Below, in pieces: positions 1 through 64,000 of a stretch of DNA of 64,000 bases (positions are counted from its first letter, which is position 1; the number at the start of each line of letters is the position of its first letter). The DNA is taken from contig JBDKTA010000021.1 of assembly GCA_039680605.1 (NCBI GenBank), positions 1 to 64,000 of the forward strand, in the 5' to 3' direction. The DNA is from Planctomycetaceae bacterium. Lineage in GTDB: Bacteria; Planctomycetota; Phycisphaerae; SM23-33. The notes below the pieces were generated by a model. That model was not told the origin of the DNA, searched no databases, and saw nothing but the letters and a program-made list of their open reading frames with translations. A program made the translations under genes and the position numbers.

Positions 1-1133
1 AGACCGCTGAGAGTGCGCCGCTGTTCACCAGCATTCCAACGCCGCGGCAGATCCAGGAATTCCTGGACCAGTACGTCATCGGCCAGGACCACGCCAAGCG
101 CGTGCTGTCCGTGTCGGTGCACAACCATTACAAGCGCCTGATGCATGCAGATACCGACGACGCCGAAGCCGTCGAGATCGACAAGTCCAACGTGCTGCTG
201 ATCGGCCCCACCGGCTCGGGCAAGACGCTGCTGGCCCGCACGCTGGCCCGCGTGCTGAACGTGCCCTTCGCCATCGGCGACGCCACCACGCTCACCGAGG
301 CCGGCTACGTGGGCGAGGACGTGGAGAACCTGCTCCTCAAACTCCTCCACGCCGCCGATTTCGACATCGAGAGCGCCCAGCGGGGGATCATCTACATCGA
401 CGAGATCGACAAGATCGGCAAGACCAGCCAGAACGTTTCGATCACCCGCGACGTCAGCGGCGAGGGCGTGCAGCAGGCCCTGCTCAAGATGCTTGAGGGC
501 ACCGTCGCCAACATCCCGCCCCAGGGCGGGCGCAAGCACCCCGAGCAGCAGTACATCCAGATGGACACCACGCACATCCTGTTCATCTGCGGCGGAACGT
601 TCACCGGATTGAGCGACATCATCAAGAAGCGCCTGGGGCGAAAGCTCATCGGCTTCGCCGGCGAAAGCCAGAGCGAAGACGCCGTCAAGGCCAACTCCGA
701 CGTGCTCGAACAGGTCCAGCCCGAAGACCTGGTACACTTCGGCATGATCCCCGAGATGATCGGGCGCCTGCCCTGCATCACGGCGCTGCGGCAACTCGAC
801 GAGGCGGCGCTGGTGACCATCCTCACCGAGCCCCGCAACGCCCTGATCAAGCAGTATCAGCAGTTGTTCCGCATGTCCGAGGCGTCGCTGGAGTTCCTGC
901 CCGACGCGCTGGCGGCCATCGCCCGCAAGGCCATGGCCCGCGACGTCGGCGCCAGGGCGCTGCGCGGAGTGGTCGAGGACCTCATGCTCAACCTGATGTT
1001 CGACCTGCCCGACCAGGGCAACGCCGCCGACGGCGGCGAGTACGTCATCACCGGCGACATGGTCGACGGAACCGTCAAGCCCACGCTCTTCGCGGCCCGC
1101 AAGACGCCCAAGCCGAAGAAAGAAAGCGCCTGA
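1..1133 (+). CDS. clpX: ATP-dependent Clp protease ATP-binding subunit ClpX (5'-truncated by window edge)
   Basis: ClpX is the AAA+ unfoldase that feeds substrates to the ClpP protease in the cytoplasm. The frame is open from the first base (first whole codon at position 3), so the N-terminal zinc-binding domain lies outside the window; 376 residues are visible. They begin in the ClpX-typical IPTP...YVIGQ stretch. Then come Walker A (GPTGSGKT), the GYVG pore loop, Walker B (YIDEIDKI), the glycine-rich GGRKHPEQQ segment, the IGRLP region that carries the arginine finger in the family, and the sensor-2 motif GARALR. All motifs are intact. A long imperfect inverted repeat follows the stop. ClpP is not in view. 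Identification is secure. Confidence 0.97.
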
Positions 1134-1140
1134 CAAAAGC

Positions 1141-1225
1141 AGTTGTGAGTTGTGTGTGGTGAGTGGTGAGTGAACAACAAAAGCACTTTCTTCTCACTCA
1201 CCACTCACAACTCACCACTCACCAC
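1141..1225. repeat. Imperfect inverted repeat built from GTGAGTG-type units
   Basis: Downstream of clpX the left arm (about 1141-1172) is a run of GTGAGT/GGTGAGT units. The right arm (about 1193-1225) is a run of the complementary ACTCACC units. The two can fold into a long, mostly GT/CA stem around the loop near AACAACAAAAGC. It may act as a transcription terminator for clpX, although there is no T-run. It belongs to the general class of short-period hairpins seen across this window. Confidence 0.6.
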
Positions 1226-1285
1226 TTCTTCTTACTTACCACTTACCATGGTCCCTCCGCACTGGTTTGGGGTTAGAGAATGTGG

Positions 1286-1291
1286 TATAAC
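1286..1291 (+). promoter_or_regulatory. Possible extended -10 element for the SpoIIE-type phosphatase
   Basis: TGGTATAAC fits an extended -10 (TGnTATAAT). A start site about 7-8 bases later would leave a very short leader before the ATG at 1313, and would place the in-frame ATG at 1280 upstream of the transcript. This supports 1313 as the start. No good -35 hexamer is visible, so the call is tentative. Confidence 0.3.
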
Positions 1292-1312
1292 CCCGGCAGG
1301 GCAACCAATCCC

Positions 1313-2905
1313 ATGACCGACACCCCCCCAAAAAAACCTGTGATCAGCGAATATCTGTCCCTGGAGACAGTGCGGGCGGTCCAGCGCTCTTATGGCGAGG
1401 CCTGCGGCGGGCAGGTCTGCATCTGCTCGCCCGAGGGCGATCTGCTCGAGTCTCCCGGTCAGCGCCCGCCCCAGACCTCGCAGCACGTGCGGTTTGAAGG
1501 CTCGGTCATGGTCGATTCCGAACAGGCCGCGCGCGTCGTGCTGCTGTACCCCAAGCCCGCCTCGCGACTCAGCGCCGCGGCGCGGAACTGGCTGACCCGC
1601 TTTACCGAGATCATCGCCCAGACCGTCACGCAGCTTGCCCTGGCGCAGAAACGTCTGCGCAGCCGCGTGGAAGAGCTCTCGGCGATCTACCGCCTCACCG
1701 CCGAGTTCACCTCCAAACGCGACCTCAAGAGCGTGCTGGCGCTGGTGACCAAGACGGTGGTGGACCTGATGGGGATCAAGGCCTGCGCCGTGCGGCTGCT
1801 CAGCGACGACCGCACCGAATTGCAGATCGCCGCCGCCGAGGGGCTCGGGCCGGAGTACCTGGCCAAAGGCCCCGTGCCGCTGGCCCAGAGCAAGCTCGAC
1901 CAGGAAGTCGTCACCACGCGCCAACCGTTGTACGTGCCCGACGTGCAGACCGACCCGCGCATCCTGTACCCCGCCGAAATGGCCCGCGAGGGCATCGTCA
2001 GCCTCCTGTGCGTGCCCCTGATCTACCAGGGACGCCCCGAGGGCGTCATCCGCGTCTACACGCACAAGCAGGACGTCTTCGACTGGTACGAGATCTCCCT
2101 GCTGACCAGCATCGCCGCCAGCGCCGCCGGCGCCATCGTCAACGCCCGGCTGTACCAGGAAGCCCTGCGACTGGCCGAGGTCGACCGCCAGATCAAGCTG
2201 GCCGCCGTCGTGCAGCGCCGCATGATGCCCGAGACCCCCCCGACCCTGGAAGGCTACGATATCCACGCCGCCTACGTCCCCTGCTTCGAGCTCGGCGGCG
2301 ACTTCTACGACTTCTTCCCCCTGCCCCAGAACAACCTGGCGCTGGCGGTGGCCGACGTCGTCGGCAAGGGCATCCGCGCCTCGCTGCTGATGGCCACCAT
2401 GCGCGCCTACCTCCACGCCCACGCCTCGAACATCTACGACATGTCCGAGGTGCTGGCCAACGTCAACCGCGACGTCTGCGAAGACACCCTCATCAGCGAC
2501 TTCGCCAGCCTGTTCTACGGCGTCATCGACACCCAGAGCGGGCAGTTCACGTACGCCAACGCCGGGCATCCGCCAGCCCTGCTGGTCCGCGACGGAACCT
2601 GCTGCCATCTCAAGAGCGGCGGAACCGTCCTCGGGGTCGACCTCCAGGCCAACTGGGGGCACGAGATGTTCGTCCTGGAAAGCGGCGACACCATCGTCGC
2701 TTACACCGACGGGCTCACCGAGGCCCTCAACTTCGCCGACGAAGCCTTCGGCCTGCGCCGCGTGGAAGAGGCCGTCAGCGAAGCCGTCGCCGCCGGGTAC
2801 AACGCCCAAGGCATCACCCGCCACATCTTCTGGCGCCTCCACCGCTTCAGCGGCCTCCAGACCGCCATCGACGACGTGACGGTCATGGTCGTGCGGAAAG
2901 AATAG
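1313..2905 (+). CDS. GAF-domain PP2C/SpoIIE-type serine phosphatase (RsbU-like)
   Basis: Cytosolic signalling phosphatase of 530 aa. Residues 10-50 (SLETVRAVQRSYGEACGG...) resemble the start of a PocR-type sensory domain. A helical linker follows, then a GAF domain (about 150-290), then a SpoIIE/PP2C phosphatase domain (about 310-530). Metal-binding motifs are visible as GGDFYDF, ADVVGKGI, YTDGLTEA and the final DDVTVMVV, plus ANAGHPP. In the family such enzymes dephosphorylate anti-anti-sigma proteins or similar partners; the partner here is not visible. An in-frame ATG at 1280 exists, but a -10-like element overlaps it and 1313 is preferred. The stop TAG merges with the palindromic repeat that follows. 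Function class is certain, pathway unknown. Confidence 0.9.
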   Translation: MTDTPPKKPVISEYLSLETVRAVQRSYGEACGGQVCICSPEGDLLESPGQRPPQTSQHVRFEGSVMVDSEQAARVVLLYPKPASRLSAAARNWLTRFTEIIAQTVTQLALAQKRLRSRVEELSAIYRLTAEFTSKRDLKSVLALVTKTVVDLMGIKACAVRLLSDDRTELQIAAAEGLGPEYLAKGPVPLAQSKLDQEVVTTRQPLYVPDVQTDPRILYPAEMAREGIVSLLCVPLIYQGRPEGVIRVYTHKQDVFDWYEISLLTSIAASAAGAIVNARLYQEALRLAEVDRQIKLAAVVQRRMMPETPPTLEGYDIHAAYVPCFELGGDFYDFFPLPQNNLALAVADVVGKGIRASLLMATMRAYLHAHASNIYDMSEVLANVNRDVCEDTLISDFASLFYGVIDTQSGQFTYANAGHPPALLVRDGTCCHLKSGGTVLGVDLQANWGHEMFVLESGDTIVAYTDGLTEALNFADEAFGLRRVEEAVSEAVAAGYNAQGITRHIFWRLHRFSGLQTAIDDVTVMVVRKE

Positions 2906-2915
2906 GACGAACAGC

Positions 2916-2955
2916 ATAGGACCTATAGGTCCTATTGGTCCTATTCCCTCCTATT
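2916..2955. repeat. 20-nt perfect palindrome with short direct repeats between convergent genes
   Basis: ATAGGACCTATAGGTCCTAT (2916-2935) is a perfect 20-nt palindrome. It is followed by degenerate GGTCCTATT/CCTCCTATT units up to the stop of the convergent DUF6785 gene. The TAG stop of the upstream gene sits in a related AATAGGAC string. A bidirectional terminator role is plausible but unproven. Confidence 0.6.
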
Positions 2956-2961
2956 CCCCCT

Positions 2962-4929
2962 CTATTGCGCGGTGTAGCCTGTCGCGGTAGTGATAATCAT
3001 CATCAGCATCGTGGCGATGACTTCCCCGGCGATCAGGCCCATCATCGTCGGTTTGAAGTTCTCGTAGCTCTTGGCCCCGCCGAAACGCGTCACGCCGGTC
3101 TTGATCGCCCAACCCAGCAGGAACGAGCCGGCCAGCCACTGCGCGTAGAACGTCACGAACACCAGGAACATCGCCGGATGCAGCGGCCACCAGGCGAAGC
3201 GGATGCGGGCGGCCGAAAACAGAATCACCAGCCCCGCGGTGATGGCGAAGGCGGCAACGAGGTCGCGATGAACTTTGATGCGCCCCAGGGTCTCCATGAC
3301 GCCGGCGGGGCTGTGCCAGGTCTGGTTGGCGGTGAACTTGATATCCTGCTGGACCTTGATGGCTCCGTCGATGGGCCACTTGACCGAGGCGAACTCGCCG
3401 GTCTTGGCCCCTTCGCCGACGCCCCTGTCGTAGCGGTCGAGGAAGAACAGCGGCACCACCAGCGCCAGGCACAGCAGCACCGACGCCCCGGCGGCCAGGC
3501 CGCTGCGACCCGGCGCGATGCCCTTTATCTCCGTCAGGCGCAGCCCCTGGCTGACCAGCACGATGAACTGGCTGCCCAGCGCGCCGGCGCCCAGGATGCT
3601 CAGGACGAGGTAATTCTCCTGCCCCATCGCCGCCAGGCCCAGGAACCCCAGCAGCGTGATGCCCGGGAACACGTACGCCTGGATGAGATAGACGCCCGTC
3701 TCGGAAACCAACCGCGTAAACACCAGGGCGATCGACAGCAACGCGATCAGAAACAGCGAACCGACCAGCCAGTTGATCCCGATCCCGGACAGCAGCGCCA
3801 CGGCCGCCACGGAGGAGATAATCAGCAACCGCAGCCCCCAGACGGCAAAGGCGGGCACCGCGTGTCGGGCGGGGATGAATAACGCCGAACAGAGCGTGTC
3901 CCAGTAGAACCGCCTCCCCAGATACAGCAGGACGAGGACGGTTCCGCCCCAGGCCCCGGCGTAGAGGAACTGCGTGCGGTCGGGCTCCATCACGCCGCCC
4001 TGGATCTGCACGCCCATGATCTGGAGCCAGCCGATCAGAAACGTGAACAGCAGCGGACCGATCCCCATCGACAGCGACAAGTCCGACGACAGCAGGTACG
4101 CCAGCCCCACGACCAGGAAGAGGATCGACGGCGACGTCAGCGCCGGCGCCGCGTTGCCGGCCATGTATGTGTCCGAAAGCTCGAACACCGGGGCGAACTC
4201 CAGGAGCAGCGGGATCTTGCCCCAGCCCAGGTACGAGCTGGCGTAGTTGAACATGAGGATCAGGATCACCACCCCGGCGGCGATCCAGAACGACAGGCTG
4301 CCCACGACGCTGCGTCCTTTGCCCCGGGCGGGCATCAGGAAGCTGACGAACGTCGCGATGGGATACGAGAGGCGTTCGTGGACGGACCATTGCTGATGCA
4401 CCACCAGCGCCAGGCCCAGGCAGGCCAGCGTGATCGCCGCGATCAGCGGCAGGTAGAACGCCAGCGGGCGCTGCCAGGCGTACCAGGGCACGTCGCCCAG
4501 GCCGATATGCTGCTCAGGAGTGCCCTTGCCGTCGACGTAGTCCTGCAGCGGGTCGGACGAGCCCTGGAGCGAGGTTTCCGACAGCATCGCCGCGGGCAGT
4601 TGCTCCAGCACGCGGGCCTTCTTCCAGTCCGCGCGGGTGCGGGCGACGACATGAGGCAGCATCGCCATGTCCGGCGCGCCGCCCAGCAGGCCCGGGGCGC
4701 TTCCGCCGGCGAGCATCAGCATCGCAATGACCGCCAGCTCCTTGGGCGACAGCTCCCACCCCCGCACCCGCCGCGCCAGCGGGTTGTACGCCAGCGTCGC
4801 CAGAATAAGGATGCTGAAGATGCCCGCCGGCAGGAACCCGGGCCCCATGAAATCCTGACGCAGCAGAACCGTCAACAGGCACAACACTGCAGAGAGCACT
4901 ACCCCAACGGCAACGGATCGAAACGTCAT
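2962..4929 (-). CDS. Large polytopic membrane protein, DUF6785/DUF6784 type (copy 1)
   Basis: A 655-aa integral membrane protein with roughly a dozen or more hydrophobic segments; the first is at residues 5-25. The C-terminal region carries the signature WWPLHP followed by FLLGWAIK..VTRFGG and a final transmembrane helix, which I associate with the DUF6785/DUF6784 families of planctomycetes and relatives. These recall OPT-type transporters, but I know no proven substrate. The gene is divergent from hypA-hypB across a 123-bp gap and convergent with the phosphatase gene. A paralogue lies at 36725-38767 with the same end motifs. Transport function is inference only. Confidence 0.8.
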   Translation of the reverse strand: MTFRSVAVGVVLSAVLCLLTVLLRQDFMGPGFLPAGIFSILILATLAYNPLARRVRGWELSPKELAVIAMLMLAGGSAPGLLGGAPDMAMLPHVVARTRADWKKARVLEQLPAAMLSETSLQGSSDPLQDYVDGKGTPEQHIGLGDVPWYAWQRPLAFYLPLIAAITLACLGLALVVHQQWSVHERLSYPIATFVSFLMPARGKGRSVVGSLSFWIAAGVVILILMFNYASSYLGWGKIPLLLEFAPVFELSDTYMAGNAAPALTSPSILFLVVGLAYLLSSDLSLSMGIGPLLFTFLIGWLQIMGVQIQGGVMEPDRTQFLYAGAWGGTVLVLLYLGRRFYWDTLCSALFIPARHAVPAFAVWGLRLLIISSVAAVALLSGIGINWLVGSLFLIALLSIALVFTRLVSETGVYLIQAYVFPGITLLGFLGLAAMGQENYLVLSILGAGALGSQFIVLVSQGLRLTEIKGIAPGRSGLAAGASVLLCLALVVPLFFLDRYDRGVGEGAKTGEFASVKWPIDGAIKVQQDIKFTANQTWHSPAGVMETLGRIKVHRDLVAAFAITAGLVILFSAARIRFAWWPLHPAMFLVFVTFYAQWLAGSFLLGWAIKTGVTRFGGAKSYENFKPTMMGLIAGEVIATMLMMIITTATGYTAQ

Positions 4930-5052
4930 ACGTCCATCCTGAAAATAGCAAGAACTCGATAGTCTTTCTTTATATCACTTTGAAGAAGTATTGGGAACTA
5001 TGAACATGCGATAGTAGACAGGGCGCGAGCTAAATAGTATTGTCTGATTGAC

Positions 5053-5442
5053 ATGCACGAAGGCTCGATAGCGCAGGGCGTTCTGGACGTGGCGGCGCGG
5101 GCGCTGGCTTCGAGGCCGGCGGCGCGGCGGGTCACGCGCATCAACCTGGTCATCGGCGTTCTGGCCGGTATCGACGGGGAGTGCCTGCGGTTCTACCTGC
5201 AGGAGCTCTCGCGCGACACGCCGGTCTTCGGCGCCGCCGTCGAGATCGCCTCGCGCAGCGCCACACTCACCTGCCGCAGTTGCGGCGCCGAGCAGGCCTA
5301 TGACGGGGCGGGCGATTTCGCGCTGCATTGCAGCCGCTGCGGCGGCGAGAACGAACTCGCCGGCGGCGACGAACTGTACGTAGAATCGGTGGAGGTCGAA
5401 GATGAGCAAGATCAAGGCGACCGAGGCGATCCTCAGCGATAA
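5053..5442 (+). CDS. hypA: Hydrogenase/urease nickel metallochaperone HypA
   Basis: HypA (129 aa) delivers nickel to [NiFe]-hydrogenase large-subunit precursors together with HypB. It starts with MHE, the residues whose amino terminus and His2 bind nickel in the family. The structural zinc site is intact as two CxxC pairs (C74/C77 and C93/C96). The C-terminal acidic tail continues into the start of hypB, so the two genes overlap by 41 bp, which is long for a translationally coupled pair. No hydrogenase structural genes or other hyp genes are in the window; nikR lies 48 kb away. Family assignment is secure, but whether the client is a hydrogenase or urease cannot be seen. Confidence 0.94.
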   Translation: MHEGSIAQGVLDVAARALASRPAARRVTRINLVIGVLAGIDGECLRFYLQELSRDTPVFGAAVEIASRSATLTCRSCGAEQAYDGAGDFALHCSRCGGENELAGGDELYVESVEVEDEQDQGDRGDPQR

Positions 5443-6058
5443 CGACCGCCAGGCCCTGGCCAACCGCCAGCGCCTCGACGCGCTGAAACTCACGGGCGTC
5501 AACGTGCTGGCCTCGCCCGGGGCGGGCAAGACCAGCGTCATCGTCGCGGCGCTGCAGGGGCTCGACGGCCTGACCCGCGGCGTGATCGAGGGCGACGTGG
5601 CCTCGTCGATCGACACCGACCGCATCCGCGGCCTGGGGTTCCCCGCCGTGCAGATCAACACCGCCGGCGGCTGTCATCTCACCGCCGACATGGTCCGCCA
5701 GGCGCTGGACGAACTGGGTCTGCAGGGACCGGGCATCCTCTTCATCGAGAACATCGGCAACCTCATCTGCCCGGCGTCGTTCGACCTGGGCGAGCACGTG
5801 CGGCTGGTGATCGCCAGCGTCGCAGAGGGCGACGACAAACCCACCAAGTATCCGCTGGTCTTCACCCTGGCCGACGCGGTCGTGCTCAACAAGACCGACC
5901 TGGCCGCCCTGACGGAGTTCGACCTGGACCTCTTCCGCACGCGCCTGCGGGCCGTCAACCCCCACGCCCCCCTGTTCGAAGTCTCCTGCCGCACCGGCGA
6001 AAACCTCCCCCTGCTGCGCCAGTGGTTGCTGGACACGCGATGCAAGCAGACCCATTAG
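5402..6058 (+). CDS. hypB: Hydrogenase maturation GTPase HypB
   Basis: HypB (218 aa) is the GTPase that drives nickel insertion with HypA. Visible motifs are the P-loop SPGAGKTS (residues 38-45), EGDVASS, the metal-binding GGCHLT segment, ENIGNLICPASFDLGE with the conserved Cys-Pro-Ala, and the guanine-specificity motif NKTD. There is no N-terminal His-rich nickel-storage stretch, so this is the short form. The start overlaps the end of hypA. The TAG stop at 6056-6058 lies inside the first bases of a TTAGCGGC-type repeat. Confidence 0.95.
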   Translation: MSKIKATEAILSDNDRQALANRQRLDALKLTGVNVLASPGAGKTSVIVAALQGLDGLTRGVIEGDVASSIDTDRIRGLGFPAVQINTAGGCHLTADMVRQALDELGLQGPGILFIENIGNLICPASFDLGEHVRLVIASVAEGDDKPTKYPLVFTLADAVVLNKTDLAALTEFDLDLFRTRLRAVNPHAPLFEVSCRTGENLPLLRQWLLDTRCKQTH

Positions 6059-6128
6059 CGGCGGGGACTCGTGCTGCGCCACTGGGGGTTCAGGGAACCA
6101 ACCGCGCGGAGCAAGCTTCGCCGCTAAC
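6055..6128. repeat. TTAGCGGC-family inverted-repeat element (degraded copy)
   Basis: The left end reads TTAGCGGCGGGGA and the right end GCGGAGCAAGCTTCGCCGCTAAC, the same outer sequence as the elements at 45580-45649 and 53769-53842. The left inner hairpin is disrupted and the right one has one mismatch. The first TAG of the element is the hypB stop codon. Confidence 0.65.
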
Positions 6129-6159
6129 ATGGATCGCTCGCGGTGACCGATTCCTTGAC

Positions 6160-6206
6160 TTTTCTTCGTATTCTTTGTGTTCTTTGTCATCTCTGTGGCA
6201 AGCTGT
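6160..6206 (+). repeat. Single right arm of a CTCTGTG-type short-period repeat
   Basis: TTCTTCGTATTCTTTGTGTTC...CTCTGTGGC is a row of degenerate 9-nt units resembling the right arm of the complete element at 23037-23119. No left arm is visible. It ends just before the Shine-Dalgarno of the fucosidase gene. Confidence 0.5.
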
Positions 6207-6221
6207 ATCAGGAGACTGACC

Positions 6222-7435
6222 ATGCAACCCTTCGGCAACGCGCGCGACTGGTTTGTGCAGAAGCGTTTTGGCTTGTTCGTCCATTGGGGCATCTACGCTA
6301 TCGAAGGCTGGCATGAGCAGGACCAGCAGCGCCGGCACATTCCTCGCAACGAGTATGAAAAGCTCGCCGGGCGATTCAACCCCACGGCGTACGACCCCGA
6401 GGCCTGGCTCGACATGGCCGAGCAGGCGGGCATGCAATACGTCTGCTTCACCACCAAGCACCACGACGGGTTCTGCATGTGGAACTCGGCCCAGACCGAC
6501 TACAAGATCACCAACACCCCCTACGGGCGCGACGTGCTGGCGATGCTGGCCGCCTGCCAGCGCCGCGGCATGCCGCTGTGCCTGTACTATTCGATTGCCG
6601 ACTGGCACCACAAATGCTACCCCAATCAGGGCCGCCATCATGAACTGCCCCCGCAGGATGGCGACACGCCGGACCTGGAGGCGTACGTCGCGTATCTCCG
6701 CGCGCAGATCGAGGAGCTCTGCACCAACTACGGACCGGTCGCCGGCATCTGGTGGGACATGAACGTGCCCGAGCACCGCGACGAGAGCATTCACGACATG
6801 ATCCGCCGCCTGCAGCCCGGCGCGGTCATCAACGATCGCGGATTCGGCGCGGGCGACTTCTCGACGCCCGAGCGCGAGGCCGCCGGGGCCCTGTTCACCC
6901 CGTTCGCCAAGCGCATCGAGGCATGCCAATCGGTGGGCTGCAGAGCTGGGGGTATCGCCGTGACGAGGACTACTACGCCGACCGCGCCCTGATCCGGGCC
7001 ATCGACGGCTATCTCGCGCGCGGGGGCAATTACCTGCTCAATGTCGGTCCGATGGCCGATGGCACGATCGCCCCGCAGGCCCGCGCGATTGTCCAGCGCG
7101 TCGGGGCGTGGTACCGCCGGGTGCGCGAGGCGTTCGACGCCGAAGCGGCGCCGGAGCTGATCGACGAGCGGCGATTCCCCGTCACGCGGCGCGGCAACAC
7201 GCTCTACATCCACATGACCGACCTGGAAACGTGCGGCCTGGCGCTGCGCCCCCTGGCGCGCCTGCCCAAGGCCGCCACGCTGCTCAACACCGGCCAACCC
7301 GTCGACGCGGCGCTGGATCTGCTGCCCTGGTATCACCGCGAGGGCAAAGCGTATCTGCACCTGCGCAACCTGCCGGCCAACGAACTGGCCGGCGAGGTTG
7401 GCGTGGTGCGGTTGGAGTTCGATGGTCCTCCGTAG
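6222..7435 (+). pseudogene. Alpha-L-fucosidase (GH29) interrupted by a -1 frameshift
   Basis: GH29 enzymes release alpha-L-fucose from glycans. The first part, from ATG 6222 behind AGGAGA (6209-6214), has the N-terminal signature RFGLFVHWG, then CFTTKHHDGFCMWNS and GIWWDMN. At 6938 the frame breaks: SVG continues as CRAGG in the first frame, while the conserved LQSWGYRRDEDYY..GGNYLLNVGP continues in the other frame to 7435. One missing C in GGGC(C)TG explains it exactly. There is no signal peptide at the chosen start. Restored length would be about 405 aa, which is short but complete for the catalytic domain. The lesion may be a base-calling error, a recent mutation or a true pseudogene. No canonical slippery heptamer is present. 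Confidence 0.85.
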
Positions 7436-7538
7436 CACGGGCGTCTCGCCCGTGAGCGCATGGCCATCCTGGCCATGCTCTGCGCTGATCACGGGCGGGA
7501 CGCCCATGCTACTCATGGGCAAGATGCCCATGCTACTA
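7433..7538. repeat. Tandem GCATGGGCG-family hairpins between convergent genes
   Basis: Four short hairpins with 3-nt loops lie in a row: CGGGCG-TCT-CGCCCG, GCATGGCCA-TCC-TGGCCATGC, GGGCG-GGA-CGCCC and CATGGGCA-AGA-TGCCCATG. The array is bounded on each side by a TAG stop codon, one from the fucosidase frame and one from the PQQ gene, and both TAGs belong to the TAGCA/TAGTAGCA ends of the array. The same family recurs at 31583-31690. Confidence 0.75.
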
Positions 7539-10500
7539 TTCGGCCACCAGCGTCACCCCGCAGAGCGTGGGGCGCTGATCTTTGTCCGGTTTAGCCTGGC
7601 CCGAAACGAGATCGAGTCTGATCGTGTCGGTCGCGGCGATGTTGGCGAAGGTCAGGACCACCGCCTTGTCCGGCGCGGCGGCTTCCTTGGCGATATCCAA
7701 GCCTTCTCGCACGGTCTTGCCTTGCAGCTTGATGTCGAAGACGCGCTTGCCCGGCGCAGCGCCGGCGGTCTCGGCGAACATCAGCTTGACCGTATACTTG
7801 GCCGGGCCGTCCTTGGGCCCGCGCACCTGCATCGTCAGCGACTTGAGCCCGTCGGCCCAGGAGTTGAAGACCCACGGCACGGCGGTGTCGGCGATCTTGT
7901 TCCACGTCGAGTCGCGCCGCGTGAAGGCGCCGCCTTCGTAGAACTCGGCCTTGATGGGCAGCTCGAAGCCGCCCTTGAACTTCTGCCGCGGATGCGCCAG
8001 CCAGAGCTGCGCCTCGCCATCGCGGCGGTCGCCCATGGCGCCGAGGTTCAGGTAGAGGTGCTTGACCGGCAGGGTCTCGCCGGCGAGCGTCGCGAAATCG
8101 CCATAGACGCGGTTCTCGTCGTCGTGTACCAGCACCACCGTGCCTTGCAGCGTGCCCGGGCAGCGGCAGGCGCTTCCGCCTGCCGGGAACGACGCCAGAC
8201 CGTTTGCCGAGTTGAAGCTCATCCAGCAGCTCGGGCGATGGCTGTCGAAGGTCGCAGTGCCTTCGTTGCGGTCGATGTCGTAATACCCGTTGGCGTCGTT
8301 GCGGAAGAACAGGCAGTGCTTCGAGGCGTTGAAAGGCCCGCAGTTCTTGTACGGCCGCACGAAGAACCACGGGGTCTGGACGCCCGTGATGTCATGGACG
8401 ACGGTCTTCTGCAGCCCGGTCTTGAGGTCCAGCATGAACGGTTCGGCCAGGATGTTCTGACCGATCAGGGCCAGGCGGCCGCGATAGTCATAGTTCTTCA
8501 TCCAGACCACGTCGCCGGTTTCGGCGTTGCGGGCGATGATGACGCGGGTGGCCCAGCGGCCTCGGATGAGCCCGTCGAACGACTTGTCGCCGCCGATGCC
8601 CGAGAAGTGCAGGAGCATTCCGTCCTTGTACGCCAGGGTGGCCTCGGCGCCGCCCAGGGGCGCCACGTCGACGATGCGCTGCCACTTGGGCTTTCCGGTC
8701 TTGATGTCCACCGCGCCGAGCATCATGGTCCAGGGCCCGGCCTTGGCAAGGGCGGCCTGCGTTTCCTTGGAAAATGTGGGCAGGTATTTTTCCTTCTCAG
8801 CCAGCGCCCGCTCGAGGTCCGCCCCGCCTGCCCCCTGGGCGTAGCCGATGTACACCACGCCGTTGGCGATGGCGAGGGTGTTGGAACGGAACCACGTCGT
8901 CGGGTACGTCCAGATCACTTTGCCCGTGGCCGCATCCATGCCGAAGAGCACGTCGCTGTTGGCGACGGGGCCGACGTCGCCGCTCCACTTCGACACGGGC
9001 ATGTAGCCGATCGATCGCGAGCCCACAATCACGCCGTCGACGACCGCAAAATAGCCCCACGTGCGGCGCTTGCCGTCCTCGGCGGCCGGCAGCTTGTATT
9101 CCTTGAGCATCTTGCCCGTCTCGGGATCGAGCAGGCGCACGAACTCGTCGAAGACGATGTAGTAGCCTTGCGGACCGATAAAGGCATTGCCCGGCGTGAG
9201 GTCCACGTTCGGGTGGGCCGCGTTCTCAAGCTCGTAGAACCACAACTCGGTGCCGTTGTACGCGTCGTAGGCGCGAACGCCCTGGCGGGTCTGGACGAAC
9301 AACCGCCCATCGGCGGCCAGCGGCGACGAGCCGCTGTGGTGGCGGTCGACCATGTGTTCGTAGCCGGGTTCGCCGAACCACTGCAAGCGGAAGGGCGCTC
9401 GCACCAGGTCGTCCTCGCTGGTGCCGGTATTGGCCTCGGTGCCGTACTGGGCGGTCCAGTTGGCCGCCCCGGGCAGAGCCGGACGCTTGAAGATCGCCCA
9501 GCCGTCCCTGGCTTCAGACGCCGCCAGCGGAGTATCGACCGCCCAGCTCTTGAGAGCGTCGCCGCCGCCGCTGAGAACGACCGCCCCGCGCAGCGGCGTG
9601 CAGACTCTCACCATTTCAGCGGCGCTGCCGCACGGTTTGCCGCTGACGATCGCCGTCTCGGACACCACCAGGTTGGCGAAGTACTTCGTGAAGGGCAGCT
9701 TCTCCAGCGACGCCTGCATCACGACGGCACGACCGCCGTAGAAACCGGCCTTGTCCTGCAGCGTGCGGGCCGCTTCGACTTTCGCCGCGTCGGGCGAGAC
9801 GGCCACGATGTTCAGCTCGCTGCGCCGCGCCAGTTCCAGCGCCAGTTCGCCCGTCTCGACGCCGTAGACCAGGGCAAACCCCTTGCGCGCGGGGGCGAGT
9901 TTCAGGATCGCATCGGCGGCGGCCGACATCGCCGGCGAGGCTTTCACGTCTTCGACAGATTCGGCGACGTTGCCGACAGCTTTGGCGCCGGCGGCTGCGA
10001 AGCAGTAAATCTCGCCGGTGTCGCAGGAGACGTACAGCCGCCCGTCGCTGAGGGCCAAATGCAGCACCGAGCCGGGCAGGTCCTGCGCCCAGAGCGTTTT
10101 GCCGTCTGCGGCGTCGAGCGCCGCGAGCTTTCCCTTGCCGCCGACGAAGAGCGTCTTGCCCGACAGGATGATCGACTCGGGCAGCGGGAACGGAACGGTC
10201 CAGCCCTTCTTGTCGCCCGGGGCGGGAGCGTTGCCGCGGCGCTTCTGCGCTTCATTGGGGCCGCTCGGGTCGAACGGGATCGCCGTCACGCTGGTCGAGA
10301 GCTCGTTGCCCTTGGGATTATTGCACGAATAAACCATGCCGTCGGCGTAGACCAGCCGTCCGCCGGGGAAGGCGCCCAGGCTCTTGCTCGTGCCATACTC
10401 GGCCGCGCCCGGGTGCTCGCGCTTGATCGGCCAGCACTGGGTCCCCGCCCAGCCGGAAAACAGCAGGTCCTGATACATCGTGCAGAACGTCCCGCCGCCG

Positions 10501-11312
10501 TAATAGATGAAGAGCTTGTAGAGCATCTGCCCGCTCTTGCGGTCGTACACCGCCGGGGCCATCCGCCCCATCGGGACGACGAGGAAATCATCGGTCGCCA
10601 GTTGGTACCCGATCGGCGAGACGTGCTTGAGCCGATTCTCGCCCTCGCGGTCGTTCTTCCAGATGAGCTTGCCGCTGGCGGCCTCGACGGCGTATGAGTA
10701 AACGCCCTCCGAGGCGAAGATGCCCGCGCTGAAGTACGCTGCGCCCTTGTCTACCAGCACGCCCGTGCGCACCGGCCAGAGTGAGATCAGCCGCCCGTTG
10801 CCGATGATCTTGTGATCGTCCGGGGCCGCGCGGAACTTCCAGACCTGCTTGCCCGTGGCGGCGTCAACGCAGTACACGTGCCCATCGTCGCTGCCAAAGT
10901 ATGCCTTGCCCTCGACGATCGCCGGCGCCAGGCGCACCGGGCCGTCCGTGTGGAACGTCCAGACCACGCGCCCGCTGGCGGCATCGAGGCAGTAGACCTT
11001 GCCGTCGCCCACCGAGCCGAAGTACACCTTGCCGCCGACAGCCACCGCCGCGTCGGCGCGGTCGAAGTCAATGACTCGCTTCTCGACGCCGCCTTCCCAG
11101 TTGGTGGACCTGGGATACCCCGGCCCGAACCCCGGCCGCGGGGCGAATCGAGTTTTGAACACCCACGTCTGCACCAACGGCAAGGCGATCTGCTCGTCGG
11201 TAGCGCCGGAGCGCTTATTGTCCTTGAGATATGTTGGCCAATCGGCGGCAAAGGCGGAGGTGCAGCAGAGCAAGACGCCAAGTAGGCCGGCAGGGAATCG
11301 CGCGCTCATCAT
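7536..11312 (-). CDS. Secreted PQQ-type beta-propeller protein with embedded methyltransferase-like and C-terminal malectin domains
   Basis: A 1258-aa exported protein with a signal peptide at residues 1-22 (ALL..SAFA|A). PQQ-like propeller repeats (VYCLDAASGRVVWTF, VYCVDAATGKQVWKF and others) fill residues 25-440. Residues about 465-612 look like a class I SAM-methyltransferase Rossmann fold: GFALVYGVETGELALELARR is motif-I-like, with an acidic post-I region and a PFTKYFANLVVS segment. A second PQQ propeller follows to about residue 950. The last 180 residues resemble a malectin-like carbohydrate-binding domain (YTVKLMFAE, GKRVFDIKLQGK). ATG at 11310-11312 is preceded by AAAGAGAG and a -10 at 11349-11354. 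No calcium- or PQQ-dehydrogenase catalytic motif is evident, so a binding or scaffolding role is likely. Activity of the methyltransferase fold outside the cytoplasm is doubtful. Confidence 0.85.
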   Translation of the reverse strand: MMSARFPAGLLGVLLCCTSAFAADWPTYLKDNKRSGATDEQIALPLVQTWVFKTRFAPRPGFGPGYPRSTNWEGGVEKRVIDFDRADAAVAVGGKVYFGSVGDGKVYCLDAASGRVVWTFHTDGPVRLAPAIVEGKAYFGSDDGHVYCVDAATGKQVWKFRAAPDDHKIIGNGRLISLWPVRTGVLVDKGAAYFSAGIFASEGVYSYAVEAASGKLIWKNDREGENRLKHVSPIGYQLATDDFLVVPMGRMAPAVYDRKSGQMLYKLFIYYGGGTFCTMYQDLLFSGWAGTQCWPIKREHPGAAEYGTSKSLGAFPGGRLVYADGMVYSCNNPKGNELSTSVTAIPFDPSGPNEAQKRRGNAPAPGDKKGWTVPFPLPESIILSGKTLFVGGKGKLAALDAADGKTLWAQDLPGSVLHLALSDGRLYVSCDTGEIYCFAAAGAKAVGNVAESVEDVKASPAMSAAADAILKLAPARKGFALVYGVETGELALELARRSELNIVAVSPDAAKVEAARTLQDKAGFYGGRAVVMQASLEKLPFTKYFANLVVSETAIVSGKPCGSAAEMVRVCTPLRGAVVLSGGGDALKSWAVDTPLAASEARDGWAIFKRPALPGAANWTAQYGTEANTGTSEDDLVRAPFRLQWFGEPGYEHMVDRHHSGSSPLAADGRLFVQTRQGVRAYDAYNGTELWFYELENAAHPNVDLTPGNAFIGPQGYYIVFDEFVRLLDPETGKMLKEYKLPAAEDGKRRTWGYFAVVDGVIVGSRSIGYMPVSKWSGDVGPVANSDVLFGMDAATGKVIWTYPTTWFRSNTLAIANGVVYIGYAQGAGGADLERALAEKEKYLPTFSKETQAALAKAGPWTMMLGAVDIKTGKPKWQRIVDVAPLGGAEATLAYKDGMLLHFSGIGGDKSFDGLIRGRWATRVIIARNAETGDVVWMKNYDYRGRLALIGQNILAEPFMLDLKTGLQKTVVHDITGVQTPWFFVRPYKNCGPFNASKHCLFFRNDANGYYDIDRNEGTATFDSHRPSCWMSFNSANGLASFPAGGSACRCPGTLQGTVVLVHDDENRVYGDFATLAGETLPVKHLYLNLGAMGDRRDGEAQLWLAHPRQKFKGGFELPIKAEFYEGGAFTRRDSTWNKIADTAVPWVFNSWADGLKSLTMQVRGPKDGPAKYTVKLMFAETAGAAPGKRVFDIKLQGKTVREGLDIAKEAAAPDKAVVLTFANIAATDTIRLDLVSGQAKPDKDQRPTLCGVTLVAE

Positions 11313-11348
11313 AGACTCTCTTTCGTTGGTGGCGGGTCGGATGAACGC

Positions 11349-11354
11349 ATTATA
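11349..11354 (-). promoter_or_regulatory. -10 box for the PQQ-protein gene
   Basis: On the minus strand TATAAT is a perfect -10 hexamer, giving a leader of about 30 nt before ATG 11312. No convincing -35 is visible 16-18 bases upstream. Confidence 0.45.
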
Positions 11355-11490
11355 TAGATAGCGGGGATGCCGCCCGCGCAAAAAGAGCCGGGGACTGCTT
11401 TGCCCGTCTTCGTTTCTAATCCTCTTAATCCGTTTCTGATCCGCGTAATCCCGCTCTCCCTGATCCCCGGCGTTGCGGGAATGAAGCATA

Positions 11491-11519
11491 TTGACACGCG
11501 TGGGCGGGCGTTCTACACT
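11491..11519 (+). promoter_or_regulatory. Sigma-70-type promoter for ppdK
   Basis: A perfect -35 TTGACA (11491-11496) is followed by a 17-bp spacer and TACACT (11514-11519, 4 of 6 to TATAAT). The predicted transcript starts near 11526, leaving a leader of about 110 nt before ATG 11635. Confidence 0.65.
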
Positions 11520-11634
11520 TGCCGCCTGTTTCGTCTCAGGAGGCGGCGGTACTGGCTGCTCCTCCCTCGAACGGCTCGGGCGCCGGACGAAATCACACCC
11601 GCAAAGAACCCGCTTCCAGTTGGAGACATCGGAA

Positions 11635-14436
<2,802 letters not shown>

Positions 14437-14461
14437 TAGCGCCCTGCGAGATTGAAGTAAC

Positions 14462-14499
14462 AACCGCTGCGGTGGAGTCTCCACCGCAGCGGTTTTTTT
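14462..14499 (+). terminator. Rho-independent terminator after ppdK
   Basis: A perfect 15-bp stem (AACCGCTGCGGTGGA, loop GTC, then its complement) runs directly into a seven-T tract. It is the clearest intrinsic terminator in the window and lies 26 bp past the ppdK stop. Confidence 0.93.
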
Positions 14500-14585
14500 G
14501 AGGTGGGTAGAGACGAGAACCGCCACATGGGGTAGAATGTCCGTGTGCTGTTCGTGCCTGGCTGTTTTCGCTGGGGATGATCCAC

Positions 14586-14888
14586 ATGATGGTTCTCAAA
14601 GAAAGAGAAGGACTGGTGGAATTGCTGCGGCTCGCGGCCGATGAGATGCTTGCCCGCGGAGAAACGCCCATTCTTTCTGATTTTGAGACATGCGCTGCTC
14701 TCGGTTCCTTTATACGTGAAGCTGCCGCACAAGTCCAAGCAGGCGATGACCGTTCAAGTACTCGCCTATGGGATATCTTTGCTCCGACATGCGAATGGGA
14801 CGATGCGCGCGGTTCTCAAGACGTGGCAAACGCCATCTTCAAGATCATCGATCTTGTGTGGAGACCTAATCGTGGAGGCGAAAGATGA
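14586..14888 (+). CDS. Small protein of unknown function, coupled to the EF-Tu-domain-like gene
   Basis: I do not recognise this protein of about 100 aa. It is soluble and mostly helical-looking (LVELLRLAADEMLARG...FIREAAAQVQAG, then ANAIFKIIDLVW near the end). ATG 14577, 14586 and 14589 are all in frame; GGGGA at 14573-14577 overlaps the first and is well spaced for 14586. Its TGA overlaps the next ATG (ATGA at 14885-14888), so the two are probably made together. Base composition is lower in GC than the flanking housekeeping genes, which would fit an accessory unit. An antitoxin or immunity-like role is possible, but nothing in the sequence proves it. Confidence 0.65.
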   Translation: MMVLKEREGLVELLRLAADEMLARGETPILSDFETCAALGSFIREAAAQVQAGDDRSSTRLWDIFAPTCEWDDARGSQDVANAIFKIIDLVWRPNRGGER

Positions 14889-15265
14889 AACTAGGTATCG
14901 GAATAGGCCTTGCCCTTATACTTGCGGCATTCGTGATTTGGATGGTGCTCAGACGCAAAGAAGTTACTCAGACCCGCGCAAATACTCATTTCTCCATGCC
15001 GATCGACGATGTTTTTGCCTTGAAAATAAGGGGCAAAGTGGTGGTGGTAGGTGTTGTTTCCGAAGGCAAAGTTCAGTCTGGCGATATGCTCGTGATAGAA
15101 GCTGGGGGTAGAAGAATGCAAGTGACTGTCGAGTCGCTAGAGGCTTTCAATAAACCATTGAACTCTGCCAAAGCAGGGGACCGTGTTGGAATCATGCTGC
15201 ACGGCGTGGAAAGAGAACAAGTAGTGTTGCCCGCTCTCTTAGCAGGTACAAAAGAAGGGGCATGA
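14885..15265 (+). CDS. Membrane-anchored protein with an EF-Tu domain 2-like beta-barrel
   Basis: A 126-aa protein with one N-terminal transmembrane helix (residues 4-22) followed by RRK, so the rest should face the cytoplasm or periplasm depending on topology. Residues 35-115 (FSMPIDDVFALKIRGKVVVV..., AGDRVGIMLHGVEREQV) align by eye with domain 2 of elongation factor Tu (FLMPIEDVF, GRG, VGDEV, AGDNVGVLLRGIKREDV). The GTPase domain and domain 3 are absent. It overlaps the preceding gene by ATGA. Such stand-alone EF-Tu domain 2 proteins are known as small uncharacterised bacterial proteins; I cannot assign a role. Confidence 0.75.
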   Translation: MKLGIGIGLALILAAFVIWMVLRRKEVTQTRANTHFSMPIDDVFALKIRGKVVVVGVVSEGKVQSGDMLVIEAGGRRMQVTVESLEAFNKPLNSAKAGDRVGIMLHGVEREQVVLPALLAGTKEGA

Positions 15266-15284
15266 CCTGTGCTCCTTCATCACT

Positions 15285-16358
15285 TCACTTATTGATCTTG
15301 AATGTCACGCTGGTGACGTGCTGGTTGGAGCAGTAGAGATTGACGGCGTACCATCCTGGTCCCGTCTTGGCGGCGATGCTCTTGAGGGGGAATTTCCACG
15401 TGTAGGCGGTGGCGTTGTCGCCCCAGGTAAAGTCGTGCATCGCCCAGATCGCCAGCGTTGTCGCCGGCCGCGAGGTCGGCATCGCGGTGCCGTTGAACGC
15501 GGCGGCCATGTCGCCGGCCTCGCGGGGCGAGCTGGCGGTGACGGCCAGCCTCATGCGGTTGTAGCGGCACTGGGCGGGCAGGCGCACTTGCACGATCATT
15601 TCCTGATCGGAGTTGAAGTGTCGCGTGGCCTCCGTTTTGCCGGCGGAGTTTTCAGCTTCGGTGGTCAGCGTTTTGTTGAAGTAGATCGCCACCTTCTCGC
15701 TCTTGGCGACGAAGCGCTGGGCGAGTTGCTGGCCCATGCCCTTGGCGGCCTGTTCGAGGCACTGATCGACGCTCATGTCGGGATGGTCGACGCCGGCGGA
15801 GGTGAACTCGCCGGCGATTTCGCGAGCCTGTGCGGAGAACTGGCGGTCGACGCCGATCATGACCACGTCGGCCTTGAGAGCGACCTTGTTGGCGACGCCC
15901 TTCTGTCTGCCGGTGTAGTTTCGGTCCCAGATCTCGTTGAAGCTGCTGCCCGAGCCGCCGAGGTTGACGTTATTGCCGGTGGTGAGGTGGGTGATCTTGC
16001 CCACGACGGCGGCCTGGATTCCCGGGATTTTGCCCAGCTTGGCGGCGATCGTCTGGGGCGAATCATAGCGTGCCAGTTCGACGCCGTAACCCTTGGCCAT
16101 GCGCTCGAGGCGCTGTCCGCCGATGACGGTGTACGTGCCGTCGGCGGCCAGGGCCTGGGCGGCCGCAGCGGCGACGATGTCGGCCGACCGCGGGTCGCTG
16201 TTGCCCGGATCGAACGGCGCCACGGCGATGGTCTTGAGATCGGGCGTGTAGAACGGCGGAAAGTGCGAGACGGTAACCGTGTCTCGCATGTCGGCGGTGC
16301 AGCCGCCCACGGCGACCATCGCCGCCAACAGCGTCAGGTTGTTGAATATGCTCTTCAT
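15285..16358 (-). CDS. Lipoprotein with a CsgG/LpoB-like N-terminal fold (function unknown)
   Basis: A 357-aa predicted lipoprotein. MKSIFNNLTLLAAMVAVGGC gives a lipobox ending at Cys20. The following stretch KTIAVAPFDPGN...DIVAAAAAQALAADGTYTVIGGQRLERM resembles the first strands of CsgG-, TolB-N- or LpoB-type envelope proteins, and PGIQAAVVGKITHL continues that pattern. The C-terminal half is unlike anything I recognise. The start is only 2 bp from the stop of the TauE/SafE gene upstream, so the two form one operon. Anchoring in the outer membrane or periplasm is expected. Confidence 0.72.
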   Translation of the reverse strand: MKSIFNNLTLLAAMVAVGGCTADMRDTVTVSHFPPFYTPDLKTIAVAPFDPGNSDPRSADIVAAAAAQALAADGTYTVIGGQRLERMAKGYGVELARYDSPQTIAAKLGKIPGIQAAVVGKITHLTTGNNVNLGGSGSSFNEIWDRNYTGRQKGVANKVALKADVVMIGVDRQFSAQAREIAGEFTSAGVDHPDMSVDQCLEQAAKGMGQQLAQRFVAKSEKVAIYFNKTLTTEAENSAGKTEATRHFNSDQEMIVQVRLPAQCRYNRMRLAVTASSPREAGDMAAAFNGTAMPTSRPATTLAIWAMHDFTWGDNATAYTWKFPLKSIAAKTGPGWYAVNLYCSNQHVTSVTFKINK

Positions 16359-16360
16359 GG

Positions 16361-17194
16361 TCAAGGGCGCATGAAGACCCTGAGCCCGTCGATAACCAGC
16401 CCCACCCCGGCCAGCGACAGCAGCACGTAGACCAGAACCGTGAACTGCCGCGGTCCGACGCGGCGGTGCAGGTACACGCCCAGGACGGTCCCGACGACCA
16501 CCGCCGGCACCAGCGCCAGCGAGGCGATCAGCGTGTTGGGATTGACCTGCCCTTCGATCATGTAAGGCCCGAACTTCAGGGCGTTGCCGATCCAATAATA
16601 CAGCACCGTGCTGGCGACGAACATTCCCTTGGGCAGTTGCTGGCTGACCATGTACATCTGCGTGATCGGTCCGGCGGAGTGGCCGATCATGCTGGTGATC
16701 CCGGCGGCGGTGCCCACGAACGAGCCCTGCCAGAACACCGGGCGAAACGGCGTGCCCTCGCCCCGGCGGGCCTTGTAGATCTGAAGCGCGACGAACCACA
16801 GGCAGAACACGCCGATGCCCGTCATCAGCCACGCGTTGGCCAGGTCCTTCTGCCCCTTATCGTTCATCTGGTTGAGCCAGTGCAGCACGACCCACCCGAT
16901 CAGGATCCCGACGGCGCCGCCGGGCAGAATCATCCACACCGCCCGCCAATTCCACTGGCGCCACCAGAAGTACACCGAGATCAGGTCGCAGACCATCAGC
17001 AGCGGAAGGATGATCCCCGCGGCCGCCAGCCCGTCCCGCGCGCAGGCGTAGATCATCATCGGCGTGGCCAGCAGCGCCATACTGCCGCCGAAGCCCGCCT
17101 TGGCCATGCTCATCAAGGCCGTCGCCAGCGACCCGACGAGGATAAACATCATCGGGTCGGCGCCGACGGGAAGATATCTTGCGATCGTTTCCAT
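16361..17194 (-). CDS. TauE/SafE family anion permease
   Basis: A 277-aa inner-membrane protein with about eight hydrophobic helices. The N-terminal half carries the family's GFGGSMALLATPMM-type signature near residues 35-50, and the second half has a similar repeat (GTAAGITSMIGHSAGPI). TauE/SafE members export sulfite, sulfoacetate or related organic anions; the substrate here is unknown. ATG 17194 is chosen over an upstream ATG at 17215, which would add an atypical MWYSGPL. It is transcribed with the lipoprotein gene below it. Confidence 0.85.
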   Translation of the reverse strand: METIARYLPVGADPMMFILVGSLATALMSMAKAGFGGSMALLATPMMIYACARDGLAAAGIILPLLMVCDLISVYFWWRQWNWRAVWMILPGGAVGILIGWVVLHWLNQMNDKGQKDLANAWLMTGIGVFCLWFVALQIYKARRGEGTPFRPVFWQGSFVGTAAGITSMIGHSAGPITQMYMVSQQLPKGMFVASTVLYYWIGNALKFGPYMIEGQVNPNTLIASLALVPAVVVGTVLGVYLHRRVGPRQFTVLVYVLLSLAGVGLVIDGLRVFMRP

Positions 17195-17463
17195 AAGCGG
17201 GCCACTATACCACAAAAAGGGCCGGCATAATTCAGGACATGCCCCAGGAATGGCACACCCTTGGCAAACGGGCCGAAGGCCTGCAATTCGTCAGCCGACG
17301 CTTACCCTGGGTGTTTTACCGACCTTATTTCCGGGATATCTACCTATTACATTATCAGATCAAGTTCAGTAAGCTATCCATTCGTTCTAAGGCCAAACTT
17401 CCAACGCGTTCACACCTGTCAAATGCTGAACGTCCGCCTACTATGTCTGTTGTGGAGCATGCG

Positions 17464-20400
17464 ATGAAGCAGGAGTGTGACAAGAAGCAAGGCCCTGCCG
17501 AAACCGCCACGCCGATTATAGTTGGGATCGGGGCCTCGGCGGGTGGGCTGGAAGCCATGCAGGAGTTCTTCACGGCGATGCCGGCCGATAGCGGCTTGGC
17601 CTTTGTCGTTGTCCAGCACCTCGACCCCTCTCACGAAAGCCGCATGGCGGAGATCCTGGCCAAGTCCACCTCAATGAACGTCACACAGGCCCGGGATAAG
17701 ATGCGCATCCAGGCCGACACTGTTTACACCAATCCACCGGGCAAAGTGCTGTGCCTCCGACACGGGCAATTCGAGATAGACCCCGCGGCGCAGCGCGGGC
17801 ACGTCGAGGCCGCCATCGACAGCTTTCTGACCGCGCTGGCCCGTGACCAGGGCGCGCGGTCGGTGGCGATCATCCTCTCGGGCTCCAGCGGCGCCGACGG
17901 GCCCCAAGGCGTGCGGGCCGTCCGCGGCGCAGGCGGGATGTGCATGGCCCAGGACCCCGCGTCCGCGCGGTTCGCGCCGATGCCCCAGGCCGTCATCGAC
18001 ACCGGTCTGGCCGACTACGTCCTGCCCCCGAACCAGATGCCCGCGGCGCTGCTGCAGTTCGTCGAGCACTCCCATGGTCTGGGCGCCGGCGGCGGCACGG
18101 AACTGCCCCCGGAGCAGGACGTCGACCGCGTGGAAGACATCCTCAAGATTCTGCACAGCGGCGCCGGCAGCGATTACCGCCACTACAAGCGGACGACCGT
18201 GCTTCGCCGCATCCAGCGCCGCATGGGTCTGCGGCAAGTGCGCGACATGGCCCGCTACGCCGCCCTGCTCCGCACCGACGCCGAGGAGGTCATACATCTG
18301 GCCCAGGACATGCTTATCGGCGTCAGCGCGTTCTTCCGCGACACGGAGGCCTGGGAAGAACTCGCCGGCGAAGTCATCGGCCCGCTCGTGGCGGCCAAGG
18401 AAGAGGACGGCCCCCTGCGCGCCTGGGTCGTCGGCTGTGCCACCGGCGAAGAGGCCTACTCGCTGGGCATGCTGCTGCTCGAGGCGCGCCAGGCCGCGGG
18501 CAAGGCCTGCCCCGTGCAGATTTTCGCCACGGATATCGACGACGCGTCGCTGGAGAGCGCCCGGGTGGGAATGTATCCGCTGAGCATCGCCGGCGACGTC
18601 TCGCCCCAGCGGCTGCAGAGTTTCTTCACCCGCCAGGGGCAGAGCTACCGCGTCAGCAAAACCCTTCGCGACGCGGTGGTGTTTTCCCACCACAACGTGC
18701 TGACCGATCCGCCGTTTTCGCGCCTCGACCTGGTCACCTGCCGCAACCTGCTGATCTACCTCGAACCGCCCGCCCAGCGCAAGGTGCTTTCGGTGTTCAG
18801 CTTCGCGCTGAACGTCGGCGCTCACCTGATGCTGGGCAAGTCCGAGGGCGTGGCGGGCATGGAGAATCTGTTCGACCCGACCTCGCGGGGCAACCGCATC
18901 TACCGCCTCACGCGGTCCAACCGTCAGGTCGGCGGCGATCTGCCGCCGTACTTCAACGGCCAGAAGCGCGGCGTCGCTGAACGCGAACCGGTCAGGCCTG
19001 CCGCCGCAATCCTCTCGCAGGCGAATCTCGATGCGGTGCTGAGGCACTTCGATGCCAGCATGGTCCTGGTCGAGCCCGAGGGCAAGATCCTCTACTTCCA
19101 CGGCCGCATGGAAAAGTACCTCGGTCATCCCGAGGGTCCGGCGAGTCTGAACATCCTGGACATGACGCCCAGCGGGATTTTTTCGGCCAAGCTGCGCCGG
19201 GCGATGAGCCGCGCCCACGGGCAGGACGAAACCGTTCGCCTCGACCACGTGCCCCTGCCGCGGGACGAGACGCCGCTGGTGAACCTGACGATTGTTCCCG
19301 TGCCGACCTCTATCGGCGGTGGAAAGATGCTGGCGATCATCTTCGAGCCCGCCCACCGCCCGCGCGGCGGCCGCCAGGGCGCGGCGCCGACAACCGAAGA
19401 CGAGGCCCTGGTGGCCCAGCTCGAGGCCGAGGTCAAAGCCCTGCGCGGCGAACTGAGAACCCACACCGAGGACTACGACGCCGCCAACGAGGAGCTCAAG
19501 GCCGCCAACGAAGAGATGATGTCGATGAACGAGGAGCTCCAGGCGGCCAACGAGGAGCTGGAGAGTTCGAAGGAGGAACTGCAGTCGGTCAACGAGGAGC
19601 TCAACACCGTCAACAGCCAGCTCAACGACAAGGTCGGCGAGCTGACCGGCGCCAATAACGACCTGGCGAATCTGCTCGGGGCCACTGAGATCGCGACGAT
19701 CTTCCTCGACGGGCGGCTGAATATCCGGCGCTTCACCACCCGGGCGACGGAACTGCTCAACGTGATCGACTCGGACATCGGGCGCCCCTTGAGCCACCTG
19801 ACAGGCAACATCGACGGGGGCAACCTCGCCGCCGACGCCCAGGGCGTTCTCAAGAGCCTCTCGCCGCTGGAGAAGGAAGTGCAGGCTCGCGACGGGCGCT
19901 GGTACACGATGCGGATCCTGCCCTTCCGCACGCTGGACGACCGGATCGACGGGGTGGTGATCACCTACGCCGAGGTCAGCCGCCTCAAGAGCGTCGAACG
20001 GCAGTTGCTCTTTGAGACGGCGTACTCCCAGAGCGTCGTCGAGACAGTGCGCCACCCGCTGCTGGTGCTCGACAAGCAGTTGCGCGTCATGCGGGCCAAC
20101 CGCGCGTTCTATGAAACATTCCAGGTTCAGCCCGAGCAGACAACCGACCGGCTGGTGTACGAACTGGGCAACGGGCAGTGGAATATTCCGCAACTGCGCA
20201 AACTGATCGAGGAGGTCCTCTCCAAGGAGTCGGGGTTCCAGGACTTCCGCGTCGAGCATGAGTTCCCCGACATCGGACGCAAGATCATGCTCATCAGCGG
20301 GCAGCACATCCCACCGCCCCCCGACATGCCCCAGCGCCTGCTGCTGACCATTGAAGACATCACCCAGCGCGAAAGCGACAGCCAGAGCCTCAACGACCTC

Positions 20401-21546
20401 AACGCCAGCCTCGCCGAACGCACGTCGCTGGCCGAACAGCGCGCCGGGCAGCTTCGGACGCTGGCCGCCGAACTGGCCCATACCGAACAGCGCGAACGCG
20501 AGCGACTGGCCCGCCTGCTCCACGACAACCTCCAGCAACTCCTCGTCGGCGCCAAATTCCAGCTCGGGGCCGTGCGCCCCAAGGTGCAGGACGCCCGCGT
20601 GGGCAAGGCCCTTGATGCGATCGAGAGCCTGCTGACCCAGTCGCTCGATACCTCGCGCTCGCTGACGGCCGAATTGAGCCCGACTATCCTTTACGAGGCC
20701 GGTCTCCACGCCGCTCTGCCCTGGCTGGCTCGGCAGATGCACGCCACCCAGGGCTTGAGCGTCGAGACGCACATGAACGCCGCCGTGGAGATGGACGAGG
20801 AGGGAATCGCCGTGCTGCTGTTTGCGGCCGTGCGCGAACTGCTGCTCAACGTCCTCAAGCACGCCGGCGTCAACGAGGCCGAAGTGACGCTGGACCACGT
20901 CCAGGACGACCTGGTTCGCGTGACCGTCAGCGACATCGGGTCCGGGTTCGATCCGACCAAGGTGCAAGCGGACCAGGGAACCGGCTCGGGCCTGGGGCTG
21001 TTCGGCCTCCAGCAGCGCCTGGAGCACGTCGGCGGGTCCTGCCGGATCGACAGCGCCCCGGGCCAAGGCACGCGCGTGACACTGACGGCCAAGCTTGGAC
21101 CGCCGCGACGGGAGAGCGGACGCCCTATCGTCGCGGCGCACGAGCTAGAGGCCGCCGCCGCGCCGCAGGCCCAGGACGGACAGATTCGCGTGCTGCTGGT
21201 CGACGACCACGCCATCGTGCGCCAGGGACTGGCGGGCATCCTCAATCACGAGCGCGATATCAAAGTGGTGGCCGAGGCCTCCAGCGGCGAAGAGGCCATC
21301 GAGCAGGCCCTGCGCCACCGCCCCGACGTCATCATCATGGACATCAGCATGCCCGGGATGAGCGGCATCGAGGCCACAGGAAAGATCGTCGCCGAACAGC
21401 CCGCCGCCAGGATCATCGGCCTGTCCATGTACGCCCAAGACGACCGGTTCGCGGAAATGCGCCAGCAAGGCGCCGTCGCCTACGTCTGCAAAGGCGCACC
21501 GTCGGACGACCTGCTAGCCGCCATCCGCGCCGCCGCAGGCACGTAG
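17464..21546 (+). CDS. CheB-CheR-PAS-histidine kinase-receiver hybrid signalling protein
   Basis: A 1360-aa cytosolic fusion. The CheB methylesterase domain (residues about 15-195) shows GIGASAGG, VVQHLDPSHESRM and SGSSGADGPQG, which hold the Ser, His and Asp of the family. The CheR methyltransferase domain (about 220-485) shows RDTEAWEEL, VVGCATGEEAYS and TCRNLLIYL. PAS regions lie on either side of a long EELKAANEE-type coiled coil (about 645-735). A HisKA_3 kinase follows (LLHDNLQQLL, phospho-acceptor His), then HATPase_c (SGLGLFGLQQRL) and a C-terminal NarL-type receiver (about 1240-1360, VDDHAIVRQG, DISMPG) with no DNA-binding helix-turn-helix. GTG-free start: ATG 17464 follows GGAG with a 6-nt gap and is better than ATG 17443. 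Neither its receptors nor its output target is in view. Confidence 0.93.
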   Translation: MKQECDKKQGPAETATPIIVGIGASAGGLEAMQEFFTAMPADSGLAFVVVQHLDPSHESRMAEILAKSTSMNVTQARDKMRIQADTVYTNPPGKVLCLRHGQFEIDPAAQRGHVEAAIDSFLTALARDQGARSVAIILSGSSGADGPQGVRAVRGAGGMCMAQDPASARFAPMPQAVIDTGLADYVLPPNQMPAALLQFVEHSHGLGAGGGTELPPEQDVDRVEDILKILHSGAGSDYRHYKRTTVLRRIQRRMGLRQVRDMARYAALLRTDAEEVIHLAQDMLIGVSAFFRDTEAWEELAGEVIGPLVAAKEEDGPLRAWVVGCATGEEAYSLGMLLLEARQAAGKACPVQIFATDIDDASLESARVGMYPLSIAGDVSPQRLQSFFTRQGQSYRVSKTLRDAVVFSHHNVLTDPPFSRLDLVTCRNLLIYLEPPAQRKVLSVFSFALNVGAHLMLGKSEGVAGMENLFDPTSRGNRIYRLTRSNRQVGGDLPPYFNGQKRGVAEREPVRPAAAILSQANLDAVLRHFDASMVLVEPEGKILYFHGRMEKYLGHPEGPASLNILDMTPSGIFSAKLRRAMSRAHGQDETVRLDHVPLPRDETPLVNLTIVPVPTSIGGGKMLAIIFEPAHRPRGGRQGAAPTTEDEALVAQLEAEVKALRGELRTHTEDYDAANEELKAANEEMMSMNEELQAANEELESSKEELQSVNEELNTVNSQLNDKVGELTGANNDLANLLGATEIATIFLDGRLNIRRFTTRATELLNVIDSDIGRPLSHLTGNIDGGNLAADAQGVLKSLSPLEKEVQARDGRWYTMRILPFRTLDDRIDGVVITYAEVSRLKSVERQLLFETAYSQSVVETVRHPLLVLDKQLRVMRANRAFYETFQVQPEQTTDRLVYELGNGQWNIPQLRKLIEEVLSKESGFQDFRVEHEFPDIGRKIMLISGQHIPPPPDMPQRLLLTIEDITQRESDSQSLNDLNASLAERTSLAEQRAGQLRTLAAELAHTEQRERERLARLLHDNLQQLLVGAKFQLGAVRPKVQDARVGKALDAIESLLTQSLDTSRSLTAELSPTILYEAGLHAALPWLARQMHATQGLSVETHMNAAVEMDEEGIAVLLFAAVRELLLNVLKHAGVNEAEVTLDHVQDDLVRVTVSDIGSGFDPTKVQADQGTGSGLGLFGLQQRLEHVGGSCRIDSAPGQGTRVTLTAKLGPPRRESGRPIVAAHELEAAAAPQAQDGQIRVLLVDDHAIVRQGLAGILNHERDIKVVAEASSGEEAIEQALRHRPDVIIMDISMPGMSGIEATGKIVAEQPAARIIGLSMYAQDDRFAEMRQQGAVAYVCKGAPSDDLLAAIRAAAGT

Positions 21547-21552
21547 CGGACA

Positions 21553-21730
21553 TTTCACCGCGGAGATCGCGGAGATCGCAGAGGTCTGATGAGGGAGAAG
21601 CACAACGAACTCCGCCGGCGCGCTTCTCTGGCAGCGTGTATTTTCAATCAAAGCCATCGCAACCGCTGAATTGTTCTTTCGTTTTGAACCTCTTGCTTCT
21701 CTGCGGTCTCTGCGATCTCCGCGGTGAAAC
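21553..21730. repeat. Short-period inverted repeat, GCGGAGATC family
   Basis: The left arm (21553-21583) is TTCACCGCGGAGATC followed by more 9-nt GCGGAGATC/GCAGAGGTC units. The right arm (21701-21728) is the complement, ending CTCCGCGGTGAA. About 115 bp of apparently non-coding DNA lies between. It starts seven bases after the TAG of the fusion gene and occupies the gap to the convergent gene. Confidence 0.8.
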
Positions 21731-21737
21731 ATTCGGG

Positions 21738-23006
21738 CTAATTCACCTTCCAGCCCGAGCAGGCTTCGCGGGCCAGCTCGACCCAGCGGACCAGGCGCTG
21801 CGGTTGGCCGTTGGTGACGTAGACGTCGCGCTGGACGATTTCGAGCCGGCAGCCGCTGGTGACGGCGACGGTCTTTTCCAGGACTTCGCGCTGGGCGCCT
21901 TCGTCGAACCGCTCGCCGCTGAGGATGTTGGGCGTGGGCTTGCGCGAGTAGGCGATGTTCTTTTCGCGGCAGCCTTTGGCGACGAGCTCTTCGTCGGCCC
22001 AGGGCGAGACCGACACGCGCGACAGGTTCGGCACGCTCGCCAGGTACTCCCAGATCGCATGCACCGGCTCGCAGCAACCGTAGTACACCTTGCCGAAGCG
22101 GTCCATGATCGCTTTGAGGTACGGGAAGACAAACTCGCCGTACTGCGCGGGGCTGATGCTGACGGACTCCTGGCTCTCGGAGCCCACCCAGCGGTCGAGG
22201 GCCCGCACGCGCCCGTCGAAGCCCGCGGCCGGCAGGTCGCGCGTGTAGCCCATCGAGCCGGCGGCGACGTAGTCCGGGCCGTTATTCAGCGGCCACGCCT
22301 GCTCGCTCTCGAGCCAGTCCACGTACGCCAACTGGTCGTCGCGCAGGAACGCCATCAGGCGGTGCAGGCCGGCCGGGTTGTCGTACATCATCAGCATGAA
22401 GCCTTCCAGGCCGATCAGGCTCAGGGCCGTGCTCGTCAGCGGGATGCAGAACTGCCACGGCGCGTCGGAAAGACGCGTGGGCAAGATGCCGCCGAAGACC
22501 TGATCGAGCCGGTCGCGCTGCACGCTGGTGGCCGCACGATCATATGTGGCGCTGCGGTGGCGCAGGCGGGCGAAGTCGGCGTCGTCGAGAGTCTTGAGCA
22601 CCGGCTCGTAATGGAACGCCAACCCCGCGCCTTCCTTGTGCCGAACCGCCGAGCCAACGCCAAAGTCCGTGCGGTGGATGGCCGGGTAATACGGAATATA
22701 GTCCGGCACGACGTGGTCATCCCGCAGCACGTCGACCAGCCACTTCATGTGCCGCATCCCGAACTCGACGCCGCGGGCCCAGGCGTCGCTGCAGCGCAGG
22801 TCTTCGTCACCCACCGGCCAGTGCGGGCGACCGTAGCCGACTTCCATCAGCAGCATCGGCCGCCGCGCGGGCAGACCGGCGTCGTGGGCGTACCAGGCGT
22901 CGATCTTCTCGCGATTGCGGGCCGAGCCCGCCTCAGCCGCCTGCCAGTCGCCCAGCTCGCGCAGGATCTTCAGGTCTTCCTTGGTCAGTTGCATCTGTTC
23001 GCTCAT
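21738..23006 (-). CDS. Uroporphyrinogen decarboxylase-like (URO-D/MtaA superfamily) protein
   Basis: A 422-aa soluble protein with the look of the URO-D superfamily as expanded in planctomycetes. FMLMMYDNPAGLHRLMAFLRD, then ESVSISPAQYGEFVFPYLKAIMDRFG and VYYGCCEPVHAIWEYLASVPNLSRVSVSPWAD, match the order (small-molecule pocket, SP..Y.EF..P, Cys-rich turn) seen in corrinoid methyltransferase relatives. True HemE is shorter and lacks these features, so heme synthesis is unlikely. It is followed on the same strand by an amidohydrolase-like gene upstream; the two may act on the same small molecule. Substrate unknown. Confidence 0.7.
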   Translation of the reverse strand: MSEQMQLTKEDLKILRELGDWQAAEAGSARNREKIDAWYAHDAGLPARRPMLLMEVGYGRPHWPVGDEDLRCSDAWARGVEFGMRHMKWLVDVLRDDHVVPDYIPYYPAIHRTDFGVGSAVRHKEGAGLAFHYEPVLKTLDDADFARLRHRSATYDRAATSVQRDRLDQVFGGILPTRLSDAPWQFCIPLTSTALSLIGLEGFMLMMYDNPAGLHRLMAFLRDDQLAYVDWLESEQAWPLNNGPDYVAAGSMGYTRDLPAAGFDGRVRALDRWVGSESQESVSISPAQYGEFVFPYLKAIMDRFGKVYYGCCEPVHAIWEYLASVPNLSRVSVSPWADEELVAKGCREKNIAYSRKPTPNILSGERFDEGAQREVLEKTVAVTSGCRLEIVQRDVYVTNGQPQRLVRWVELAREACSGWKVN

Positions 23007-23036
23007 AGGTCTTCTCTTTTCCAGGGAAACAACTTA

Positions 23037-23119
23037 CCACAGAGGCTCAGAGGGCGCAGAGAGAGGATAAGTACGAATGCTCTTCTTTACCCTCTGCGTT
23101 CTCTGTGCCTCTGTGGTGG
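23037..23119. repeat. Short-period inverted repeat, CCACAGAGG family
   Basis: Left arm 23037-23066 (ACCACAGAGGCTCAGAGGG plus further units) and right arm 23090-23119 (CCCTCTGCGTTCTCTGTG, then CCTCTGTGGTGG) form a hairpin with a roughly 23-nt AT-richer loop. The repeat unit is about 9 nt. It lies between two same-strand genes. Confidence 0.8.
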
Positions 23120-23214
23120 GTTATTGTTTCTTCTTCATTCGTGTCATCCACCTTCGCCAAGGCTACGGCGGACAGGTTCGTGACATTCGTGGACGTAACT
23201 CTTTTCCCGAACCG

Positions 23215-24504
23215 TCACAGACCCAGCTTGAACGTCCGGTTGGGGTTCTCGAACATCCAGTCGCGGGCGACGGCCTTGGCGTCGTCGAGGCTGAGGTAGT
23301 CGATCTCGACCATGCCCGACAGGGCGATGGCGATGTTGTCGCGGGCGATATCGGCGTGGGCCCAGGCGCGGTCGACGCTGCCGCCGAAGTCGCTGCCGTA
23401 GGCATGCACGCGGCTGTGCGGCACGCTCGAGAGAATCTGCTGGAACAGGCGCTGGCAGTAGATCGGGTCGATGATGTTCGCCCAGCAGAAGTCCAGCGTC
23501 ACGTTGGGGAAGTTCTTGCCCAGGTACAGGTACTCTTCGGCGTACGGCCAATTGGCATGGAAGAGGTCGAAGTGTACGTCGCGGTGCAGCTCGATGACGC
23601 TGGTCAGGCCGATGGCGTTGGTCTTGACGATGTCGTTGCGGATGCCGGCCATGTGACCGGTGTGAATCTGCACCGGCAGGTCCAGCTCGCGGGCCATCCG
23701 CATGTACTCATGGAACAGGAAGTCGTCCAGCGGCTTGACGGCGTCAGGGAAGCCCGCCGACTGGCGCGGGTCGGCCATGAAGGCGTTGAAGATCTCCTCG
23801 GCCGCGGCGCGCGACGGGTTCCCGAACGCCAGCGTGCGCGAGTAGGCGCACTGGTCCTTGAAGCAGACGGCGCCGAACTTCTTGCAGCCGTCGAAGATCT
23901 CGCGGCAGGCGTCGAGGTATTCGTCGAGGCTCGTGACGTGTCGGCCGTCCAGGGCGCCGACGTTGGACTGCACGGACCAGTAGTCGCGCACGCCGTGGAA
24001 CCGCGGCAGGGAGATCGCCAGTCGCCCGCGCGGGGTGAGCTTGAGCGTGCCGCCCAGCACGGCAGCCAGGTCCGGCCAGATGTCCAGGATGCGCGCGGCG
24101 ATGTTGGCTTCCTCGAGCACCGCCTCGAAGGCCGCCGCGTCGGTGTAATCCGGCATGCGGCCGACCATGCTCTTGAGCACGTCGAGCGTGAGGGTGTCGG
24201 CGCCGTAGAACTTCTTGAGCACCCGCCGGGTGACGTGGGCGTACCCGGTGTGGCAGGAGGCCTTCCACGCCCGCTCGACCAGCGGCCAGCGCTCGTCGAT
24301 GGAGCGAGTCGAGTCGCCCAGGATGGCGGCTTCTTTGTCGCTGAGGCAATTGGAGGCCTCGCTGTGGTAGTATCCGCCGATGACGACCATGACCGGGTCG
24401 GTGTACTTAGGCCCGCACGTGCCGGAGTGATCGTGGCAGTCGATCAGCGGCACGCCCTGGCAATACGCCCGCAGCTCGTCATAGCACTTTGCAGTTCCTC
24501 GCAT
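23215..24504 (-). CDS. Amidohydrolase-superfamily protein (uronate isomerase/amidohydrolase_2-like)
   Basis: A 429-aa TIM-barrel metallohydrolase-type protein. Metal ligands are suggested by LIDCHDHSG near the N-terminus (HxH), VQIHTGHM in the second half and AYGSDFGG near the end, the usual order in the amidohydrolase superfamily. The insertions and length resemble uronate isomerase and the amidohydrolase_2 group. There is no signal peptide. The upstream 850 bp is non-coding and repeat-bearing. Substrate cannot be deduced; an isomerase or a C-C hydrolase/decarboxylase are alternatives. Confidence 0.75.
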   Translation of the reverse strand: MRGTAKCYDELRAYCQGVPLIDCHDHSGTCGPKYTDPVMVVIGGYYHSEASNCLSDKEAAILGDSTRSIDERWPLVERAWKASCHTGYAHVTRRVLKKFYGADTLTLDVLKSMVGRMPDYTDAAAFEAVLEEANIAARILDIWPDLAAVLGGTLKLTPRGRLAISLPRFHGVRDYWSVQSNVGALDGRHVTSLDEYLDACREIFDGCKKFGAVCFKDQCAYSRTLAFGNPSRAAAEEIFNAFMADPRQSAGFPDAVKPLDDFLFHEYMRMARELDLPVQIHTGHMAGIRNDIVKTNAIGLTSVIELHRDVHFDLFHANWPYAEEYLYLGKNFPNVTLDFCWANIIDPIYCQRLFQQILSSVPHSRVHAYGSDFGGSVDRAWAHADIARDNIAIALSGMVEIDYLSLDDAKAVARDWMFENPNRTFKLGL

Positions 24505-24635
24505 GGACGCTCTCCTGAGTAAGGGTTGTCCGTGGGATGGAATGATTGTACGGCCGGAAGCAATTCCGGCAAGGTGGATTTAAGTCGAAAAACAAAGCCT
24601 CGCCACGGTCGAACATGAACCTTCGGTTCAGATCA

Positions 24636-24729
24636 ATTAGCCGCTGAGGTCGCTGAGGTCGCAGAGGGAAGAAGTTGTTTCATCTCTTTACATCCTCAGC
24701 GTCCTCAGCGACCTCTGCGGCTTAATCTA
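24636..24729. repeat. 94-bp short-period hairpin element, GCTGAGGTC family, copy A
   Basis: The left arm is ATTAGCCGCTGAGGTC plus 9-nt repeats and the right arm is the near-complement ending GCGGCTTAATC. Read on the opposite strand, it matches 32507-32600 at 91 of 94 positions; the three differences are in the loop. Confidence 0.92.
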
Positions 24730-25116
24730 TCGGCCGCATAATCGCATTCTGCAACAGATTGTGGGCCAAGCCCGCGCCGGGCTGTTTGTGGCTTCAGAGT
24801 TTGGGTGCTTTTTGTACGCTTTTTGGGTGTGTTTTTAGCCCTCCTGAGCAAAGCCAATTGTTGCACAACCTATCCCGCAATTGTCCGTTCGTTGTTCTTT
24901 CTTGTCTGTTTTCAGCGTTTCTTCAAAACCGTTGTTGATATAAGTACTTGTCTTCTAAATGGTTACAGTGCAATTAACCTTCCGCCTCGCCCCAGGCAGA
25001 CAATATTCCCGCTTGCGGCTTGGCAGGCTTAATCGGTGACGACCGCGGATAAAAGATCATTCTCAATCCGCCCAAGGCACCACGCCCTCAGAAGAATTGT
25101 CCGTTGAGGAGATATA

Positions 25117-25144
25117 TTGACATGTCTTGTAAGCGTGGTATATT
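25117..25144 (+). promoter_or_regulatory. Strong sigma-70-type promoter for the LamG PEP-CTERM gene
   Basis: TTGACA (25117-25122), a 16-bp spacer and TATATT (25139-25144) form one of the best promoter matches in the window. The predicted start near 25151 gives a leader of about 210 nt before ATG 25362. Confidence 0.7.
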
Positions 25145-25175
25145 GCCAGTAAGAGTAGTACTGTGGGCTGTAAGC

Positions 25176-25250
25176 TTGAGCCTTGCAGGGCTTCAGAGGT
25201 GCCATCAATCCGGTGGCAAACCCTGTCGGGCGGAGGCGAGCATTTCTGGC
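25176..25250 (+). ncRNA. Candidate structured 5' leader RNA
   Basis: Within the 210-nt leader, CAGGG...CCCTG encloses TGCCA-TCAATCCGG-TGGCA, giving two stacked helices. A third hairpin follows, CGGGC...GCCCG. I could not match it to a known riboswitch class: GGCAAACC resembles a cyclic-di-GMP-I string, but the partner GACGCAAAGC part is missing. It may be a cis-regulatory RNA or chance pairing. Confidence 0.35.
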
Positions 25251-25361
25251 CCGTCGCAGTGTTTGAACTCGCGCCCTTTTTGTGCGTGTGTTGTTGGCAC
25301 ATTAGTTTCCTGACCAATGGCATCGTAACCAGTTTCGGCAACGCAAAACGGAGACACAGAC

Positions 25362-26195
25362 ATGACGACGATTCACAGATCAGCTTTGATCGGCACGGTG
25401 GTATGTCTGCTTTCGGCGGCCGCTGCTCCTGCGGCTGTGACTAACTACTGGTCCATCAGTCCAACGTCTGCCGACACGACCAATGGTCTGATCGATGTCG
25501 TCGGCGGAAAGAACGCCGTTGCCGTCGGCGGCGGGCCAAGCTCCAATCCGGCCAATTTCAACCCCGGCGCCACAGGCGACCCAAATGAGGCCGCAAGGAT
25601 TTGGGGCGGCACGATCCAGGGCGGCGCCTATCAAACCCCCATCATGAGCCTCGGAACGTCGTTCACCTACGAAGCCGTGTTCCAGTTCACCAACTGGGCG
25701 ACCAACGGATGGGGCTACTTTGCAGGCCGCAGCGACGGGCCGATCGAACTGGGCTTCAGGAATCCCGGCAACGGGTCGGGCTATTGGACCTTCCGCGACC
25801 CGGTCAACGGCAACGTCAACTTTGGCAACATCTCCACTCCGTTAGCCGCCAATGCCTGGTACCACCTGGCGGTGACCTACGACGGCGCCACCGCCAATCT
25901 TTACCTGACCCGGATCCAGGAGAATCTGACGGCCGTCAGCCTGCTGTCGACTGGAACGACGGCAGTGAGCAGGAATCCTACCGGCACCGGCAGAGGTCTC
26001 GACATCGGCTGCGCCCAGAACGCAACGTTCAACATGGGCGGCTGGGTCGACTGGGCCGCTCTTCATAACCGGGCTCTGACGCCGGACGAACTGCTGCTGA
26101 ACCTCCAAAACAACGAGCCGATTCCCGAGCCGGCGACCATGGCTCTGCTGCTCCTTGGCGGCATCGGCGCGCTGCTGAAGCGCAAGAGACGCTGA
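25362..26195 (+). CDS. LamG/concanavalin A-like protein with PEP-CTERM sorting signal
   Basis: A 277-aa exported protein. The signal peptide runs to about residue 25 (AAAAPAA|VTNYW). The body is a LamG-type jelly roll with the hallmark ANAWYHLAVTYDGATANLYL near residues 165-185. The C-terminus is a textbook PEP-CTERM: IPEPATMALLLLGGIGALL followed by KRKRR, the signal for exosortase/archaeosortase-type processing and surface sorting. GGAG precedes the ATG at 25362. No exosortase is in the window. A role in extracellular matrix or glycan binding is likely from the family, with no specific partner visible. Confidence 0.92.
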   Translation: MTTIHRSALIGTVVCLLSAAAAPAAVTNYWSISPTSADTTNGLIDVVGGKNAVAVGGGPSSNPANFNPGATGDPNEAARIWGGTIQGGAYQTPIMSLGTSFTYEAVFQFTNWATNGWGYFAGRSDGPIELGFRNPGNGSGYWTFRDPVNGNVNFGNISTPLAANAWYHLAVTYDGATANLYLTRIQENLTAVSLLSTGTTAVSRNPTGTGRGLDIGCAQNATFNMGGWVDWAALHNRALTPDELLLNLQNNEPIPEPATMALLLLGGIGALLKRKRR

Positions 26196-26815
26196 CCGCC
26201 TTGAGATCAAGAGCAGCCGCGGCAAGCGGGAACCGGGAATCGGGAACCGTGTGCCATGGCGGCCGTCCCTCAGCCGCCATGTCCCCGACCCGTGTCGCGG
26301 GCGTTTCATCCTGAGCCTGTCGAAGGACTGACCCGCGCGTGGCGAGGGCATCACCCAACCGCCTGTCACTGTCCGGCCGGAGATGTTTTCCATTTTCCCA
26401 AAAGAAAATCCCCCGCACCTGCGTCTGACAGTAAAGTACAGCCGCCAGTGAAGGCTCCCGTCTGGCCGATAGGGGGCTCGTCACTGTGGCTCGTACCCGT
26501 TCAGGAGCGGCAGCGATCGTCAACGTGGCACATCGTGAGGTAATGTGCGTGCTCGACCTCGCCGGCGGGCACTACAGGTCGGCCGTGCGGTTGAGCAGCC
26601 CGACGAGATCGGGGCTGGCGAGCGTTCCGGCGCGACGAGAGCAACACATCCGCAGGTGGAGCAACTGCGTCAGCGCACCCGCACCGCCCGCCCGTGGGGC
26701 CAAGGCTCGCTTCAGGACCGCCTCGGCGCCCTGCTGATAAAGGACTACATTGCGAAGAGATTATTAGATATGTAGTGGTCTTCACATTAGAGATCAAGAA
26801 GGCGAAGAAGAGAAA
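26196..26815. other. 620-bp non-coding region with several repeat fragments
   Basis: It holds GGGAACCGGGAATCGGGAACC direct repeats cut short at about 26229-26249, the hairpin CATGGCGG...CCGCCATG (26255-26281), and a copy of TCCTGAGCCTGTCGAAGGA (26309-26327). The second half (about 26490-26750) has open frames on both strands but no recognisable protein; decayed coding DNA is possible. Confidence 0.6.
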
Positions 26816-28348
26816 ATGAGGATGCAAAAACCCGTATGGTGTCCATGGTATCCCCGGATAAGAGGCTTCTTTGCGGCAGCGACTTTTACTTTGGCGTTAC
26901 TGGCCTCTTCCACACCTGCGAACGACGGGCCGCGCTTGGCGCCGGCCACGCAGGCTTCGCAAGCCGTTTCGACCATCGAAATCATTGCCAAAGGGCGCAG
27001 CCGTAGCGGGGATGCCATTGTCAGCCTGGGCTTGCGATTGGACGACAAACGCTTTGCCATTGATCTGAGGCTGCTCGAAGGCTCCGGCCCGATAGAACTG
27101 ACTACTCATGATGGCAAGCGCCGTGAAGTCGGCGAAGTCACGGGCTCGGATCAAACTGTAGGGATCGCCATTGTTACTCCGACTGGAGATTCAGGAAAGG
27201 CCGAAAAGATATCCTCCTGGGCAAGATCGCTCGAAGAAAATAACACGGTAGTCGTAACCATGAATGGCGGCGACATGGGTCGCCAGAGCCAAAAGGTGCC
27301 CATCATAAGGCATGATCCATATCCGTTCTTTGGGCACGTCCTGACGCTGGGCATGGAGCGATCTCTGCCGCTGGGCACTGGGATTGTCTGCACGGAGCAA
27401 GGGCGGCTGGCCGGGATGCTGTCCGTCCAGGAAACCAAGGAACAGCGGGTGGCGGTCATGGTGACGACGGACTTTCTCCATGGCCTCAAATATCCAGCCG
27501 GGCCGGTAGCCCTGGATCGGTGGCGGCGGGATGCCCCCGACCAAAGCAAAGCCGATTTCCTCGTCAGGTCGGGGATGCTGCTGATATGGGCAGGCAAGGT
27601 CGGCGAAGGAGCCAGCAACCTGCATCGGGCGCTTCTTCAAGAACCCAAGGATCACCGGATCAACCTCCTGCTTTCGCGAGCGGCCCTCTACTGCAGCAAG
27701 AGGGAAGAAGCTCGCTCGCGTGCACAGGCCGTGGCGACCGCTACGGGTTCGGCTCAGGCCTGGGCCGAGCTAGCGCTGATATTTGCAGTGGATAAGAAGG
27801 AAGTTCAAGCCCTGGAGATGGCCAAGTCATGCGTTAACGCTGCGCCCGACTGGGCCGATGCGCATTACTGGCTTGGGTTGAGATTGGCCAAAGCGAACCA
27901 GTGGGTCGATGCGAAGAAAGAATTCCAGCGGGCCGCCGAACTCCAGCCGGACTACTTAGTGGCATGGGGGTGGATCGGCCATTGCTGCCAGGAGATGCAG
28001 CAGTGGCCGGAAATGGTCGAGAACGGCAAGCACATGATCGACATCAACCCCCAGTACGTCAACGGGTATGCCTGCACCGCAATTGGGTATTTTCAACAAA
28101 GGAAATGGAAGGAGGCGAGGCCCTTTACCGAGAAGAGCGTGGCGATGCTGCCCACAGAGCCCAGCTACCGTATGGCCTTAGGCAACATCTGCATTCTAAC
28201 CGGCGACGTCGCCGGCGCACACCGAGAGATAGAGGCACTGAAGAAACTCGGGGCCGTGAAGGATGTCGAAAGACTCGCGACAAGACTCCGCTTGGCACAG
28301 GACCTGCAGAACGACAAGGTCAGCATCGACAAGTATCTCATTGATTGA
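26816..28348 (+). CDS. Secreted trypsin-fold pseudoprotease with C-terminal TPR repeats
   Basis: A 510-aa exported protein with a signal peptide-like stretch (residues 17-36, FFAAATFTLALLASSTPA). Residues 50-230 have the strand pattern of a trypsin/DegP-like protease (ITTHD..REVGEVTGSDQTVGIAIV, GRLAGMLSV), but the catalytic GNSGGP stretch reads PLGTGIVCTEQGRLAGML, so Ser and the oxyanion Gly pair are missing. No catalytic His context is seen either. Residues 255-500 contain about six TPR-like repeats (ADAHYWLGLRLAKANQWVDAKKEFQRAAELQP). A scaffolding or substrate-binding role is likely. The domain call for the N-terminal half is moderate. Confidence 0.7.
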   Translation: MRMQKPVWCPWYPRIRGFFAAATFTLALLASSTPANDGPRLAPATQASQAVSTIEIIAKGRSRSGDAIVSLGLRLDDKRFAIDLRLLEGSGPIELTTHDGKRREVGEVTGSDQTVGIAIVTPTGDSGKAEKISSWARSLEENNTVVVTMNGGDMGRQSQKVPIIRHDPYPFFGHVLTLGMERSLPLGTGIVCTEQGRLAGMLSVQETKEQRVAVMVTTDFLHGLKYPAGPVALDRWRRDAPDQSKADFLVRSGMLLIWAGKVGEGASNLHRALLQEPKDHRINLLLSRAALYCSKREEARSRAQAVATATGSAQAWAELALIFAVDKKEVQALEMAKSCVNAAPDWADAHYWLGLRLAKANQWVDAKKEFQRAAELQPDYLVAWGWIGHCCQEMQQWPEMVENGKHMIDINPQYVNGYACTAIGYFQQRKWKEARPFTEKSVAMLPTEPSYRMALGNICILTGDVAGAHREIEALKKLGAVKDVERLATRLRLAQDLQNDKVSIDKYLID

Positions 28349-28425
28349 AGTGGGATGCGGCCCGTCTGTAAGTCAATGATTCAGTTCGTGGTACGCCAGC
28401 AGCGACTGAGAAAGGAGAGGCAAGA

Positions 28426-29205
28426 ATGTGGCTCGTGATCAGAAACACGGTTTGCGCTGCGATTGCTCTCGCTGCTGCGTGTTTTGTTGGCGGAGGGTGC
28501 AACTCGTCGCCCGATTACGCCGCAATTCCCGCCGCGCACGTTCCTCTTATTATCAAGGATCAGAATGGGAAGCCTTTGAACGATTGCGTTCTGCTGCAGG
28601 TATACCTGAGGTCCGAATGGCATGTTTCCGGCGGCTTCCCGGCTGGAGCCTCTGGCGCACCTGCTAATATCATTGATCATGCGACCTGCTCAGTGATCAG
28701 CAGCGGCCAACTCCTTCATCAGGAGGAAGTCCGCCAGAAGCATGGAAAGTATGCCGGGATGCTTCAGTCGTGGACCGTAAGTTGGCTGAATGACCTGAGG
28801 GTATACAGGAATGGGTATCTGCCCGAGGGCATCAGCGACTACGCGGTCAACCGTGCTGCTGAAAGAAATGAGCCGTTAACCGTTGTTCTTGTCCCTGAAA
28901 AACCAGGCGCCTACGATTCCGACTTCAATGCCGTCTATGCGGCTCAGCACCTTCTGCGAGTTTCCCTTCATCATCTCAATGTCAGTGACCCCGCTGTAAG
29001 GCGGCTAATAGAGTTACTCGACGAGAAACTTGAGAGGGTTGTGCTGGCCCCGCCGCCTTCCATTGGATACGGCCCATTGGAGAAACAAGATCAGCATGAG
29101 TCACGTGTAAGGTGGGAAGAGATCCTTCAAAAAGCCAAGACCGCACAGGCCGGCCTGCGAGCCATCCTGGCTAAAGGCAGCAACGCCGCTTCATGCACCA
29201 AGTAG
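28426..29205 (+). CDS. Hypothetical lipoprotein
   Basis: A 259-aa protein with a clear lipoprotein signal: a hydrophobic run, then VGGGC with Cys25. A strong Shine-Dalgarno (AGGAGAGG) lies 5 bases before ATG 28426. Residues 38-60 (VPLIIKDQNGKPLNDCVLLQVYL) resemble a short beta-sandwich start as in carboxypeptidase-regulatory-like domains. I do not recognise the rest. It is 77 bp after the pseudoprotease-TPR gene on the same strand and may be co-transcribed. Confidence 0.7.
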   Translation: MWLVIRNTVCAAIALAAACFVGGGCNSSPDYAAIPAAHVPLIIKDQNGKPLNDCVLLQVYLRSEWHVSGGFPAGASGAPANIIDHATCSVISSGQLLHQEEVRQKHGKYAGMLQSWTVSWLNDLRVYRNGYLPEGISDYAVNRAAERNEPLTVVLVPEKPGAYDSDFNAVYAAQHLLRVSLHHLNVSDPAVRRLIELLDEKLERVVLAPPPSIGYGPLEKQDQHESRVRWEEILQKAKTAQAGLRAILAKGSNAASCTK

Positions 29206-29819
29206 TTCCAATCTGGTCATAGCCTGTGGCATCCTGTGTGTTGTGGGGATAACGGGGTCTGGGGGATAAAGGGGGGAAACAAAGGGGCGCTGACAAGCCG
29301 GGGCGGCGATGATGTCTTCGACGCCTGGAACCGATGAGGAAGACTTGGAGCTTGAACTATCTGCGTTCTTCGTGCCCTTTGTGGCCAGTCTCTCCTTGCG
29401 GGCATCATTTTCAGTCGCCCCGCTGGGGCTCTGGTTGCTGTTTGCTCGTTACCCCGGGCTGCGCCTTCGGCTTCACCCGGGGCTACTATCAGGCGCCCCT
29501 GACGGGGCTGAGAGGGCCCCTGGAGTGCGGCAGCGCTTGCCACGCTGTAGCCTTCGGCGAAGGCGGGACGCCGCCTTGGCTGTTGTTGGCTTGGAATCAC
29601 CCCGTCGAGGCGAGCAGGAACAATGGAATGATGGAAGAATGGGGGGCGCGATGGTCCTTCCATTATTCCATCATTCCATTATTCCATCATTCCAGTATTC
29701 CCTCATTCCATCATTCCGTTTCTTCCTTCCTCCGCGCCCTCTGTGCCTCTGTGGTGAGTTTTTTTTCTTTGTGTTCCCCGTGATCTCTGGCAAAGTTGTT
29801 GCACTTCAGGAGTACGATA
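29206..29819. repeat. 614-bp composite array of different intergenic repeat families
   Basis: In order: GGGGATAACGGGG-type repeats (29245-29280); a CTGCGTTCTTCG...CTTTGTGGC half arm (about 29360-29385); a palindrome-like CCCCGCTGGGG and CCCGGGCTGCGCC...CCCGGGG module (29420-29485); TGGAGTGCGGCAGC (29520-29533), shared with the element at 54360-54470; a GGAATGATGG inverted repeat (29621-29719); and a CCTCTGTGGTGAG arm (29735-29758). No gene is convincing here; open frames on the plus strand are made of repeats. Confidence 0.7.
29621..29719. repeat. GGAATGATGG-family inverted repeat
   Basis: The left arm GGAATGATGGAAGAATGG (29625-29642) pairs with a longer right arm of TTCCATTATTCCATCATTCC units (29657-29719). 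The unit GGAATACTGGAAT occurs both here (complement) and at 38813-38871, showing that the two belong to one family. Confidence 0.75.
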
Positions 29820-30725
29820 ATGAGCATGCTTTCGGGCAATCCGATTCTCCCTGGCGTGGGCGTGTGCGACCCGCATGTCCGCATCTATGACGGCCGCGCG
29901 TATCTCTACGCCACGCACGACAAGAGCCCGGACAACACGTCGTTCGTCATGGACGACTGGTGGATCTGGTCGTCGCCGGACCTGGTACGCTGGACGCACG
30001 AGTGCTCGATCCGGCCCGAGCAGACGTACTACGGGCGCCCCGACAGCAGTTGCTGGGCCGTCGACGCCATCGCCCGCGGCGGGCGGCACTACTTCTACTT
30101 CTCCCGCGGGCCGGCGGAGATCGGCGTCGTCGAGGCCGACACGCCCGTGGGCCCGTGGCGCGACCCGCTCCAGGCCCCGCTGATCGCCGACGGCGCCGTC
30201 GCCCCTGACTCGCGAGACCCGGGCCTGTTCCTCGACGACGACGGCGAGGCCTACATCGTCTTTGGCACCTGGACGTTCTACATCGCGCGGCTCAAAGACA
30301 GCATGGTCGCCCTGGCGGAGCGGCCGCGGACGATCGAGATCATCGAGCCGCAAGGCCCCTATGGCGCGGGCAAGACCGACGACAAGCCCTACCTGCACAA
30401 GCGCGGCGGGATCTACTACCTCTCGTGGGGCTGCTACTACGGGATGTCGGAGAACCTCTACGGCCCCTACCGCTGCTGCGGCTCGATCGTCCTGGAGGAG
30501 AACGTCGAGCCGGAAATGCGATACAAGAGCCACGGCCTGACCTACGACCGCCACGGTTCGTTCTTCCAGTGGCGCGGGCAGTGGTACTTCATCTGCAACG
30601 ACATGAGCCGCATCGGCAACCCCGTCTTCCGCGACTCGTGCCTGTGCTACGTGAATTACCGCCCGGACGGCAGCATCGAGCCGGTCAAGATCACGGCGGC
30701 CGGCGTGACCCTGCCGCCGCCATAG
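29820..30725 (+). CDS. GH43-like five-bladed beta-propeller glycosidase-family protein
   Basis: A 301-aa protein without signal peptide. ATG 29820 follows AGGAG (29808-29812). The general-base region is seen as GVCDPHVRIYDGRAYLYATHD and the pKa-modulating Asp as DSRDPGLFLDDDGEAYIVFG, both typical of glycoside hydrolase family 43. At the catalytic-acid site, where many GH43 members have E-G-P, this protein has DDKPYLHKRGGIYYL. Some planctomycete relatives I recall share DKP, so a distinct subfamily is likelier than a broken gene. The substrate may be an arabino- or xylo-glycan; unproven. Confidence 0.8.
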   Translation: MSMLSGNPILPGVGVCDPHVRIYDGRAYLYATHDKSPDNTSFVMDDWWIWSSPDLVRWTHECSIRPEQTYYGRPDSSCWAVDAIARGGRHYFYFSRGPAEIGVVEADTPVGPWRDPLQAPLIADGAVAPDSRDPGLFLDDDGEAYIVFGTWTFYIARLKDSMVALAERPRTIEIIEPQGPYGAGKTDDKPYLHKRGGIYYLSWGCYYGMSENLYGPYRCCGSIVLEENVEPEMRYKSHGLTYDRHGSFFQWRGQWYFICNDMSRIGNPVFRDSCLCYVNYRPDGSIEPVKITAAGVTLPPP

Positions 30726-30745
30726 CGGCCCGGCGGAGAACTCAA

Positions 30746-30877
30746 ATGACAAGGTACCGCAAAACGCGTCGCCCGGGCGCAGCGCCCTCGTGGATCAAGT
30801 ACGCAATCTGGGCGCTGGTGGTGATCGCAGCGGTGGCATTTCTGATAATCCTTCAGATCCGACTGATACACCGGTAG
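30746..30877 (+). CDS. Small single-pass membrane protein (43 aa)
   Basis: Very basic N-terminus (MTRYRKTRRPG), then SWIKYAIWALVVIAAVAFLI as one transmembrane helix and a short basic end (LIHR). GGAGA at 30735-30739 is spaced 6 bases from ATG 30746. It starts 20 bp after the GH43-like gene and may be translated with it. I do not recognise a family. Confidence 0.6.
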   Translation: MTRYRKTRRPGAAPSWIKYAIWALVVIAAVAFLIILQIRLIHR

Positions 30878-31193
30878 TAAATCGCGATGCGAATTTGAAC
30901 TTGATCGTGGAAGAGGCGGCCTGGTCCGGGTGTTTCACCGCGGAGATCGCAGAGGTGTTTCGAATGAAAAACAATTGTGGAAGTTCATATTAACGCCGAC
31001 CGCGACGTTAGATGGTCTTGTTTTGAGCCCCTTGCTTCTCTGCGTACTCTGCGGTCGCTGCGGTTCATGCAGTTATCGGCCTAGAATGTCGCGCTGCCGG
31101 GGACGGGGGCTCGGCGGCTGCAAGGAATTGATGCGGACGACCTCCGCGCGTGCCGGCGCGTGCCGACATGTCACCACAATAAAGGAGCCCGAA
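30878..31193. other. 316-bp intergenic region containing a GCGGAGATC-family repeat
   Basis: Left arm TTCACCGCGGAGATCGCAGA (from 30933) and right arm CTCTGCG...CTGCGGTTCA (31038-31067) flank about 80 bp of AT-richer DNA. The remaining 120 bp up to the next gene shows no gene; GCGCGTGCCGGCGCGTGCC is a local direct repeat. Confidence 0.7.
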
Positions 31194-31568
31194 ATGAACA
31201 AGACTCTCCTGCTGGCCGTCCTGGCGGCCGTTGCTTTGGCGTTGGGCGTGGCGGCCACCGCCCAGACGTCGCTGCCGCCCAGTGAGGGGCAGACGTCCTT
31301 CAACCCCACGCGCATCCAGTGGTTGGCGATGGTGCTCAACGCCAAGAGCCGCCCGCCGGCCAGCACCACGCCGGGGTTCCTGCTCTATTTCCACCCCGAC
31401 TCCAAGGCCAACACCGTCCTGATCCACGTGCTGTATTCCAGCACGGCCGATCGCAGCCGGATGCAGACGGCGGTGAACAACGCCCGCAACGCCGCCAACG
31501 GCGAGATCCACGGATTCGCCTGGCAAGGCTGGGCGAAGGTCAAGGAAAACTACGTGCAGGCCAAGTGA
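31194..31568 (+). CDS. Hypothetical exported protein (124 aa)
   Basis: AAAGGAG lies 7 bases before ATG 31194. A typical Sec signal peptide spans residues 1-24 (LLLAVLAAVALALGVAATAQ). The mature part (100 aa) is basic and has FLLYFHPDSKANTVLIHVLYSSTADR and ends GFAWQGWAKVKENYVQ. I do not recognise a family. A GCATGGCCG hairpin array follows directly. Confidence 0.6.
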   Translation: MNKTLLLAVLAAVALALGVAATAQTSLPPSEGQTSFNPTRIQWLAMVLNAKSRPPASTTPGFLLYFHPDSKANTVLIHVLYSSTADRSRMQTAVNNARNAANGEIHGFAWQGWAKVKENYVQAK

Positions 31569-31582
31569 CCGTCCCGCGTCGC

Positions 31583-31690
31583 ATGGTTGTGTGGCATGGC
31601 CGTCTCGGCCATGCGTCGCTGTGTGGCATGGCCGTCTCGGCCATGCGTCCGGGAGCATGGGCGGGACGCCCATGCCACAAGGCGGTCCTT
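31583..31690. repeat. Tandem GCATGGCCG-family hairpins
   Basis: Two copies of GTGTGGCATGGCCG-TCT-CGGCCATGC are followed by GCATGGGCG-GGA-CGCCCATGCC. The loops and outer bases match the array at 7433-7538, while the inner stem bases differ in a paired way. Confidence 0.8.
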
Positions 31691-31732
31691 GACCGGGCGG
31701 GCTTCAGGGGGGACAATGCCGCTCTTATAGTC

Positions 31733-32278
31733 ATGGCAACGCAACGTACACGAAAACCCTGGATGCTGGTGGCGGCGGGACTGGCCTGGCTGGTGCCCGG
31801 GGCCGGGCACGTCTACATCGGTCGGCCGGTCCGCGGGGCGATCATCTTCATCATCATCGCCGCGACGTTCTGGGCGGGCGTGGGCATCGGCGGGGTGATG
31901 ACCGTCGACCCGCGCGAGCAGCGATGGTGGTTCATCGCCCAGATGTTCACCGGCGGGCACGGACTCATCGGCTGGCGCCGCAGCCGCGCACTCGACGACG
32001 AAATCGCCCAGCGCACGCACGATAAGGCCGTCGAGAAGTTCCAGGCGAACCAGCGCAACTTCGACCCCAACCGCTACGTCGCCAGTGCGGCGGCCCGAGC
32101 GGAAACCCTGAAAGAAATGGGCCTGGCCCTGCCGCCGCAGGTGGCCAACGTCGCGCAGTCGTACGCGGGCATTGCCGGGCTGCTGAACCTGCTGTGCATC
32201 TTTGACGCGCTGGTTCTGGCGGCCGCCGGCATCAGCGGCGAACCGCGCCGCCAGGACGCCCCGGAGACGGCGACATGA
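31733..32278 (+). CDS. Small membrane protein, DUF6677-like
   Basis: A 181-aa protein with an N-terminal LAAGLAWLVPGAGHVYIGRPVRGAIIF-type start (broken here as LAWLVPGAGHVYIGRP), which I associate with the planctomycete DUF6677 family and with TM2-like proteins. It has two N-terminal hydrophobic helices, a soluble middle (QRTHDKAVEKFQANQRNFDPNRYV) and a C-terminal helix (AGIAGLLNLLCIFDALVLAAAG). ATG 31733 is the only reasonable start. Its TGA overlaps the next ATG. Function unknown. Confidence 0.7.
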   Translation: MATQRTRKPWMLVAAGLAWLVPGAGHVYIGRPVRGAIIFIIIAATFWAGVGIGGVMTVDPREQRWWFIAQMFTGGHGLIGWRRSRALDDEIAQRTHDKAVEKFQANQRNFDPNRYVASAAARAETLKEMGLALPPQVANVAQSYAGIAGLLNLLCIFDALVLAAAGISGEPRRQDAPETAT

Positions 32279-32496
32279 TGGCCGCCCTGTTCTACAATCC
32301 GGTGGATCTGCCCTGGGGCCTGCATGTCTGGCTGATGCTGCCGCTGTGCCTGGCGGTGGCGATCATCTACAAGACCATCCGCGTCAAGCACCTGAGGCAG
32401 CTTCCGCTGGCGGTGGTGGGCCTGGTCTGCTACATCGTCCTTGGATTGGCCGCCCTGGGCGCCGCGCTGGCCGCCCTGCACGCCTGGTGGCCGTAA
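32275..32496 (+). CDS. Small two-helix membrane protein
   Basis: A 73-aa protein overlapping the DUF6677-like gene by 4 bp (ATGA), so it is translationally coupled. It has two hydrophobic helices (VWLMLPLCLAVAIIY and LAVVGLVCYIVLGLAALGA) joined by a short basic loop KTIRVKHLRQ. It probably pairs with the upstream membrane protein. No known family recognised. Confidence 0.65.
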   Translation: MMAALFYNPVDLPWGLHVWLMLPLCLAVAIIYKTIRVKHLRQLPLAVVGLVCYIVLGLAALGAALAALHAWWP

Positions 32497-32506
32497 CCGC
32501 CGCCGG

Positions 32507-32600
32507 TAGATTAAGCCGCAGAGGTCGCTGAGGACGCTGAGGATGTGAAGAGACAAAACAACTTCTTCCCTCTGCGACCTCAGCGACCTCAGCGGCTAAT
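32507..32600. repeat. 94-bp short-period hairpin element, GCTGAGGTC family, copy B
   Basis: Same element as 24636-24729 but in the opposite orientation, 91 of 94 bases identical. The arms are perfect copies; the differences are only in the loop. Confidence 0.92.
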
Positions 32601-32756
32601 TTGGCCCCCCGGATCAATCGTCGTGCCACCTGATTGACGAGAAAGGCGGAGCTTTTTCGTCCTCACCGCCGCGGCGGCCGTAGTAATTGCCAGATTCATT
32701 CCCGAGCCTGCCTATAGTGTCAGCAGACGACCTATTATGAATTAAGGCCGAGGCGT

Positions 32757-33404
32757 ATGAGATACGACCGAATCATCATGGACATCCAGGCCCAGGATGA
32801 TTTTTTGAGTTCCTCGGGCGCCTGCTATCTGCCGCCGGCGGCGGTAGCCCGGCGAAACATCTCGGCGCTGTTCCGCTGGGCCCGCCAGGACGAAATTCCC
32901 GTCATCAGCACGGTGCTGCGGGTGCATCCGCACCGGATCGGCCCGATGGCCGACGTGCCCCACTGCGTCGACGGCACGGCCGGGGAAGAAAAGATCGCCG
33001 AGAGCATCCTGCCGCGGCGGATTAACTTCGGCCTGCGAAATACCACCGATCTGCCCGACAACGTTTTGGAGAAGTACCAGCAGGTCATTTTCGAGATGCG
33101 GTTCACCGACATTTTCAAGCACGAGCGAGCCGAGCGGCTGTTGACGGAACTCAACGTCGGCACGTTTATCTTGTGCGGGGCCGGGCTGTCGCAGGGGATC
33201 CAGCAGGCGGCAGTGGGGTTGCGGTCGCGCGGGTTCGCCGTGGTGCTCGCTCGCGACGCGGTGGTGGCGCTGCCGGGCCCGGGGCTGGAGATGGCCCTCA
33301 AGCAGATCCAGGCCAAAGGCGTGATCTTCGCCCCGACGTCGGAGATCGTCCTCACCCACCCGGTCCGCCGCCGGCAGAGCCTGCGACTGCAGCCGCAGAA
33401 ATAG
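32757..33404 (+). CDS. Isochorismatase-fold protein lacking the catalytic Cys and Lys
   Basis: A 215-aa cytosolic protein with the isochorismatase/cysteine hydrolase fold: strand 1 with the conserved Asp (IIMDIQAQDDFL, Asp9), a Rossmann-like core, then FILCGAGLSQGIQQAAVGLRSRG and VVLARDAV. In active members the stretch after the second-last strand reads G-V-x-T-x-x-C-V; here the nucleophile position is Gly147. The Lys expected in the K.R.SAF region also appears absent (FEMRFTDIF). The fold is clear, but catalysis by the standard mechanism is unlikely. C-terminal tail is basic (RRRQSLRLQPQK). Confidence 0.75.
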   Translation: MRYDRIIMDIQAQDDFLSSSGACYLPPAAVARRNISALFRWARQDEIPVISTVLRVHPHRIGPMADVPHCVDGTAGEEKIAESILPRRINFGLRNTTDLPDNVLEKYQQVIFEMRFTDIFKHERAERLLTELNVGTFILCGAGLSQGIQQAAVGLRSRGFAVVLARDAVVALPGPGLEMALKQIQAKGVIFAPTSEIVLTHPVRRRQSLRLQPQK

Positions 33405-33417
33405 CCCGCGACCGATT

Positions 33418-33602
33418 GCGGATTTGTGATTTCGGATTGCGGATTATTGCTGCATGTCACGCTGCGCATGGCGACACGCGTTGTTCAGCGGGTCGCCATG
33501 GGGTGTGCGCGATCATGGCGACCCACGAGAAACAGAAACGTGTGTCGCCATGCCACCCATGCTCACAAACCTCTGCGGGCTCGGCGATCTCCGCGGTGAA
33601 AT
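33418..33602. repeat. Cluster of three repeat families between isochorismatase-like gene and gyrB
   Basis: In 185 bp: a GATTGCGGATTTGTGATTTCGG unit shortened here to GATTGCGGATT units (33418-33448); a CATGGCGACACGCG...CGGGTCGCCATG inverted repeat (33467-33501) with a second partial copy up to 33555; and a CCTCTGCGG...CTCCGCGGTGAAAT right arm of the GCGGAGATC family (33574-33602). Confidence 0.7.
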
Positions 33603-33607
33603 AACCG

Positions 33608-36235
<2,628 letters not shown>

Positions 36236-36347
36236 TCACCGGGCGTTAAGATATGAAAATAACCGCCGAAACTTCGGACTTGTCGCCTGAAAAATCGAGC
36301 CGCTTGCGGCTTGGCAGTCCCACTGCGCGCGCCGCGGAGCGGCTCGT

Positions 36348-36518
36348 TCAACCTGCAGCCGCCACGCAGGCGGTTCGCAGCAACTGCGCCTTCAAGATGC
36401 GCTGGCGAACCTGCCGCAGGATTTCCATCTGCCGCTGGCGTTCCTGGGCGATGGTCTCTGCCGTGGGCGGCACGAACTGCCCTGCGATCCGTTTTGTTTC
36501 CTGCTCGACTGTAAACAT
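36348..36518 (-). CDS. Small hypothetical protein (56 aa)
   Basis: An open frame on the minus strand with ATG at 36516-36518 and TGA at 36348-36350. The product is strongly helical and polar (ETIAQERQRQMEILRQVRQR, then ILKAQLLRTACVAAAG). The Shine-Dalgarno is weak. Codon usage is like its neighbours (G/C third positions), which is why I report it. No family recognised. The rest of the 36095-36724 gap has no other gene that I can support. Confidence 0.45.
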   Translation of the reverse strand: MFTVEQETKRIAGQFVPPTAETIAQERQRQMEILRQVRQRILKAQLLRTACVAAAG

Positions 36519-36724
36519 ATAGGCCTGCCCTTGCTTTGTTCATTGTAGGCCGTCACTTGCACGAACGACCCTGCCGCCGACCGGCCCAGGCGTCCGAAAG
36601 CGGCCCGCACAGAAGTATCGGCTAACAAACTTTGCCAACTAAATGATTTACGAATGATTCAGAATAAAAGTTTTTTCAGACTTGGATTAACCGCCGCCAA
36701 GTGGACATGGCTGGCAAACGAGAA

Positions 36725-38767
36725 TCACAGGTAAATAGACGGTACACGAAAGGCCGGGGCAGCCGTGCTCGTAAGAGCGTAGTAGACCCACGCCACGATC
36801 ATCCAGATCAGGGCCGCCAGAATCTCGCCGGCGATAAGGCCGATGAAGACCGGCTTGTACCGCTGGTAGCCCCCCGCCCCGCCGACGCGCGTGACCACCT
36901 CCTTGATCGCCCATCCCAACAGAAAGCTCGGGGCAAACTGGCAGATCGTGTCGGTGCCCCAGATGATGAACACCACCGGGTGCAGCGGCCACCACGGAAA
37001 CCGCAGGCGCAGCCATGAACATACGGTCACCAGCGCCAAGCCGGCCAGGGCGGGCTTGTAGAACGCCGCCTCTGCGGCGATCTTGCCCCAGGACAGCGTT
37101 CCCGCCTCTGCCGCCGGCGGCGCGTCGCGGGAGATCAGAGCCCCCAACCGCTCAAACGTGAACGAGGGCATCTGGTACTGCGCCCAGAAGTAGTGCCGCC
37201 CCGCGGCCACGGTGTATTCCATGTAGATCGTCGCCGGGACCGCCACCGCCAGCGAAAGCAGCCCCGCGACGATCATCCACCGGCTCAGGCGGGCGGGGCG
37301 CAGGTCCAGGCGGTCGCCCAGGCGCATCGCCACCGCCGCCATCGGCATCAGGGCGATCTTGGGGTCGTACAGCAGCACCGCGCTGAGCAGGCACAGGATC
37401 ACCAGCCCTTGCGCGCCGAGGGCTTCGAAGCCCATCGCCCCCAGCAGCACACCGCTGGGCCACCACGAGGGTTGAATCATGAACGAGCCCGTCTCGACGT
37501 GTACGCGCGTCACGACAAGCATCGCCAGGCCGATCAACACCACCGCCAGGACCGCCACCAGCCAATGCAGCCCGGCGACCTGGTTGAGCAGGATGGCGCT
37601 GGCGGCGCCGCAAAGCACCAGCCCGCGCAGGCCCCAGAGCTCGCCGCCGGTCACTCTCTCGCCGCGCGGAACGCCCAAAGCCCGTATCGCCAGCGAACCG
37701 TAGAACCGCTTGCCCACGTACAGCACCATCAACGCCACGCCGATGTACGCCCCGAACCGCAGGGAATTCCACGTGTCGAACCCCAACTGCCCCGCGTACG
37801 GCGTGTCGGACGCCCAGCCCCCCGCCAGGGCCGAGGCGTATACCACTGCAAAAAGCATGTGGTTAATGCCGATCGAGAACGACGCGTCGCTGCGGATAAA
37901 GTACGCCAGGCCGACTACCAGGAACACCAGGCGAGGGTTGAACAGCCAGTACCACCGATGCACGTCCTGCAGGGCGGGGAACCGCTGCACCAGGCCCGCC
38001 AGGCTCACCTCCAGCGGGATGGTGAAGCTGGAATGCGTGTACATCGCCAGGGCGTTGACGCTCAGCCACGCCACCACGCCGCCGCAGGCCAGCCAGAACA
38101 ATCCGCTGCGCAGAACGCTCGGCGCGGCGCGGGGGTCGGCGCCGCTGGTCAGTTCGGCGGCTACCTCCGCCAGCGGGTACGCCAGGGCCTCGCGCTGCGA
38201 CCATTGGCGGTGGATCACCAAAGCCATGCAGAAGTTGCCCACGATGAACAACCCCGCCAGCGGCATCCAGAATGCCAGCGTGCGCGAGAACGCGTGCCAG
38301 GCAACGGCGTCGGGGGCCGGCCAGTCGTCAGCCCGGTCGACGCCGGTGGTGAACTCGGTGACGATGTGCTTGTACTCGTCGGCGTTGGCGCCCTTGTCGG
38401 CCAGCATCACCGGCGGGGCGTAGCGCACCAGGTCGTGCTTCTTCCAGTTGGGCTGCGTGCGGTTGAGCTCGTGCGGCGTGACGAGGATATCCACGAAGCT
38501 GTGCATCATCGTGTATCCGGGGATGGCGCTGGCCGCCAGTCCCAGCGCCACCACCACCGCCCACTCCCGCCCCGCCAGCGGCCTCAAGCGCACCGCCCGC
38601 ATCGCCGGGTTAACGGCGATCAGCCCCACCAGCAGCGCCCCGTAGACGATGGTCGGCACCAGGTTGCCCGCCAGGTTGCTCTGCAGCAGAACCCAGTCGT
38701 TGAAGTACGTGAACAGAGCGATAAACGCCCCGAAGATCAGTCCCAGGATGATCGAGCGAACGCTCAT
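36725..38767 (-). CDS. Large polytopic membrane protein, DUF6785/DUF6784 type (copy 2)
   Basis: A 680-aa integral membrane protein, paralogous to the one at 2962-4929. Shared features are the N-terminal hydrophobic block, a PNWKKH/ADWKKA segment, HRQWS.REALAYPLAEV/HQQWSVHERLSYPIATF, WWPLHP and the C-terminal FLLGWAIKEVVTRVGG..YQRYKP followed by a last helix. About 14 hydrophobic segments are visible. It follows the PHP-type gene on the same strand, with a GGAATGATGG repeat between them. Transport is plausible, but substrate and direction are unknown. Confidence 0.8.
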   Translation of the reverse strand: MSVRSIILGLIFGAFIALFTYFNDWVLLQSNLAGNLVPTIVYGALLVGLIAVNPAMRAVRLRPLAGREWAVVVALGLAASAIPGYTMMHSFVDILVTPHELNRTQPNWKKHDLVRYAPPVMLADKGANADEYKHIVTEFTTGVDRADDWPAPDAVAWHAFSRTLAFWMPLAGLFIVGNFCMALVIHRQWSQREALAYPLAEVAAELTSGADPRAAPSVLRSGLFWLACGGVVAWLSVNALAMYTHSSFTIPLEVSLAGLVQRFPALQDVHRWYWLFNPRLVFLVVGLAYFIRSDASFSIGINHMLFAVVYASALAGGWASDTPYAGQLGFDTWNSLRFGAYIGVALMVLYVGKRFYGSLAIRALGVPRGERVTGGELWGLRGLVLCGAASAILLNQVAGLHWLVAVLAVVLIGLAMLVVTRVHVETGSFMIQPSWWPSGVLLGAMGFEALGAQGLVILCLLSAVLLYDPKIALMPMAAVAMRLGDRLDLRPARLSRWMIVAGLLSLAVAVPATIYMEYTVAAGRHYFWAQYQMPSFTFERLGALISRDAPPAAEAGTLSWGKIAAEAAFYKPALAGLALVTVCSWLRLRFPWWPLHPVVFIIWGTDTICQFAPSFLLGWAIKEVVTRVGGAGGYQRYKPVFIGLIAGEILAALIWMIVAWVYYALTSTAAPAFRVPSIYL

Positions 38768-38812
38768 GACATGAAGTTACCACGCATGACGGGTGCGGCG
38801 ACATGCGTTTTT

Positions 38813-38871
38813 TGGAATGAGGGAATGGTGGAATGGTGGAATGATGGAATACTGGAATACCCGAATGATGG
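38813..38871. repeat. GGAATGGTGG-type direct repeats
   Basis: Degenerate units of GGAATGATGG/GGAATGGTGG/GGAATACTGG repeat about six times in one direction. They match the arms of the inverted repeat at 29621-29719. It lies between two minus-strand genes. The right-hand partner arm is missing. Confidence 0.75.
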
Positions 38872-38908
38872 ACCCGCCGCTTGGGGCTTGGCGTCCTTTC
38901 ATCGCCCG

Positions 38909-40342
38909 CTACGCCTGCAACCACACCGGACTCGACCACGCCTGCGCGCCGCTGGCGCACGTGACGCGGGCGCAGTAATACACAAAGCGCCCCACGTATT
39001 TTGAATCCAACCACAAGCTATCCATCGCATCGTTGTCTCGGGCGGTCAACTTCGCATGCCAGTCGCCGGGGCGCTGCGAAACGATCACGCGGCCGTTGCG
39101 GATGACGTCGATAGAGACAATGTCGCTCTGGGCGGCCGCGGTCACGTCGATCGCCCGATCGCCGCCGGTCCATTTGGTCATCTCGCCGCCGCCCAGGCCG
39201 GCGATTTGTGCGTCCAGATAGATCCGCTCCAGGCTCGTCGCGTAGCAGCGGCGCGAGGCCATGGCGGCGTAGACATTCTGCCGCGTCAGGCTCGGGCAGC
39301 GCACTGCCGTCATGCCCGGCAGGCGGTCGATGTGGCCGGGCTCGAAGCCCCCGCCGGCGGGCATGGTTGCGTGCGTGTCGGTGCCGCCGACGAACCCCAC
39401 GCGCAGCCCGCGGGCCAGGAAGTCCTGCACGTAGCTGGGACCGGGATTCACATCCTTGAGCGCGTTGGGGTTGCCGCGATATTCACTGGTGCCCCACTTG
39501 GAATGAATCTCCACCACCGGCATCGCGTCGGGGCCCGGATAGATCGCGTCGGGGATCTCGCCGTGCTTGCCGCTGCGCGTGGTGTGGTGCGGCACGACGA
39601 TGGCCTGCCCGGCCCCGAGCTTCTCTTCGAGCTTGCCCGCCAGCGTGAGCAGGTTGCCCTCGTCGTGCTGGTCGATGAACATCTCCGGCCAGCGCGTCAT
39701 GTAGACGTTGGCGTCGCCGCCGGCCCCGCCGACCAGCGAGGCCTCGTACGCCGGCAGCGTCACGAACTCCGGCGGATCATCGTGCGCCTCGCAGGCGAGC
39801 ATCTGCTGCTTGAAGCGTGCGAACTCGCAGCGCCCGTTCGAGACGTGGTCAGCTACGGCCATCCAGTCCAGCCCGCTGACGTACCGCCCTGCCGCATAGC
39901 CGAAATCCAGTGAGCGGCACTTGTCGGGGTGGCACTGGCTCAACACGCTATGCACGTGCGGGTCGCCCCAGAAGATCTCGTGGCAGTCCGCCGCGGTACA
40001 CAAGGTCGGGTTGCTGTAAAAGACCTGCCCGCCCAGGTCTGCCCGGAGTCGCGAGAAGCCCTCGGCGGCCGTCAGCGCCTCCACCATCGCTACGGAAGGC
40101 TGACCTCGCTGGAAGGCGATCTCCGCCAGCAGTTGGCCGCCCTGGTCCGTCAGCTTGACGCCGGCGCACTGCACGCTGGGGTACCCCAACTCGTCAAGCA
40201 CCGCAACGCACGCGCGGAACGCCCGCCCCGGTCGCGTGATGGTTGGAATCGCAATAGAGACCTTCGCCGGCGCCCCCCCCGGGGCCTCCAGCGCCAGCAC
40301 GCGCTGATCATATTGAGGAGGAAAGATGACACTCATTCCCAC
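38909..40342 (-). CDS. PHP-domain, DUF3604-like protein
   Basis: A 477-aa soluble protein. Around residue 122, EIFWGDPHVHSVLS gives the PHP-type HxH metal motif, and later VADHVS, VVPHHTTRSG, VEIHSKWG and VGGTDTHATMP supply further His/Asp ligands, in the order seen in DUF3604 and PHP phosphoesterase-like proteins. The N-terminal 110 residues look like a beta-sandwich domain. GTG at 40342 is preferred, because AAGGAG lies 6 bases upstream; the ATG at 40336 has no well-placed site. Metal-dependent hydrolase activity is likely; the substrate is unknown. Confidence 0.75.
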   Translation of the reverse strand: MGMSVIFPPQYDQRVLALEAPGGAPAKVSIAIPTITRPGRAFRACVAVLDELGYPSVQCAGVKLTDQGGQLLAEIAFQRGQPSVAMVEALTAAEGFSRLRADLGGQVFYSNPTLCTAADCHEIFWGDPHVHSVLSQCHPDKCRSLDFGYAAGRYVSGLDWMAVADHVSNGRCEFARFKQQMLACEAHDDPPEFVTLPAYEASLVGGAGGDANVYMTRWPEMFIDQHDEGNLLTLAGKLEEKLGAGQAIVVPHHTTRSGKHGEIPDAIYPGPDAMPVVEIHSKWGTSEYRGNPNALKDVNPGPSYVQDFLARGLRVGFVGGTDTHATMPAGGGFEPGHIDRLPGMTAVRCPSLTRQNVYAAMASRRCYATSLERIYLDAQIAGLGGGEMTKWTGGDRAIDVTAAAQSDIVSIDVIRNGRVIVSQRPGDWHAKLTARDNDAMDSLWLDSKYVGRFVYYCARVTCASGAQAWSSPVWLQA

Positions 40343-40519
40343 AATATACTCCTTCTCACGGCCCCCATGCCAGCGCGGGCCGCCAGCAGCGTCAAATAGT
40401 CTATTGAATCAGACACCCAATATCTAGGGTCGGAGTACCCGAATGCTTCAATATATGGGCATCGATCCAGACAGAGTCAAATAGCCGTCAAATGAAACGT
40501 GGCCTGTCCCAATAGTCAC

Positions 40520-41989
40520 TTAAGCCCAAAACGGTACATAACTTGCATGTCGCTTCGATTCGCTTTCGGGGTTATGGGCTCGGATCACGCCGGCTTCGAT
40601 GGCATCGCTGATAATCCTTGAAACCTGTGCGCTGTTCTGCTTTTCGATTCCGAACCGTTCCCGCAACGTACTGTTGTTCATCCTTTTCCGCTGAACGTGC
40701 TGCAAGCAGGCATGTAGATAGCAGGCTCGAATACGGTCCGTCTTGTCCATACTGGCGAAGGGTCTATGTGCAAACAGGATCGCTCGGGTATGCCCACCTA
40801 CTGCTTCAAACAGAGGAGCGGGCAATTGATAGAATTCGGTCTGAAAGACGACCTTGTCCACTCCGCTGCCGCGTTCCTCGCAGATGCCTGCTCGCCGTAA
40901 GAACGAAGCCAGCGCCTCATTCCGGGACCGCGGCGGAGTGTCCAGGAATCGCTCGGGGTCCATCAAGGGTTCTCCAGGATTAGTGATTTCCAGACGCCCG
41001 TCAAATACTTCGACCATCGGACCGGCCCCGTTGACCGTAAAATCCTGATGGATGATCACGTTGGCCACTAACTCGCGAATGGCCAATTCTGGATATATCG
41101 GAACTGCCTTGCGAAGTGCGTCCCCAATTACCTCGTTCTCTGGCAAGATGCCCTTCAGGAATCCAATCAATCCTTCGAACCCGGCGGCATAACCCTTACG
41201 CCCCTGATGCTCCCGCTTTGTCCGGATCCGTCCGTCTCCTTCATACTCTACAACGCGCACCGCTTTTCGGGCCAAACGCTGAAACTTGGACAGATCGGAG
41301 GCGAACAGCACCGCCCCCAGATTCAGAATGTCCCACTGACCACCCTCTCGGGCCTCGATCATGTGGTCGTCTACAAGACGGGCCAAGATCCCGTCGCGGG
41401 TTTCCGGCAACGGCACATTGAGCAGCGTGAAATAAGCGGGATAATCCAGCAGCGTCAGCACGTCCGCGCCGCTCACGCGCTCGGCCGCCACTTGCTGCTC
41501 AAACGGCGTGATATCGAAAATCCGTCACAGCTCGCGTTCCTTTTCCGGAAAATCCTTCAGCTTTTTCTTGTAAGATCCGATCCGAACGTATTCCACGCCT
41601 TGAAACTGCACCGGCTGGTGTGCTGCGCAAGGAATCTCGATCATTGAAATGCTCTTGCCATCCGTCTCGAATTCCACCAGACGCAAATGAATCCGAGGGC
41701 TCAACAGCCGAATAAGCCAGTTTTCCAGTTCCTCATTGCCCTTCTTCGCCAGTGTCGGCCGAAAACTCGTCCCCACCAATTCATGCGTCCCGTCGGACAC
41801 GCCCCACATAAGATAGGCATTAGTCTTTCCCCACAGTGCCGCCGAATTGGCAAGCGCCGAAATGTATTCGCCGATGTCTTCCGGGTTGGCATTGTCGCAC
41901 TTGAATTCAACCCATTCCGTTTCCTTAGGGAGTTGGCCCAGTTCATGCGCGAGACCGGCCAAATATTCCGGGCTGTCATTCCGCACCAT
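40520..41989 (-). pseudogene. Schlafen/AlbA_2-type ATP-binding regulator split by an in-frame TGA
   Basis: The N-terminal part (41989-41525) begins at ATG 41989 behind GGAGG. It carries an AlbA_2/Schlafen domain (ETEWVEFKCDNANPEDIGEYISALANSAAL; MIEIPCAAHQPVQFQGVEYVRIGSYKK). At 41527-41525 the codon after EREL is TGA, where homologues have Trp (TGG), and the same frame continues RIFDITPFEQQVAAERVSG without further stops to 40520. The distal part has the HATPase-like ATP-binding C-terminal region (AIRELVANVIIHQDF, VFDGRLEITNPGEP, RNEALASFLRRAG, EERGSGVD) and a winged-helix end. One base change would restore 489 residues. The distal part might still be made from an internal start. Members usually act as transcription regulators or defence-associated proteins. 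Confidence 0.8.
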
Positions 41990-42056
41990 CAAGCACCTCC
42001 ACGACGAGTAGAGGCTCGTCATCCCCCAGCATCGGAGGCATCTTCGCGCTGGTCAT
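41976..42056 (-). CDS. Possible 26-aa upstream peptide of the Schlafen/AlbA gene
   Basis: ATG at 42054-42056 opens a 26-codon frame (MTSAKMPPMLGDDEPLLVVE and 6 more) that ends at 41976, overlapping the start of the Schlafen/AlbA frame in another phase. It may serve as a translational-coupling leader. It could also be a chance frame. Confidence 0.3.
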   Translation of the reverse strand: MTSAKMPPMLGDDEPLLVVEVLDGAE

Positions 42057-42110
42057 AGCGTTTCCCTTTCTTTGGGAGTCGACTGCCTGCCCCACAAACA
42101 GGACCTCAGA

Positions 42111-42153
42111 ATTTGACAGTTATTTTCATCGGCTGTCAAACGTTCTGTTTGAC
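42111..42153 (-). promoter_or_regulatory. Operator-like overlapping inverted repeats on a putative promoter
   Basis: TTTGACAG-N13-CTGTCAAA (42112-42140) overlaps GTCAAAC-N5-GTTTGAC (42135-42153), giving three half-sites. On the minus strand the middle site doubles as TTGACA (-35), 17 bp from TCAAAT (-10-like, 42111-42116). This fits a self-repressing promoter for the Schlafen/AlbA gene. Three further GTCAAAT strings lie past the gene's end (40391, 40476, 40487). Confidence 0.5.
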
Positions 42154-42265
42154 GATACCTCAAGCGATGCTTGTTTTGGACTGGACGTCGCGTTTCTTGA
42201 CGCCGCAGCCTAGCGAACGGTGGCGATTTTGAAAAAGGTAAGCCCAAGCGGCTGGACTTGGGCGG

Positions 42266-43072
42266 TCATTGGAGGGAGGGTAGAACGGGAGTTCTGATAG
42301 CCTGGGCCATCACGTCGGCCAAGTGTGCCTGATCGACATTGCCCACCGCGCAGTAGGTGTATTCCCCCACCCCGCAGGCGAGCATGTTGGTGCCTTTGGC
42401 CGAGCTGCTGCGGGCGGTGCGGCCGTCAATTCGGACCGATCCGCCCATCCCCAGCGTCTCGACCTTGTCAGGAACCACTACCAGCGAGACCGGTCCCTGG
42501 GCCGTCTTGAGCACGAAGCAGCCCACGGCGCGGCCTCGGAACTTCTGGGTGCAGCAGCACGCGACTTCGCCGCCGCCGCAGGGGGCGCTGAGCGAACAAC
42601 CGGTCTTGTCCTTGAGAAATGCCTCCATCTCCTGCGCGTTGCCGCAATGGACATTGCTGCCGCCGTGCGTCATGGCCTGCACGTTCTGGCGGTGGATCTC
42701 CACCAGCGCCGCCTGGGCGGCCGACGCGTCGGCAGGCCAAAGCATCGCCGCGCCCGCCACCACCAGCACCATCGCCGCGGCCGCCAGCGACGCATACCGC
42801 CACAGATGCGGAAAACGCATCACTCGCCGCCCTGGTTCCGTCAGAGGCGGGGCTTGCCCCGCGCATTGCTGGCTCACCCCAACGGTCTGCCTGCGAATCC
42901 GCGCCGCCAGTTCTGCCGGTGCATGCACACCCTCATGCGCCGCCCGCAGCCGCGCCCGCAACGACCGCATTCCCGCCAGCGCCTCGCGGCACTGCGAGCA
43001 TGCGCCGAGGTGCCCGGCATGGGCGGCCTCGTTCAGCAGGGCCTCTTCGAATTGTTCAGCCGTCAGGTGCAT
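42266..43072 (-). CDS. Zinc-type anti-sigma factor with Cys-rich extracytoplasmic domain
   Basis: A 268-aa single-pass membrane protein, partner of the ECF sigma factor whose gene overlaps its start by 10 bp. The cytosolic N-terminus holds the zinc anti-sigma motif H21-x3-C25-x2-C28. The transmembrane helix is at about 94-112. The outer domain (113-268) has nine Cys residues (143, 159, 165, 172-174, 185, 233, 241), suggesting a thiol, redox or metal sensor. Residues 68-78 (QQCAGQAPPLT) are encoded by a copy of the GGGGCTTGCCCC repeat found elsewhere between genes. The signal sensed is unknown. Confidence 0.82.
   Translation of the reverse strand: MHLTAEQFEEALLNEAAHAGHLGACSQCREALAGMRSLRARLRAAHEGVHAPAELAARIRRQTVGVSQQCAGQAPPLTEPGRRVMRFPHLWRYASLAAAAMVLVVAGAAMLWPADASAAQAALVEIHRQNVQAMTHGGSNVHCGNAQEMEAFLKDKTGCSLSAPCGGGEVACCCTQKFRGRAVGCFVLKTAQGPVSLVVVPDKVETLGMGGSVRIDGRTARSSSAKGTNMLACGVGEYTYCAVGNVDQAHLADVMAQAIRTPVLPSLQ
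42841..42866. repeat. TTAGCGGC-family repeat arm inside the anti-sigma gene
   Basis: AGGCGGGGCTTGCCCCGCGC is identical over 19 bases to the arms of the intergenic element at 53769-53842. It lies in frame within the coding sequence, in the linker before the transmembrane helix. Confidence 0.75.
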
Positions 43073-43623
43073 CGTCGTTTCCCCGGCCCCAGGCCAAGCT
43101 CGTTGGCGTGGGCCTCGAGTTTCGTTTTCAGAACCGCCCGCGCCCGGTGCGTGCGGCTCTTGATCGTCCCGACCGCCACGTCCAGGACCGCCGCGACCTC
43201 GTCCTGGCCAAGCCCCTCGACGTCGCTCAGGAACAGGCACAACCGCTGGTCGTCGCTCAACTGCCGCATGGCCGTGATCACCTGCGCGTCGGAGAAATTC
43301 TCCAGCAGGTCCTGCGCGTCGGTCCAGGTGGTCGCGGGCGGCTCTTCCGCGGCCGCGACCAATTGCTCGTCCAGGCAGACGCCCTCTCCGGCCACCCGCC
43401 GATGCCGCAGCAGGTCGATCCAGCAGTTTCGCAGAATGCGGGTCAGCCACGCGCGGCAGCTCGTGCCGACGGTGAATCCTTTGAAGTTTTCAAACGCCTT
43501 GAGAAAGGTCGCCTGCGTCAGGTCCTCTGCCGTTGCGGGGTCGTGGCACAGCGCCGCCGCGGCGCGGTACACCGCGTCGAGCCAAGGCAGGGCGATCGTC
43601 TCAAAGTCTTTCGTTTCGGCCAT
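43063..43623 (-). CDS. ECF RNA polymerase sigma factor
   Basis: A 186-aa sigma-70-family factor of the extracytoplasmic-function type. Region 2 is visible as YRAAAALCHDPATAEDLTQATFLKAF and ILRNCWIDLLRHRR. Region 4 is visible as MRQLSDDQRLCLFLSDVEGLGQDEVAAVLDVAVGTIKSRTHRAR, the sigma-70 region 4 helix-turn-helix. It overlaps the anti-sigma gene by 10 bp. A GGGAAC/CGTTTA promoter lies upstream and fits self-activation. Confidence 0.93.
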   Translation of the reverse strand: MAETKDFETIALPWLDAVYRAAAALCHDPATAEDLTQATFLKAFENFKGFTVGTSCRAWLTRILRNCWIDLLRHRRVAGEGVCLDEQLVAAAEEPPATTWTDAQDLLENFSDAQVITAMRQLSDDQRLCLFLSDVEGLGQDEVAAVLDVAVGTIKSRTHRARAVLKTKLEAHANELGLGPGKRRCT

Positions 43624-43650
43624 CCAGCGCAGCGCTTTCCGCCATCAGAA

Positions 43651-43679
43651 TAAACGTACCCGCGAGTTAATTCGTTCCC
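43651..43679 (-). promoter_or_regulatory. ECF-type promoter upstream of the sigma factor gene
   Basis: On the minus strand GGGAAC (43674-43679) and CGTTTA (43651-43656) are separated by 17 bp, the layout of ECF-dependent promoters (GGAAC...CGT). The leader would be only about 20 nt. It suggests that the sigma factor drives its own operon. Confidence 0.55.
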
Positions 43680-43862
43680 TGATTGTAAAGTGTTTGCAGC
43701 AATCTCGTCATGTTATTTGCTCGCGCACTGACTGCCGCTTGCGGCTTAGCAATTTTTCGCCGTACCCATCGTCCTCAGCCTCTCTGAGCCTCTGTGGCAA
43801 TCCTTTTTCCCGAAGCATGCGGATAGACAAGACCCCGCTTGCTGGATTACGATGCGACGAAT

Positions 43863-44432
43863 ATGAAACAGAAGAAAGCATTCAGCGACTTTGCTGGGAC
43901 CGGCAAACTGGTCCGCTTTACACGGCGCTTTGCGCCCGAGCACTTGCTCAACGGGTACGTTCTGCGCACCGGCAGGGAGCTGATCCTGGTGCATATGTTC
44001 GATGACTTTAAGGGCGACGGGTACTCGATCGTCCGCCAGGAAGACATTGAAGACTTTCGCCAGAGCCAGTTCGAGGACTGGTTCGATCACATGCTGCGCA
44101 GCGAAGGCCTGCTCGGCGGCCTCAAGATCAAGGCCGAGATCGACCTGACCGACATGCACAGCGCCATCCAGAGCGTCTCACGCAGCTTCGAGCAGATGAT
44201 CATCGAATGCGAAAGCGAGGAGGGAGACGCCAACGCGTTTTACATCGGCAAGGCCGTCTCGATCGCCAAGACCTGCATCCAATTCAGCCACTACGACGCC
44301 CTGGGCTTCTGGAGCCAGCGCCCTGAAACGATCCAGATCCCGGATATCACCGTCGTGCAGTTCGACACGCCCTACATCCGGACCTTCTCCAAGTACCTTC
44401 GCCCCGGCCAAGCACCAAAGTCGCCGCAGTAG
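43863..44432 (+). CDS. Hypothetical protein (189 aa)
   Basis: A soluble acidic protein. It starts MKQKKAFSDFAGTGKLVRFTRRFAP and contains LNGYVLRTGRELILVHMFDDFKGDGYSIVRQEDIEDFR, an SH3- or beta-barrel-like stretch that recalls small RNA-binding or ribosome-associated modules but is not diagnostic. The C-terminal half is mixed alpha/beta. ATG 43863 has no evident Shine-Dalgarno; an ATG at 43839 is the alternative. It is divergent from the ECF sigma gene. I do not recognise a family. Confidence 0.65.
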   Translation: MKQKKAFSDFAGTGKLVRFTRRFAPEHLLNGYVLRTGRELILVHMFDDFKGDGYSIVRQEDIEDFRQSQFEDWFDHMLRSEGLLGGLKIKAEIDLTDMHSAIQSVSRSFEQMIIECESEEGDANAFYIGKAVSIAKTCIQFSHYDALGFWSQRPETIQIPDITVVQFDTPYIRTFSKYLRPGQAPKSPQ

Positions 44433-44443
44433 AACGGGGATGA

Positions 44444-44635
44444 TAGAGCCGCTGAGGTCGCTGGGGTCGCTGAGGAAGAAGGAGATGGGGAACACAGAAG
44501 GATGGATGAATGGATGAGTGGATGAGTGGATGGATGGGGGAACCCGATCATCCAGCCATCCAACCATCCAATCATCCGCTCGTCCATCCATCCAACGTCT
44601 TCTTTCCTCAGCGACCTCAGCGACCTCAGCGGCTA
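44444..44635. repeat. Nested repeat: GGATGGATG hairpin inside a GCTGAGGTC-family hairpin
   Basis: Outer arms: GAGCCGCTGAGGTCGCTGGG and on (44446-44475) and CCTCAGCGACCTCAGCGACC and on (44606-44635). Inner arms in the loop: GGATGGATGAATGGATGAGT and on (44500-44540) and the complementary CATCCAGCCATCCAACCATC and on (44548-44593). The inner unit has a 4-nt rhythm and is unrelated to the outer 9-nt unit. Confidence 0.85.
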
Positions 44636-44692
44636 CATTCATAACCCAACCGAAGATTGGACAAGCGCCGCCGCGCGGATTAATATCCGGCC

Positions 44693-45556
44693 ATGCCTTC
44701 CATTGAACATCTGGCGCTCAACGTTCCGGACTCTGCCGCCATGGCCGATTGGTACGTGCGGCATCTGGAGATGCGAATCCTGCGATCCGGCGGGCCGCCG
44801 CATCATGGACGCTTCCTGGCTGATGAAGCGGGGCGGTGCGTGCTGGAACTCTACAGCCGCCCCGACGACGGTATCCCCGACTACGCCGCCCTGCACCCGA
44901 TGACCCTGCACGTGGCCTTCAACTGCCTTGACGTGGCGGCCGCCTTCAAGGCGCTGACCGCCGCCGGTGCGGTCGTCGTGGACGCACCCACCACCGACGC
45001 CGACGGCAACACCTTCGCCATGCTCCGCGACCCGTGGGGCGTGGCCGTCCAACTTGTCCGCCGCGCGAAGAGCCTGCTGCCCGAACTGCCGGTCTGGAAG
45101 CACACCACCTCGTTTCGGTACGACAAGTTCCACACGAAGGAGTGGTACGCCACGTGGTTCGAAAGACTGGCAGCGGATTACGGGCTTGCGCTCGTTGACG
45201 ATAGTGCCCAGACGCGGAACATCTTCACGCCCGAAGACCTGGAAACGGCTTTGCCGGAACTCGGCTCGCCGCAGAGCATCGAGGAGTTGCATCGGCTGGG
45301 CCTGGCGCCGCTGGAGCAGAAGAAGATCGATCAACTCTGCAGGCCCATCACGTTTCGTACGCGGGTCTATCACAGCAAGGGCGGCGTGGTAACGCTCGAA
45401 GTGCGAGCGGCTCAGGGAAACGAGTTTCCCGCCATCGGGATCGAGCTATGGTGGGAAGAAGAGCTGCGCCTGTTCGGCGGGTTCATCGACCTGAAGGTCC
45501 GAGGCGATAGGAAGGTCTTCGATCAAATCAAAACCTTCCTGTCGATACGAGCTTAG
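44693..45556 (+). CDS. VOC (glyoxalase/dioxygenase-fold) protein with a fused C-terminal domain
   Basis: A 287-aa protein. Residues 1-125 form a vicinal-oxygen-chelate module: IEHLALNVPDSAAMADWYVRHLEM, then LELYSRPDD, PMTLHVAFNC and GNTFAMLRDPWGVAVQLVRR. Metal ligands by family would be His6, an H/E in HVAF and Glu/Gln near VQLV. Residues 130-287 are a second domain (KFHTKEWYATWFERLAADYGL...GNEFPAIGIELWWEEELRLFGGFIDL) that I do not recognise. The joint lies in AKSLLPELPVWKH. Substrate unknown. Confidence 0.75.
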   Translation: MPSIEHLALNVPDSAAMADWYVRHLEMRILRSGGPPHHGRFLADEAGRCVLELYSRPDDGIPDYAALHPMTLHVAFNCLDVAAAFKALTAAGAVVVDAPTTDADGNTFAMLRDPWGVAVQLVRRAKSLLPELPVWKHTTSFRYDKFHTKEWYATWFERLAADYGLALVDDSAQTRNIFTPEDLETALPELGSPQSIEELHRLGLAPLEQKKIDQLCRPITFRTRVYHSKGGVVTLEVRAAQGNEFPAIGIELWWEEELRLFGGFIDLKVRGDRKVFDQIKTFLSIRA

Positions 45557-45579
45557 TCGCATTGAGCGATGATGCGGGA

Positions 45580-45649
45580 CCCGTTAGCGGCGGAGCTTGC
45601 TCCGCGCGTTGCGCGCACAACACGTCGAGCAAGCTCGACCGCTAACGGG
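45580..45649. repeat. TTAGCGGC-family inverted repeat with covarying arms
   Basis: Outer ends CCCGTTAGCGG and CCGCTAACGGG are complementary. Each arm also has its own hairpin: GGAGC-TT-GCTCC in the left arm and CGAGC-TT-GCTCG (read on the other strand) in the right arm. A CTCTGTGCCTCTGTGG half arm follows at 45689-45706. Confidence 0.8.
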
Positions 45650-45819
45650 AGTTCGACTTCGCCGCCTCCCGTTCTCACCTCGTCCTGCTCTGTGCCTCTG
45701 TGGTCAATCCTTTCGCGTCAATTTGGACGAATTTAATCTTTGTTCCCACGTATGTTCTTGCATTAAAGAGATTAAGCGGTAAAATTGGTCGCTGTTCACA
45801 ATCATCTGCGGAGGCGCAC

Positions 45820-47115
45820 GTGCCGGACACTGCTTTTCACAGCGATAAACCACTCGATGACTGGCTTTTTGATCTGTACGACCGCATGCTCGGCGAGGTC
45901 AAGTTGCCAGCCGTTCTGGAGGATGTCGCCCGCGCCGTCTGCGAAGACCGCAAGGCCCAGCGCGCGGCGATCTATCTTGTCGACCACGCCACGGCCGAAC
46001 TCAAGTCGGTCGTCACCATCGGCAACGTCGCCCAGATTATTCACGTGCCGATCGACGATCAGTCGCTGGCGGGCTATTGCGCCACGCACCAGAAGGCGTT
46101 CCACGTGCCTGATGCGTATGGCGATCTGTCGGGTATTGCCCCCGGGCTGCATTTTGACGACGCCTGGGACCGGCTCAACAACTTCCGCACGCGCGATGTC
46201 CTGTGCGCCCCGGCCATCTTCAAGAACACGCTGGTGGGCGTGGTGCAGTTGATCAACGGCCAGGAGGGGCACTTCACCCCCGACGACCTGGCGCCGCTGA
46301 AGAACGTCGCGCGGATCATCGGCTACGCCCTCTACCACGCCAGACTCTACGACGACCTGGCCACGATGAGGCGCCTCGAGCACGAGAAGGCCGCCTTCAT
46401 GCGGTTGATGGTGCACGAGCTCAAGAGCCCGGTGGCGGCTGTCAAAATGATGGCCGAGTTGCTGTCTCGCAAGGCCGGCGGCGACGCCCACACCGTCGAG
46501 ATGGCCGCTCGCATCGCCCGCCGCGGCGACCACATGATCCAGCTCATCCAGGACCTGACGGAACTGGCGTACGTCAAGTCCGCCACGACGGCAGGCAAGG
46601 TCGAGGTGCTGGACCTGGTCGAGCAGACGCAGACCGTCGCCGAACACTACCGCGAGCAGGCCCGGGCTAAAAGTCTGGCATTCGAGACGCATCTGCCGCC
46701 CCAGCGCCTGGCCGTTCGCATCGACACCAAGGCTTGTGAACTGATCGTGTCGAACCTCATTTCCAACGCCGTGAAATACACCTCTGCCGGCAGCATCCAG
46801 GTGCGCCTGCGCCGCGAGGACTCCTGGGCGGTGCTGTCGGTGGCCGACACGGGAATGGGCGTCAGCGAGCAGGAGATCCCCAAACTCTTCCAGGAGTTCT
46901 ACCGCGCTGCCAACGCACGCGCCAGCGGCATCGCCGGAACCGGCGTGGGCCTGGCCGGCGCCAAAGCCCTGGCCGAACGCTTCGGCGGAGGAATTGAACT
47001 CCAGACCGCTCTGGGAACTGGCTCGACCTTCACCGTCCGCCTGCCCCTTCAAAACGCCCCCTCGCCCGCGGCAGGAACCTTCATCTCAGAAGCCCCACCC
47101 GTCCCCGCCCAGTGA
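45820..47115 (+). CDS. GAF-domain sensor histidine kinase
   Basis: A 431-aa soluble histidine kinase. The GTG start at 45820 is fixed by GGAGG six bases upstream. A GAF domain spans about 20-180 (LEDVARAVCEDRKAQRAAIYLVD, VLCAPAIFKNTLVGVVQLIN). HisKA follows with FMRLMVHELKSPVAAVKMMAELLS (phospho-acceptor His). The HATPase_c domain has SNLISNAVKYT (N box), DTGMGVSEQEIPKLFQEF (G1/F) and GTGVGLAGAKALAE (G2). No transmembrane helix and no receiver domain; the response regulator is not adjacent. Confidence 0.92.
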   Translation: MPDTAFHSDKPLDDWLFDLYDRMLGEVKLPAVLEDVARAVCEDRKAQRAAIYLVDHATAELKSVVTIGNVAQIIHVPIDDQSLAGYCATHQKAFHVPDAYGDLSGIAPGLHFDDAWDRLNNFRTRDVLCAPAIFKNTLVGVVQLINGQEGHFTPDDLAPLKNVARIIGYALYHARLYDDLATMRRLEHEKAAFMRLMVHELKSPVAAVKMMAELLSRKAGGDAHTVEMAARIARRGDHMIQLIQDLTELAYVKSATTAGKVEVLDLVEQTQTVAEHYREQARAKSLAFETHLPPQRLAVRIDTKACELIVSNLISNAVKYTSAGSIQVRLRREDSWAVLSVADTGMGVSEQEIPKLFQEFYRAANARASGIAGTGVGLAGAKALAERFGGGIELQTALGTGSTFTVRLPLQNAPSPAAGTFISEAPPVPAQ

Positions 47116-47133
47116 CGGGGCTGCAGAGATCCT

Positions 47134-47166
47134 CACCGCGGAGATCGCAGAGCTCGCAGAGGCATA
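47134..47166 (+). repeat. Left arm of a GCGGAGATC-family repeat
   Basis: CACCGCGGAGATCGCAGAGC and following units lie 20 bp after the kinase stop. It lacks a right arm. It fills the gap to the convergent Wzz-like gene. Confidence 0.6.
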
Positions 47167-47174
47167 ATGCTTCA

Positions 47175-48311
47175 TTACTCCGCCGCCGCGCGAACCGAGG
47201 CGGGGCTGAGGATCCACGGGCCCGCGTTGATGGCCGTCATGTCCATGACTCGCCTGTCGAGCATCTCAATCATCGCATATTTGCAGTCGCGCTGGCGTTT
47301 CAGCTCTTCAAGTTCCAGAACGGCCCGAAGACATAATTCCATATTGCTGATACAGACCTGAATCTTCGATGACGCAACCGATCGTTGCCCTACGAGCCTG
47401 TCGCGTTCGCTCCTGGTCTCGACAAGTTCCTGCATAAAAAGCGCCTCGTATCTCCGCTCGATCTGCGAGCTGACGGCCGTGATATGCCGTGAAGGTTGAG
47501 TGGTCGCCGCCGCGGCGGCTTGGCCGGACTCTTCCAGAATGCGTGTCTCCGCCGCAAGGGTTTGAAGCTTCTGGAGCACTGCATCCCGGCTGGCGGGGTG
47601 GCGAGCGGCCATCCACGCCGCGCCGCCGCCTTTGGATTGTTTTTCCTCCATCTCTTTCAACCTGGCATTGACCGCCTGCAATTGAAAATCGACTGTGAGC
47701 TGTTCATCCATGAAGTGGGCACGCTGGCTGGTGAGTATCTCGATGCCTGCCGCCGCCGATTGAATCATTCCCATCTTGCGGCGGATATCACCCAGTTCAT
47801 ATTCCACAACGGTCTTCTGCCTCGTCAAATCCTGTACAGCCTCTTTCAGTTGTGCCTGTGCAACAGAGCGGCGTTGGGCAACAAACGCTTCCGACAGAGC
47901 GTTGGCCAGTTCCGCGGCCTCCAGATCCGTCGAGCAGTTGTGAACGCCGACGCCGACGATCCGGTTCTCTGAAAAGCCGATAGGCTTGACGCTGACATAG
48001 TCGCTGAAACTCAAGCCTTCGCCGGGCTTCTTGCCGGCGATGGTCCTTCCCTTCATCCGCATGTCGTTGAGGACCGCCGGCCAGACATTCAGGGCTATCT
48101 CCTGCTCTGCCGAGGCGGGAGAGGGGACGTCAGCCAGCAAAGCCGACGCCTGGGGCTTCGCGGGGCGGATCAAGCCGCCGGCCGTCAGGGCGATCGCGCC
48201 CACTCCGATTGCCACTGCCAAAAGCACGATGAGCACGATGGCCGTAATCTTCCATCCGGCGCCTGAACGGCGCGGGTCAAGCGGCGGCGGAACTTGAGTC
48301 TGTTCACTCAT
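47175..48311 (-). CDS. Wzz/chain-length-determinant-like coiled-coil membrane protein
   Basis: A 378-aa protein. AGGGAG precedes ATG 48311. After a Pro-rich cytosolic start (MSEQTQVPPPLDPRR) comes one transmembrane helix (residues about 20-45), an outer segment ending VKPIGFSENRIVGVGVHNCSTDLEAAELANALSEAFV, and a long coiled coil (about 145-350). This order (N-terminal TM, small alpha/beta part with D...A..LANAL, coiled coil) resembles polysaccharide co-polymerases of the Wzz/GumC type, but there is no visible second TM helix or tyrosine-kinase domain. Assignment is tentative. Confidence 0.6.
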   Translation of the reverse strand: MSEQTQVPPPLDPRRSGAGWKITAIVLIVLLAVAIGVGAIALTAGGLIRPAKPQASALLADVPSPASAEQEIALNVWPAVLNDMRMKGRTIAGKKPGEGLSFSDYVSVKPIGFSENRIVGVGVHNCSTDLEAAELANALSEAFVAQRRSVAQAQLKEAVQDLTRQKTVVEYELGDIRRKMGMIQSAAAGIEILTSQRAHFMDEQLTVDFQLQAVNARLKEMEEKQSKGGGAAWMAARHPASRDAVLQKLQTLAAETRILEESGQAAAAATTQPSRHITAVSSQIERRYEALFMQELVETRSERDRLVGQRSVASSKIQVCISNMELCLRAVLELEELKRQRDCKYAMIEMLDRRVMDMTAINAGPWILSPASVRAAAE

Positions 48312-48392
48312 GTGATTCTCCCTGTGCAAAGGACCATGGCCCAGAGAGTAACACATCATCCCGACAGGTTGAATTGAAAACAATTGCCCGCG

Positions 48393-48421
48393 GCGCTAAT
48401 CCGCAATCCGAAATCCCAAGT
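48393..48421. repeat. GATTTCGGATTGCGGATT-family half repeat
   Basis: CTAATCCGCAATCCGAAATC (about 48396-48415) is the complement of the unit at 57920-57953 and 33418-33448. It sits directly after the stop of the DUF2617-like gene. Confidence 0.6.
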
Positions 48422-48970
48422 TTACTTGGCCAGTTCGAAGATGGTCATCGTCTTGACGACGGTGAGGTCTTCGGGGAAGGCGTGGAAGGCGAAGACGTGC
48501 AGGGCCTCGGGCTTGGCGTCGTAGTCGATGAACGTAAAGGGCGTCAGGGGCGGGCGGGTCATCCACATCGGGAAGGGGACGAACAGACCGCGCTGGGCTC
48601 CGACGCGCGCCAGGTCGTGGTGCGTCTTGGAATACACCTGCGGGCTCATCGTCTCGACCTGGAAGCTCATGATGTAATGCACGCCGCCATGCTGGCTCTG
48701 CTCGTGCTCGTTCTCGCCGCGGAAGGGCATCTCGATCAGGCGCCCGCGCTGGGGCAGCTCGCTGCCCTCGGGCGCGACGACCTCGACCAGCGTGGAACGC
48801 TCCTGGTGGAAGGCGATGACATGGCTGCAGCCGGTCACCCAGATCTGCGCCTCGTAGCCGCTCTTGACCACGTGGTGATCGTGGTAGATGTCGAACAGCT
48901 CCGGGTGCAGCGGGCGATCGAACAAGAAGAATCTCAGGCTGGCGACGCTTTGTTTCTGCCCTATATTCAT
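48422..48970 (-). CDS. DUF2617-like protein
   Basis: A 182-aa soluble protein. It has FFLFDRPLHPELFDIYHDHHVVKSGYEAQIWVTGCSHVIAFHQE near the N-terminus (shown here only as motif), then LPQRGRLIEMPFRGENEHEQ and YIMSFQVETMSPQVY. This order matches my memory of the planctomycete DUF2617 family, whose function is unknown. ATG 48970 is preceded by AGGA. Confidence in the family name is moderate. Confidence 0.6.
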   Translation of the reverse strand: MNIGQKQSVASLRFFLFDRPLHPELFDIYHDHHVVKSGYEAQIWVTGCSHVIAFHQERSTLVEVVAPEGSELPQRGRLIEMPFRGENEHEQSQHGGVHYIMSFQVETMSPQVYSKTHHDLARVGAQRGLFVPFPMWMTRPPLTPFTFIDYDAKPEALHVFAFHAFPEDLTVVKTMTIFELAK

Positions 48971-49076
48971 GGGGGCAAGTCCTGCTCCGTTGCTCTCCGG
49001 TGCAACTATGGTCATTATACCAGCGAACCTGCCGTAGAAGAACGCGCTGTTTAAATTACTTCGGGGGCGGCGGGAA

Positions 49077-49240
49077 CGAGAAAATCCGAAACAACAAATT
49101 CGAAATCCGAAACAAAGGACAAACAGCAAGAAGCAAAGAACCCCTATGAAACCCGATTCCCTTTGCGGTTTGCTCTTTGTTGCTTACGCCGTTTGATTCG
49201 GATTTCGAGTTTCGGATTTCGAATTTCGGATTTCCCCCCC
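49077..49240. repeat. Long inverted repeat of AATCCGAAAC/GGATTTCG units
   Basis: Left arm: AAAATCCGAAACAACAAATTCGAAATCCG and on (49078-49120; given here in part). Right arm: GATTCGGATTTCGAGTTTCG and on (49197-49238). Inner sequences (AAACAGCAAGAAGCAAAG and CTCTTTGTTGCTTAC) also pair, so nearly all 164 bp could form one hairpin. Confidence 0.75.
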
Positions 49241-49244
49241 CCAA

Positions 49245-49775
49245 TTACTTCTTCATTTCAGGCGTTGAGGCATGGCCGTGCAGCGCGCGGTAGCCGATCA
49301 CCCCGTAATACGTGGCCACGTATGCGATGATCCCCAGGACAGCCCCCACCAGCACGCTGCCCACCCACAGCGGCACCAGGATCGGGTCCAGCGCGCCCCA
49401 CCAGTGTTGAACCTTCTCGTACCACGTCGGCGTCGACTGCAGGGCCGTCTTGAAGGCGTTCCAGAACGCCTGCCACGTGTACTCGCGCCCGAAAAGCTTC
49501 ATCACCTGCACGCCGGCCCAGTAGTTGGGTCCGTAGACGGGCACCAGCGTGAACGGGTTCGACAGCCACACCAGCGGAACGCCCACGACCTTGTTGGCCC
49601 GAAACAGCGTACACAGCGCCACCACCAGCACCATCTGCGCCCCGATCGTCGGCGTCCAGGTCACGAAAATTCCAATGGCCACCCCCAGGGCGATCCGGTG
49701 CGGCGTATCGTCCAGGCGCAGGATCTTGTGGACCACGAAGTTCTTGACCTTGTCGACGATATAGCGGTACGGCAC
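49245..49775 (-). CDS. DUF2062 family membrane protein
   Basis: A 176-aa inner-membrane protein with two to three helices and the DUF2062 hallmarks: DDTPHRIALGVAIGIFVTWTPTIGAQM at residues 22-48 and LVWLSNPFTLVPVYGPNYWAG. DUF2062 proteins often sit in glycolipid or LPS gene sets. It starts on the base after the GT9 stop codon, so it is the last gene of the envelope operon. Confidence 0.88.
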   Translation of the reverse strand: MPYRYIVDKVKNFVVHKILRLDDTPHRIALGVAIGIFVTWTPTIGAQMVLVVALCTLFRANKVVGVPLVWLSNPFTLVPVYGPNYWAGVQVMKLFGREYTWQAFWNAFKTALQSTPTWYEKVQHWWGALDPILVPLWVGSVLVGAVLGIIAYVATYYGVIGYRALHGHASTPEMKK

Positions 49776-50822
49776 TTAGAACCCTCCAGCATCAAGGGCA
49801 GCGGTCACCGCGGCGACCACCGCCGCCGGTTCGATCGATTGCATGCATGTCACGTGTTCGCAGCGGCGCCGCAGACAGCCCTGGCACGGAACGTCGGACA
49901 CCAGGTTCGTGCCGCGAAGGTACGCCCCCGTGCGCTCCGGTCGCGTCGGTCCGATGAGCGTTACTACGTCCACGCCGACGGCCGGGGCTATGAACTTTGC
50001 CGCCGAGTCGCAGCAGACCACCGCCGCGCCGGCGGCGATCATGGCCACCAGGTGCGCCGCGTCGGTGCGCCCGCTCAGGTCGATCACGCCGCTGCCCAGG
50101 CCCTCGGCCACCGCGGCGCACAGGGCCCGCTCGCTGTACGAGCCCAGCAGCACCACCGGCAGCCGCCTGGCCAAAGCCCCCACCACGGCCCGCCAATGCC
50201 GCACCGGATATTGCTTGGTCGCCCAGCGCGTCGGCGGCACGGCTACCATGAACCGCTTCTGCCCCAGCCCGTGCTCGGCCAGAAGGGCCGCCGCGCCCTC
50301 CCGCGCCGCCGGCGAGACCTGCAGCGTCATATCCTGCCCGCGGGCGTCGAGGCCGACAGCCGCCGCCAGCGCCAGGTTGCGGTCGACCGTGTGCGGCACG
50401 GGGGTGCGGACACGGTGCGTGTACAGCAACCACGCCGCCTCGCGCGCGTCGGCGAAGCCTGCCCGCAGACCGCTGCGCGTCACCCACGAGAAAATCCCGC
50501 TGCGCAGCAGGCCCTGCAGGTCCAGCACCCAGTCGTATCGTCCGCGGCGCAGCGACAGCAGGAACCTCGCCAGCTCGCCCGCGGCCGCCGGCGAACGCCA
50601 GCAGCGCCCCAGGCGCTTGCGGTCGAAGAGCAGCACTTCGTCGAGGTCGCTGTCGTGCGCGAGCACCGGGGCGCAGGTCGTCGAGAGCATCCACGTGATG
50701 TGCGCCTCGGGGTGCTGCCGCCGCAGCGCGCGCAGGACGGGCACGGCGGTCACCACGTCGCCCAGCGAACTGGGCTTGAGGATCAGCACGCGCCGCACGC
50801 GGGATGGATCGGTTGCGATCAT
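49776..50822 (-). CDS. GT9 glycosyltransferase (ADP-heptose:LPS heptosyltransferase-like)
   Basis: A 348-aa cytosolic enzyme of glycosyltransferase family 9, which adds heptose or related sugars to lipid A-core in Gram-negative cells. Visible family features are ILKPSSLGDVVTAVPVLRALRRQHP at the N-terminus, VPPTRWATKQYP (sugar-nucleotide site), VVLLGSYSE, IDLSGRTDAAHLVAMIAAGAAVVCCDSA and LIGPTRPERTGAY. The ATG overlaps the stop of the upstream kinase gene (ATGA). The C-terminal end has three Cys (CQGCLRRRCEH). Confidence 0.9.
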   Translation of the reverse strand: MIATDPSRVRRVLILKPSSLGDVVTAVPVLRALRRQHPEAHITWMLSTTCAPVLAHDSDLDEVLLFDRKRLGRCWRSPAAAGELARFLLSLRRGRYDWVLDLQGLLRSGIFSWVTRSGLRAGFADAREAAWLLYTHRVRTPVPHTVDRNLALAAAVGLDARGQDMTLQVSPAAREGAAALLAEHGLGQKRFMVAVPPTRWATKQYPVRHWRAVVGALARRLPVVLLGSYSERALCAAVAEGLGSGVIDLSGRTDAAHLVAMIAAGAAVVCCDSAAKFIAPAVGVDVVTLIGPTRPERTGAYLRGTNLVSDVPCQGCLRRRCEHVTCMQSIEPAAVVAAVTAALDAGGF

Positions 50823-52594
50823 ATCGTCTGCGTGGTTCGGCCGCCGTCGTCCTCGCGTTGGCGCCGGGCGGCCTGGGTGATGCGGCGCGAGCGAATCTGC
50901 TGGCGGAGCTTTCGGGCCGACCAGGCCTCGAGCACGCGCCAGTACGGTTTGAAGTTGATGCGCCCGCTGCCGGGGCGCCGCAAATACCCCAGCAGCATGC
51001 GAAGCTGCCCGGCGTGGTTGACAACCGGGCAATTCAGCAGCGAGACGTTGAGCCGCATGAGGCCTTGGAACCGCCGGCGCTGCGTGAGCACCCGCACGGG
51101 TCGCAGGCCGTCCAGGTCCACCAGGACGATTCCCGGCGAGCGCCCGCCGCGCCAATGCACCAGCATGTTGTTGGCCTTGAGGTCGCGGTGGGCGTAGTTG
51201 TTGTCGTGGAGGCGCTGGAGCAGGCGCCCCATCTCGGTCAGCACGTCCTGGGCGAGTTGGCGCTGCTGGGCGGGCGTGAGCTGGTGCTCGCCGCTGGGCG
51301 GCACCGACAGGTGGGCGTTGAAGAAGTCGTTGAGCCGCGGGCAGAAAACCGTCTCGGTGATCAGGATGCTGTCCAGCAGCAGCGGACCCCACCGCCGCTC
51401 CAGCGCCGCCAGCGGCAGGGCCGTCGCGATGCGCCGCGTCAGCAGGGCGTGACCGAGCTCGAACGCCCGCACCGGGCGGCTGGGGCGCAGGCAGTCGACG
51501 AGGATCTTGTACCACTGCTTGCGGCGCGGGCGCTTGATGTGCATGGTGATCTCGCGCCCGCCCATGACGACGCTGCGCCGCACCACCAGGCTCGAGCGCG
51601 AATCTTTGAGCACCTCGCAATCGCCTTCCAGCAGGCTCTCGGGGCGCTCCAGCAGCGCCGCCCACTGCGCGGCGCTGAAGGTCGCCTCGCACGCCACCGA
51701 CGGCGGAAACTTGCGCTTGCTGGCCAGCACCACGTGCCCGCGCCAACCGCGGGGCAGCTTGATGCGGGCGAAATACGCGTTGTCCTTGAGCACCCGACGG
51801 TCGCGCTTCGCCCGCAGCGTCCGCCGGTGGCGCTGCGCACTCTGCTCGATCATCATCTGCCACCCCCGCGCCGTGCCGTCGCCGCCCAAGGCCGCCAGGT
51901 AGTGCTTGAGAAACCGCAGGCGCTGGCTGCGCGTCGTGAAGTCGCCGCGGTCGCAAAGCAATTGCGCCAGATTGGCCGCCATCGCCGGACGCGTCGGGCG
52001 GCCTTGCGCCACGCGGTGAAGATCCATCAGCACAAGCTCCACCGACCCGCCGGCGTCCTGGACCAGGATGTTGCCGCAGTGCAAATCCTGGTGAAAAATA
52101 CCCGCCGCGTGCATCCGCGCCAGCATGCGCGCCAGGGCGGCCGAGGCCTGCTCGACCCGCCGCCGCGCCGCGGGGCTGCGATCGCCCGCCAGGGCCTCAT
52201 GCCAGGCGTCGGCGCCGCAGGCCGGTTCGACGGCGCGGCTGACCATCCACTCGCGCCCGCCCCCGCACGTCCAGGCCAGCACCGACACCGCCTCGACGCC
52301 CGCCCGCTGAAGGGCGGCGGAAAAGTGCATCTCGCGCCGCGCGCGGCTGACCCCCAGCCCCCGCACCAGGCGGCTGCCCAGCGAACGGGCGTGGAACTGC
52401 TTGAGATAGACCCTCTGCCCGCCGACGCTCCCATGCCACACGCTGCGCGAGGCGTTGCGCTTGACGAGCTGCCACCCGGCGACCGCCGGGTCTTCCAGCA
52501 CGCCCAGGCTGCCCTCCAGCAGCGCGCGGGCCGACGGGTCGGCATAATGCACGCCGCCACAGTCGCAGGCTTTGTTTTTCTGGGATCGCATCAC
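50819..52594 (-). CDS. Tandem lipopolysaccharide-core-type kinase (two InaA/WaaP/KdkA-like domains)
   Basis: A 591-aa protein with two protein-kinase-like lobes. Domain 1 (about residues 30-240) has VYLKQF (Lys65), GIFHQDLHCGNIL (Asp170) and LVLMDLHRV (Asp191). Domain 2 (about 330-550) has MHIKRP (Lys354), NNYAHRDLKANNMLV (Asp471) and IVLVDLDGL (Asp493). Both sets of catalytic Asp and metal-binding residues are intact, so both halves may be active. Related WaaP, KdkA and InaA enzymes phosphorylate Kdo or heptose in lipid A-core. It is flanked by GT4 and GT9 genes in one operon. Most relatives have one domain. Confidence 0.85.
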   Translation of the reverse strand: MMRSQKNKACDCGGVHYADPSARALLEGSLGVLEDPAVAGWQLVKRNASRSVWHGSVGGQRVYLKQFHARSLGSRLVRGLGVSRARREMHFSAALQRAGVEAVSVLAWTCGGGREWMVSRAVEPACGADAWHEALAGDRSPAARRRVEQASAALARMLARMHAAGIFHQDLHCGNILVQDAGGSVELVLMDLHRVAQGRPTRPAMAANLAQLLCDRGDFTTRSQRLRFLKHYLAALGGDGTARGWQMMIEQSAQRHRRTLRAKRDRRVLKDNAYFARIKLPRGWRGHVVLASKRKFPPSVACEATFSAAQWAALLERPESLLEGDCEVLKDSRSSLVVRRSVVMGGREITMHIKRPRRKQWYKILVDCLRPSRPVRAFELGHALLTRRIATALPLAALERRWGPLLLDSILITETVFCPRLNDFFNAHLSVPPSGEHQLTPAQQRQLAQDVLTEMGRLLQRLHDNNYAHRDLKANNMLVHWRGGRSPGIVLVDLDGLRPVRVLTQRRRFQGLMRLNVSLLNCPVVNHAGQLRMLLGYLRRPGSGRINFKPYWRVLEAWSARKLRQQIRSRRITQAARRQREDDGGRTTQTI

Positions 52595-52618
52595 GCGGTC
52601 TGTTCCTGAAACCGTCGA

Positions 52619-53689
52619 TTATAGCCGAATCGCCTGCCGGGGCGGCAGGATGTAACACGCTTCCAACGCGCCGCGGGCGAGGTCGACGCTATGGCGCTGC
52701 GCCGCCCGCTCTTGTGCAACCGCCGCGAGGCTGCGCCCCAACGCCGGATCGTCGATCAGCCGGGCCAGCGCCGCCGAGGTCTGGCGCGGCTTGGCCGGCG
52801 GAACCAGCAGCGCCGCGGCGTCGCCCAGCAGCTCGCGCAGGCCCGGCGTATCGGCGGCCACGATGGGCACCCCTGCCGCCATCGCCGCCGCGACGCTGGC
52901 CAGCCCCGCGTCGCGCGTGGGCAGGAACATCGCCGCGTCGGCGGCGGCGAGAATGTCCGCCAGCGGAACCCGCCCCGCCGGCGTCAACTGCTCGCTCTGA
53001 AACCCGGTCGAAACGACGAACGAGCGGACGTTGGGCAGATTCATGCCCTCGCCGCTGATGACCATCCGTGTCTGCGGCAGGAACCGCCGCACGATCGCGT
53101 GCGTCCATGAGGCGTACTTCTGCCCGGCATCGGGCGTCATCTCGCCCGGAACAACCACCAGGAAATATCCCGGGGCGATCCCCAGCGCCGCCCGCGTGCG
53201 CTGGCGCCGCTGGACTGCGTCGTCAATGGCCCGCGCAGGCGGCGGCAGCACCACCGTCCGTCCCGCGTCGGCGCCGGCGGCGAGCAATCGTCGCCGCAGC
53301 GTCTCCGTCGGGACCGTCAGGCCGATGTCCATCCGTGCCGCGGCGGCGACGATCTTCCCGACCTCCGCGCGAGGCGGCATGCACGGCAGGCTCAGCACGA
53401 TGGGGCGGTCCTCGGCCGCAAGCTTCGCCGCCCGCAATACCGAGTAGCTCCAGGCATGCACCGCCCGTCGCCGGCGTGCCATCGCTTTGGTTTTCAGCCC
53501 CGCCAGGGCCTTGAGACCCATCGGCGCATGCACCGCCTGCACCGGCAGCGTCAGGTCCGCGCATGGCCGCGGCGGGCCGACCGAGACGATCACGTCATCG
53601 CCTTGAGCCAGCAGCGCCAACTGCAGCAGGCAGTCCTGCGGCGTCTGCGCGTCGATCATGTGTAAAACATTGCTCATTTCCCGCATCAT
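52619..53689 (-). CDS. GT4-type glycosyltransferase
   Basis: A 356-aa GT-B-fold enzyme, first gene of the envelope operon (24 bp from the kinase). The C-terminal half has the donor-binding pattern: GYFLVVVPGEMTPDAGQKY, MVISGEG, then PLADILAAADAAMFLPTRDAGLASVAAAMAAGVPIVAADTPGLRELLGDAAALLVPP, the E-x7-E-like region of GT4 with D-A-G-L-A in place of the usual E-G-F-G. It likely adds a sugar to a lipid-linked or core glycan. The start may be 53689 or an internal ATG at 53677. Confidence 0.82.
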   Translation of the reverse strand: MMREMSNVLHMIDAQTPQDCLLQLALLAQGDDVIVSVGPPRPCADLTLPVQAVHAPMGLKALAGLKTKAMARRRRAVHAWSYSVLRAAKLAAEDRPIVLSLPCMPPRAEVGKIVAAAARMDIGLTVPTETLRRRLLAAGADAGRTVVLPPPARAIDDAVQRRQRTRAALGIAPGYFLVVVPGEMTPDAGQKYASWTHAIVRRFLPQTRMVISGEGMNLPNVRSFVVSTGFQSEQLTPAGRVPLADILAAADAAMFLPTRDAGLASVAAAMAAGVPIVAADTPGLRELLGDAAALLVPPAKPRQTSAALARLIDDPALGRSLAAVAQERAAQRHSVDLARGALEACYILPPRQAIRL

Positions 53690-53768
53690 ACGCGGCGGGC
53701 GCCGGATTGGAAACGGGCAACCCGCCGGCGGAAGAACGTACGGGTAGAGTAGAGAGGCTCGCTCGCCA

Positions 53769-53842
53769 CGTTAGCGGCGGGGCTTGCCCCGCGCGTGGCA
53801 GGGGACCGGCGCGAAAACGCGGGGCAAGCCCCGCCGCTAACG
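53769..53842. repeat. TTAGCGGC-family element with perfect 25-bp inverted arms
   Basis: Arms 53769-53793 and 53818-53842 are exact reverse complements over 25 bp. Each contains its own GGGGC-TT-GCCCC hairpin. It lies in the divergent gap between the GT4 and nikR genes, followed by a CATGGCGACACGCG...GGGTCGCCATG inverted repeat at 53858-53898, like that at 33467-33501. Confidence 0.88.
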
Positions 53843-53945
53843 GCGCGCAGAACGGGTGGCATGGCGACACGCGACGTTTCTTCAGCGGGTCGCCATGGGC
53901 ACGCAGACCGCTCGCCGTTACAATAGCCTTCCAGAGGAGCGCCCC

Positions 53946-54356
53946 ATGACCGACCTGACACGGACGACGCTGGCGATCGAAATGGACCTGCTGGACAAAT
54001 TCGACGCCTGGATGACCACTCGCGGCTATGACAATCGCAGCCAGGCCATGCGCGACCTGATCCGCGCGGCCCTGGTCGAGCAGGAATGGACAGACCCCAA
54101 GGCCGAAGTCGCCGCGTCGCTGTCGATCATTTACAACCACGCCTCCCACAGCCTCAGCCAGGAACTGGCCAGCCTCCAGCACGAAGACCACCACGCGGTG
54201 CTCTGCAGCCAGCACGTGCATCTCGACCACGACCGATGCCTGGAAGTGATCCTCCTTCGCGGCCGCGCCGAACAGCTCCGCCGCATCTGCGACGCCATCA
54301 CCGCCACCCGCGGCGTCCAGGCAGGCAAGCTGTCGCTGCTGAGCTTGTCGCTGTAG
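53946..54356 (+). CDS. nikR: Nickel-responsive transcriptional regulator NikR
   Basis: A 136-aa ribbon-helix-helix regulator that represses nickel uptake when nickel binds. GAGGAG precedes ATG 53946. The N-terminal RHH domain is LTRTTLAIEMDLLDKFDAWM and the following helices (NRSQAMRDLIR). The C-terminal ACT-like domain keeps all four high-affinity nickel ligands (His79, His90, His92 in QHVHLDHD, and Cys98). No nik transport genes are adjacent. It is consistent with hypA-hypB in the same window. Confidence 0.94.
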   Translation: MTDLTRTTLAIEMDLLDKFDAWMTTRGYDNRSQAMRDLIRAALVEQEWTDPKAEVAASLSIIYNHASHSLSQELASLQHEDHHAVLCSQHVHLDHDRCLEVILLRGRAEQLRRICDAITATRGVQAGKLSLLSLSL

Positions 54357-54359
54357 CTA

Positions 54360-54470
54360 TATGGAGTGCGGCAGCAGCAGCTGCCGCTTTGGTAGTTTTT
54401 AAGCCCCGCGGCAAGGGCCACGCCACCCGAACAACTTCAAAAGCGGCAGCTCTGGCTGCCGCACTCCATA
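54360..54470. repeat. Inverted repeat with 31-bp arms (TATGGAGTGCGGCAGC family)
   Basis: Arms 54360-54390 and 54440-54470 are complementary at 28 of 31 positions; the outer 16 bases (TATGGAGTGCGGCAGC) pair perfectly. It begins 3 bp after the nikR stop codon. The core TGGAGTGCGGCAGC also occurs at 29520-29533. Confidence 0.88.
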
Positions 54471-54510
54471 GGGTTGCCATCGGCGGCGGGGAGGGATAGA
54501 CTTCCCGCGT

Positions 54511-55374
54511 ATGGCTAACAGCGTCTATTTCAACGGGCAGATCGTACCGGCCGAGCAGGCTTGCGTCAGCGTTTTCGATTCGGCGGTGCTGCACGGGGCG
54601 TCGGCGTTTACGACGATGCTCGCCCGCGGCGGGAAGGTGTTCCGTTTGCCGGCACACTTGGCGAGGCTGATGCAGACCGTCGAGCGGCTGGGTCTGCGCA
54701 ACGACGCGGACGAAGCCACGCTCGAGCGCGCGTGCGGCGAGGTGCTGGCGGCCAACGAGCTGACCGACGCGAGGATGCGCATCACGCTCTCACCGGGCAG
54801 CATACACGGCAGCGGGAGCACCACGGTCGTCACGGCCGAGCCGCTGCCGCGGTATCCCGCAGACTGGTACGACAGCGGTCTGACGGTCATGATCGCTCCC
54901 TTCCGCCAGAACGTCGAAGACCCCACGTGCGGGTACAAGACCGGCTGCTACCTGCCGCGCATGCTGGCCCGCCAGCACGCCGCGGCCGCCGGCGCCGACG
55001 AGGCGCTGTGGTACACGCCGGCGTCTCATCTGGCCGAGGCGTGCTTCTGCAACGTCTTTCTCGTGCGCGACGGCAAACTCTGCACGCCGCCGCTGAACAC
55101 GCCCGTCCTGCCGGGCATCGTGCGAGCGGCCGTGCTCGAACTGGCCGGCCAACTGGATATTGCCTTCGACGACCAGACGCCCCTGACGGTCAAGGAGATG
55201 CTCGCCGCCAGTGAAATCTTCCTGACCTCGTCCACCAGCGGCATTCGCCCGGTGGCCCGCATCGAGCGCCATCCGGTGGCCGATGAGAAGCCCGGACCGC
55301 TCACGCGGCGGCTGATGGACGCCTACGAATCGCTGCTGACGGGCGAGTGCGGACCGGCGCGGGAGACCTCATGA
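54511..55374 (+). CDS. Class IV aminotransferase-fold protein (PabC/IlvE-like)
   Basis: A 287-aa PLP enzyme of fold type IV: branched-chain aminotransferase, D-amino acid transaminase or 4-amino-4-deoxychorismate lyase. The N-terminus has VYFNGQIVP...VSVFDSAVLHGASAFTTMLA. The Schiff-base Lys is Lys143 in CGYKTGCYLPRM. Later come EACFCNVFLVRDG, PVLPGIVRAAVLELA and EIFLTSSTSGIRPV. Its TGA overlaps the Nif3-like start. PabB is in this window at 58607-60085, which favours aminodeoxychorismate lyase, but sequence alone does not separate the activities. Confidence 0.82.
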   Translation: MANSVYFNGQIVPAEQACVSVFDSAVLHGASAFTTMLARGGKVFRLPAHLARLMQTVERLGLRNDADEATLERACGEVLAANELTDARMRITLSPGSIHGSGSTTVVTAEPLPRYPADWYDSGLTVMIAPFRQNVEDPTCGYKTGCYLPRMLARQHAAAAGADEALWYTPASHLAEACFCNVFLVRDGKLCTPPLNTPVLPGIVRAAVLELAGQLDIAFDDQTPLTVKEMLAASEIFLTSSTSGIRPVARIERHPVADEKPGPLTRRLMDAYESLLTGECGPARETS

Positions 55375-56465
55375 ACGTACGAGACGTCGCTGCCGCGATG
55401 GAGACGCTCGCCCCGCCGCCCCTGGCGGCCCAGTGGGACAACACCGGCCTGCTGCTGGGCGACCGCAGCGCGGCCGTGCGCCGCCTCATGCTCTGCATCG
55501 ACCTGACGGGGGAGGTGCTCGATGAATCCGCCGCCGCGGGCGCCGAGATGGTCATGGCGTACCACCCCGTCATCTTCAAGCCGGTCTCGCGCGTCACGGC
55601 CGATGAACAGCCCGTCGCCTGGCGGGCGGCGCGGAGCGGTCTGGCGGTCTACTGCCCGCACACGGCGCTGGACGTGGTGGCCGGCGGCACCAACGACGCC
55701 CTGGCGGCGGTGATGGGTCTGCAGGACCTTCAACCCATCGAGCCCCAGGATGCCCGCGCCAACTGCAATATCGTGGTCTTCGTACACCCGGACAACCTCG
55801 ACGCCGTCAGCCAAGCGGCCTTTGCCGCCGGGGCCGGTCGCATCGGCAACTACAGCGAGTGCTCGTTCCACAGCAGCGGTGTGGGCACGTTCCGCGGGGC
55901 GGCGGGGACCAATCCCGCCGTTGGCAAGAGCGGCCGCCTGGAGGCGGTGCGCGAACTGCGCCTGGAAGTGCTGGCCCCGCGCGAGGCGACAGCCGATATC
56001 GTCGCGGCCATCCGCTCCGCCCACAGCTATGAAGAACCAGCCATCGACATCTACCCGCTCGATCCGCTGCCCAAGGGACAGGGGATGGGGCGCGTGGGGC
56101 GCCTGCTCAAGCCCGCACAGGCCGATCGGCTCATTGCGATGATCAAGAAAACGCTGCACCTGCCTGCCGTGCAGATCGCCGGTCCGCGGCGCCAGAAGGT
56201 AGAGCGGGCCGCCTGCTGCGCCGGTTCGTGCGGGGCTCTCTGGCGCGGGGCGGTCTCTGCCGGAGCCAACTTCTACCTCACCGGCGAGATGCACCATCAC
56301 GACGCCCTGGCCGCCGCCGCGGCGGGCCTGACGGTGGTATGCGTCGGCCACAGCAACTCCGAGCGCCCTGTACTGCCCCTGCTGCGCAAGAACCTGCTCA
56401 GGCTCCTGCCGGCGCTGAAGGTGACAATCTCGCGAAAAGACAAAGACCCGTTGGGTCATTTTTGA
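55371..56465 (+). CDS. Nif3-like dinuclear metal centre protein (GTP cyclohydrolase 1 type 2 family)
   Basis: A 364-aa cytosolic protein of the Nif3/YbgI family. Metal-site segments are MVMAYHPVIFKPVSRV and YCPHTALDVVAGGTNDALA in the N-terminal part and FYLTGEMHHHDALAAAAAGLTVVCVGHSNSER near the end. Between them sits the ~110-aa inserted YqfO/CutA-like domain typical of long members (CNIVVFVHPDNLDAVSQAAFAAGAGRIGNYSECSF). It starts within the stop of the aminotransferase gene (ATGA). The physiological reaction is uncertain despite the GTP cyclohydrolase label. Confidence 0.88.
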   Translation: MNVRDVAAAMETLAPPPLAAQWDNTGLLLGDRSAAVRRLMLCIDLTGEVLDESAAAGAEMVMAYHPVIFKPVSRVTADEQPVAWRAARSGLAVYCPHTALDVVAGGTNDALAAVMGLQDLQPIEPQDARANCNIVVFVHPDNLDAVSQAAFAAGAGRIGNYSECSFHSSGVGTFRGAAGTNPAVGKSGRLEAVRELRLEVLAPREATADIVAAIRSAHSYEEPAIDIYPLDPLPKGQGMGRVGRLLKPAQADRLIAMIKKTLHLPAVQIAGPRRQKVERAACCAGSCGALWRGAVSAGANFYLTGEMHHHDALAAAAAGLTVVCVGHSNSERPVLPLLRKNLLRLLPALKVTISRKDKDPLGHF

Positions 56466-56479
56466 TTTGTTCAAAGAGG

Positions 56480-56634
56480 TTCACAGCGGAGATCGCAGAG
56501 GTCGCAGAGAGAAAAAGGAAGAGACTAAAAAGTAACCGTCCCGGATTATTTAATTCGGGACGGTTACTATTTATTTGTTCATGCCTTTTCCCCGTCTCTC
56601 TAATTCTCTGCGTTCTCCGCGTTCTCCGCGGTGA
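56480..56634. repeat. Nested repeat: GTAACCGTCCCG palindrome within a GCGGAGATC-family hairpin
   Basis: Outer arms at 56480-56512 and 56606-56634 consist of 9-nt GCGGAGATC/GCAGAGGTC units and their complement. Inside the loop AGTAACCGTCCCG (56531-56543) and CGGGACGGTTACT (56556-56568) form a perfect 13-bp inverted repeat. The right outer arm encodes the C-terminus of HemA. Confidence 0.88.
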
Positions 56635-57910
56635 GATCTTTCCCCAGCGCAAACAGTTCGCGCACGGCGTCCATGAGTTCCTGGGTGCGGGCGCTGTCGG
56701 GGTCCTGGCGCAGGCGGGTGGCGGGGTCGTGCAGGATGCGGCGAACCGCGCGGTGCAGCGCGCGTTGGATGACTTCTTCGTCGTCGGCCGCATCAGCGTG
56801 CGTCGAGAGCTTGTTGCGGGCGGAGGCGAGTTCTTCCGCGGCGATCTGCTCGAGGCGTTTGTAGAGCGCGTCGATGGTGGGCGAGACCTTGCGCACATGC
56901 AGGCGCTCGGTGAGCTCGGCCACGTGCCGGTCGATGATGTCGCAGGCGCGGTCCTGCTCATCCTGGCGCAGGGCGATCGTCCGCCGCACGGTCTGTTCCA
57001 GGTCGTCGATATTGAACAGGCTGACGTTGTGTACGCCGGCCGCGGCGGGATCCACGTCGCGCGGAACGGCGATGTCGACGATCAGCAGGCTCTTGCCGCC
57101 GCGGCGGTGCTGGGCGGCCTCGACCATCGCCGCCGTGACGAGGGGCTGGGGCGAGCCGGTGGAGGTCACAACGATGTCTGCCGCGGCCAGGTGCTCATCC
57201 AGGTCTTCCAGCGACACGCTCGTGCCGCCGCAGAGCCGCGCCAGCGCCGCGGCGCGATCGGGCGACCGGTTGGCGATCAGAATCTTTCGGCAACCGAGCT
57301 TCGCCATGTGCTTGAGCATCATCGCGCTCATCTCGCCGGCGCCGATGCTGAGCACGCAGGCCTGCTCCAGCGCCGGACGCCCCTGGCGGATCAGATCGAC
57401 GGCGACCGAGGCGACCGAGACCTTGCCCGCGGCCACACCGGTCTCGGTGCGGACGTGCTTGGCGGTGTGGAGGGCGCCCTCGACGAGTTCCTTCATGACG
57501 CCGCGGGCGGCGCGGGCCTCGTCGGCCAGGCGGCAGGCTTCTTTGACCTGCGCGACGATCTGGTCTTCGCCGGGCACGAGGCTGTCGAGCCCCGCCGTCA
57601 CGCGCAGCAGATGGGCGACGGCCTGGGCGTCGGCGAGGCTGTAGGTTTCGCCGGCGAAGCTGTCGGGGTGGACGCGGTGGAACTCGCCCAGCCAGTCGAC
57701 AAGGTCCTGCACTCGCGGCCGCTCGTGCAGGGGGCGGGCGACGTACAACTCGACACGGTTGCAGGTCGACAGCAGCAGGAACTCTGCCGCCGGCCATCGT
57801 TGGGCAAGCTGCGCTAGTGCGAGGGAGGCTTTGGCGCAGTCAAAGCTGAGCCGCTCTCGCATTGAGACAGCGGCGGTCTTGTGACTGGCGCCCACGCACA
57901 GAATTCGCAT
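56600..57910 (-). CDS. hemA: Glutamyl-tRNA reductase
   Basis: First enzyme of the C5 pathway to 5-aminolevulinate: reduces Glu-tRNA(Glu) with NADPH. 436 aa. The catalytic Cys is Cys50 in LLLSTCNRVELY. The region GLDSLVPGEDQIVAQVKEA is the substrate-binding signature. The NADPH-binding domain has SIGAGEMS, and the dimerisation helix follows. The final ten residues (TAENAENAEN) are encoded by the arm of an intergenic-type repeat and are not part of the conserved enzyme. ATG 57910 is preceded by GAGGAC; the GTG just before is an alternative. Last gene of the minus-strand operon from 64000. Confidence 0.95.
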   Translation of the reverse strand: MRILCVGASHKTAAVSMRERLSFDCAKASLALAQLAQRWPAAEFLLLSTCNRVELYVARPLHERPRVQDLVDWLGEFHRVHPDSFAGETYSLADAQAVAHLLRVTAGLDSLVPGEDQIVAQVKEACRLADEARAARGVMKELVEGALHTAKHVRTETGVAAGKVSVASVAVDLIRQGRPALEQACVLSIGAGEMSAMMLKHMAKLGCRKILIANRSPDRAAALARLCGGTSVSLEDLDEHLAAADIVVTSTGSPQPLVTAAMVEAAQHRRGGKSLLIVDIAVPRDVDPAAAGVHNVSLFNIDDLEQTVRRTIALRQDEQDRACDIIDRHVAELTERLHVRKVSPTIDALYKRLEQIAAEELASARNKLSTHADAADDEEVIQRALHRAVRRILHDPATRLRQDPDSARTQELMDAVRELFALGKDLTAENAENAEN

Positions 57911-57919
57911 CACGTCCTC

Positions 57920-57953
57920 GATTGCGGATTGGGGATTTCGGATTGCGGATTAC
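57920..57953. repeat. GATTGCGGATT-family repeat in the sirC-hemA gap
   Basis: GATTGCGGATTGGGGATTTC and a further GGATTGCGGATTA match the units at 33418-33448 and, on the other strand, 48393-48421 and 49077-49240. It occupies most of the 91-bp gap. Confidence 0.65.
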
Positions 57954-58001
57954 GTCCCGCCGTCTCAACCCTTCCGCATCAACTTATACGTACTGAACGC
58001 A

Positions 58002-58610
58002 CTAAACCCGGCATAGTTCCAGGCATCGCTGACGAAGCGACTTTGCGCCTCCCGCCATGAACAGCTGGTAGCCCCCCTCGCCAGCCAATTGCTTCATGAC
58101 CGCCTGGCGACGCTGTGGCGGCAGCGGACGGTGTCGAAGCATATGCCGGATGCGTTCCAGGGCGGCGGCAAATCCGGCGATTTTCTGCGGCATCGCGGTG
58201 GCCATATGCTTCTTGAGCAGTTTTGCCAGCGCCGGGGCAGTTCCGCCGGTACCTACGGCCACCACAACCTTGCCGCGCTGCAAGACGGCCGGGGCGAGAA
58301 AGTCGCAGTCCTCGATCTGGTCTACGGCGTTGACCAGCGCGCCGGCCGCCCGGGCGTCGGCGGCGATACGGGCATTCGTGGCCCGCTCGCCCGTGCAGGC
58401 GAAGACCAGCATTGCCCCTTTAAGATCGCTCTTGCGATACGCCCGGGCGACCACCGTCGCTCCGGCGATGTTCGGCCCCGCCGGGTCTATGACGCGCACG
58501 GCAGCGCCCGCCGCGATCAGCGAACGGGCCTTTCGCCGTCCGACCGCCCCGCCGCCGACGACAACGGCGAGCTTGCCCCGCATGTCCAGCATGATCGGAA
58601 AGGTTTTCAT
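58002..58610 (-). CDS. Precorrin-2 dehydrogenase / sirohydrochlorin ferrochelatase-like (SirC/CysG N-terminal type)
   Basis: A 202-aa NAD-dependent enzyme that oxidises precorrin-2 to sirohydrochlorin for siroheme or heme d1/cobalamin. The N-terminal MKTFPIMLDMRGKLAVVVGGGAVGRRKARSLIAAGA holds the Rossmann NAD site (GGGAVGRRK). Then VFACTGERATNARIAADARAAGALVNAVDQ and FLAPAVLQRGKVVVAVGTGGTAPALAKLLK follow as in SirC, Met8p and CysG. Its ATG overlaps the pabB stop by ATGA. It lies with hemA in one tetrapyrrole-related set. No CysG methyltransferase domain is fused. Confidence 0.92.
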   Translation of the reverse strand: MKTFPIMLDMRGKLAVVVGGGAVGRRKARSLIAAGAAVRVIDPAGPNIAGATVVARAYRKSDLKGAMLVFACTGERATNARIAADARAAGALVNAVDQIEDCDFLAPAVLQRGKVVVAVGTGGTAPALAKLLKKHMATAMPQKIAGFAAALERIRHMLRHRPLPPQRRQAVMKQLAGEGGYQLFMAGGAKSLRQRCLELCRV

Positions 58611-60085
58611 AGTGCTGTCGCGCATGCGACGCGCGCCTCTTCGATAGCCTCGAGCATGGCCCGGGCCTTGTCGGCTGTCTCGTCCAGTTCGCCCTGGGGC
58701 TGCGAGTCGGCGACGATGCCCCCGCCGACCTGCATGTGTACGTCGCCGCCGTCGCAGACCAGCGTGCGGATGGCGATGTTCCACTGGCACGAGCCGTCCA
58801 CGCCGACGTAACCGATGCATCCAGTGTATACGCCGCGGGGCACAGACTCGATCTCGTTGATGATCTCCATCGCCCGGATCTTCGGGGCCCCGGTGATCGA
58901 GCCGCCGGGAAACGTCGCCCGCAGCAAGGCCGCCGCGTCGACGCCCGCGCACAATTGCCCCTCGACCGTGCCGACCAGGTGCAGCACCGTCGGATGCACC
59001 TCGAGGCGGCGCTTCTCCGAAACGACGACGCTGCCGTAGCGGCAGACGCGCCCCAGGTCGTTGCGCAGCAGGTCGATGATCATCGCCAGTTCGGCGTTGT
59101 CCTTGGGGCTGGCCAGCAGCGCCTCGGCGGCGGCAGCGTCGGCGGCGGCGTCGCCGCGGCGCGGGCGCGTGCCCTTGATCGGCCGCGTGACCACCCGCCC
59201 GTCGCGGGCGCTGAGGAACAGCTCGGGCGAACTGCTGAGCACGGCGCAGGGCGCGCCGGCGAATTCGAACTGCAGGTACGCCGAATACCACGCCGGGTTT
59301 CGCCGCCGCAGCGCCTGGTAGATCGCCGCCGCCGGCGGCCCCTGCCGCACGCTCAGGCGGCGCGAGAGGTTCACCTGGAAGATATCGCCGGCGGCAATGT
59401 ACTCGACGCACCGCGCGACCGCCTGGCGGTACTGCTCGTCGGTGAAATTGCAGACCGCGCCGGCCACGACCGGGCGGCAGGTGGGGTCGGCCCGTTCGGC
59501 CGCTTCCGGCGGCGGCGCCGTCGGAAGGTCGCGCGCCTGGTCGATCATATCCTGCAGCGCCCGCGCGGCGCAGCCGGCGCCGTCGGGCGGATGGTCGAAG
59601 ACCAGTTCGACCATCTGCCACTGCCGCAGCAGCGCGTCGTAGACCAGCACCGCGTCGTGCAGCGACAGCCTCAGGTCCGGCAGGTGCGTGTCGCCGGCGC
59701 GGGGGGCGGGCAGACGCTCGACGAGATTGGCCAGTTCGTAGCCGGCGAATCCGAACCATCCGCCCAGGTACGCCGCGGGCGGGGCTGGGGCAGTCAGCTT
59801 GACGCGTCCCAGGGCGGCGCGCAGAGCGGGCCAGAAGTCGCTTCGGCGCGCGGGGGCGATCTCCCGCCCGTCGCGCCGCAGCGCGCCGCGATCAAGCGTG
59901 AGCACCTCGATGGGGCGGCAGGTGATGACGGAATAGCGTCCGTACTGGTCGTGCAGGGCGGACGAATCGAGCATGACGGCCCCAGGCTGCCCCTGCAGCA
60001 GGGGAACCACCGCCCCCGCGGGGCAGGTGAGATCGATCGGCCGCACCGTGACCCTGGCGGCCATCTCGCCGGGGGATGTATCCAT
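58607..60085 (-). CDS. pabB: Aminodeoxychorismate synthase component I (PabB-like)
   Basis: A 492-aa chorismate-using enzyme that makes 4-amino-4-deoxychorismate for folate, with a glutaminase partner (PabA). The chorismate-binding domain has RRNPAWYSAYLQF, TRPIKGTRPRRGD, HLVGTVEGQL, FPGGSITGAPKIRAMEIINEIE, YTGCIGYVG and VGGGIVADSQPQGELDET. PIKGT with Lys is the PabB signature, where TrpE has PIAGT. The N-terminal domain binds tryptophan in TrpE, but YGRYSVITC here is typical of PabB. Start and stop of neighbours overlap (TGATG upstream, ATGA downstream). PabA is not in view. Confidence 0.9.
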   Translation of the reverse strand: MDTSPGEMAARVTVRPIDLTCPAGAVVPLLQGQPGAVMLDSSALHDQYGRYSVITCRPIEVLTLDRGALRRDGREIAPARRSDFWPALRAALGRVKLTAPAPPAAYLGGWFGFAGYELANLVERLPAPRAGDTHLPDLRLSLHDAVLVYDALLRQWQMVELVFDHPPDGAGCAARALQDMIDQARDLPTAPPPEAAERADPTCRPVVAGAVCNFTDEQYRQAVARCVEYIAAGDIFQVNLSRRLSVRQGPPAAAIYQALRRRNPAWYSAYLQFEFAGAPCAVLSSSPELFLSARDGRVVTRPIKGTRPRRGDAAADAAAAEALLASPKDNAELAMIIDLLRNDLGRVCRYGSVVVSEKRRLEVHPTVLHLVGTVEGQLCAGVDAAALLRATFPGGSITGAPKIRAMEIINEIESVPRGVYTGCIGYVGVDGSCQWNIAIRTLVCDGGDVHMQVGGGIVADSQPQGELDETADKARAMLEAIEEARVACATAL

Positions 60086-61314
60086 CAGCGCCCGCCGTTG
60101 TCGTCAGGCAAGTTTCCCGACCCGACCTGGTTGAACTGCTCGCGCGTGAAGGCCCGGGCCGCCGATGCCGCCGCGGCCAGATACGGGTTGGGGTCCTTCA
60201 TGTAGCGGTCGAGGACCGCCTCGGCCTCGACCGGGTCGCTCTTGCTGCGATACGCGTATCGCACCAGTCCCAGCGCCAGCAGCCCCTGAGCCCGCCAGGC
60301 TGAGTCGGGGTCTTTCTCGACGATGAACAGCACGTCGCCCAGGGCGGGACTGGCCGGCCAGATCGCCTGGAGTTTCCGAATGACCCGCCGCTTGGCGTCG
60401 TTGATTTTCAAGACGTACGTGTTGAGCGTCTTGAGTTCATCGTTCTCAGTAGCCGTTTCGCCGTGAATCGCCTTGAGGCCCTCGACGGCCTTGACCTGGA
60501 TATCCAGCCCGACCTGGGTCATGTTGGCGATGCGTCCTTCGGAAGCCATGTGCCATCCCAGGACGAACTCGGCCTGGGCGCAGGCGATGGCGCGGTCGCG
60601 TTTGTTCTGGCGAAGGTAATAGACCCTCAGCGAGTCGAGGGCATCGGCGACATTGAGCAGCTCCGTGGCGGGGCGATATTCGATCGCCACCTGGAACGTC
60701 TTGGGCGTGTGCGTGAAGGTGTAGTCCATGGTCTGCTTGGCCGCACCGGCCTTGACGTGCGATTCGATCTGCTCCAGCAAAGCCATGACGGGCGGCGGGG
60801 GAATCGCCGCGGCAGCGCCGCTCTCATCTTCGTCCTGGACGTTCCGCACGATTCCGTAATCAAGCCGCCCGCCCGGACCGCTGGGGGCCTCGTCGCCGAG
60901 GTAGACGGCCAACTGGGCGTAATTGTCCTTGATGACCTTGACGGCCAGGGCGTAGTCGTCGCCGGCGTTTCCGGAATTGGTGGGCAGGGCGCCGACCACC
61001 AGCGCCGGGGGCGCGTCGGGCTTGATCAGAACGATCATGTCATCGGTGGTCCTCTCGCGCCCGGTGGAACATCCGCGAGTCAGCAGGAAGATCCCCGCCA
61101 CTGCCACCACGGCCAGCACCATCAACCCGCCGACGATCCAACCGTTTTTAGACGCGGGCGGGGCGCCTCGGGTATAGGCGGGTCGCTGGGTGCGGGCCTG
61201 CGGCGCGGGGGCGGGCCCTGCGGCGGGGGCGGGCGCCCGCGTCGCCGGCGGCGGCGGGGGGCGTCGCGGCACGGAGGGACGGGGCGGACCACCTGATCCT
61301 GGCGTTGATGTCAT
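60085..61314 (-). CDS. Pro-rich single-pass membrane protein of unknown function
   Basis: A 409-aa protein with a cytosolic Pro/Ala-rich N-terminus (residues 1-55), one transmembrane helix (about 58-79, WIVGGLMVLAVVAVAGIFLL) and an extracytoplasmic domain of about 330 residues with no repeats I can name (YALAVKVIKDNYAQLAVYLGDE, VADALDSLRVYYLRQNKRDRA, DVLFIVEKDPDSAWRAQGLLALG). The helical second half might be TPR-like. AGGAG, overlapping the TAG of the preceding gene, serves as its ribosome site. It is in the pabB-sirC-hemA operon but shows no link to those pathways. Confidence 0.65.
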   Translation of the reverse strand: MTSTPGSGGPPRPSVPRRPPPPPATRAPAPAAGPAPAPQARTQRPAYTRGAPPASKNGWIVGGLMVLAVVAVAGIFLLTRGCSTGRERTTDDMIVLIKPDAPPALVVGALPTNSGNAGDDYALAVKVIKDNYAQLAVYLGDEAPSGPGGRLDYGIVRNVQDEDESGAAAAIPPPPVMALLEQIESHVKAGAAKQTMDYTFTHTPKTFQVAIEYRPATELLNVADALDSLRVYYLRQNKRDRAIACAQAEFVLGWHMASEGRIANMTQVGLDIQVKAVEGLKAIHGETATENDELKTLNTYVLKINDAKRRVIRKLQAIWPASPALGDVLFIVEKDPDSAWRAQGLLALGLVRYAYRSKSDPVEAEAVLDRYMKDPNPYLAAAASAARAFTREQFNQVGSGNLPDDNGGR

Positions 61315-61325
61315 GGCTGAAACTC

Positions 61326-64000
61326 CTACGGCTGGGGCGTCGCGCCGCCCGGCGGGCGCAGGTACATCGTACCAAGGTTGCGCGGGTCATAAAAGTGCCG
61401 CGCCGCGCCCGACCAACTCGACGACTCGCTGCCGGCGGTGGCAAACCGGGCGAAATTGACGCCCCACAGGCGAGCCGTGCCCGCCTGAGCGAAAGCCGCC
61501 AGCGGAATGGCCATCTCCACGCGCCACTGACCGTTCTCGCGCGCCACCGCCGCCTTGTACGCCACCGGCCAGGGGGAACACTTGCCCAGCGGGGGGCGGC
61601 ACCCCACGCCGCGCTCGGCCACCACCACGCCGGTGGGCTTGATCAGCAGGTGATAGAGATCCTCCGCCGACTGGGCGGTTCGACCCGGGTCCAGGATGAT
61701 CTCGACGAGGTCCTCGCCGCAGGCCATCAACTGCTCGTAGTGAACCGAGTTGTCGGCCCGGCTGACCAGGGAGGCGATCTGGGGCTCGTCGCAGCGGAAA
61801 GCGATGTACAGAAAGTTCTCGTCGCGCAGCACCTGCACGAGCGTCTGCCGCGCCGCCAGCGGGCTCGTGCGCCCGCGACGCCCGACCAGCGTAAACGCGC
61901 CGGCGGCGTTGGCCGGGCGGATCGGCCAGTCGCCCAATGCCCCGTCGATCGTCACCGCCGAAGCCGCCGGCAAAGCGATGACGAAGGGCACGCCGGCCGC
62001 GAAGTGCCTCTGCCGCCGCCGGTCCACCGTCACGTTCACCGGCAGCGACATCTTGCCGGTGGTTCCCGCCGGCAGCGTCGCGCCTTCGGCTGTCAGTTCG
62101 ACGACCCCCCTGGTGGCCGCGGGCATGGCCAGGCGGGCGGTTGCCTTGACGTTCGTCCAGCCCGGCGGCAGATCGCCCAGGGCGGCCACGACGCTCACGT
62201 CGCGGCGGAACTCGTTGTACAGGTCCAACAGAACGCTGGCGCGCAGGCGTCCGTCGGCCAGTTCGACCACTCGGGTGCGCACCTGCTCGACGCGCACGGA
62301 GTAGACCTTCTCCTCAAACTCCTGCCAGTCCATGCGGCGCAGTTGCACGTCATGGTCGCTGGGCGGCACGGGCGCCAGCGCCGCCTCGATCTCGACGGCC
62401 ATCAACCGCCGCGCCATCTCCCAGGCCGCCGGCTCAGCCACCCACCCGTCCAGTCTCACGTCCTGGTACTGATCGCCGGCGGCAGCCACCCCGGCGTATC
62501 GGGCCATCGCCCTGGCCAGCGAGTCGGCCAGGTCCTGGCGCTTGCGTTGGCGGAGCAGCCACAGGTACGCGATGTCCTGCAGCCCGCGGCGCAGTCGCTT
62601 GAGCCGCACCGAGGGCAGGACCTCGTCGCCGCGCCCGACGGCGTTTCCGGGATAGAACAGCCTTGCCTCGGCGCCGGCGGCGGTGGCGTACGGATCGGCC
62701 GGCCAGTTCATCACCTCGCCGATGAGCAGCCCCGTGCAGTCATATCGCATGGCGAACCAGGGAATCGCCCGCGCGTCGCAGGGCGTCGAGACCACCCCCA
62801 AGGCCGGCGTGTAAGGCGGTTGGCCGGGCGTGAACCACAACCCCGCCAGACGCCTGGAGCCCTGGCCCGGCGACACCGGCGCCGGGTCGAAAAACTCGCC
62901 GCTGGGACAGTGAATGTCGACCAGCGAGGCGTACTCTTTGGGCGCGGTCCATCCGGTCGGCTGGGGGGGATTGGCCGGCAGCGTCGAGAGGATCGGCAGT
63001 TCCGCGCCGGCGGCCCGGACCAGCTTCGCCAGGGAGATGAATTGGTCATAGGCCGCCGCGTCGGCGCCGCCGCGCCGCGGCCAGACGAACAGGCGCCCGC
63101 TGTCCTTGGCCAGGGCCTGGGCGTGCTTGCCGCACTGGGCCAGAATCTGCGCGGCCGTCTCGCGGTAGGTGGCGCTGTCCGCTCCGCCATAGGGGCGGCT
63201 GGGAGGCCAGGCCTCGCTGAAGGGGATCGGCCAGGCCGCAACAGCGACGCGGTCGTCGAACGCCGTGCCGCTGAGGTAAGGCAGCACCACCGCGTCGTAT
63301 TCGGTCCAGTCGAGCTTGACCTTTCCGGTCAGGTCGCGCTTGAGCAGCGGCGTCATCGTCGTGTCGAACAGGTCCAGGCGGTGGGCGTGGCCGAGGCGCA
63401 TCAGTTGACGCATGAGCACCAGCCCGCGCTTGACCTGCGGGTGCTGCAGGTCCATCCGCACCGGGACGAACGGCACGCCGTCGCGCTGGATGAACCGCGA
63501 GAACAGGGCCTTGTGGTCGAAGCCCCCCACCGCCGCCAGCGGACGCGCGTCGGGAAGGACGAATCCGTACACCTTAAGTTTGATCGGCCGCACCGCGTCG
63601 GCGCGACCTGCCGCCGAGACCGTCAGCGACCCGCTGTAATCGCCCGCACGGGCGCTGCCGGGCACGGCCAAATCCACCCAGACCACCAGCCGCCGCTGCG
63701 GGTCCAGCGCCGGACCGATGTCCGGGGCCTCCATCGGCACCAGCGCGTCGTAATGCGTCACCGGCTCGGGAACCTTCTCGGCCAGTCGCAGATACCATGC
63801 CGGATAGCTCGTGACGCGCACGGGCAAGGCCTGGAATGCGCTGAATCGCGCCGCAGCGATCCGCGCGCCGCCGGGACCGGACAGCTCGCCCAGGCGGACC
63901 TTGATGTCGCGCAGCTCGCCGGCGTCGGCGTCGATGACGACCTGGAAACTGACCGTCTCATTGGCCGCGGCGAATAGATTGACCGACTGCATGTCGGCGT
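61326..64000 (-). CDS. DUF4091-type glycan-related protein with C-terminal CBM9-like domain (5' end outside window)
   Basis: At least 890 residues, open at the window edge (the frame continues beyond position 64000). The middle part has YDAVVLPYLSG, DWPADPYAT and VRLKRLRRGLQDIAYLWLLRQRKRQ; the last resembles the DUF4091 signature RLE.LRDGI.DYEYL.LL and supports a glycoside-hydrolase-like (TIM-barrel) protein. The C-terminal 190 residues (DENFLYIAFRCDEP...WRVEMAIPLAAFA...LWGVNFAR) are typical of a carbohydrate-binding CBM9-like module. The N-terminal beta-sandwich domain (VSFQVVIDADAGELRDIKV) is also usual in this family. Secretion is expected, but the signal peptide lies off-window. Confidence 0.78.
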   Translation of the reverse strand, partial: ADMQSVNLFAAANETVSFQVVIDADAGELRDIKVRLGELSGPGGARIAAARFSAFQALPVRVTSYPAWYLRLAEKVPEPVTHYDALVPMEAPDIGPALDPQRRLVVWVDLAVPGSARAGDYSGSLTVSAAGRADAVRPIKLKVYGFVLPDARPLAAVGGFDHKALFSRFIQRDGVPFVPVRMDLQHPQVKRGLVLMRQLMRLGHAHRLDLFDTTMTPLLKRDLTGKVKLDWTEYDAVVLPYLSGTAFDDRVAVAAWPIPFSEAWPPSRPYGGADSATYRETAAQILAQCGKHAQALAKDSGRLFVWPRRGGADAAAYDQFISLAKLVRAAGAELPILSTLPANPPQPTGWTAPKEYASLVDIHCPSGEFFDPAPVSPGQGSRRLAGLWFTPGQPPYTPALGVVSTPCDARAIPWFAMRYDCTGLLIGEVMNWPADPYATAAGAEARLFYPGNAVGRGDEVLPSVRLKRLRRGLQDIAYLWLLRQRKRQDLADSLARAMARYAGVAAAGDQYQDVRLDGWVAEPAAWEMARRLMAVEIEAALAPVPPSDHDVQLRRMDWQEFEEKVYSVRVEQVRTRVVELADGRLRASVLLDLYNEFRRDVSVVAALGDLPPGWTNVKATARLAMPAATRGVVELTAEGATLPAGTTGKMSLPVNVTVDRRRQRHFAAGVPFVIALPAASAVTIDGALGDWPIRPANAAGAFTLVGRRGRTSPLAARQTLVQVLRDENFLYIAFRCDEPQIASLVSRADNSVHYEQLMACGEDLVEIILDPGRTAQSAEDLYHLLIKPTGVVVAERGVGCRPPLGKCSPWPVAYKAAVARENGQWRVEMAIPLAAFAQAGTARLWGVNFARFATAGSESSSWSGAARHFYDPRNLGTMYLRPPGGATPQP

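Follow-up and report, generated by a model that had tools for sequence, protein, structure and literature searches.

The window, a stretch of 64,000 nt from a Planctomycetaceae bacterium, carries two copies of one hairpin element. The first copy, at 24636-24729, is flanked by two divergent genes, for an amidohydrolase and a PEP-CTERM protein; the neighbours of the second, inverted at 32507-32600, are the genes for a DUF6677 protein and an isochorismatase. As claimed in the first-pass annotation, the first copy and the reverse complement of the second are identical at 91 of 94 positions and the arms are unchanged, all three mismatches (24681, 24682 and 24689) falling in the 26-nt loop. Directly outside the match the identity is only 22-45%; the flanks are thus unrelated, and a duplication of a larger segment or an assembly artefact, a possibility raised in the same annotation, is therefore ruled out, in line with its view that one unit was copied to two places. 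The unit contains no open reading frame, so its mobilisation would, as also suggested there, need help in trans. The hairpin is far stronger than expected by chance (minimum free energy of copy 1 as single-stranded DNA -32.4 kcal/mol; shuffled sequences -10.6 +/- 2.25; z = -9.7), and nonamer GCTGAGGTC occurs eight times in the window versus 0.65 expected. No Rfam family matches the window at the gathering score. The features are listed in Table 1.

Table 1. Tandem-armed hairpins of the window and their parts
Position	Strand	Feature	Details
24627..24638	+	Copy 1, left margin	conserved in ~38 copies, consensus GGGATCAAATTA
24639..24667	+	Copy 1, left arm	AGCC and three nonamers (GCTGAGGTC GCTGAGGTC GCAGAGG)
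24668..24693	+	Copy 1, loop	26 nt, no ORF; contains all differences from copy 2
24694..24722	+	Copy 1, right arm	CCTCAGCGT CCTCAGCGA CCTCTGCGGCT
24723..24740	+	Copy 1, right margin	conserved, consensus TTAATCTATCGGCGGCAG
32514..32542	-	Copy 2, arm	counterpart of copy 1 right arm
32543..32568	-	Copy 2, loop	
32569..32597	-	Copy 2, arm	counterpart of copy 1 left arm
44447..44634		Third family member	GCTGAGGTC arms; different interior, a nested 8-mer-armed hairpin (44503-44594, TGGATGAA units)
21553..21729		ACC-family hairpin	ACCGCGGAGATCGC...GCGATCTCCGCGGT; gene-less, 115-nt interior
30937..31064		ACC-family hairpin	
56480..56637		ACC-family inverted arms	
29617..29685		8-mer-armed hairpin	TGGAATGA units; same family encloses a four-helix-bundle gene at G000:C48:46282-46590

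The pair described in the first-pass annotation is real, but it understates the family: the genome of this bacterium (G000; 5.23 Mb in 72 contigs, 95.4% complete) holds about 40 dispersed copies of the full unit with unrelated flanks, and 254 arm-like matches (120 + 134), compared to 26 for the reversed control. Each arm consists of three tandem copies of nonamer GCNGAGGNC. When the copies are aligned by their arms, the unit, GCCGCTGAGGTCGCTGAGGTCGCAGAGG-loop-CCTCAGCGTCCTCAGCGACCTCTGCGGC, measures about 82 bp, and conservation extends beyond it in margins of about 13 bp (left) and 18 bp (right). On the right the homology fades gradually, with no sharp edge, and in five copies the shared sequence runs about 60 bp beyond the margin. 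In the 36 copies aligned, the GCNGAGGNC skeleton is near-invariant in both arms, while the N position of each nonamer (arm columns 6, 15 and 24) is mismatched in about one-third to two-thirds of copies, mostly as T.T or A.A, arm complementarity being imperfect. Because the skeleton is conserved in spite of these mismatches, the alignment favours a putative sequence-specific recognition of each nonamer in addition to hairpin pairing.

What lies between pairs of the same arms differs greatly within this genome, and in places is itself a nested hairpin of another unit. Such nesting, with GCTGAGGTC arms outside and arms of other tandem units inside, is seen at 44447-44634 of the window and at loci L067, L069, L072 and L084, and looks as if one hairpin family inserts in the loop of another. 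The GCTGAGGTC element often has as its neighbour a further dispersed hairpin repeat, GGGTGGCATGGCGACACGCG...TGTCGCCATGCCACCC (contigs with L003, L005, L009, L029 and L040). The search of plasmids and phages for the 104-bp unit yielded no copies, and the literal sequence search of open-access papers no relevant match. No empty site of the window's family, and hence no target-site duplication, was found in the relatives searched, three others giving weak matches only, and the right flank, which as a separate repeat would reveal an empty site, was found solely together with the element.

In the 1.26 Mb of the genome scanned, strong hairpins number 191, compared to none in a shuffled contig, and 48 of them are tandem-armed, with a period of mostly 9, 7 or 8. 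All but one of these 48 are non-coding, though about 86% of the scanned sequence is coding, according to genes called with a simple custom script. They show no preference for convergent gene ends, and hence a role as transcription terminators was rejected. The sister nonamer family, here called ACC (ACCGCRGAGATCGC), is also common in this genome, its interior typically measuring about 115 bp. Further families with tandem 7-8-mer arms (units TGGAATGA, TGGATGAA, GTGAGTGG and ATTCGAA) are observed in the window at 29617-29685, 38814-38872, 44503-44594, 1137-1230 and 49096-49226. An exact-pattern scan of named genomes detected hairpins with the nonamer of the window family in other phyla; among the matches listed there are Bacteroidota, Acidobacteriota, Chloroflexota, Gemmatimonadota, Planctomycetota, Nitrospirota, Verrucomicrobiota and several proteobacterial classes. 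A few cross-phylum matches (Streptomyces, Nocardiopsis) resemble coding sequence, as judged by eye.

At one locus of the same genome (G000:C22:261361-261880) near-identical 31-nt ACC arms surround a single gene, which encodes a GxxExxY protein of 136 aa (PF13366, E 1.9e-43; TIGR04256, E 1.5e-45). Three further PF13366 genes bring the total in the genome to four; their arms are built of other units (CACGAATGA, GGATTAAGA and a weaker one), and gene-less hairpins related to these units are also present. No GxxExxY gene with exactly GCTGAGGTC arms was found among the four in this assembly, which is 95.4% complete.

The association extends to other bacteria. PF13366 is present in 17 of the 20 hairpin-bearing genomes from other phyla. 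The flanks of PF13366 genes were compared by taking, from the 330 bp to each side, the best inverted repeat without gaps (score cut-off at least 14) and calling it tandem by a strict periodicity rule. Flanking inverted repeats were found at 48 of 56 loci, 34 of these being tandem; several more loci appear tandem by eye. These loci come from genomes chosen by their hairpins, together with G000 (inverted repeat of at least 14 at 25 of 29 loci, 16 tandem), and from a class sample not chosen in this way (23 of 27, 18 tandem). In the controls, mismatched flanks gave inverted repeats in 5 cases out of 150, and random intervals in none out of 300 at a score of at least 18. The arm units vary between loci (CGCAGAGGA, CACGAATGA, AACACGGAT, CACGAAGGC and others) and match within each locus. 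GxxExxY genes with no detectable arms are L325, L328, L330, L341, L391 and L396, as well as L360, L361 and L367.

Among 928 genes scanned without bias, the small genes tightly enclosed by tandem arms are GxxExxY genes and one four-helix-bundle gene (PF05635), the remaining tandem-flanked genes being larger, with hairpins on either side. Tandem arms are specifically associated with GxxExxY. In the sample of 150 genomes of the class, arm motif and gene are only moderately linked (PF13366 in 22 of 26 motif-rich versus 74 of 124 other genomes, p = 0.023), and two motif-rich genomes (G144, G231) carry no PF13366 gene. In the open-access literature on GxxExxY or PF13366, represented by one incidental mention and otherwise by titles and abstracts, no link to repeats was found.

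The GxxExxY protein is itself a well-supported prediction of a PD-(D/E)XK nuclease of the Cas4/RecB type. Among 52 sequences the invariant residues are G31, G33, E36, Y39, D76, E86, K88, N117 and F118, which include the predicted catalytic E, D and ExK set (E36, D76, E86, K88). The AlphaFold2 model (pLDDT 95) has as its best PDB match Cas4 SSO0001 (VIA Z 9.6, rmsd 3.8 over 100 residues), with Hjc resolvases lower (Z 6.8). Foldseek alone gave no E-value below 0.001, SSO0001 and lambda exonuclease being at the top. The PADLOC search returned weak matches only, two of them to Cas4, and the PHROGs search no match.

Armed gene units are polymorphic in presence and absence. Some Ramlibacter species have nothing between trpE and trpG (a gap of -4 to 8 nt), 16 have arms and the GxxExxY gene there, one more has an armed gene with a different unit (L371), and three have the gene without arms. 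The arm unit differs across species (CGCAGAGGA, CGCAGAAGT, CGCAAAAGT), both arms switching together. Moreover, the number of arm motifs follows the gene: all eight armed-gene genomes contain 90-292 motifs, and all four empty-site genomes 0-3 (p = 0.002, uncorrected for relatedness). An independent insertion of like kind is present in the Sphingomonas gap between fabD and fabG, and a relative has the empty site. Among plasmids no precise empty site for GxxExxY was found, the sole candidate (fabD|fabG, 74% identical) being too diverged for a duplication to be recognized. GxxExxY units recur across genera at trpD|trpC (L316, L335) and trpE|trpG (L321, L327), as well as between ABC transporter genes (L320, L326) and at fabD|fabG (L406). 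A possible function of the GAGG found in their left arm is that of a ribosome-binding site.

The second gene found in such arms belongs to PF05635, the family of the 23S rRNA intervening-sequence protein, a four-helix bundle. Genes of this family lie inside inverted tandem 7-/8-mer arms at G000:C48:46282-46590 and on Nostoc plasmids (L408, L409, L415, L416, L417). At two of the Nostoc sites, comparison with empty sites resolves the insertion to the exact base: GAGGTAATG[unit]ATGGGATTTG versus empty GAGGTAATGGGATTTG, and GGTTCTA[unit]CTAGTTATG versus empty GGTTCTAGGTTATG, with one base missing. They are compatible with a putative 3-bp duplication (ATG and CTA, respectively), which may also be a chance match, since a base is missing at the second site and both are at start or stop codons. 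A third site is represented by the full unit, a gene-less hairpin and the empty state, each in different plasmids.

Considered together, the data make it somewhat probable (about 0.55) that the window hairpins represent a class of tandem-armed mobile elements, as MITE-like, non-autonomous copies that have no gene. Members of this class would have two inverted arms, each with about three or more tandem 7-9-mers, and complete members would hold one small gene, in nonamer-armed ones usually that of the GxxExxY nuclease (about 130 aa, with a predicted Cas4/RecB-like fold). The window unit has the inverted tandem-nonamer arms around an interior; genes between arms of the same unit are found in this genome for the ACC family and other units, not for GCTGAGGTC.

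The arms, which have the anatomy of repeated units and of a hairpin when single-stranded or extruded, would serve as binding sites. A GxxExxY nuclease encoded elsewhere in the genome, most plausibly by the gene of the sister ACC family (C22:261361), would cut at or near the arms, and the released or copied hairpin would enter intergenic DNA via joining or repair, armed gene units being polymorphic in their insertion. Gene-less derivatives, dispersed here in about 40 copies, would persist and multiply in trans. We infer this action of the nuclease on the arms and on gene-less copies; a nuclease is not known to transpose DNA on its own. Homing endonuclease genes and TnsA of Tn7 exemplify nuclease-driven elements, in which a PD-(D/E)XK nuclease is encoded by the mobile unit. 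The present units differ from these in the tandem terminal arms, in many gene-less derivatives and in that no partner recombinase is seen.

Spread by template switching, or by homologous or single-strand-annealing copying of hairpins, with no enzyme dedicated to it and with GxxExxY as cargo or as a parasite that lands in hairpins, could explain the fuzzy right margins and the flank copied along in five copies, the nesting of hairpins of different families, and the presence of two unrelated genes in such arms. We still consider it unlikely, since in different phyla, with different units, the gene is found together with arms that match, and unit families track the presence of the gene in Ramlibacter.

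The hairpins could also be MITEs of an unseen DDE-type insertion sequence, the arms being its terminal repeats. Like MITEs, the copies are non-autonomous and dispersed and end in inverted repeats; their variable interiors would also suit such an origin, and multi-copy insertion sequences are often lost from assemblies such as this one, of 72 contigs. They differ from MITEs in that no parent transposase was found in the sequence scanned and in that the interiors change freely between constant arms. In the 1.26 Mb of G000 scanned no transposase lies between such arms; the single genes convincingly enclosed there are GxxExxY and the four-helix-bundle gene, and in other phyla too it is GxxExxY that repeatedly lies between the arms. 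This makes such an origin improbable.

Equally improbable is that the repeats are host regulatory sites, inverted tandem-repeat pairs bound by a global regulator. The idea has a precedent in Geobacter metallireducens, where tandem 7-9-mers, three to four in a row and arranged as inverted pairs with variable spacing, are proposed to be sites of an IHF/HU-type global regulator (Aklujkar 2009, PMC2700814), and one repeat class is said to resemble multicopy sequences in many genomes. The likeness is one of architecture only, and the part of the text consulted mentions neither a GxxExxY gene nor mobility. The periodic, strongly conserved GCNGAGGNC skeleton would suit a regulator; the insertion polymorphism inside operons, the presence or absence that differs between congeners, the nuclease gene resident in the units and the inconsistent position relative to genes would not. 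Some copies may have been domesticated as regulatory sites.

Least probable, indeed very unlikely, is that the hairpins are REPINs that owe their mobility to a RAYT (Y1) transposase acting in trans: size, intergenic placement and the 15 Y1_Tnp genes of the genome speak for it, but tandem arms occur at 0 of 29 testable Y1/RAYT loci of this and other genomes (inverted repeats at 13), the Y1 genes of G000 having GTAG-type REPs or other inverted repeats in their flanks and never tandem nonamer arms, and 4 of 20 other hairpin-bearing genomes lack a Y1_Tnp gene (present in 16). Moreover, REPs are tagged palindromes of 20-40 nt, while the stem here comprises about 29 bp of tandem nonamers, and its feet (AATTAGCCGC / GCGGCTTAAT) carry no GTAG/CGTC tag. 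The RayT/IS200-like helper proposed in the first-pass annotation thus finds no support, and a RAYT partnership was rejected for this genome and the 20 others tested. REP/RAYT and TIR/TIRYT associations have been described (PMC3733652). Like REPs and REPINs with their RAYT transposases, the hairpins are short, intergenic, multicopy and gene-less, and would be moved in trans; the difference is in the tandem arms, in that no Y1 gene is flanked by them, and in the enclosed gene, which encodes a predicted PD-(D/E)XK nuclease.

Returning to the class of tandem-armed mobile elements, a wider claim, to which we give slightly less than even odds, is that the window pair belongs to the gene-less hairpin families spawned by a widespread, apparently undescribed minimal mobile element, composed of tandem 7-9-mer arms and one small gene (the GxxExxY nuclease or, in related units, the four-helix-bundle protein) and moving between operon genes with no transposase. 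On present evidence, from the open-access literature searched, the class would be categorically new; the gene-less copies alone would resemble a variant of MITEs or REPINs. Nonamer hairpins occur in many phyla and GxxExxY is common, with no known role, so that their linkage offers a candidate engine for the repeats and a candidate function for the protein. If the claim is true, a nuclease-only, transposase-free route joins the known modes of bacterial DNA multiplication.

The closest parallel for the PF05635 units is the intervening sequences of 23S rRNA genes, such as the Coxiella IVS, a selfish insertion with an S23 ORF (PMC4990558). Both are small and selfish, with one small S23/IVP ORF, PF05635 being found here in 7-/8-mer-armed hairpins; intervening sequences, unlike them, are sited in rRNA genes, and the window nonamer family is tied to GxxExxY rather than to PF05635. 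Finally, two Y1 transposase genes of G000, L057 (C68:95685-98020) and L062 (C39:118388-120612), have long inverted repeats of their own (AAGTTGGGACGCTTACCACTTTTC and GGGTGCCACGCACAACTCCGTTGTGCGTG, respectively), and the latter repeat recurs as a hairpin within some GCTGAGGTC arms (L067, L068).

Follow-up and report, generated by a model that had tools for sequence, protein, structure and literature searches.

Compensatory changes in the hairpins of REPINs have been described for Pseudomonas fluorescens SBW25 (text of PMC3116915), and the repetitive extragenic palindromes (REPs) of the GTAG and CGTC super-families, according to the main text of PMC3733652, comprise subfamilies with alternative complementary stem residues that occur as homo- and heterodimers. 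TnpA-REP recognises the tetranucleotide GTAG, the last two bases of which help to choose the cut site (PMC8266576, main text). The subclasses of REP-associated tyrosine transposases (RAYTs) and their REPs have been catalogued (PMC6006769, main text), and PDB entry 4er8 represents a RAYT bound to a REP hairpin. Since compensatory stems are already known for REPs, such a pattern was to be expected in the locus considered here, and it is the tag and the enzyme clade for which no earlier description was found. The word TTAG is absent from the main texts of PMC3733652, PMC6006769 and PMC8266576, and no TTAG-tagged REP was found in the literature searched, which consisted mostly of open-access papers.

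The window, i.e., the whole stretch of DNA that was analysed, comprises positions 1–64,000 of contig JBDKTA010000021.1 (assembly GCA_039680605.1, Planctomycetaceae bacterium). It contains two intact dimers, one decayed dimer and one solitary arm of a hairpin family (Table 1), in whose arms (G)TTAG and the dinucleotide CG precede a 6-bp stem with a CTTG loop. These hairpins are most probably (at a probability of roughly 0.8) REP/REPIN-type elements spread as single-stranded DNA by a RAYT-type Y1 (HUH-tyrosine) transposase. Taken by itself, the 8-mer of the tag is not a rare word of the window (5 occurrences versus 1.8 expected; 5 of 100 shuffles reach 5). An earlier note on this DNA had ascribed decayed stems to the copy at 6055 and a GGGGC/GCCCC stem to the copy at 42841, and both descriptions hold. 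Another family of palindromic repeats (GTCGCCATGGG...) apparently adjoins the 53770 element (window positions 53862–53905) and recurs elsewhere in the genome (L090, 14995–15132).

Table 1. Hairpin elements of the window and their arms (positions in the window).
Feature	Position	Strand	Description
Heterodimeric REPIN-like element	45583..45646		arm type B on +, type C on -; facing arms, GTTAG ends outermost
Left arm of 45583 element	45584..45605	+	tag TTAG, spacer CG, hairpin GCGGAG.CTTG.CTCCGC
Right arm of 45583 element	45624..45645	-	tag TTAG, spacer CG, hairpin GTCGAG.CTTG.CTCGAC
Homodimeric REPIN-like element	53770..53841		arms A + A
Left arm of 53770 element	53771..53792	+	TTAGCG, hairpin GCGGGG.CTTG.CCCCGC
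Right arm of 53770 element	53819..53840	-	TTAGCG, hairpin GCGGGG.CTTG.CCCCGC
Decayed dimer	6055..6127		left arm: only tag and 5' stem half left
Right arm of 6055 dimer	6127-6106	-	CGAAG/CTCCG, one mismatch
Solitary arm	42841..42862	+	hairpin GCGGGG.CTTG.CCCCGC intact (42847-42862), tag decayed to TCAGAGG

For the analysis of covariation, arms were chosen by a full match to TTAGCGG in the tag and to CTTG in the loop, with the stems ignored, in 2,033,633 bases of the 5.23-Mb genome (the window and 100 further tiles), which yielded 91 arms. Perfectly paired stems of only three kinds, CGGGG/CCCCG (type A), CGGAG/CTCCG (type B) and TCGAG/CTCGA (type C), are carried by 74 of them, and the full stem types are all closed by an outer G-C pair; if up to one mismatch in the tag or loop is allowed, the three types count 43, 21 and 20 arms, respectively. 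The remaining 17 arms include 11 with one-sided changes, three paired variants (two TCGGG/CCCGA and one TCGAA/TTCGA) and three that are not hairpins. Among the 60 distinct rows, 95.3% of the cells are paired (82.3% after shuffling), and the covariation score of 0.414 (shuffled 0.183) is reached by none of 500 shuffles and by no slid register, the highest of which scores 0.110. Frequent changes on both sides are found in three of the six stem pairs. Two of the five measures do not clearly exceed the shuffles, namely pairs with two-sided change (4 versus 3.0; 67 of 500 shuffles) and further pair types (8 versus 7.4; 188 of 500), and the shuffle fractions are not probabilities because the rows are related. 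By reading of the rows, independent paired events inside this genome are few, roughly five. The paired stem differences between copies, which the earlier note had seen in a handful of arms, are thus borne out, with one refinement of its stem types: the third type differs also at the outermost varying pair, where C-G is replaced by T-A.

The family is abundant, as is usual for REPs, i.e., short palindromes repeated many times per genome: the type-A 21-mer with up to three mismatches has 165 matches in the 5.23-Mb genome (2 for the reversed control), and type C with up to two mismatches has 67. REP-like placement is also observed, with 68 of the 91 arms intergenic though 83% of the sequence is coding by a rough gene call. 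Conservation begins sharply at G-TTAG, amounting to 1.53 bits at position -1 and at most 0.34 bits further upstream. Inverted doublets are represented by 25 facing dimers of types A–C in 2.03 Mb (60–111 bp, mostly 60–85 bp), a set drawn from 129 arms, 26 of them of no assignable type; it excludes a single facing pair, in which A is combined with an untyped arm, and all pairs whose arms do not face each other. Arms of different type are combined in 18 of these dimers (shuffle mean 11.8, p 0.008). A strict heterodimer rule was rejected owing to three C-C dimers found genome-wide in the match list, and in the genome of L257 only about half of the listed facing pairs, counted by eye, have mixed stems.

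Selection on the fold could act on each resident copy or only at the moment of copying. The partner arm of each anchor arm was therefore compared whatever its state; a recognisable partner (at most 6 mismatches) was available for 48 of the 91 anchors, and both arms of one dimer could each count. In the partner arms the tag and the 5' stem half have both changed at 0.021 per site, the loop at 0.016 and the 3' stem half at 0.014, and in 288 pairs there are 10 one-sided changes (3 of them of the G.U type) and no paired change, small numbers in both cases. Resident arms thus decay without preference for paired change. When the 3' halves were shuffled within subfamilies, pairing was 0.938 compared with 0.9495 observed, a value reached by 2 of 2000 shuffles; a slight pairing signal persists a little within subfamilies. 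Together, the partner-arm changes and the within-subfamily shuffle indicate that paired change is mainly a trait of subfamily founders, with resident copies decaying freely. As paired changes separate the subfamilies and single copies change mostly on one side, folding seems to be required when an element is copied and not of each resident copy. The earlier note had offered selection for, or copying through, a folded structure. Copying through the fold is the part favoured, by subfamilies defined by paired changes and by the 41 paired inner stems of related hairpins that flank, in other genomes, a transposase clade akin to enzymes that cut hairpins; selection for the fold in resident copies finds no such backing, the stems changing at a rate similar to that of the tag and loop.

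A candidate enzyme is provided by a relative (G047), in which a Y1 gene has TTAGCC hairpins on both sides, including the core GCGGGG.CTTG.CCCCGC. Of the 298 genomes examined in the class, 89 encode homologues of this Y1 protein (E 1e-8 or better). Among 70 loci, TTAG-tagged perfect hairpins lie within 300 bp at 30 of the 50 unnamed loci with at least 45% identity versus 1 of the 20 below; far from the genes the former group has 10 such hairpins in 107.6 kb. Of 287 named loci the best 80 were used; their titles almost all give Planctomycetota or a subordinate group, and they partly overlap with the unnamed 50. TTAG-tagged hairpins lie within 300 bp at 43 of these 80, and in the same 80 loci the tag occurs 122 times in 46.8 kb near the genes versus 5 times in 145.6 kb far from them (69-fold), and the next-ranked tetramers are overlapping ones of the same motif. 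Even if no hairpin is required, a perfect stem of at least 6 bp begins at 119 of the 215 TTAGC[CG] sites in the vicinity (5 after shuffling), with 41 different inner stems. TTAG hairpins are thus linked to one RAYT clade in other Planctomycetota; a perfect one is absent nearby at 20 of the 50 unnamed loci and at 37 of the best 80 named ones. Strand-specific stems were considered for the RAYT flanks and not adopted as a rule. The inner stem is identical in 48 of 55 same-strand pairs versus 33 of 93 opposite-strand pairs of the RAYT flanks, pairs within a locus not being independent, and the trend is reversed at 2 of the 18 loci having both kinds of pair (L262, L286).

In the maximum-likelihood tree of 69 rows, from which L191, L206 and L250 were omitted as short or located at contig edges, two RAYT clades are split by a 100/99 branch (bootstrap not fully settled). 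TTAG rows constitute 28 of 48 in the first clade, without forming one clade within it, and 1 of 21, on a long branch, in the second. In the linked enzyme H104, H106, Y166, N170 and P171 are invariant in 16 of 16 sequences (H-x-H, Y-x-x-x-N-P). Its AlphaFold model (mean pLDDT 81.9) has 4er8 as the top PDB match (E 2.7e-5); with the HUH motif, the catalytic tyrosine accompanied by NP and a predicted Y1 fold, it would qualify as a RAYT. By sequence the enzyme matches Y1 transposases of solved structure weakly, and NCBIfam model NF047646 gives the linked clade 45.3 and 48.4 bits, below the cut-off of 80. A REPtron, in which a RAYT gene has the REP of its own genome on its flanks, is present in related genomes, e.g., at L161 and L250; none was found near the 15 Y1_Tnp hits of the window's genome.

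Two further genomes carry related hairpins. The complete genome of Planctomycetales bacterium ZRK34 (CP050848.1) has two TTAG-clade RAYT loci (L257, L288); a hairpin pattern with the tag TTTAGCC is matched there 51 times, by stems that differ yet remain paired. In G003, a genome of the same family as the window's, locus L029 carries GTAGGGGCGGGGCTTGCCCCG, where the core hairpin is the same but the tag is the canonical GTAG.

The 95%-complete assembly of the window's genome yielded no member of the TTAG-linked RAYT clade. Because the clade is missing there, the window copies are tied to its enzyme by the tag and core shared across genomes, and from this correspondence of sequences we infer that this clade moved them. 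Alternatively, the genome's own sister-clade RAYTs could have moved its elements, the TTAG-linked clade being parallel and not cognate. Three homologues of the RAYT family are indeed present (best 37% identity), and one of them, C43:30839, has a TTAG-preceded hairpin of other sequence about 150 bp upstream; both own-genome RAYTs placed in the tree fall in the sister clade. Nevertheless, no arm lies within 1.5 kb of any of the genome's 15 Y1_Tnp hits (some of these loci end at contig ends), no TTAGCGG arm was found near the three homologues, and TTAG hairpins occur near only 1 of 20 sister-clade loci. Several sister-clade RAYTs elsewhere (L214, L215, L222, L226, L228) are flanked by a different hairpin, roughly GCTAAACCGC.aa.GCGGTTT, so that each clade may have its own palindrome. 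An own-genome RAYT was rejected as the cognate enzyme on these grounds and is an unlikely source of the copies.

Other Y1 sequences of the genome were noted in passing. Loci L334 (G000:C58) and L335 (G000:C50), found by profile, are RAYT remnants, one without the middle and one N-terminal only, which resemble the sister clade by eye; neither locus has a TTAG hairpin. At L018 (G000:C4:17939-21112), a Y1 transposase frame seems to be embedded, in phase, in an EtfB-like gene (EtfB by eye; open frame of 545 aa) and is flanked by translated repeats reading GRDAHAT.

The structure that is maintained could also be sought in RNA, as the earlier note had suggested. On an RNA reading the elements would stop transcription or stabilise messages, and the paired changes would reflect selection on RNA. 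Each of the 25 dimers has a minimum-energy RNA fold lower in energy than the one in which both local hairpins form; for the two dimers of the window this fold is strong (z values of -6.3 and -7.4) and joins one arm to the other, and a few of the one-sided changes described above (3 of 10) are of the G.U type. This energetically preferred fold is not the one that is kept, however: of 180 local stem pairs in the 18 mixed dimers 174 are retained, while positions that face each other in arm-to-arm pairing match in 86 of 180 cases. Since local hairpins are kept and arm-to-arm pairing is not, the maintained structure is the single-arm hairpin, the form bound by a REP-cutting enzyme, and a long RNA hairpin is disfavoured as the conserved structure. 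In addition, an Rfam scan of the window gave no match, no GC-rich hairpin with a trailing T run, the mark of an intrinsic terminator, was detected in 45300–45900, and the orientation of neighbouring genes (15 convergent, 17 divergent, 36 tandem) corresponds to the background (200, 191 and 396), without a bias towards convergent genes. Taken with the free decay of resident stems, these results led to the rejection of an RNA function, which is improbable.

A miniature inverted-repeat element of an ordinary (DDE) insertion sequence, with incidental inner palindromes, is highly improbable. Facing inverted arms in 60–111 bp units do resemble terminal inverted repeats, but the arms of one element often differ in stem while each remains self-paired (18 of 25 dimers), a feature superfluous for terminal repeats that are bound as duplex. 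The related tag goes with a Y1 transposase clade, and the frames enclosed by the two facing arm pairs 1–2 kb apart in the tiles are host-like or unassigned by eye, with no recognisable transposase. Integron attC sites, brought to mind by GTTAG...CTAAC, were set aside, as the core sites presumably have the opposite orientation here and the third purine is missing.

In the preferred reading, spread by a RAYT-type enzyme, the REPs, which often form REPIN-like units of two inverted arms, would be recognised by the Y1 transposase one folded arm at a time, by means of the foot tag TTAG, a short perfect stem and a small loop. The enzyme would cut near the recognised arm, as TnpA-REP does with GTAG hairpins; the role of TTAG as the guide and the cleavage step itself are both deduced. 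Only sequences still able to fold would be copied, so that the source copies that survive would carry compensated changes and give rise to new stem subfamilies, and resident copies would afterwards decay without constraint on the fold. On balance, the TTAG palindromes may well constitute a third super-family of REPs, next to GTAG and CGTC, with a Planctomycetota RAYT clade of its own in which the guide is shifted and the stem is free as long as it pairs, often with two different stems, one per strand; the population in the window would have outlived its enzyme or become separated from it.

Such a system ties stem changes to one enzyme clade, with the tag fixed and 41 inner stems as natural variants, so that one can ask which parts of a REP its transposase reads, and it makes selection at the time of copying separable from selection on resident copies. 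Compared with the SBW25 REPINs, as presented in the text of PMC3116915, the elements are alike in being inverted REP doublets with a spacer (about 71 bp between the conserved 16-mers of a GI doublet versus the 60–111 bp units here), and the cores of their palindromes, GGGGGCTTGCCCCC and GGGAGCTTGCTCCC, are similar to CGGGGCTTGCCCCG and CGGAGCTTGCTCCG of the window family. In contrast, the SBW25 16-mers begin with GTGG, GTGA or GAGG instead of (G)TTAGCGG, and the REPINs of SBW25 lie near specific RAYTs, whereas the search of the window's genome gave no linked RAYT. The GTAG and CGTC super-families of PMC3733652 (main text) share with this family the alternative complementary stems, the homo- and heterodimers and, in many cases, short TY loops, and GTAG-1 and GTAG-2 likewise have two unpaired bases between tag and stem. 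They differ in the foot: the TTAG of the window arms is none of the GTAG super-family feet (GTAG, GYAG, GYRG, GTRG, GTMG, GTGG), and neither these arms nor the RAYT-linked hairpins carry a CGTC super-family foot (CGTC, TGTC, CCTC). By eye, the motifs of the TTAG-linked clade could be matched to no row in the subclass table of PMC6006769. With E. coli TnpA-REP (PDB 4er8; main texts of PMC6006769 and PMC8266576) the linked enzyme shares the Y1 HUH fold and Y-x-x-x-N-P, and in both cases inverted REP pairs, often of more than one subtype, flank the gene. The guide of the E. coli enzyme is GT[AG]G (main texts of PMC8266576 and PMC6006769), while that of the window family and the linked clade would be TTAG; the latter differs from GTAG at the first base and keeps the last two, which bear on the choice of the cleavage site (PMC8266576, main text), and thereby predicts cutting at CT.
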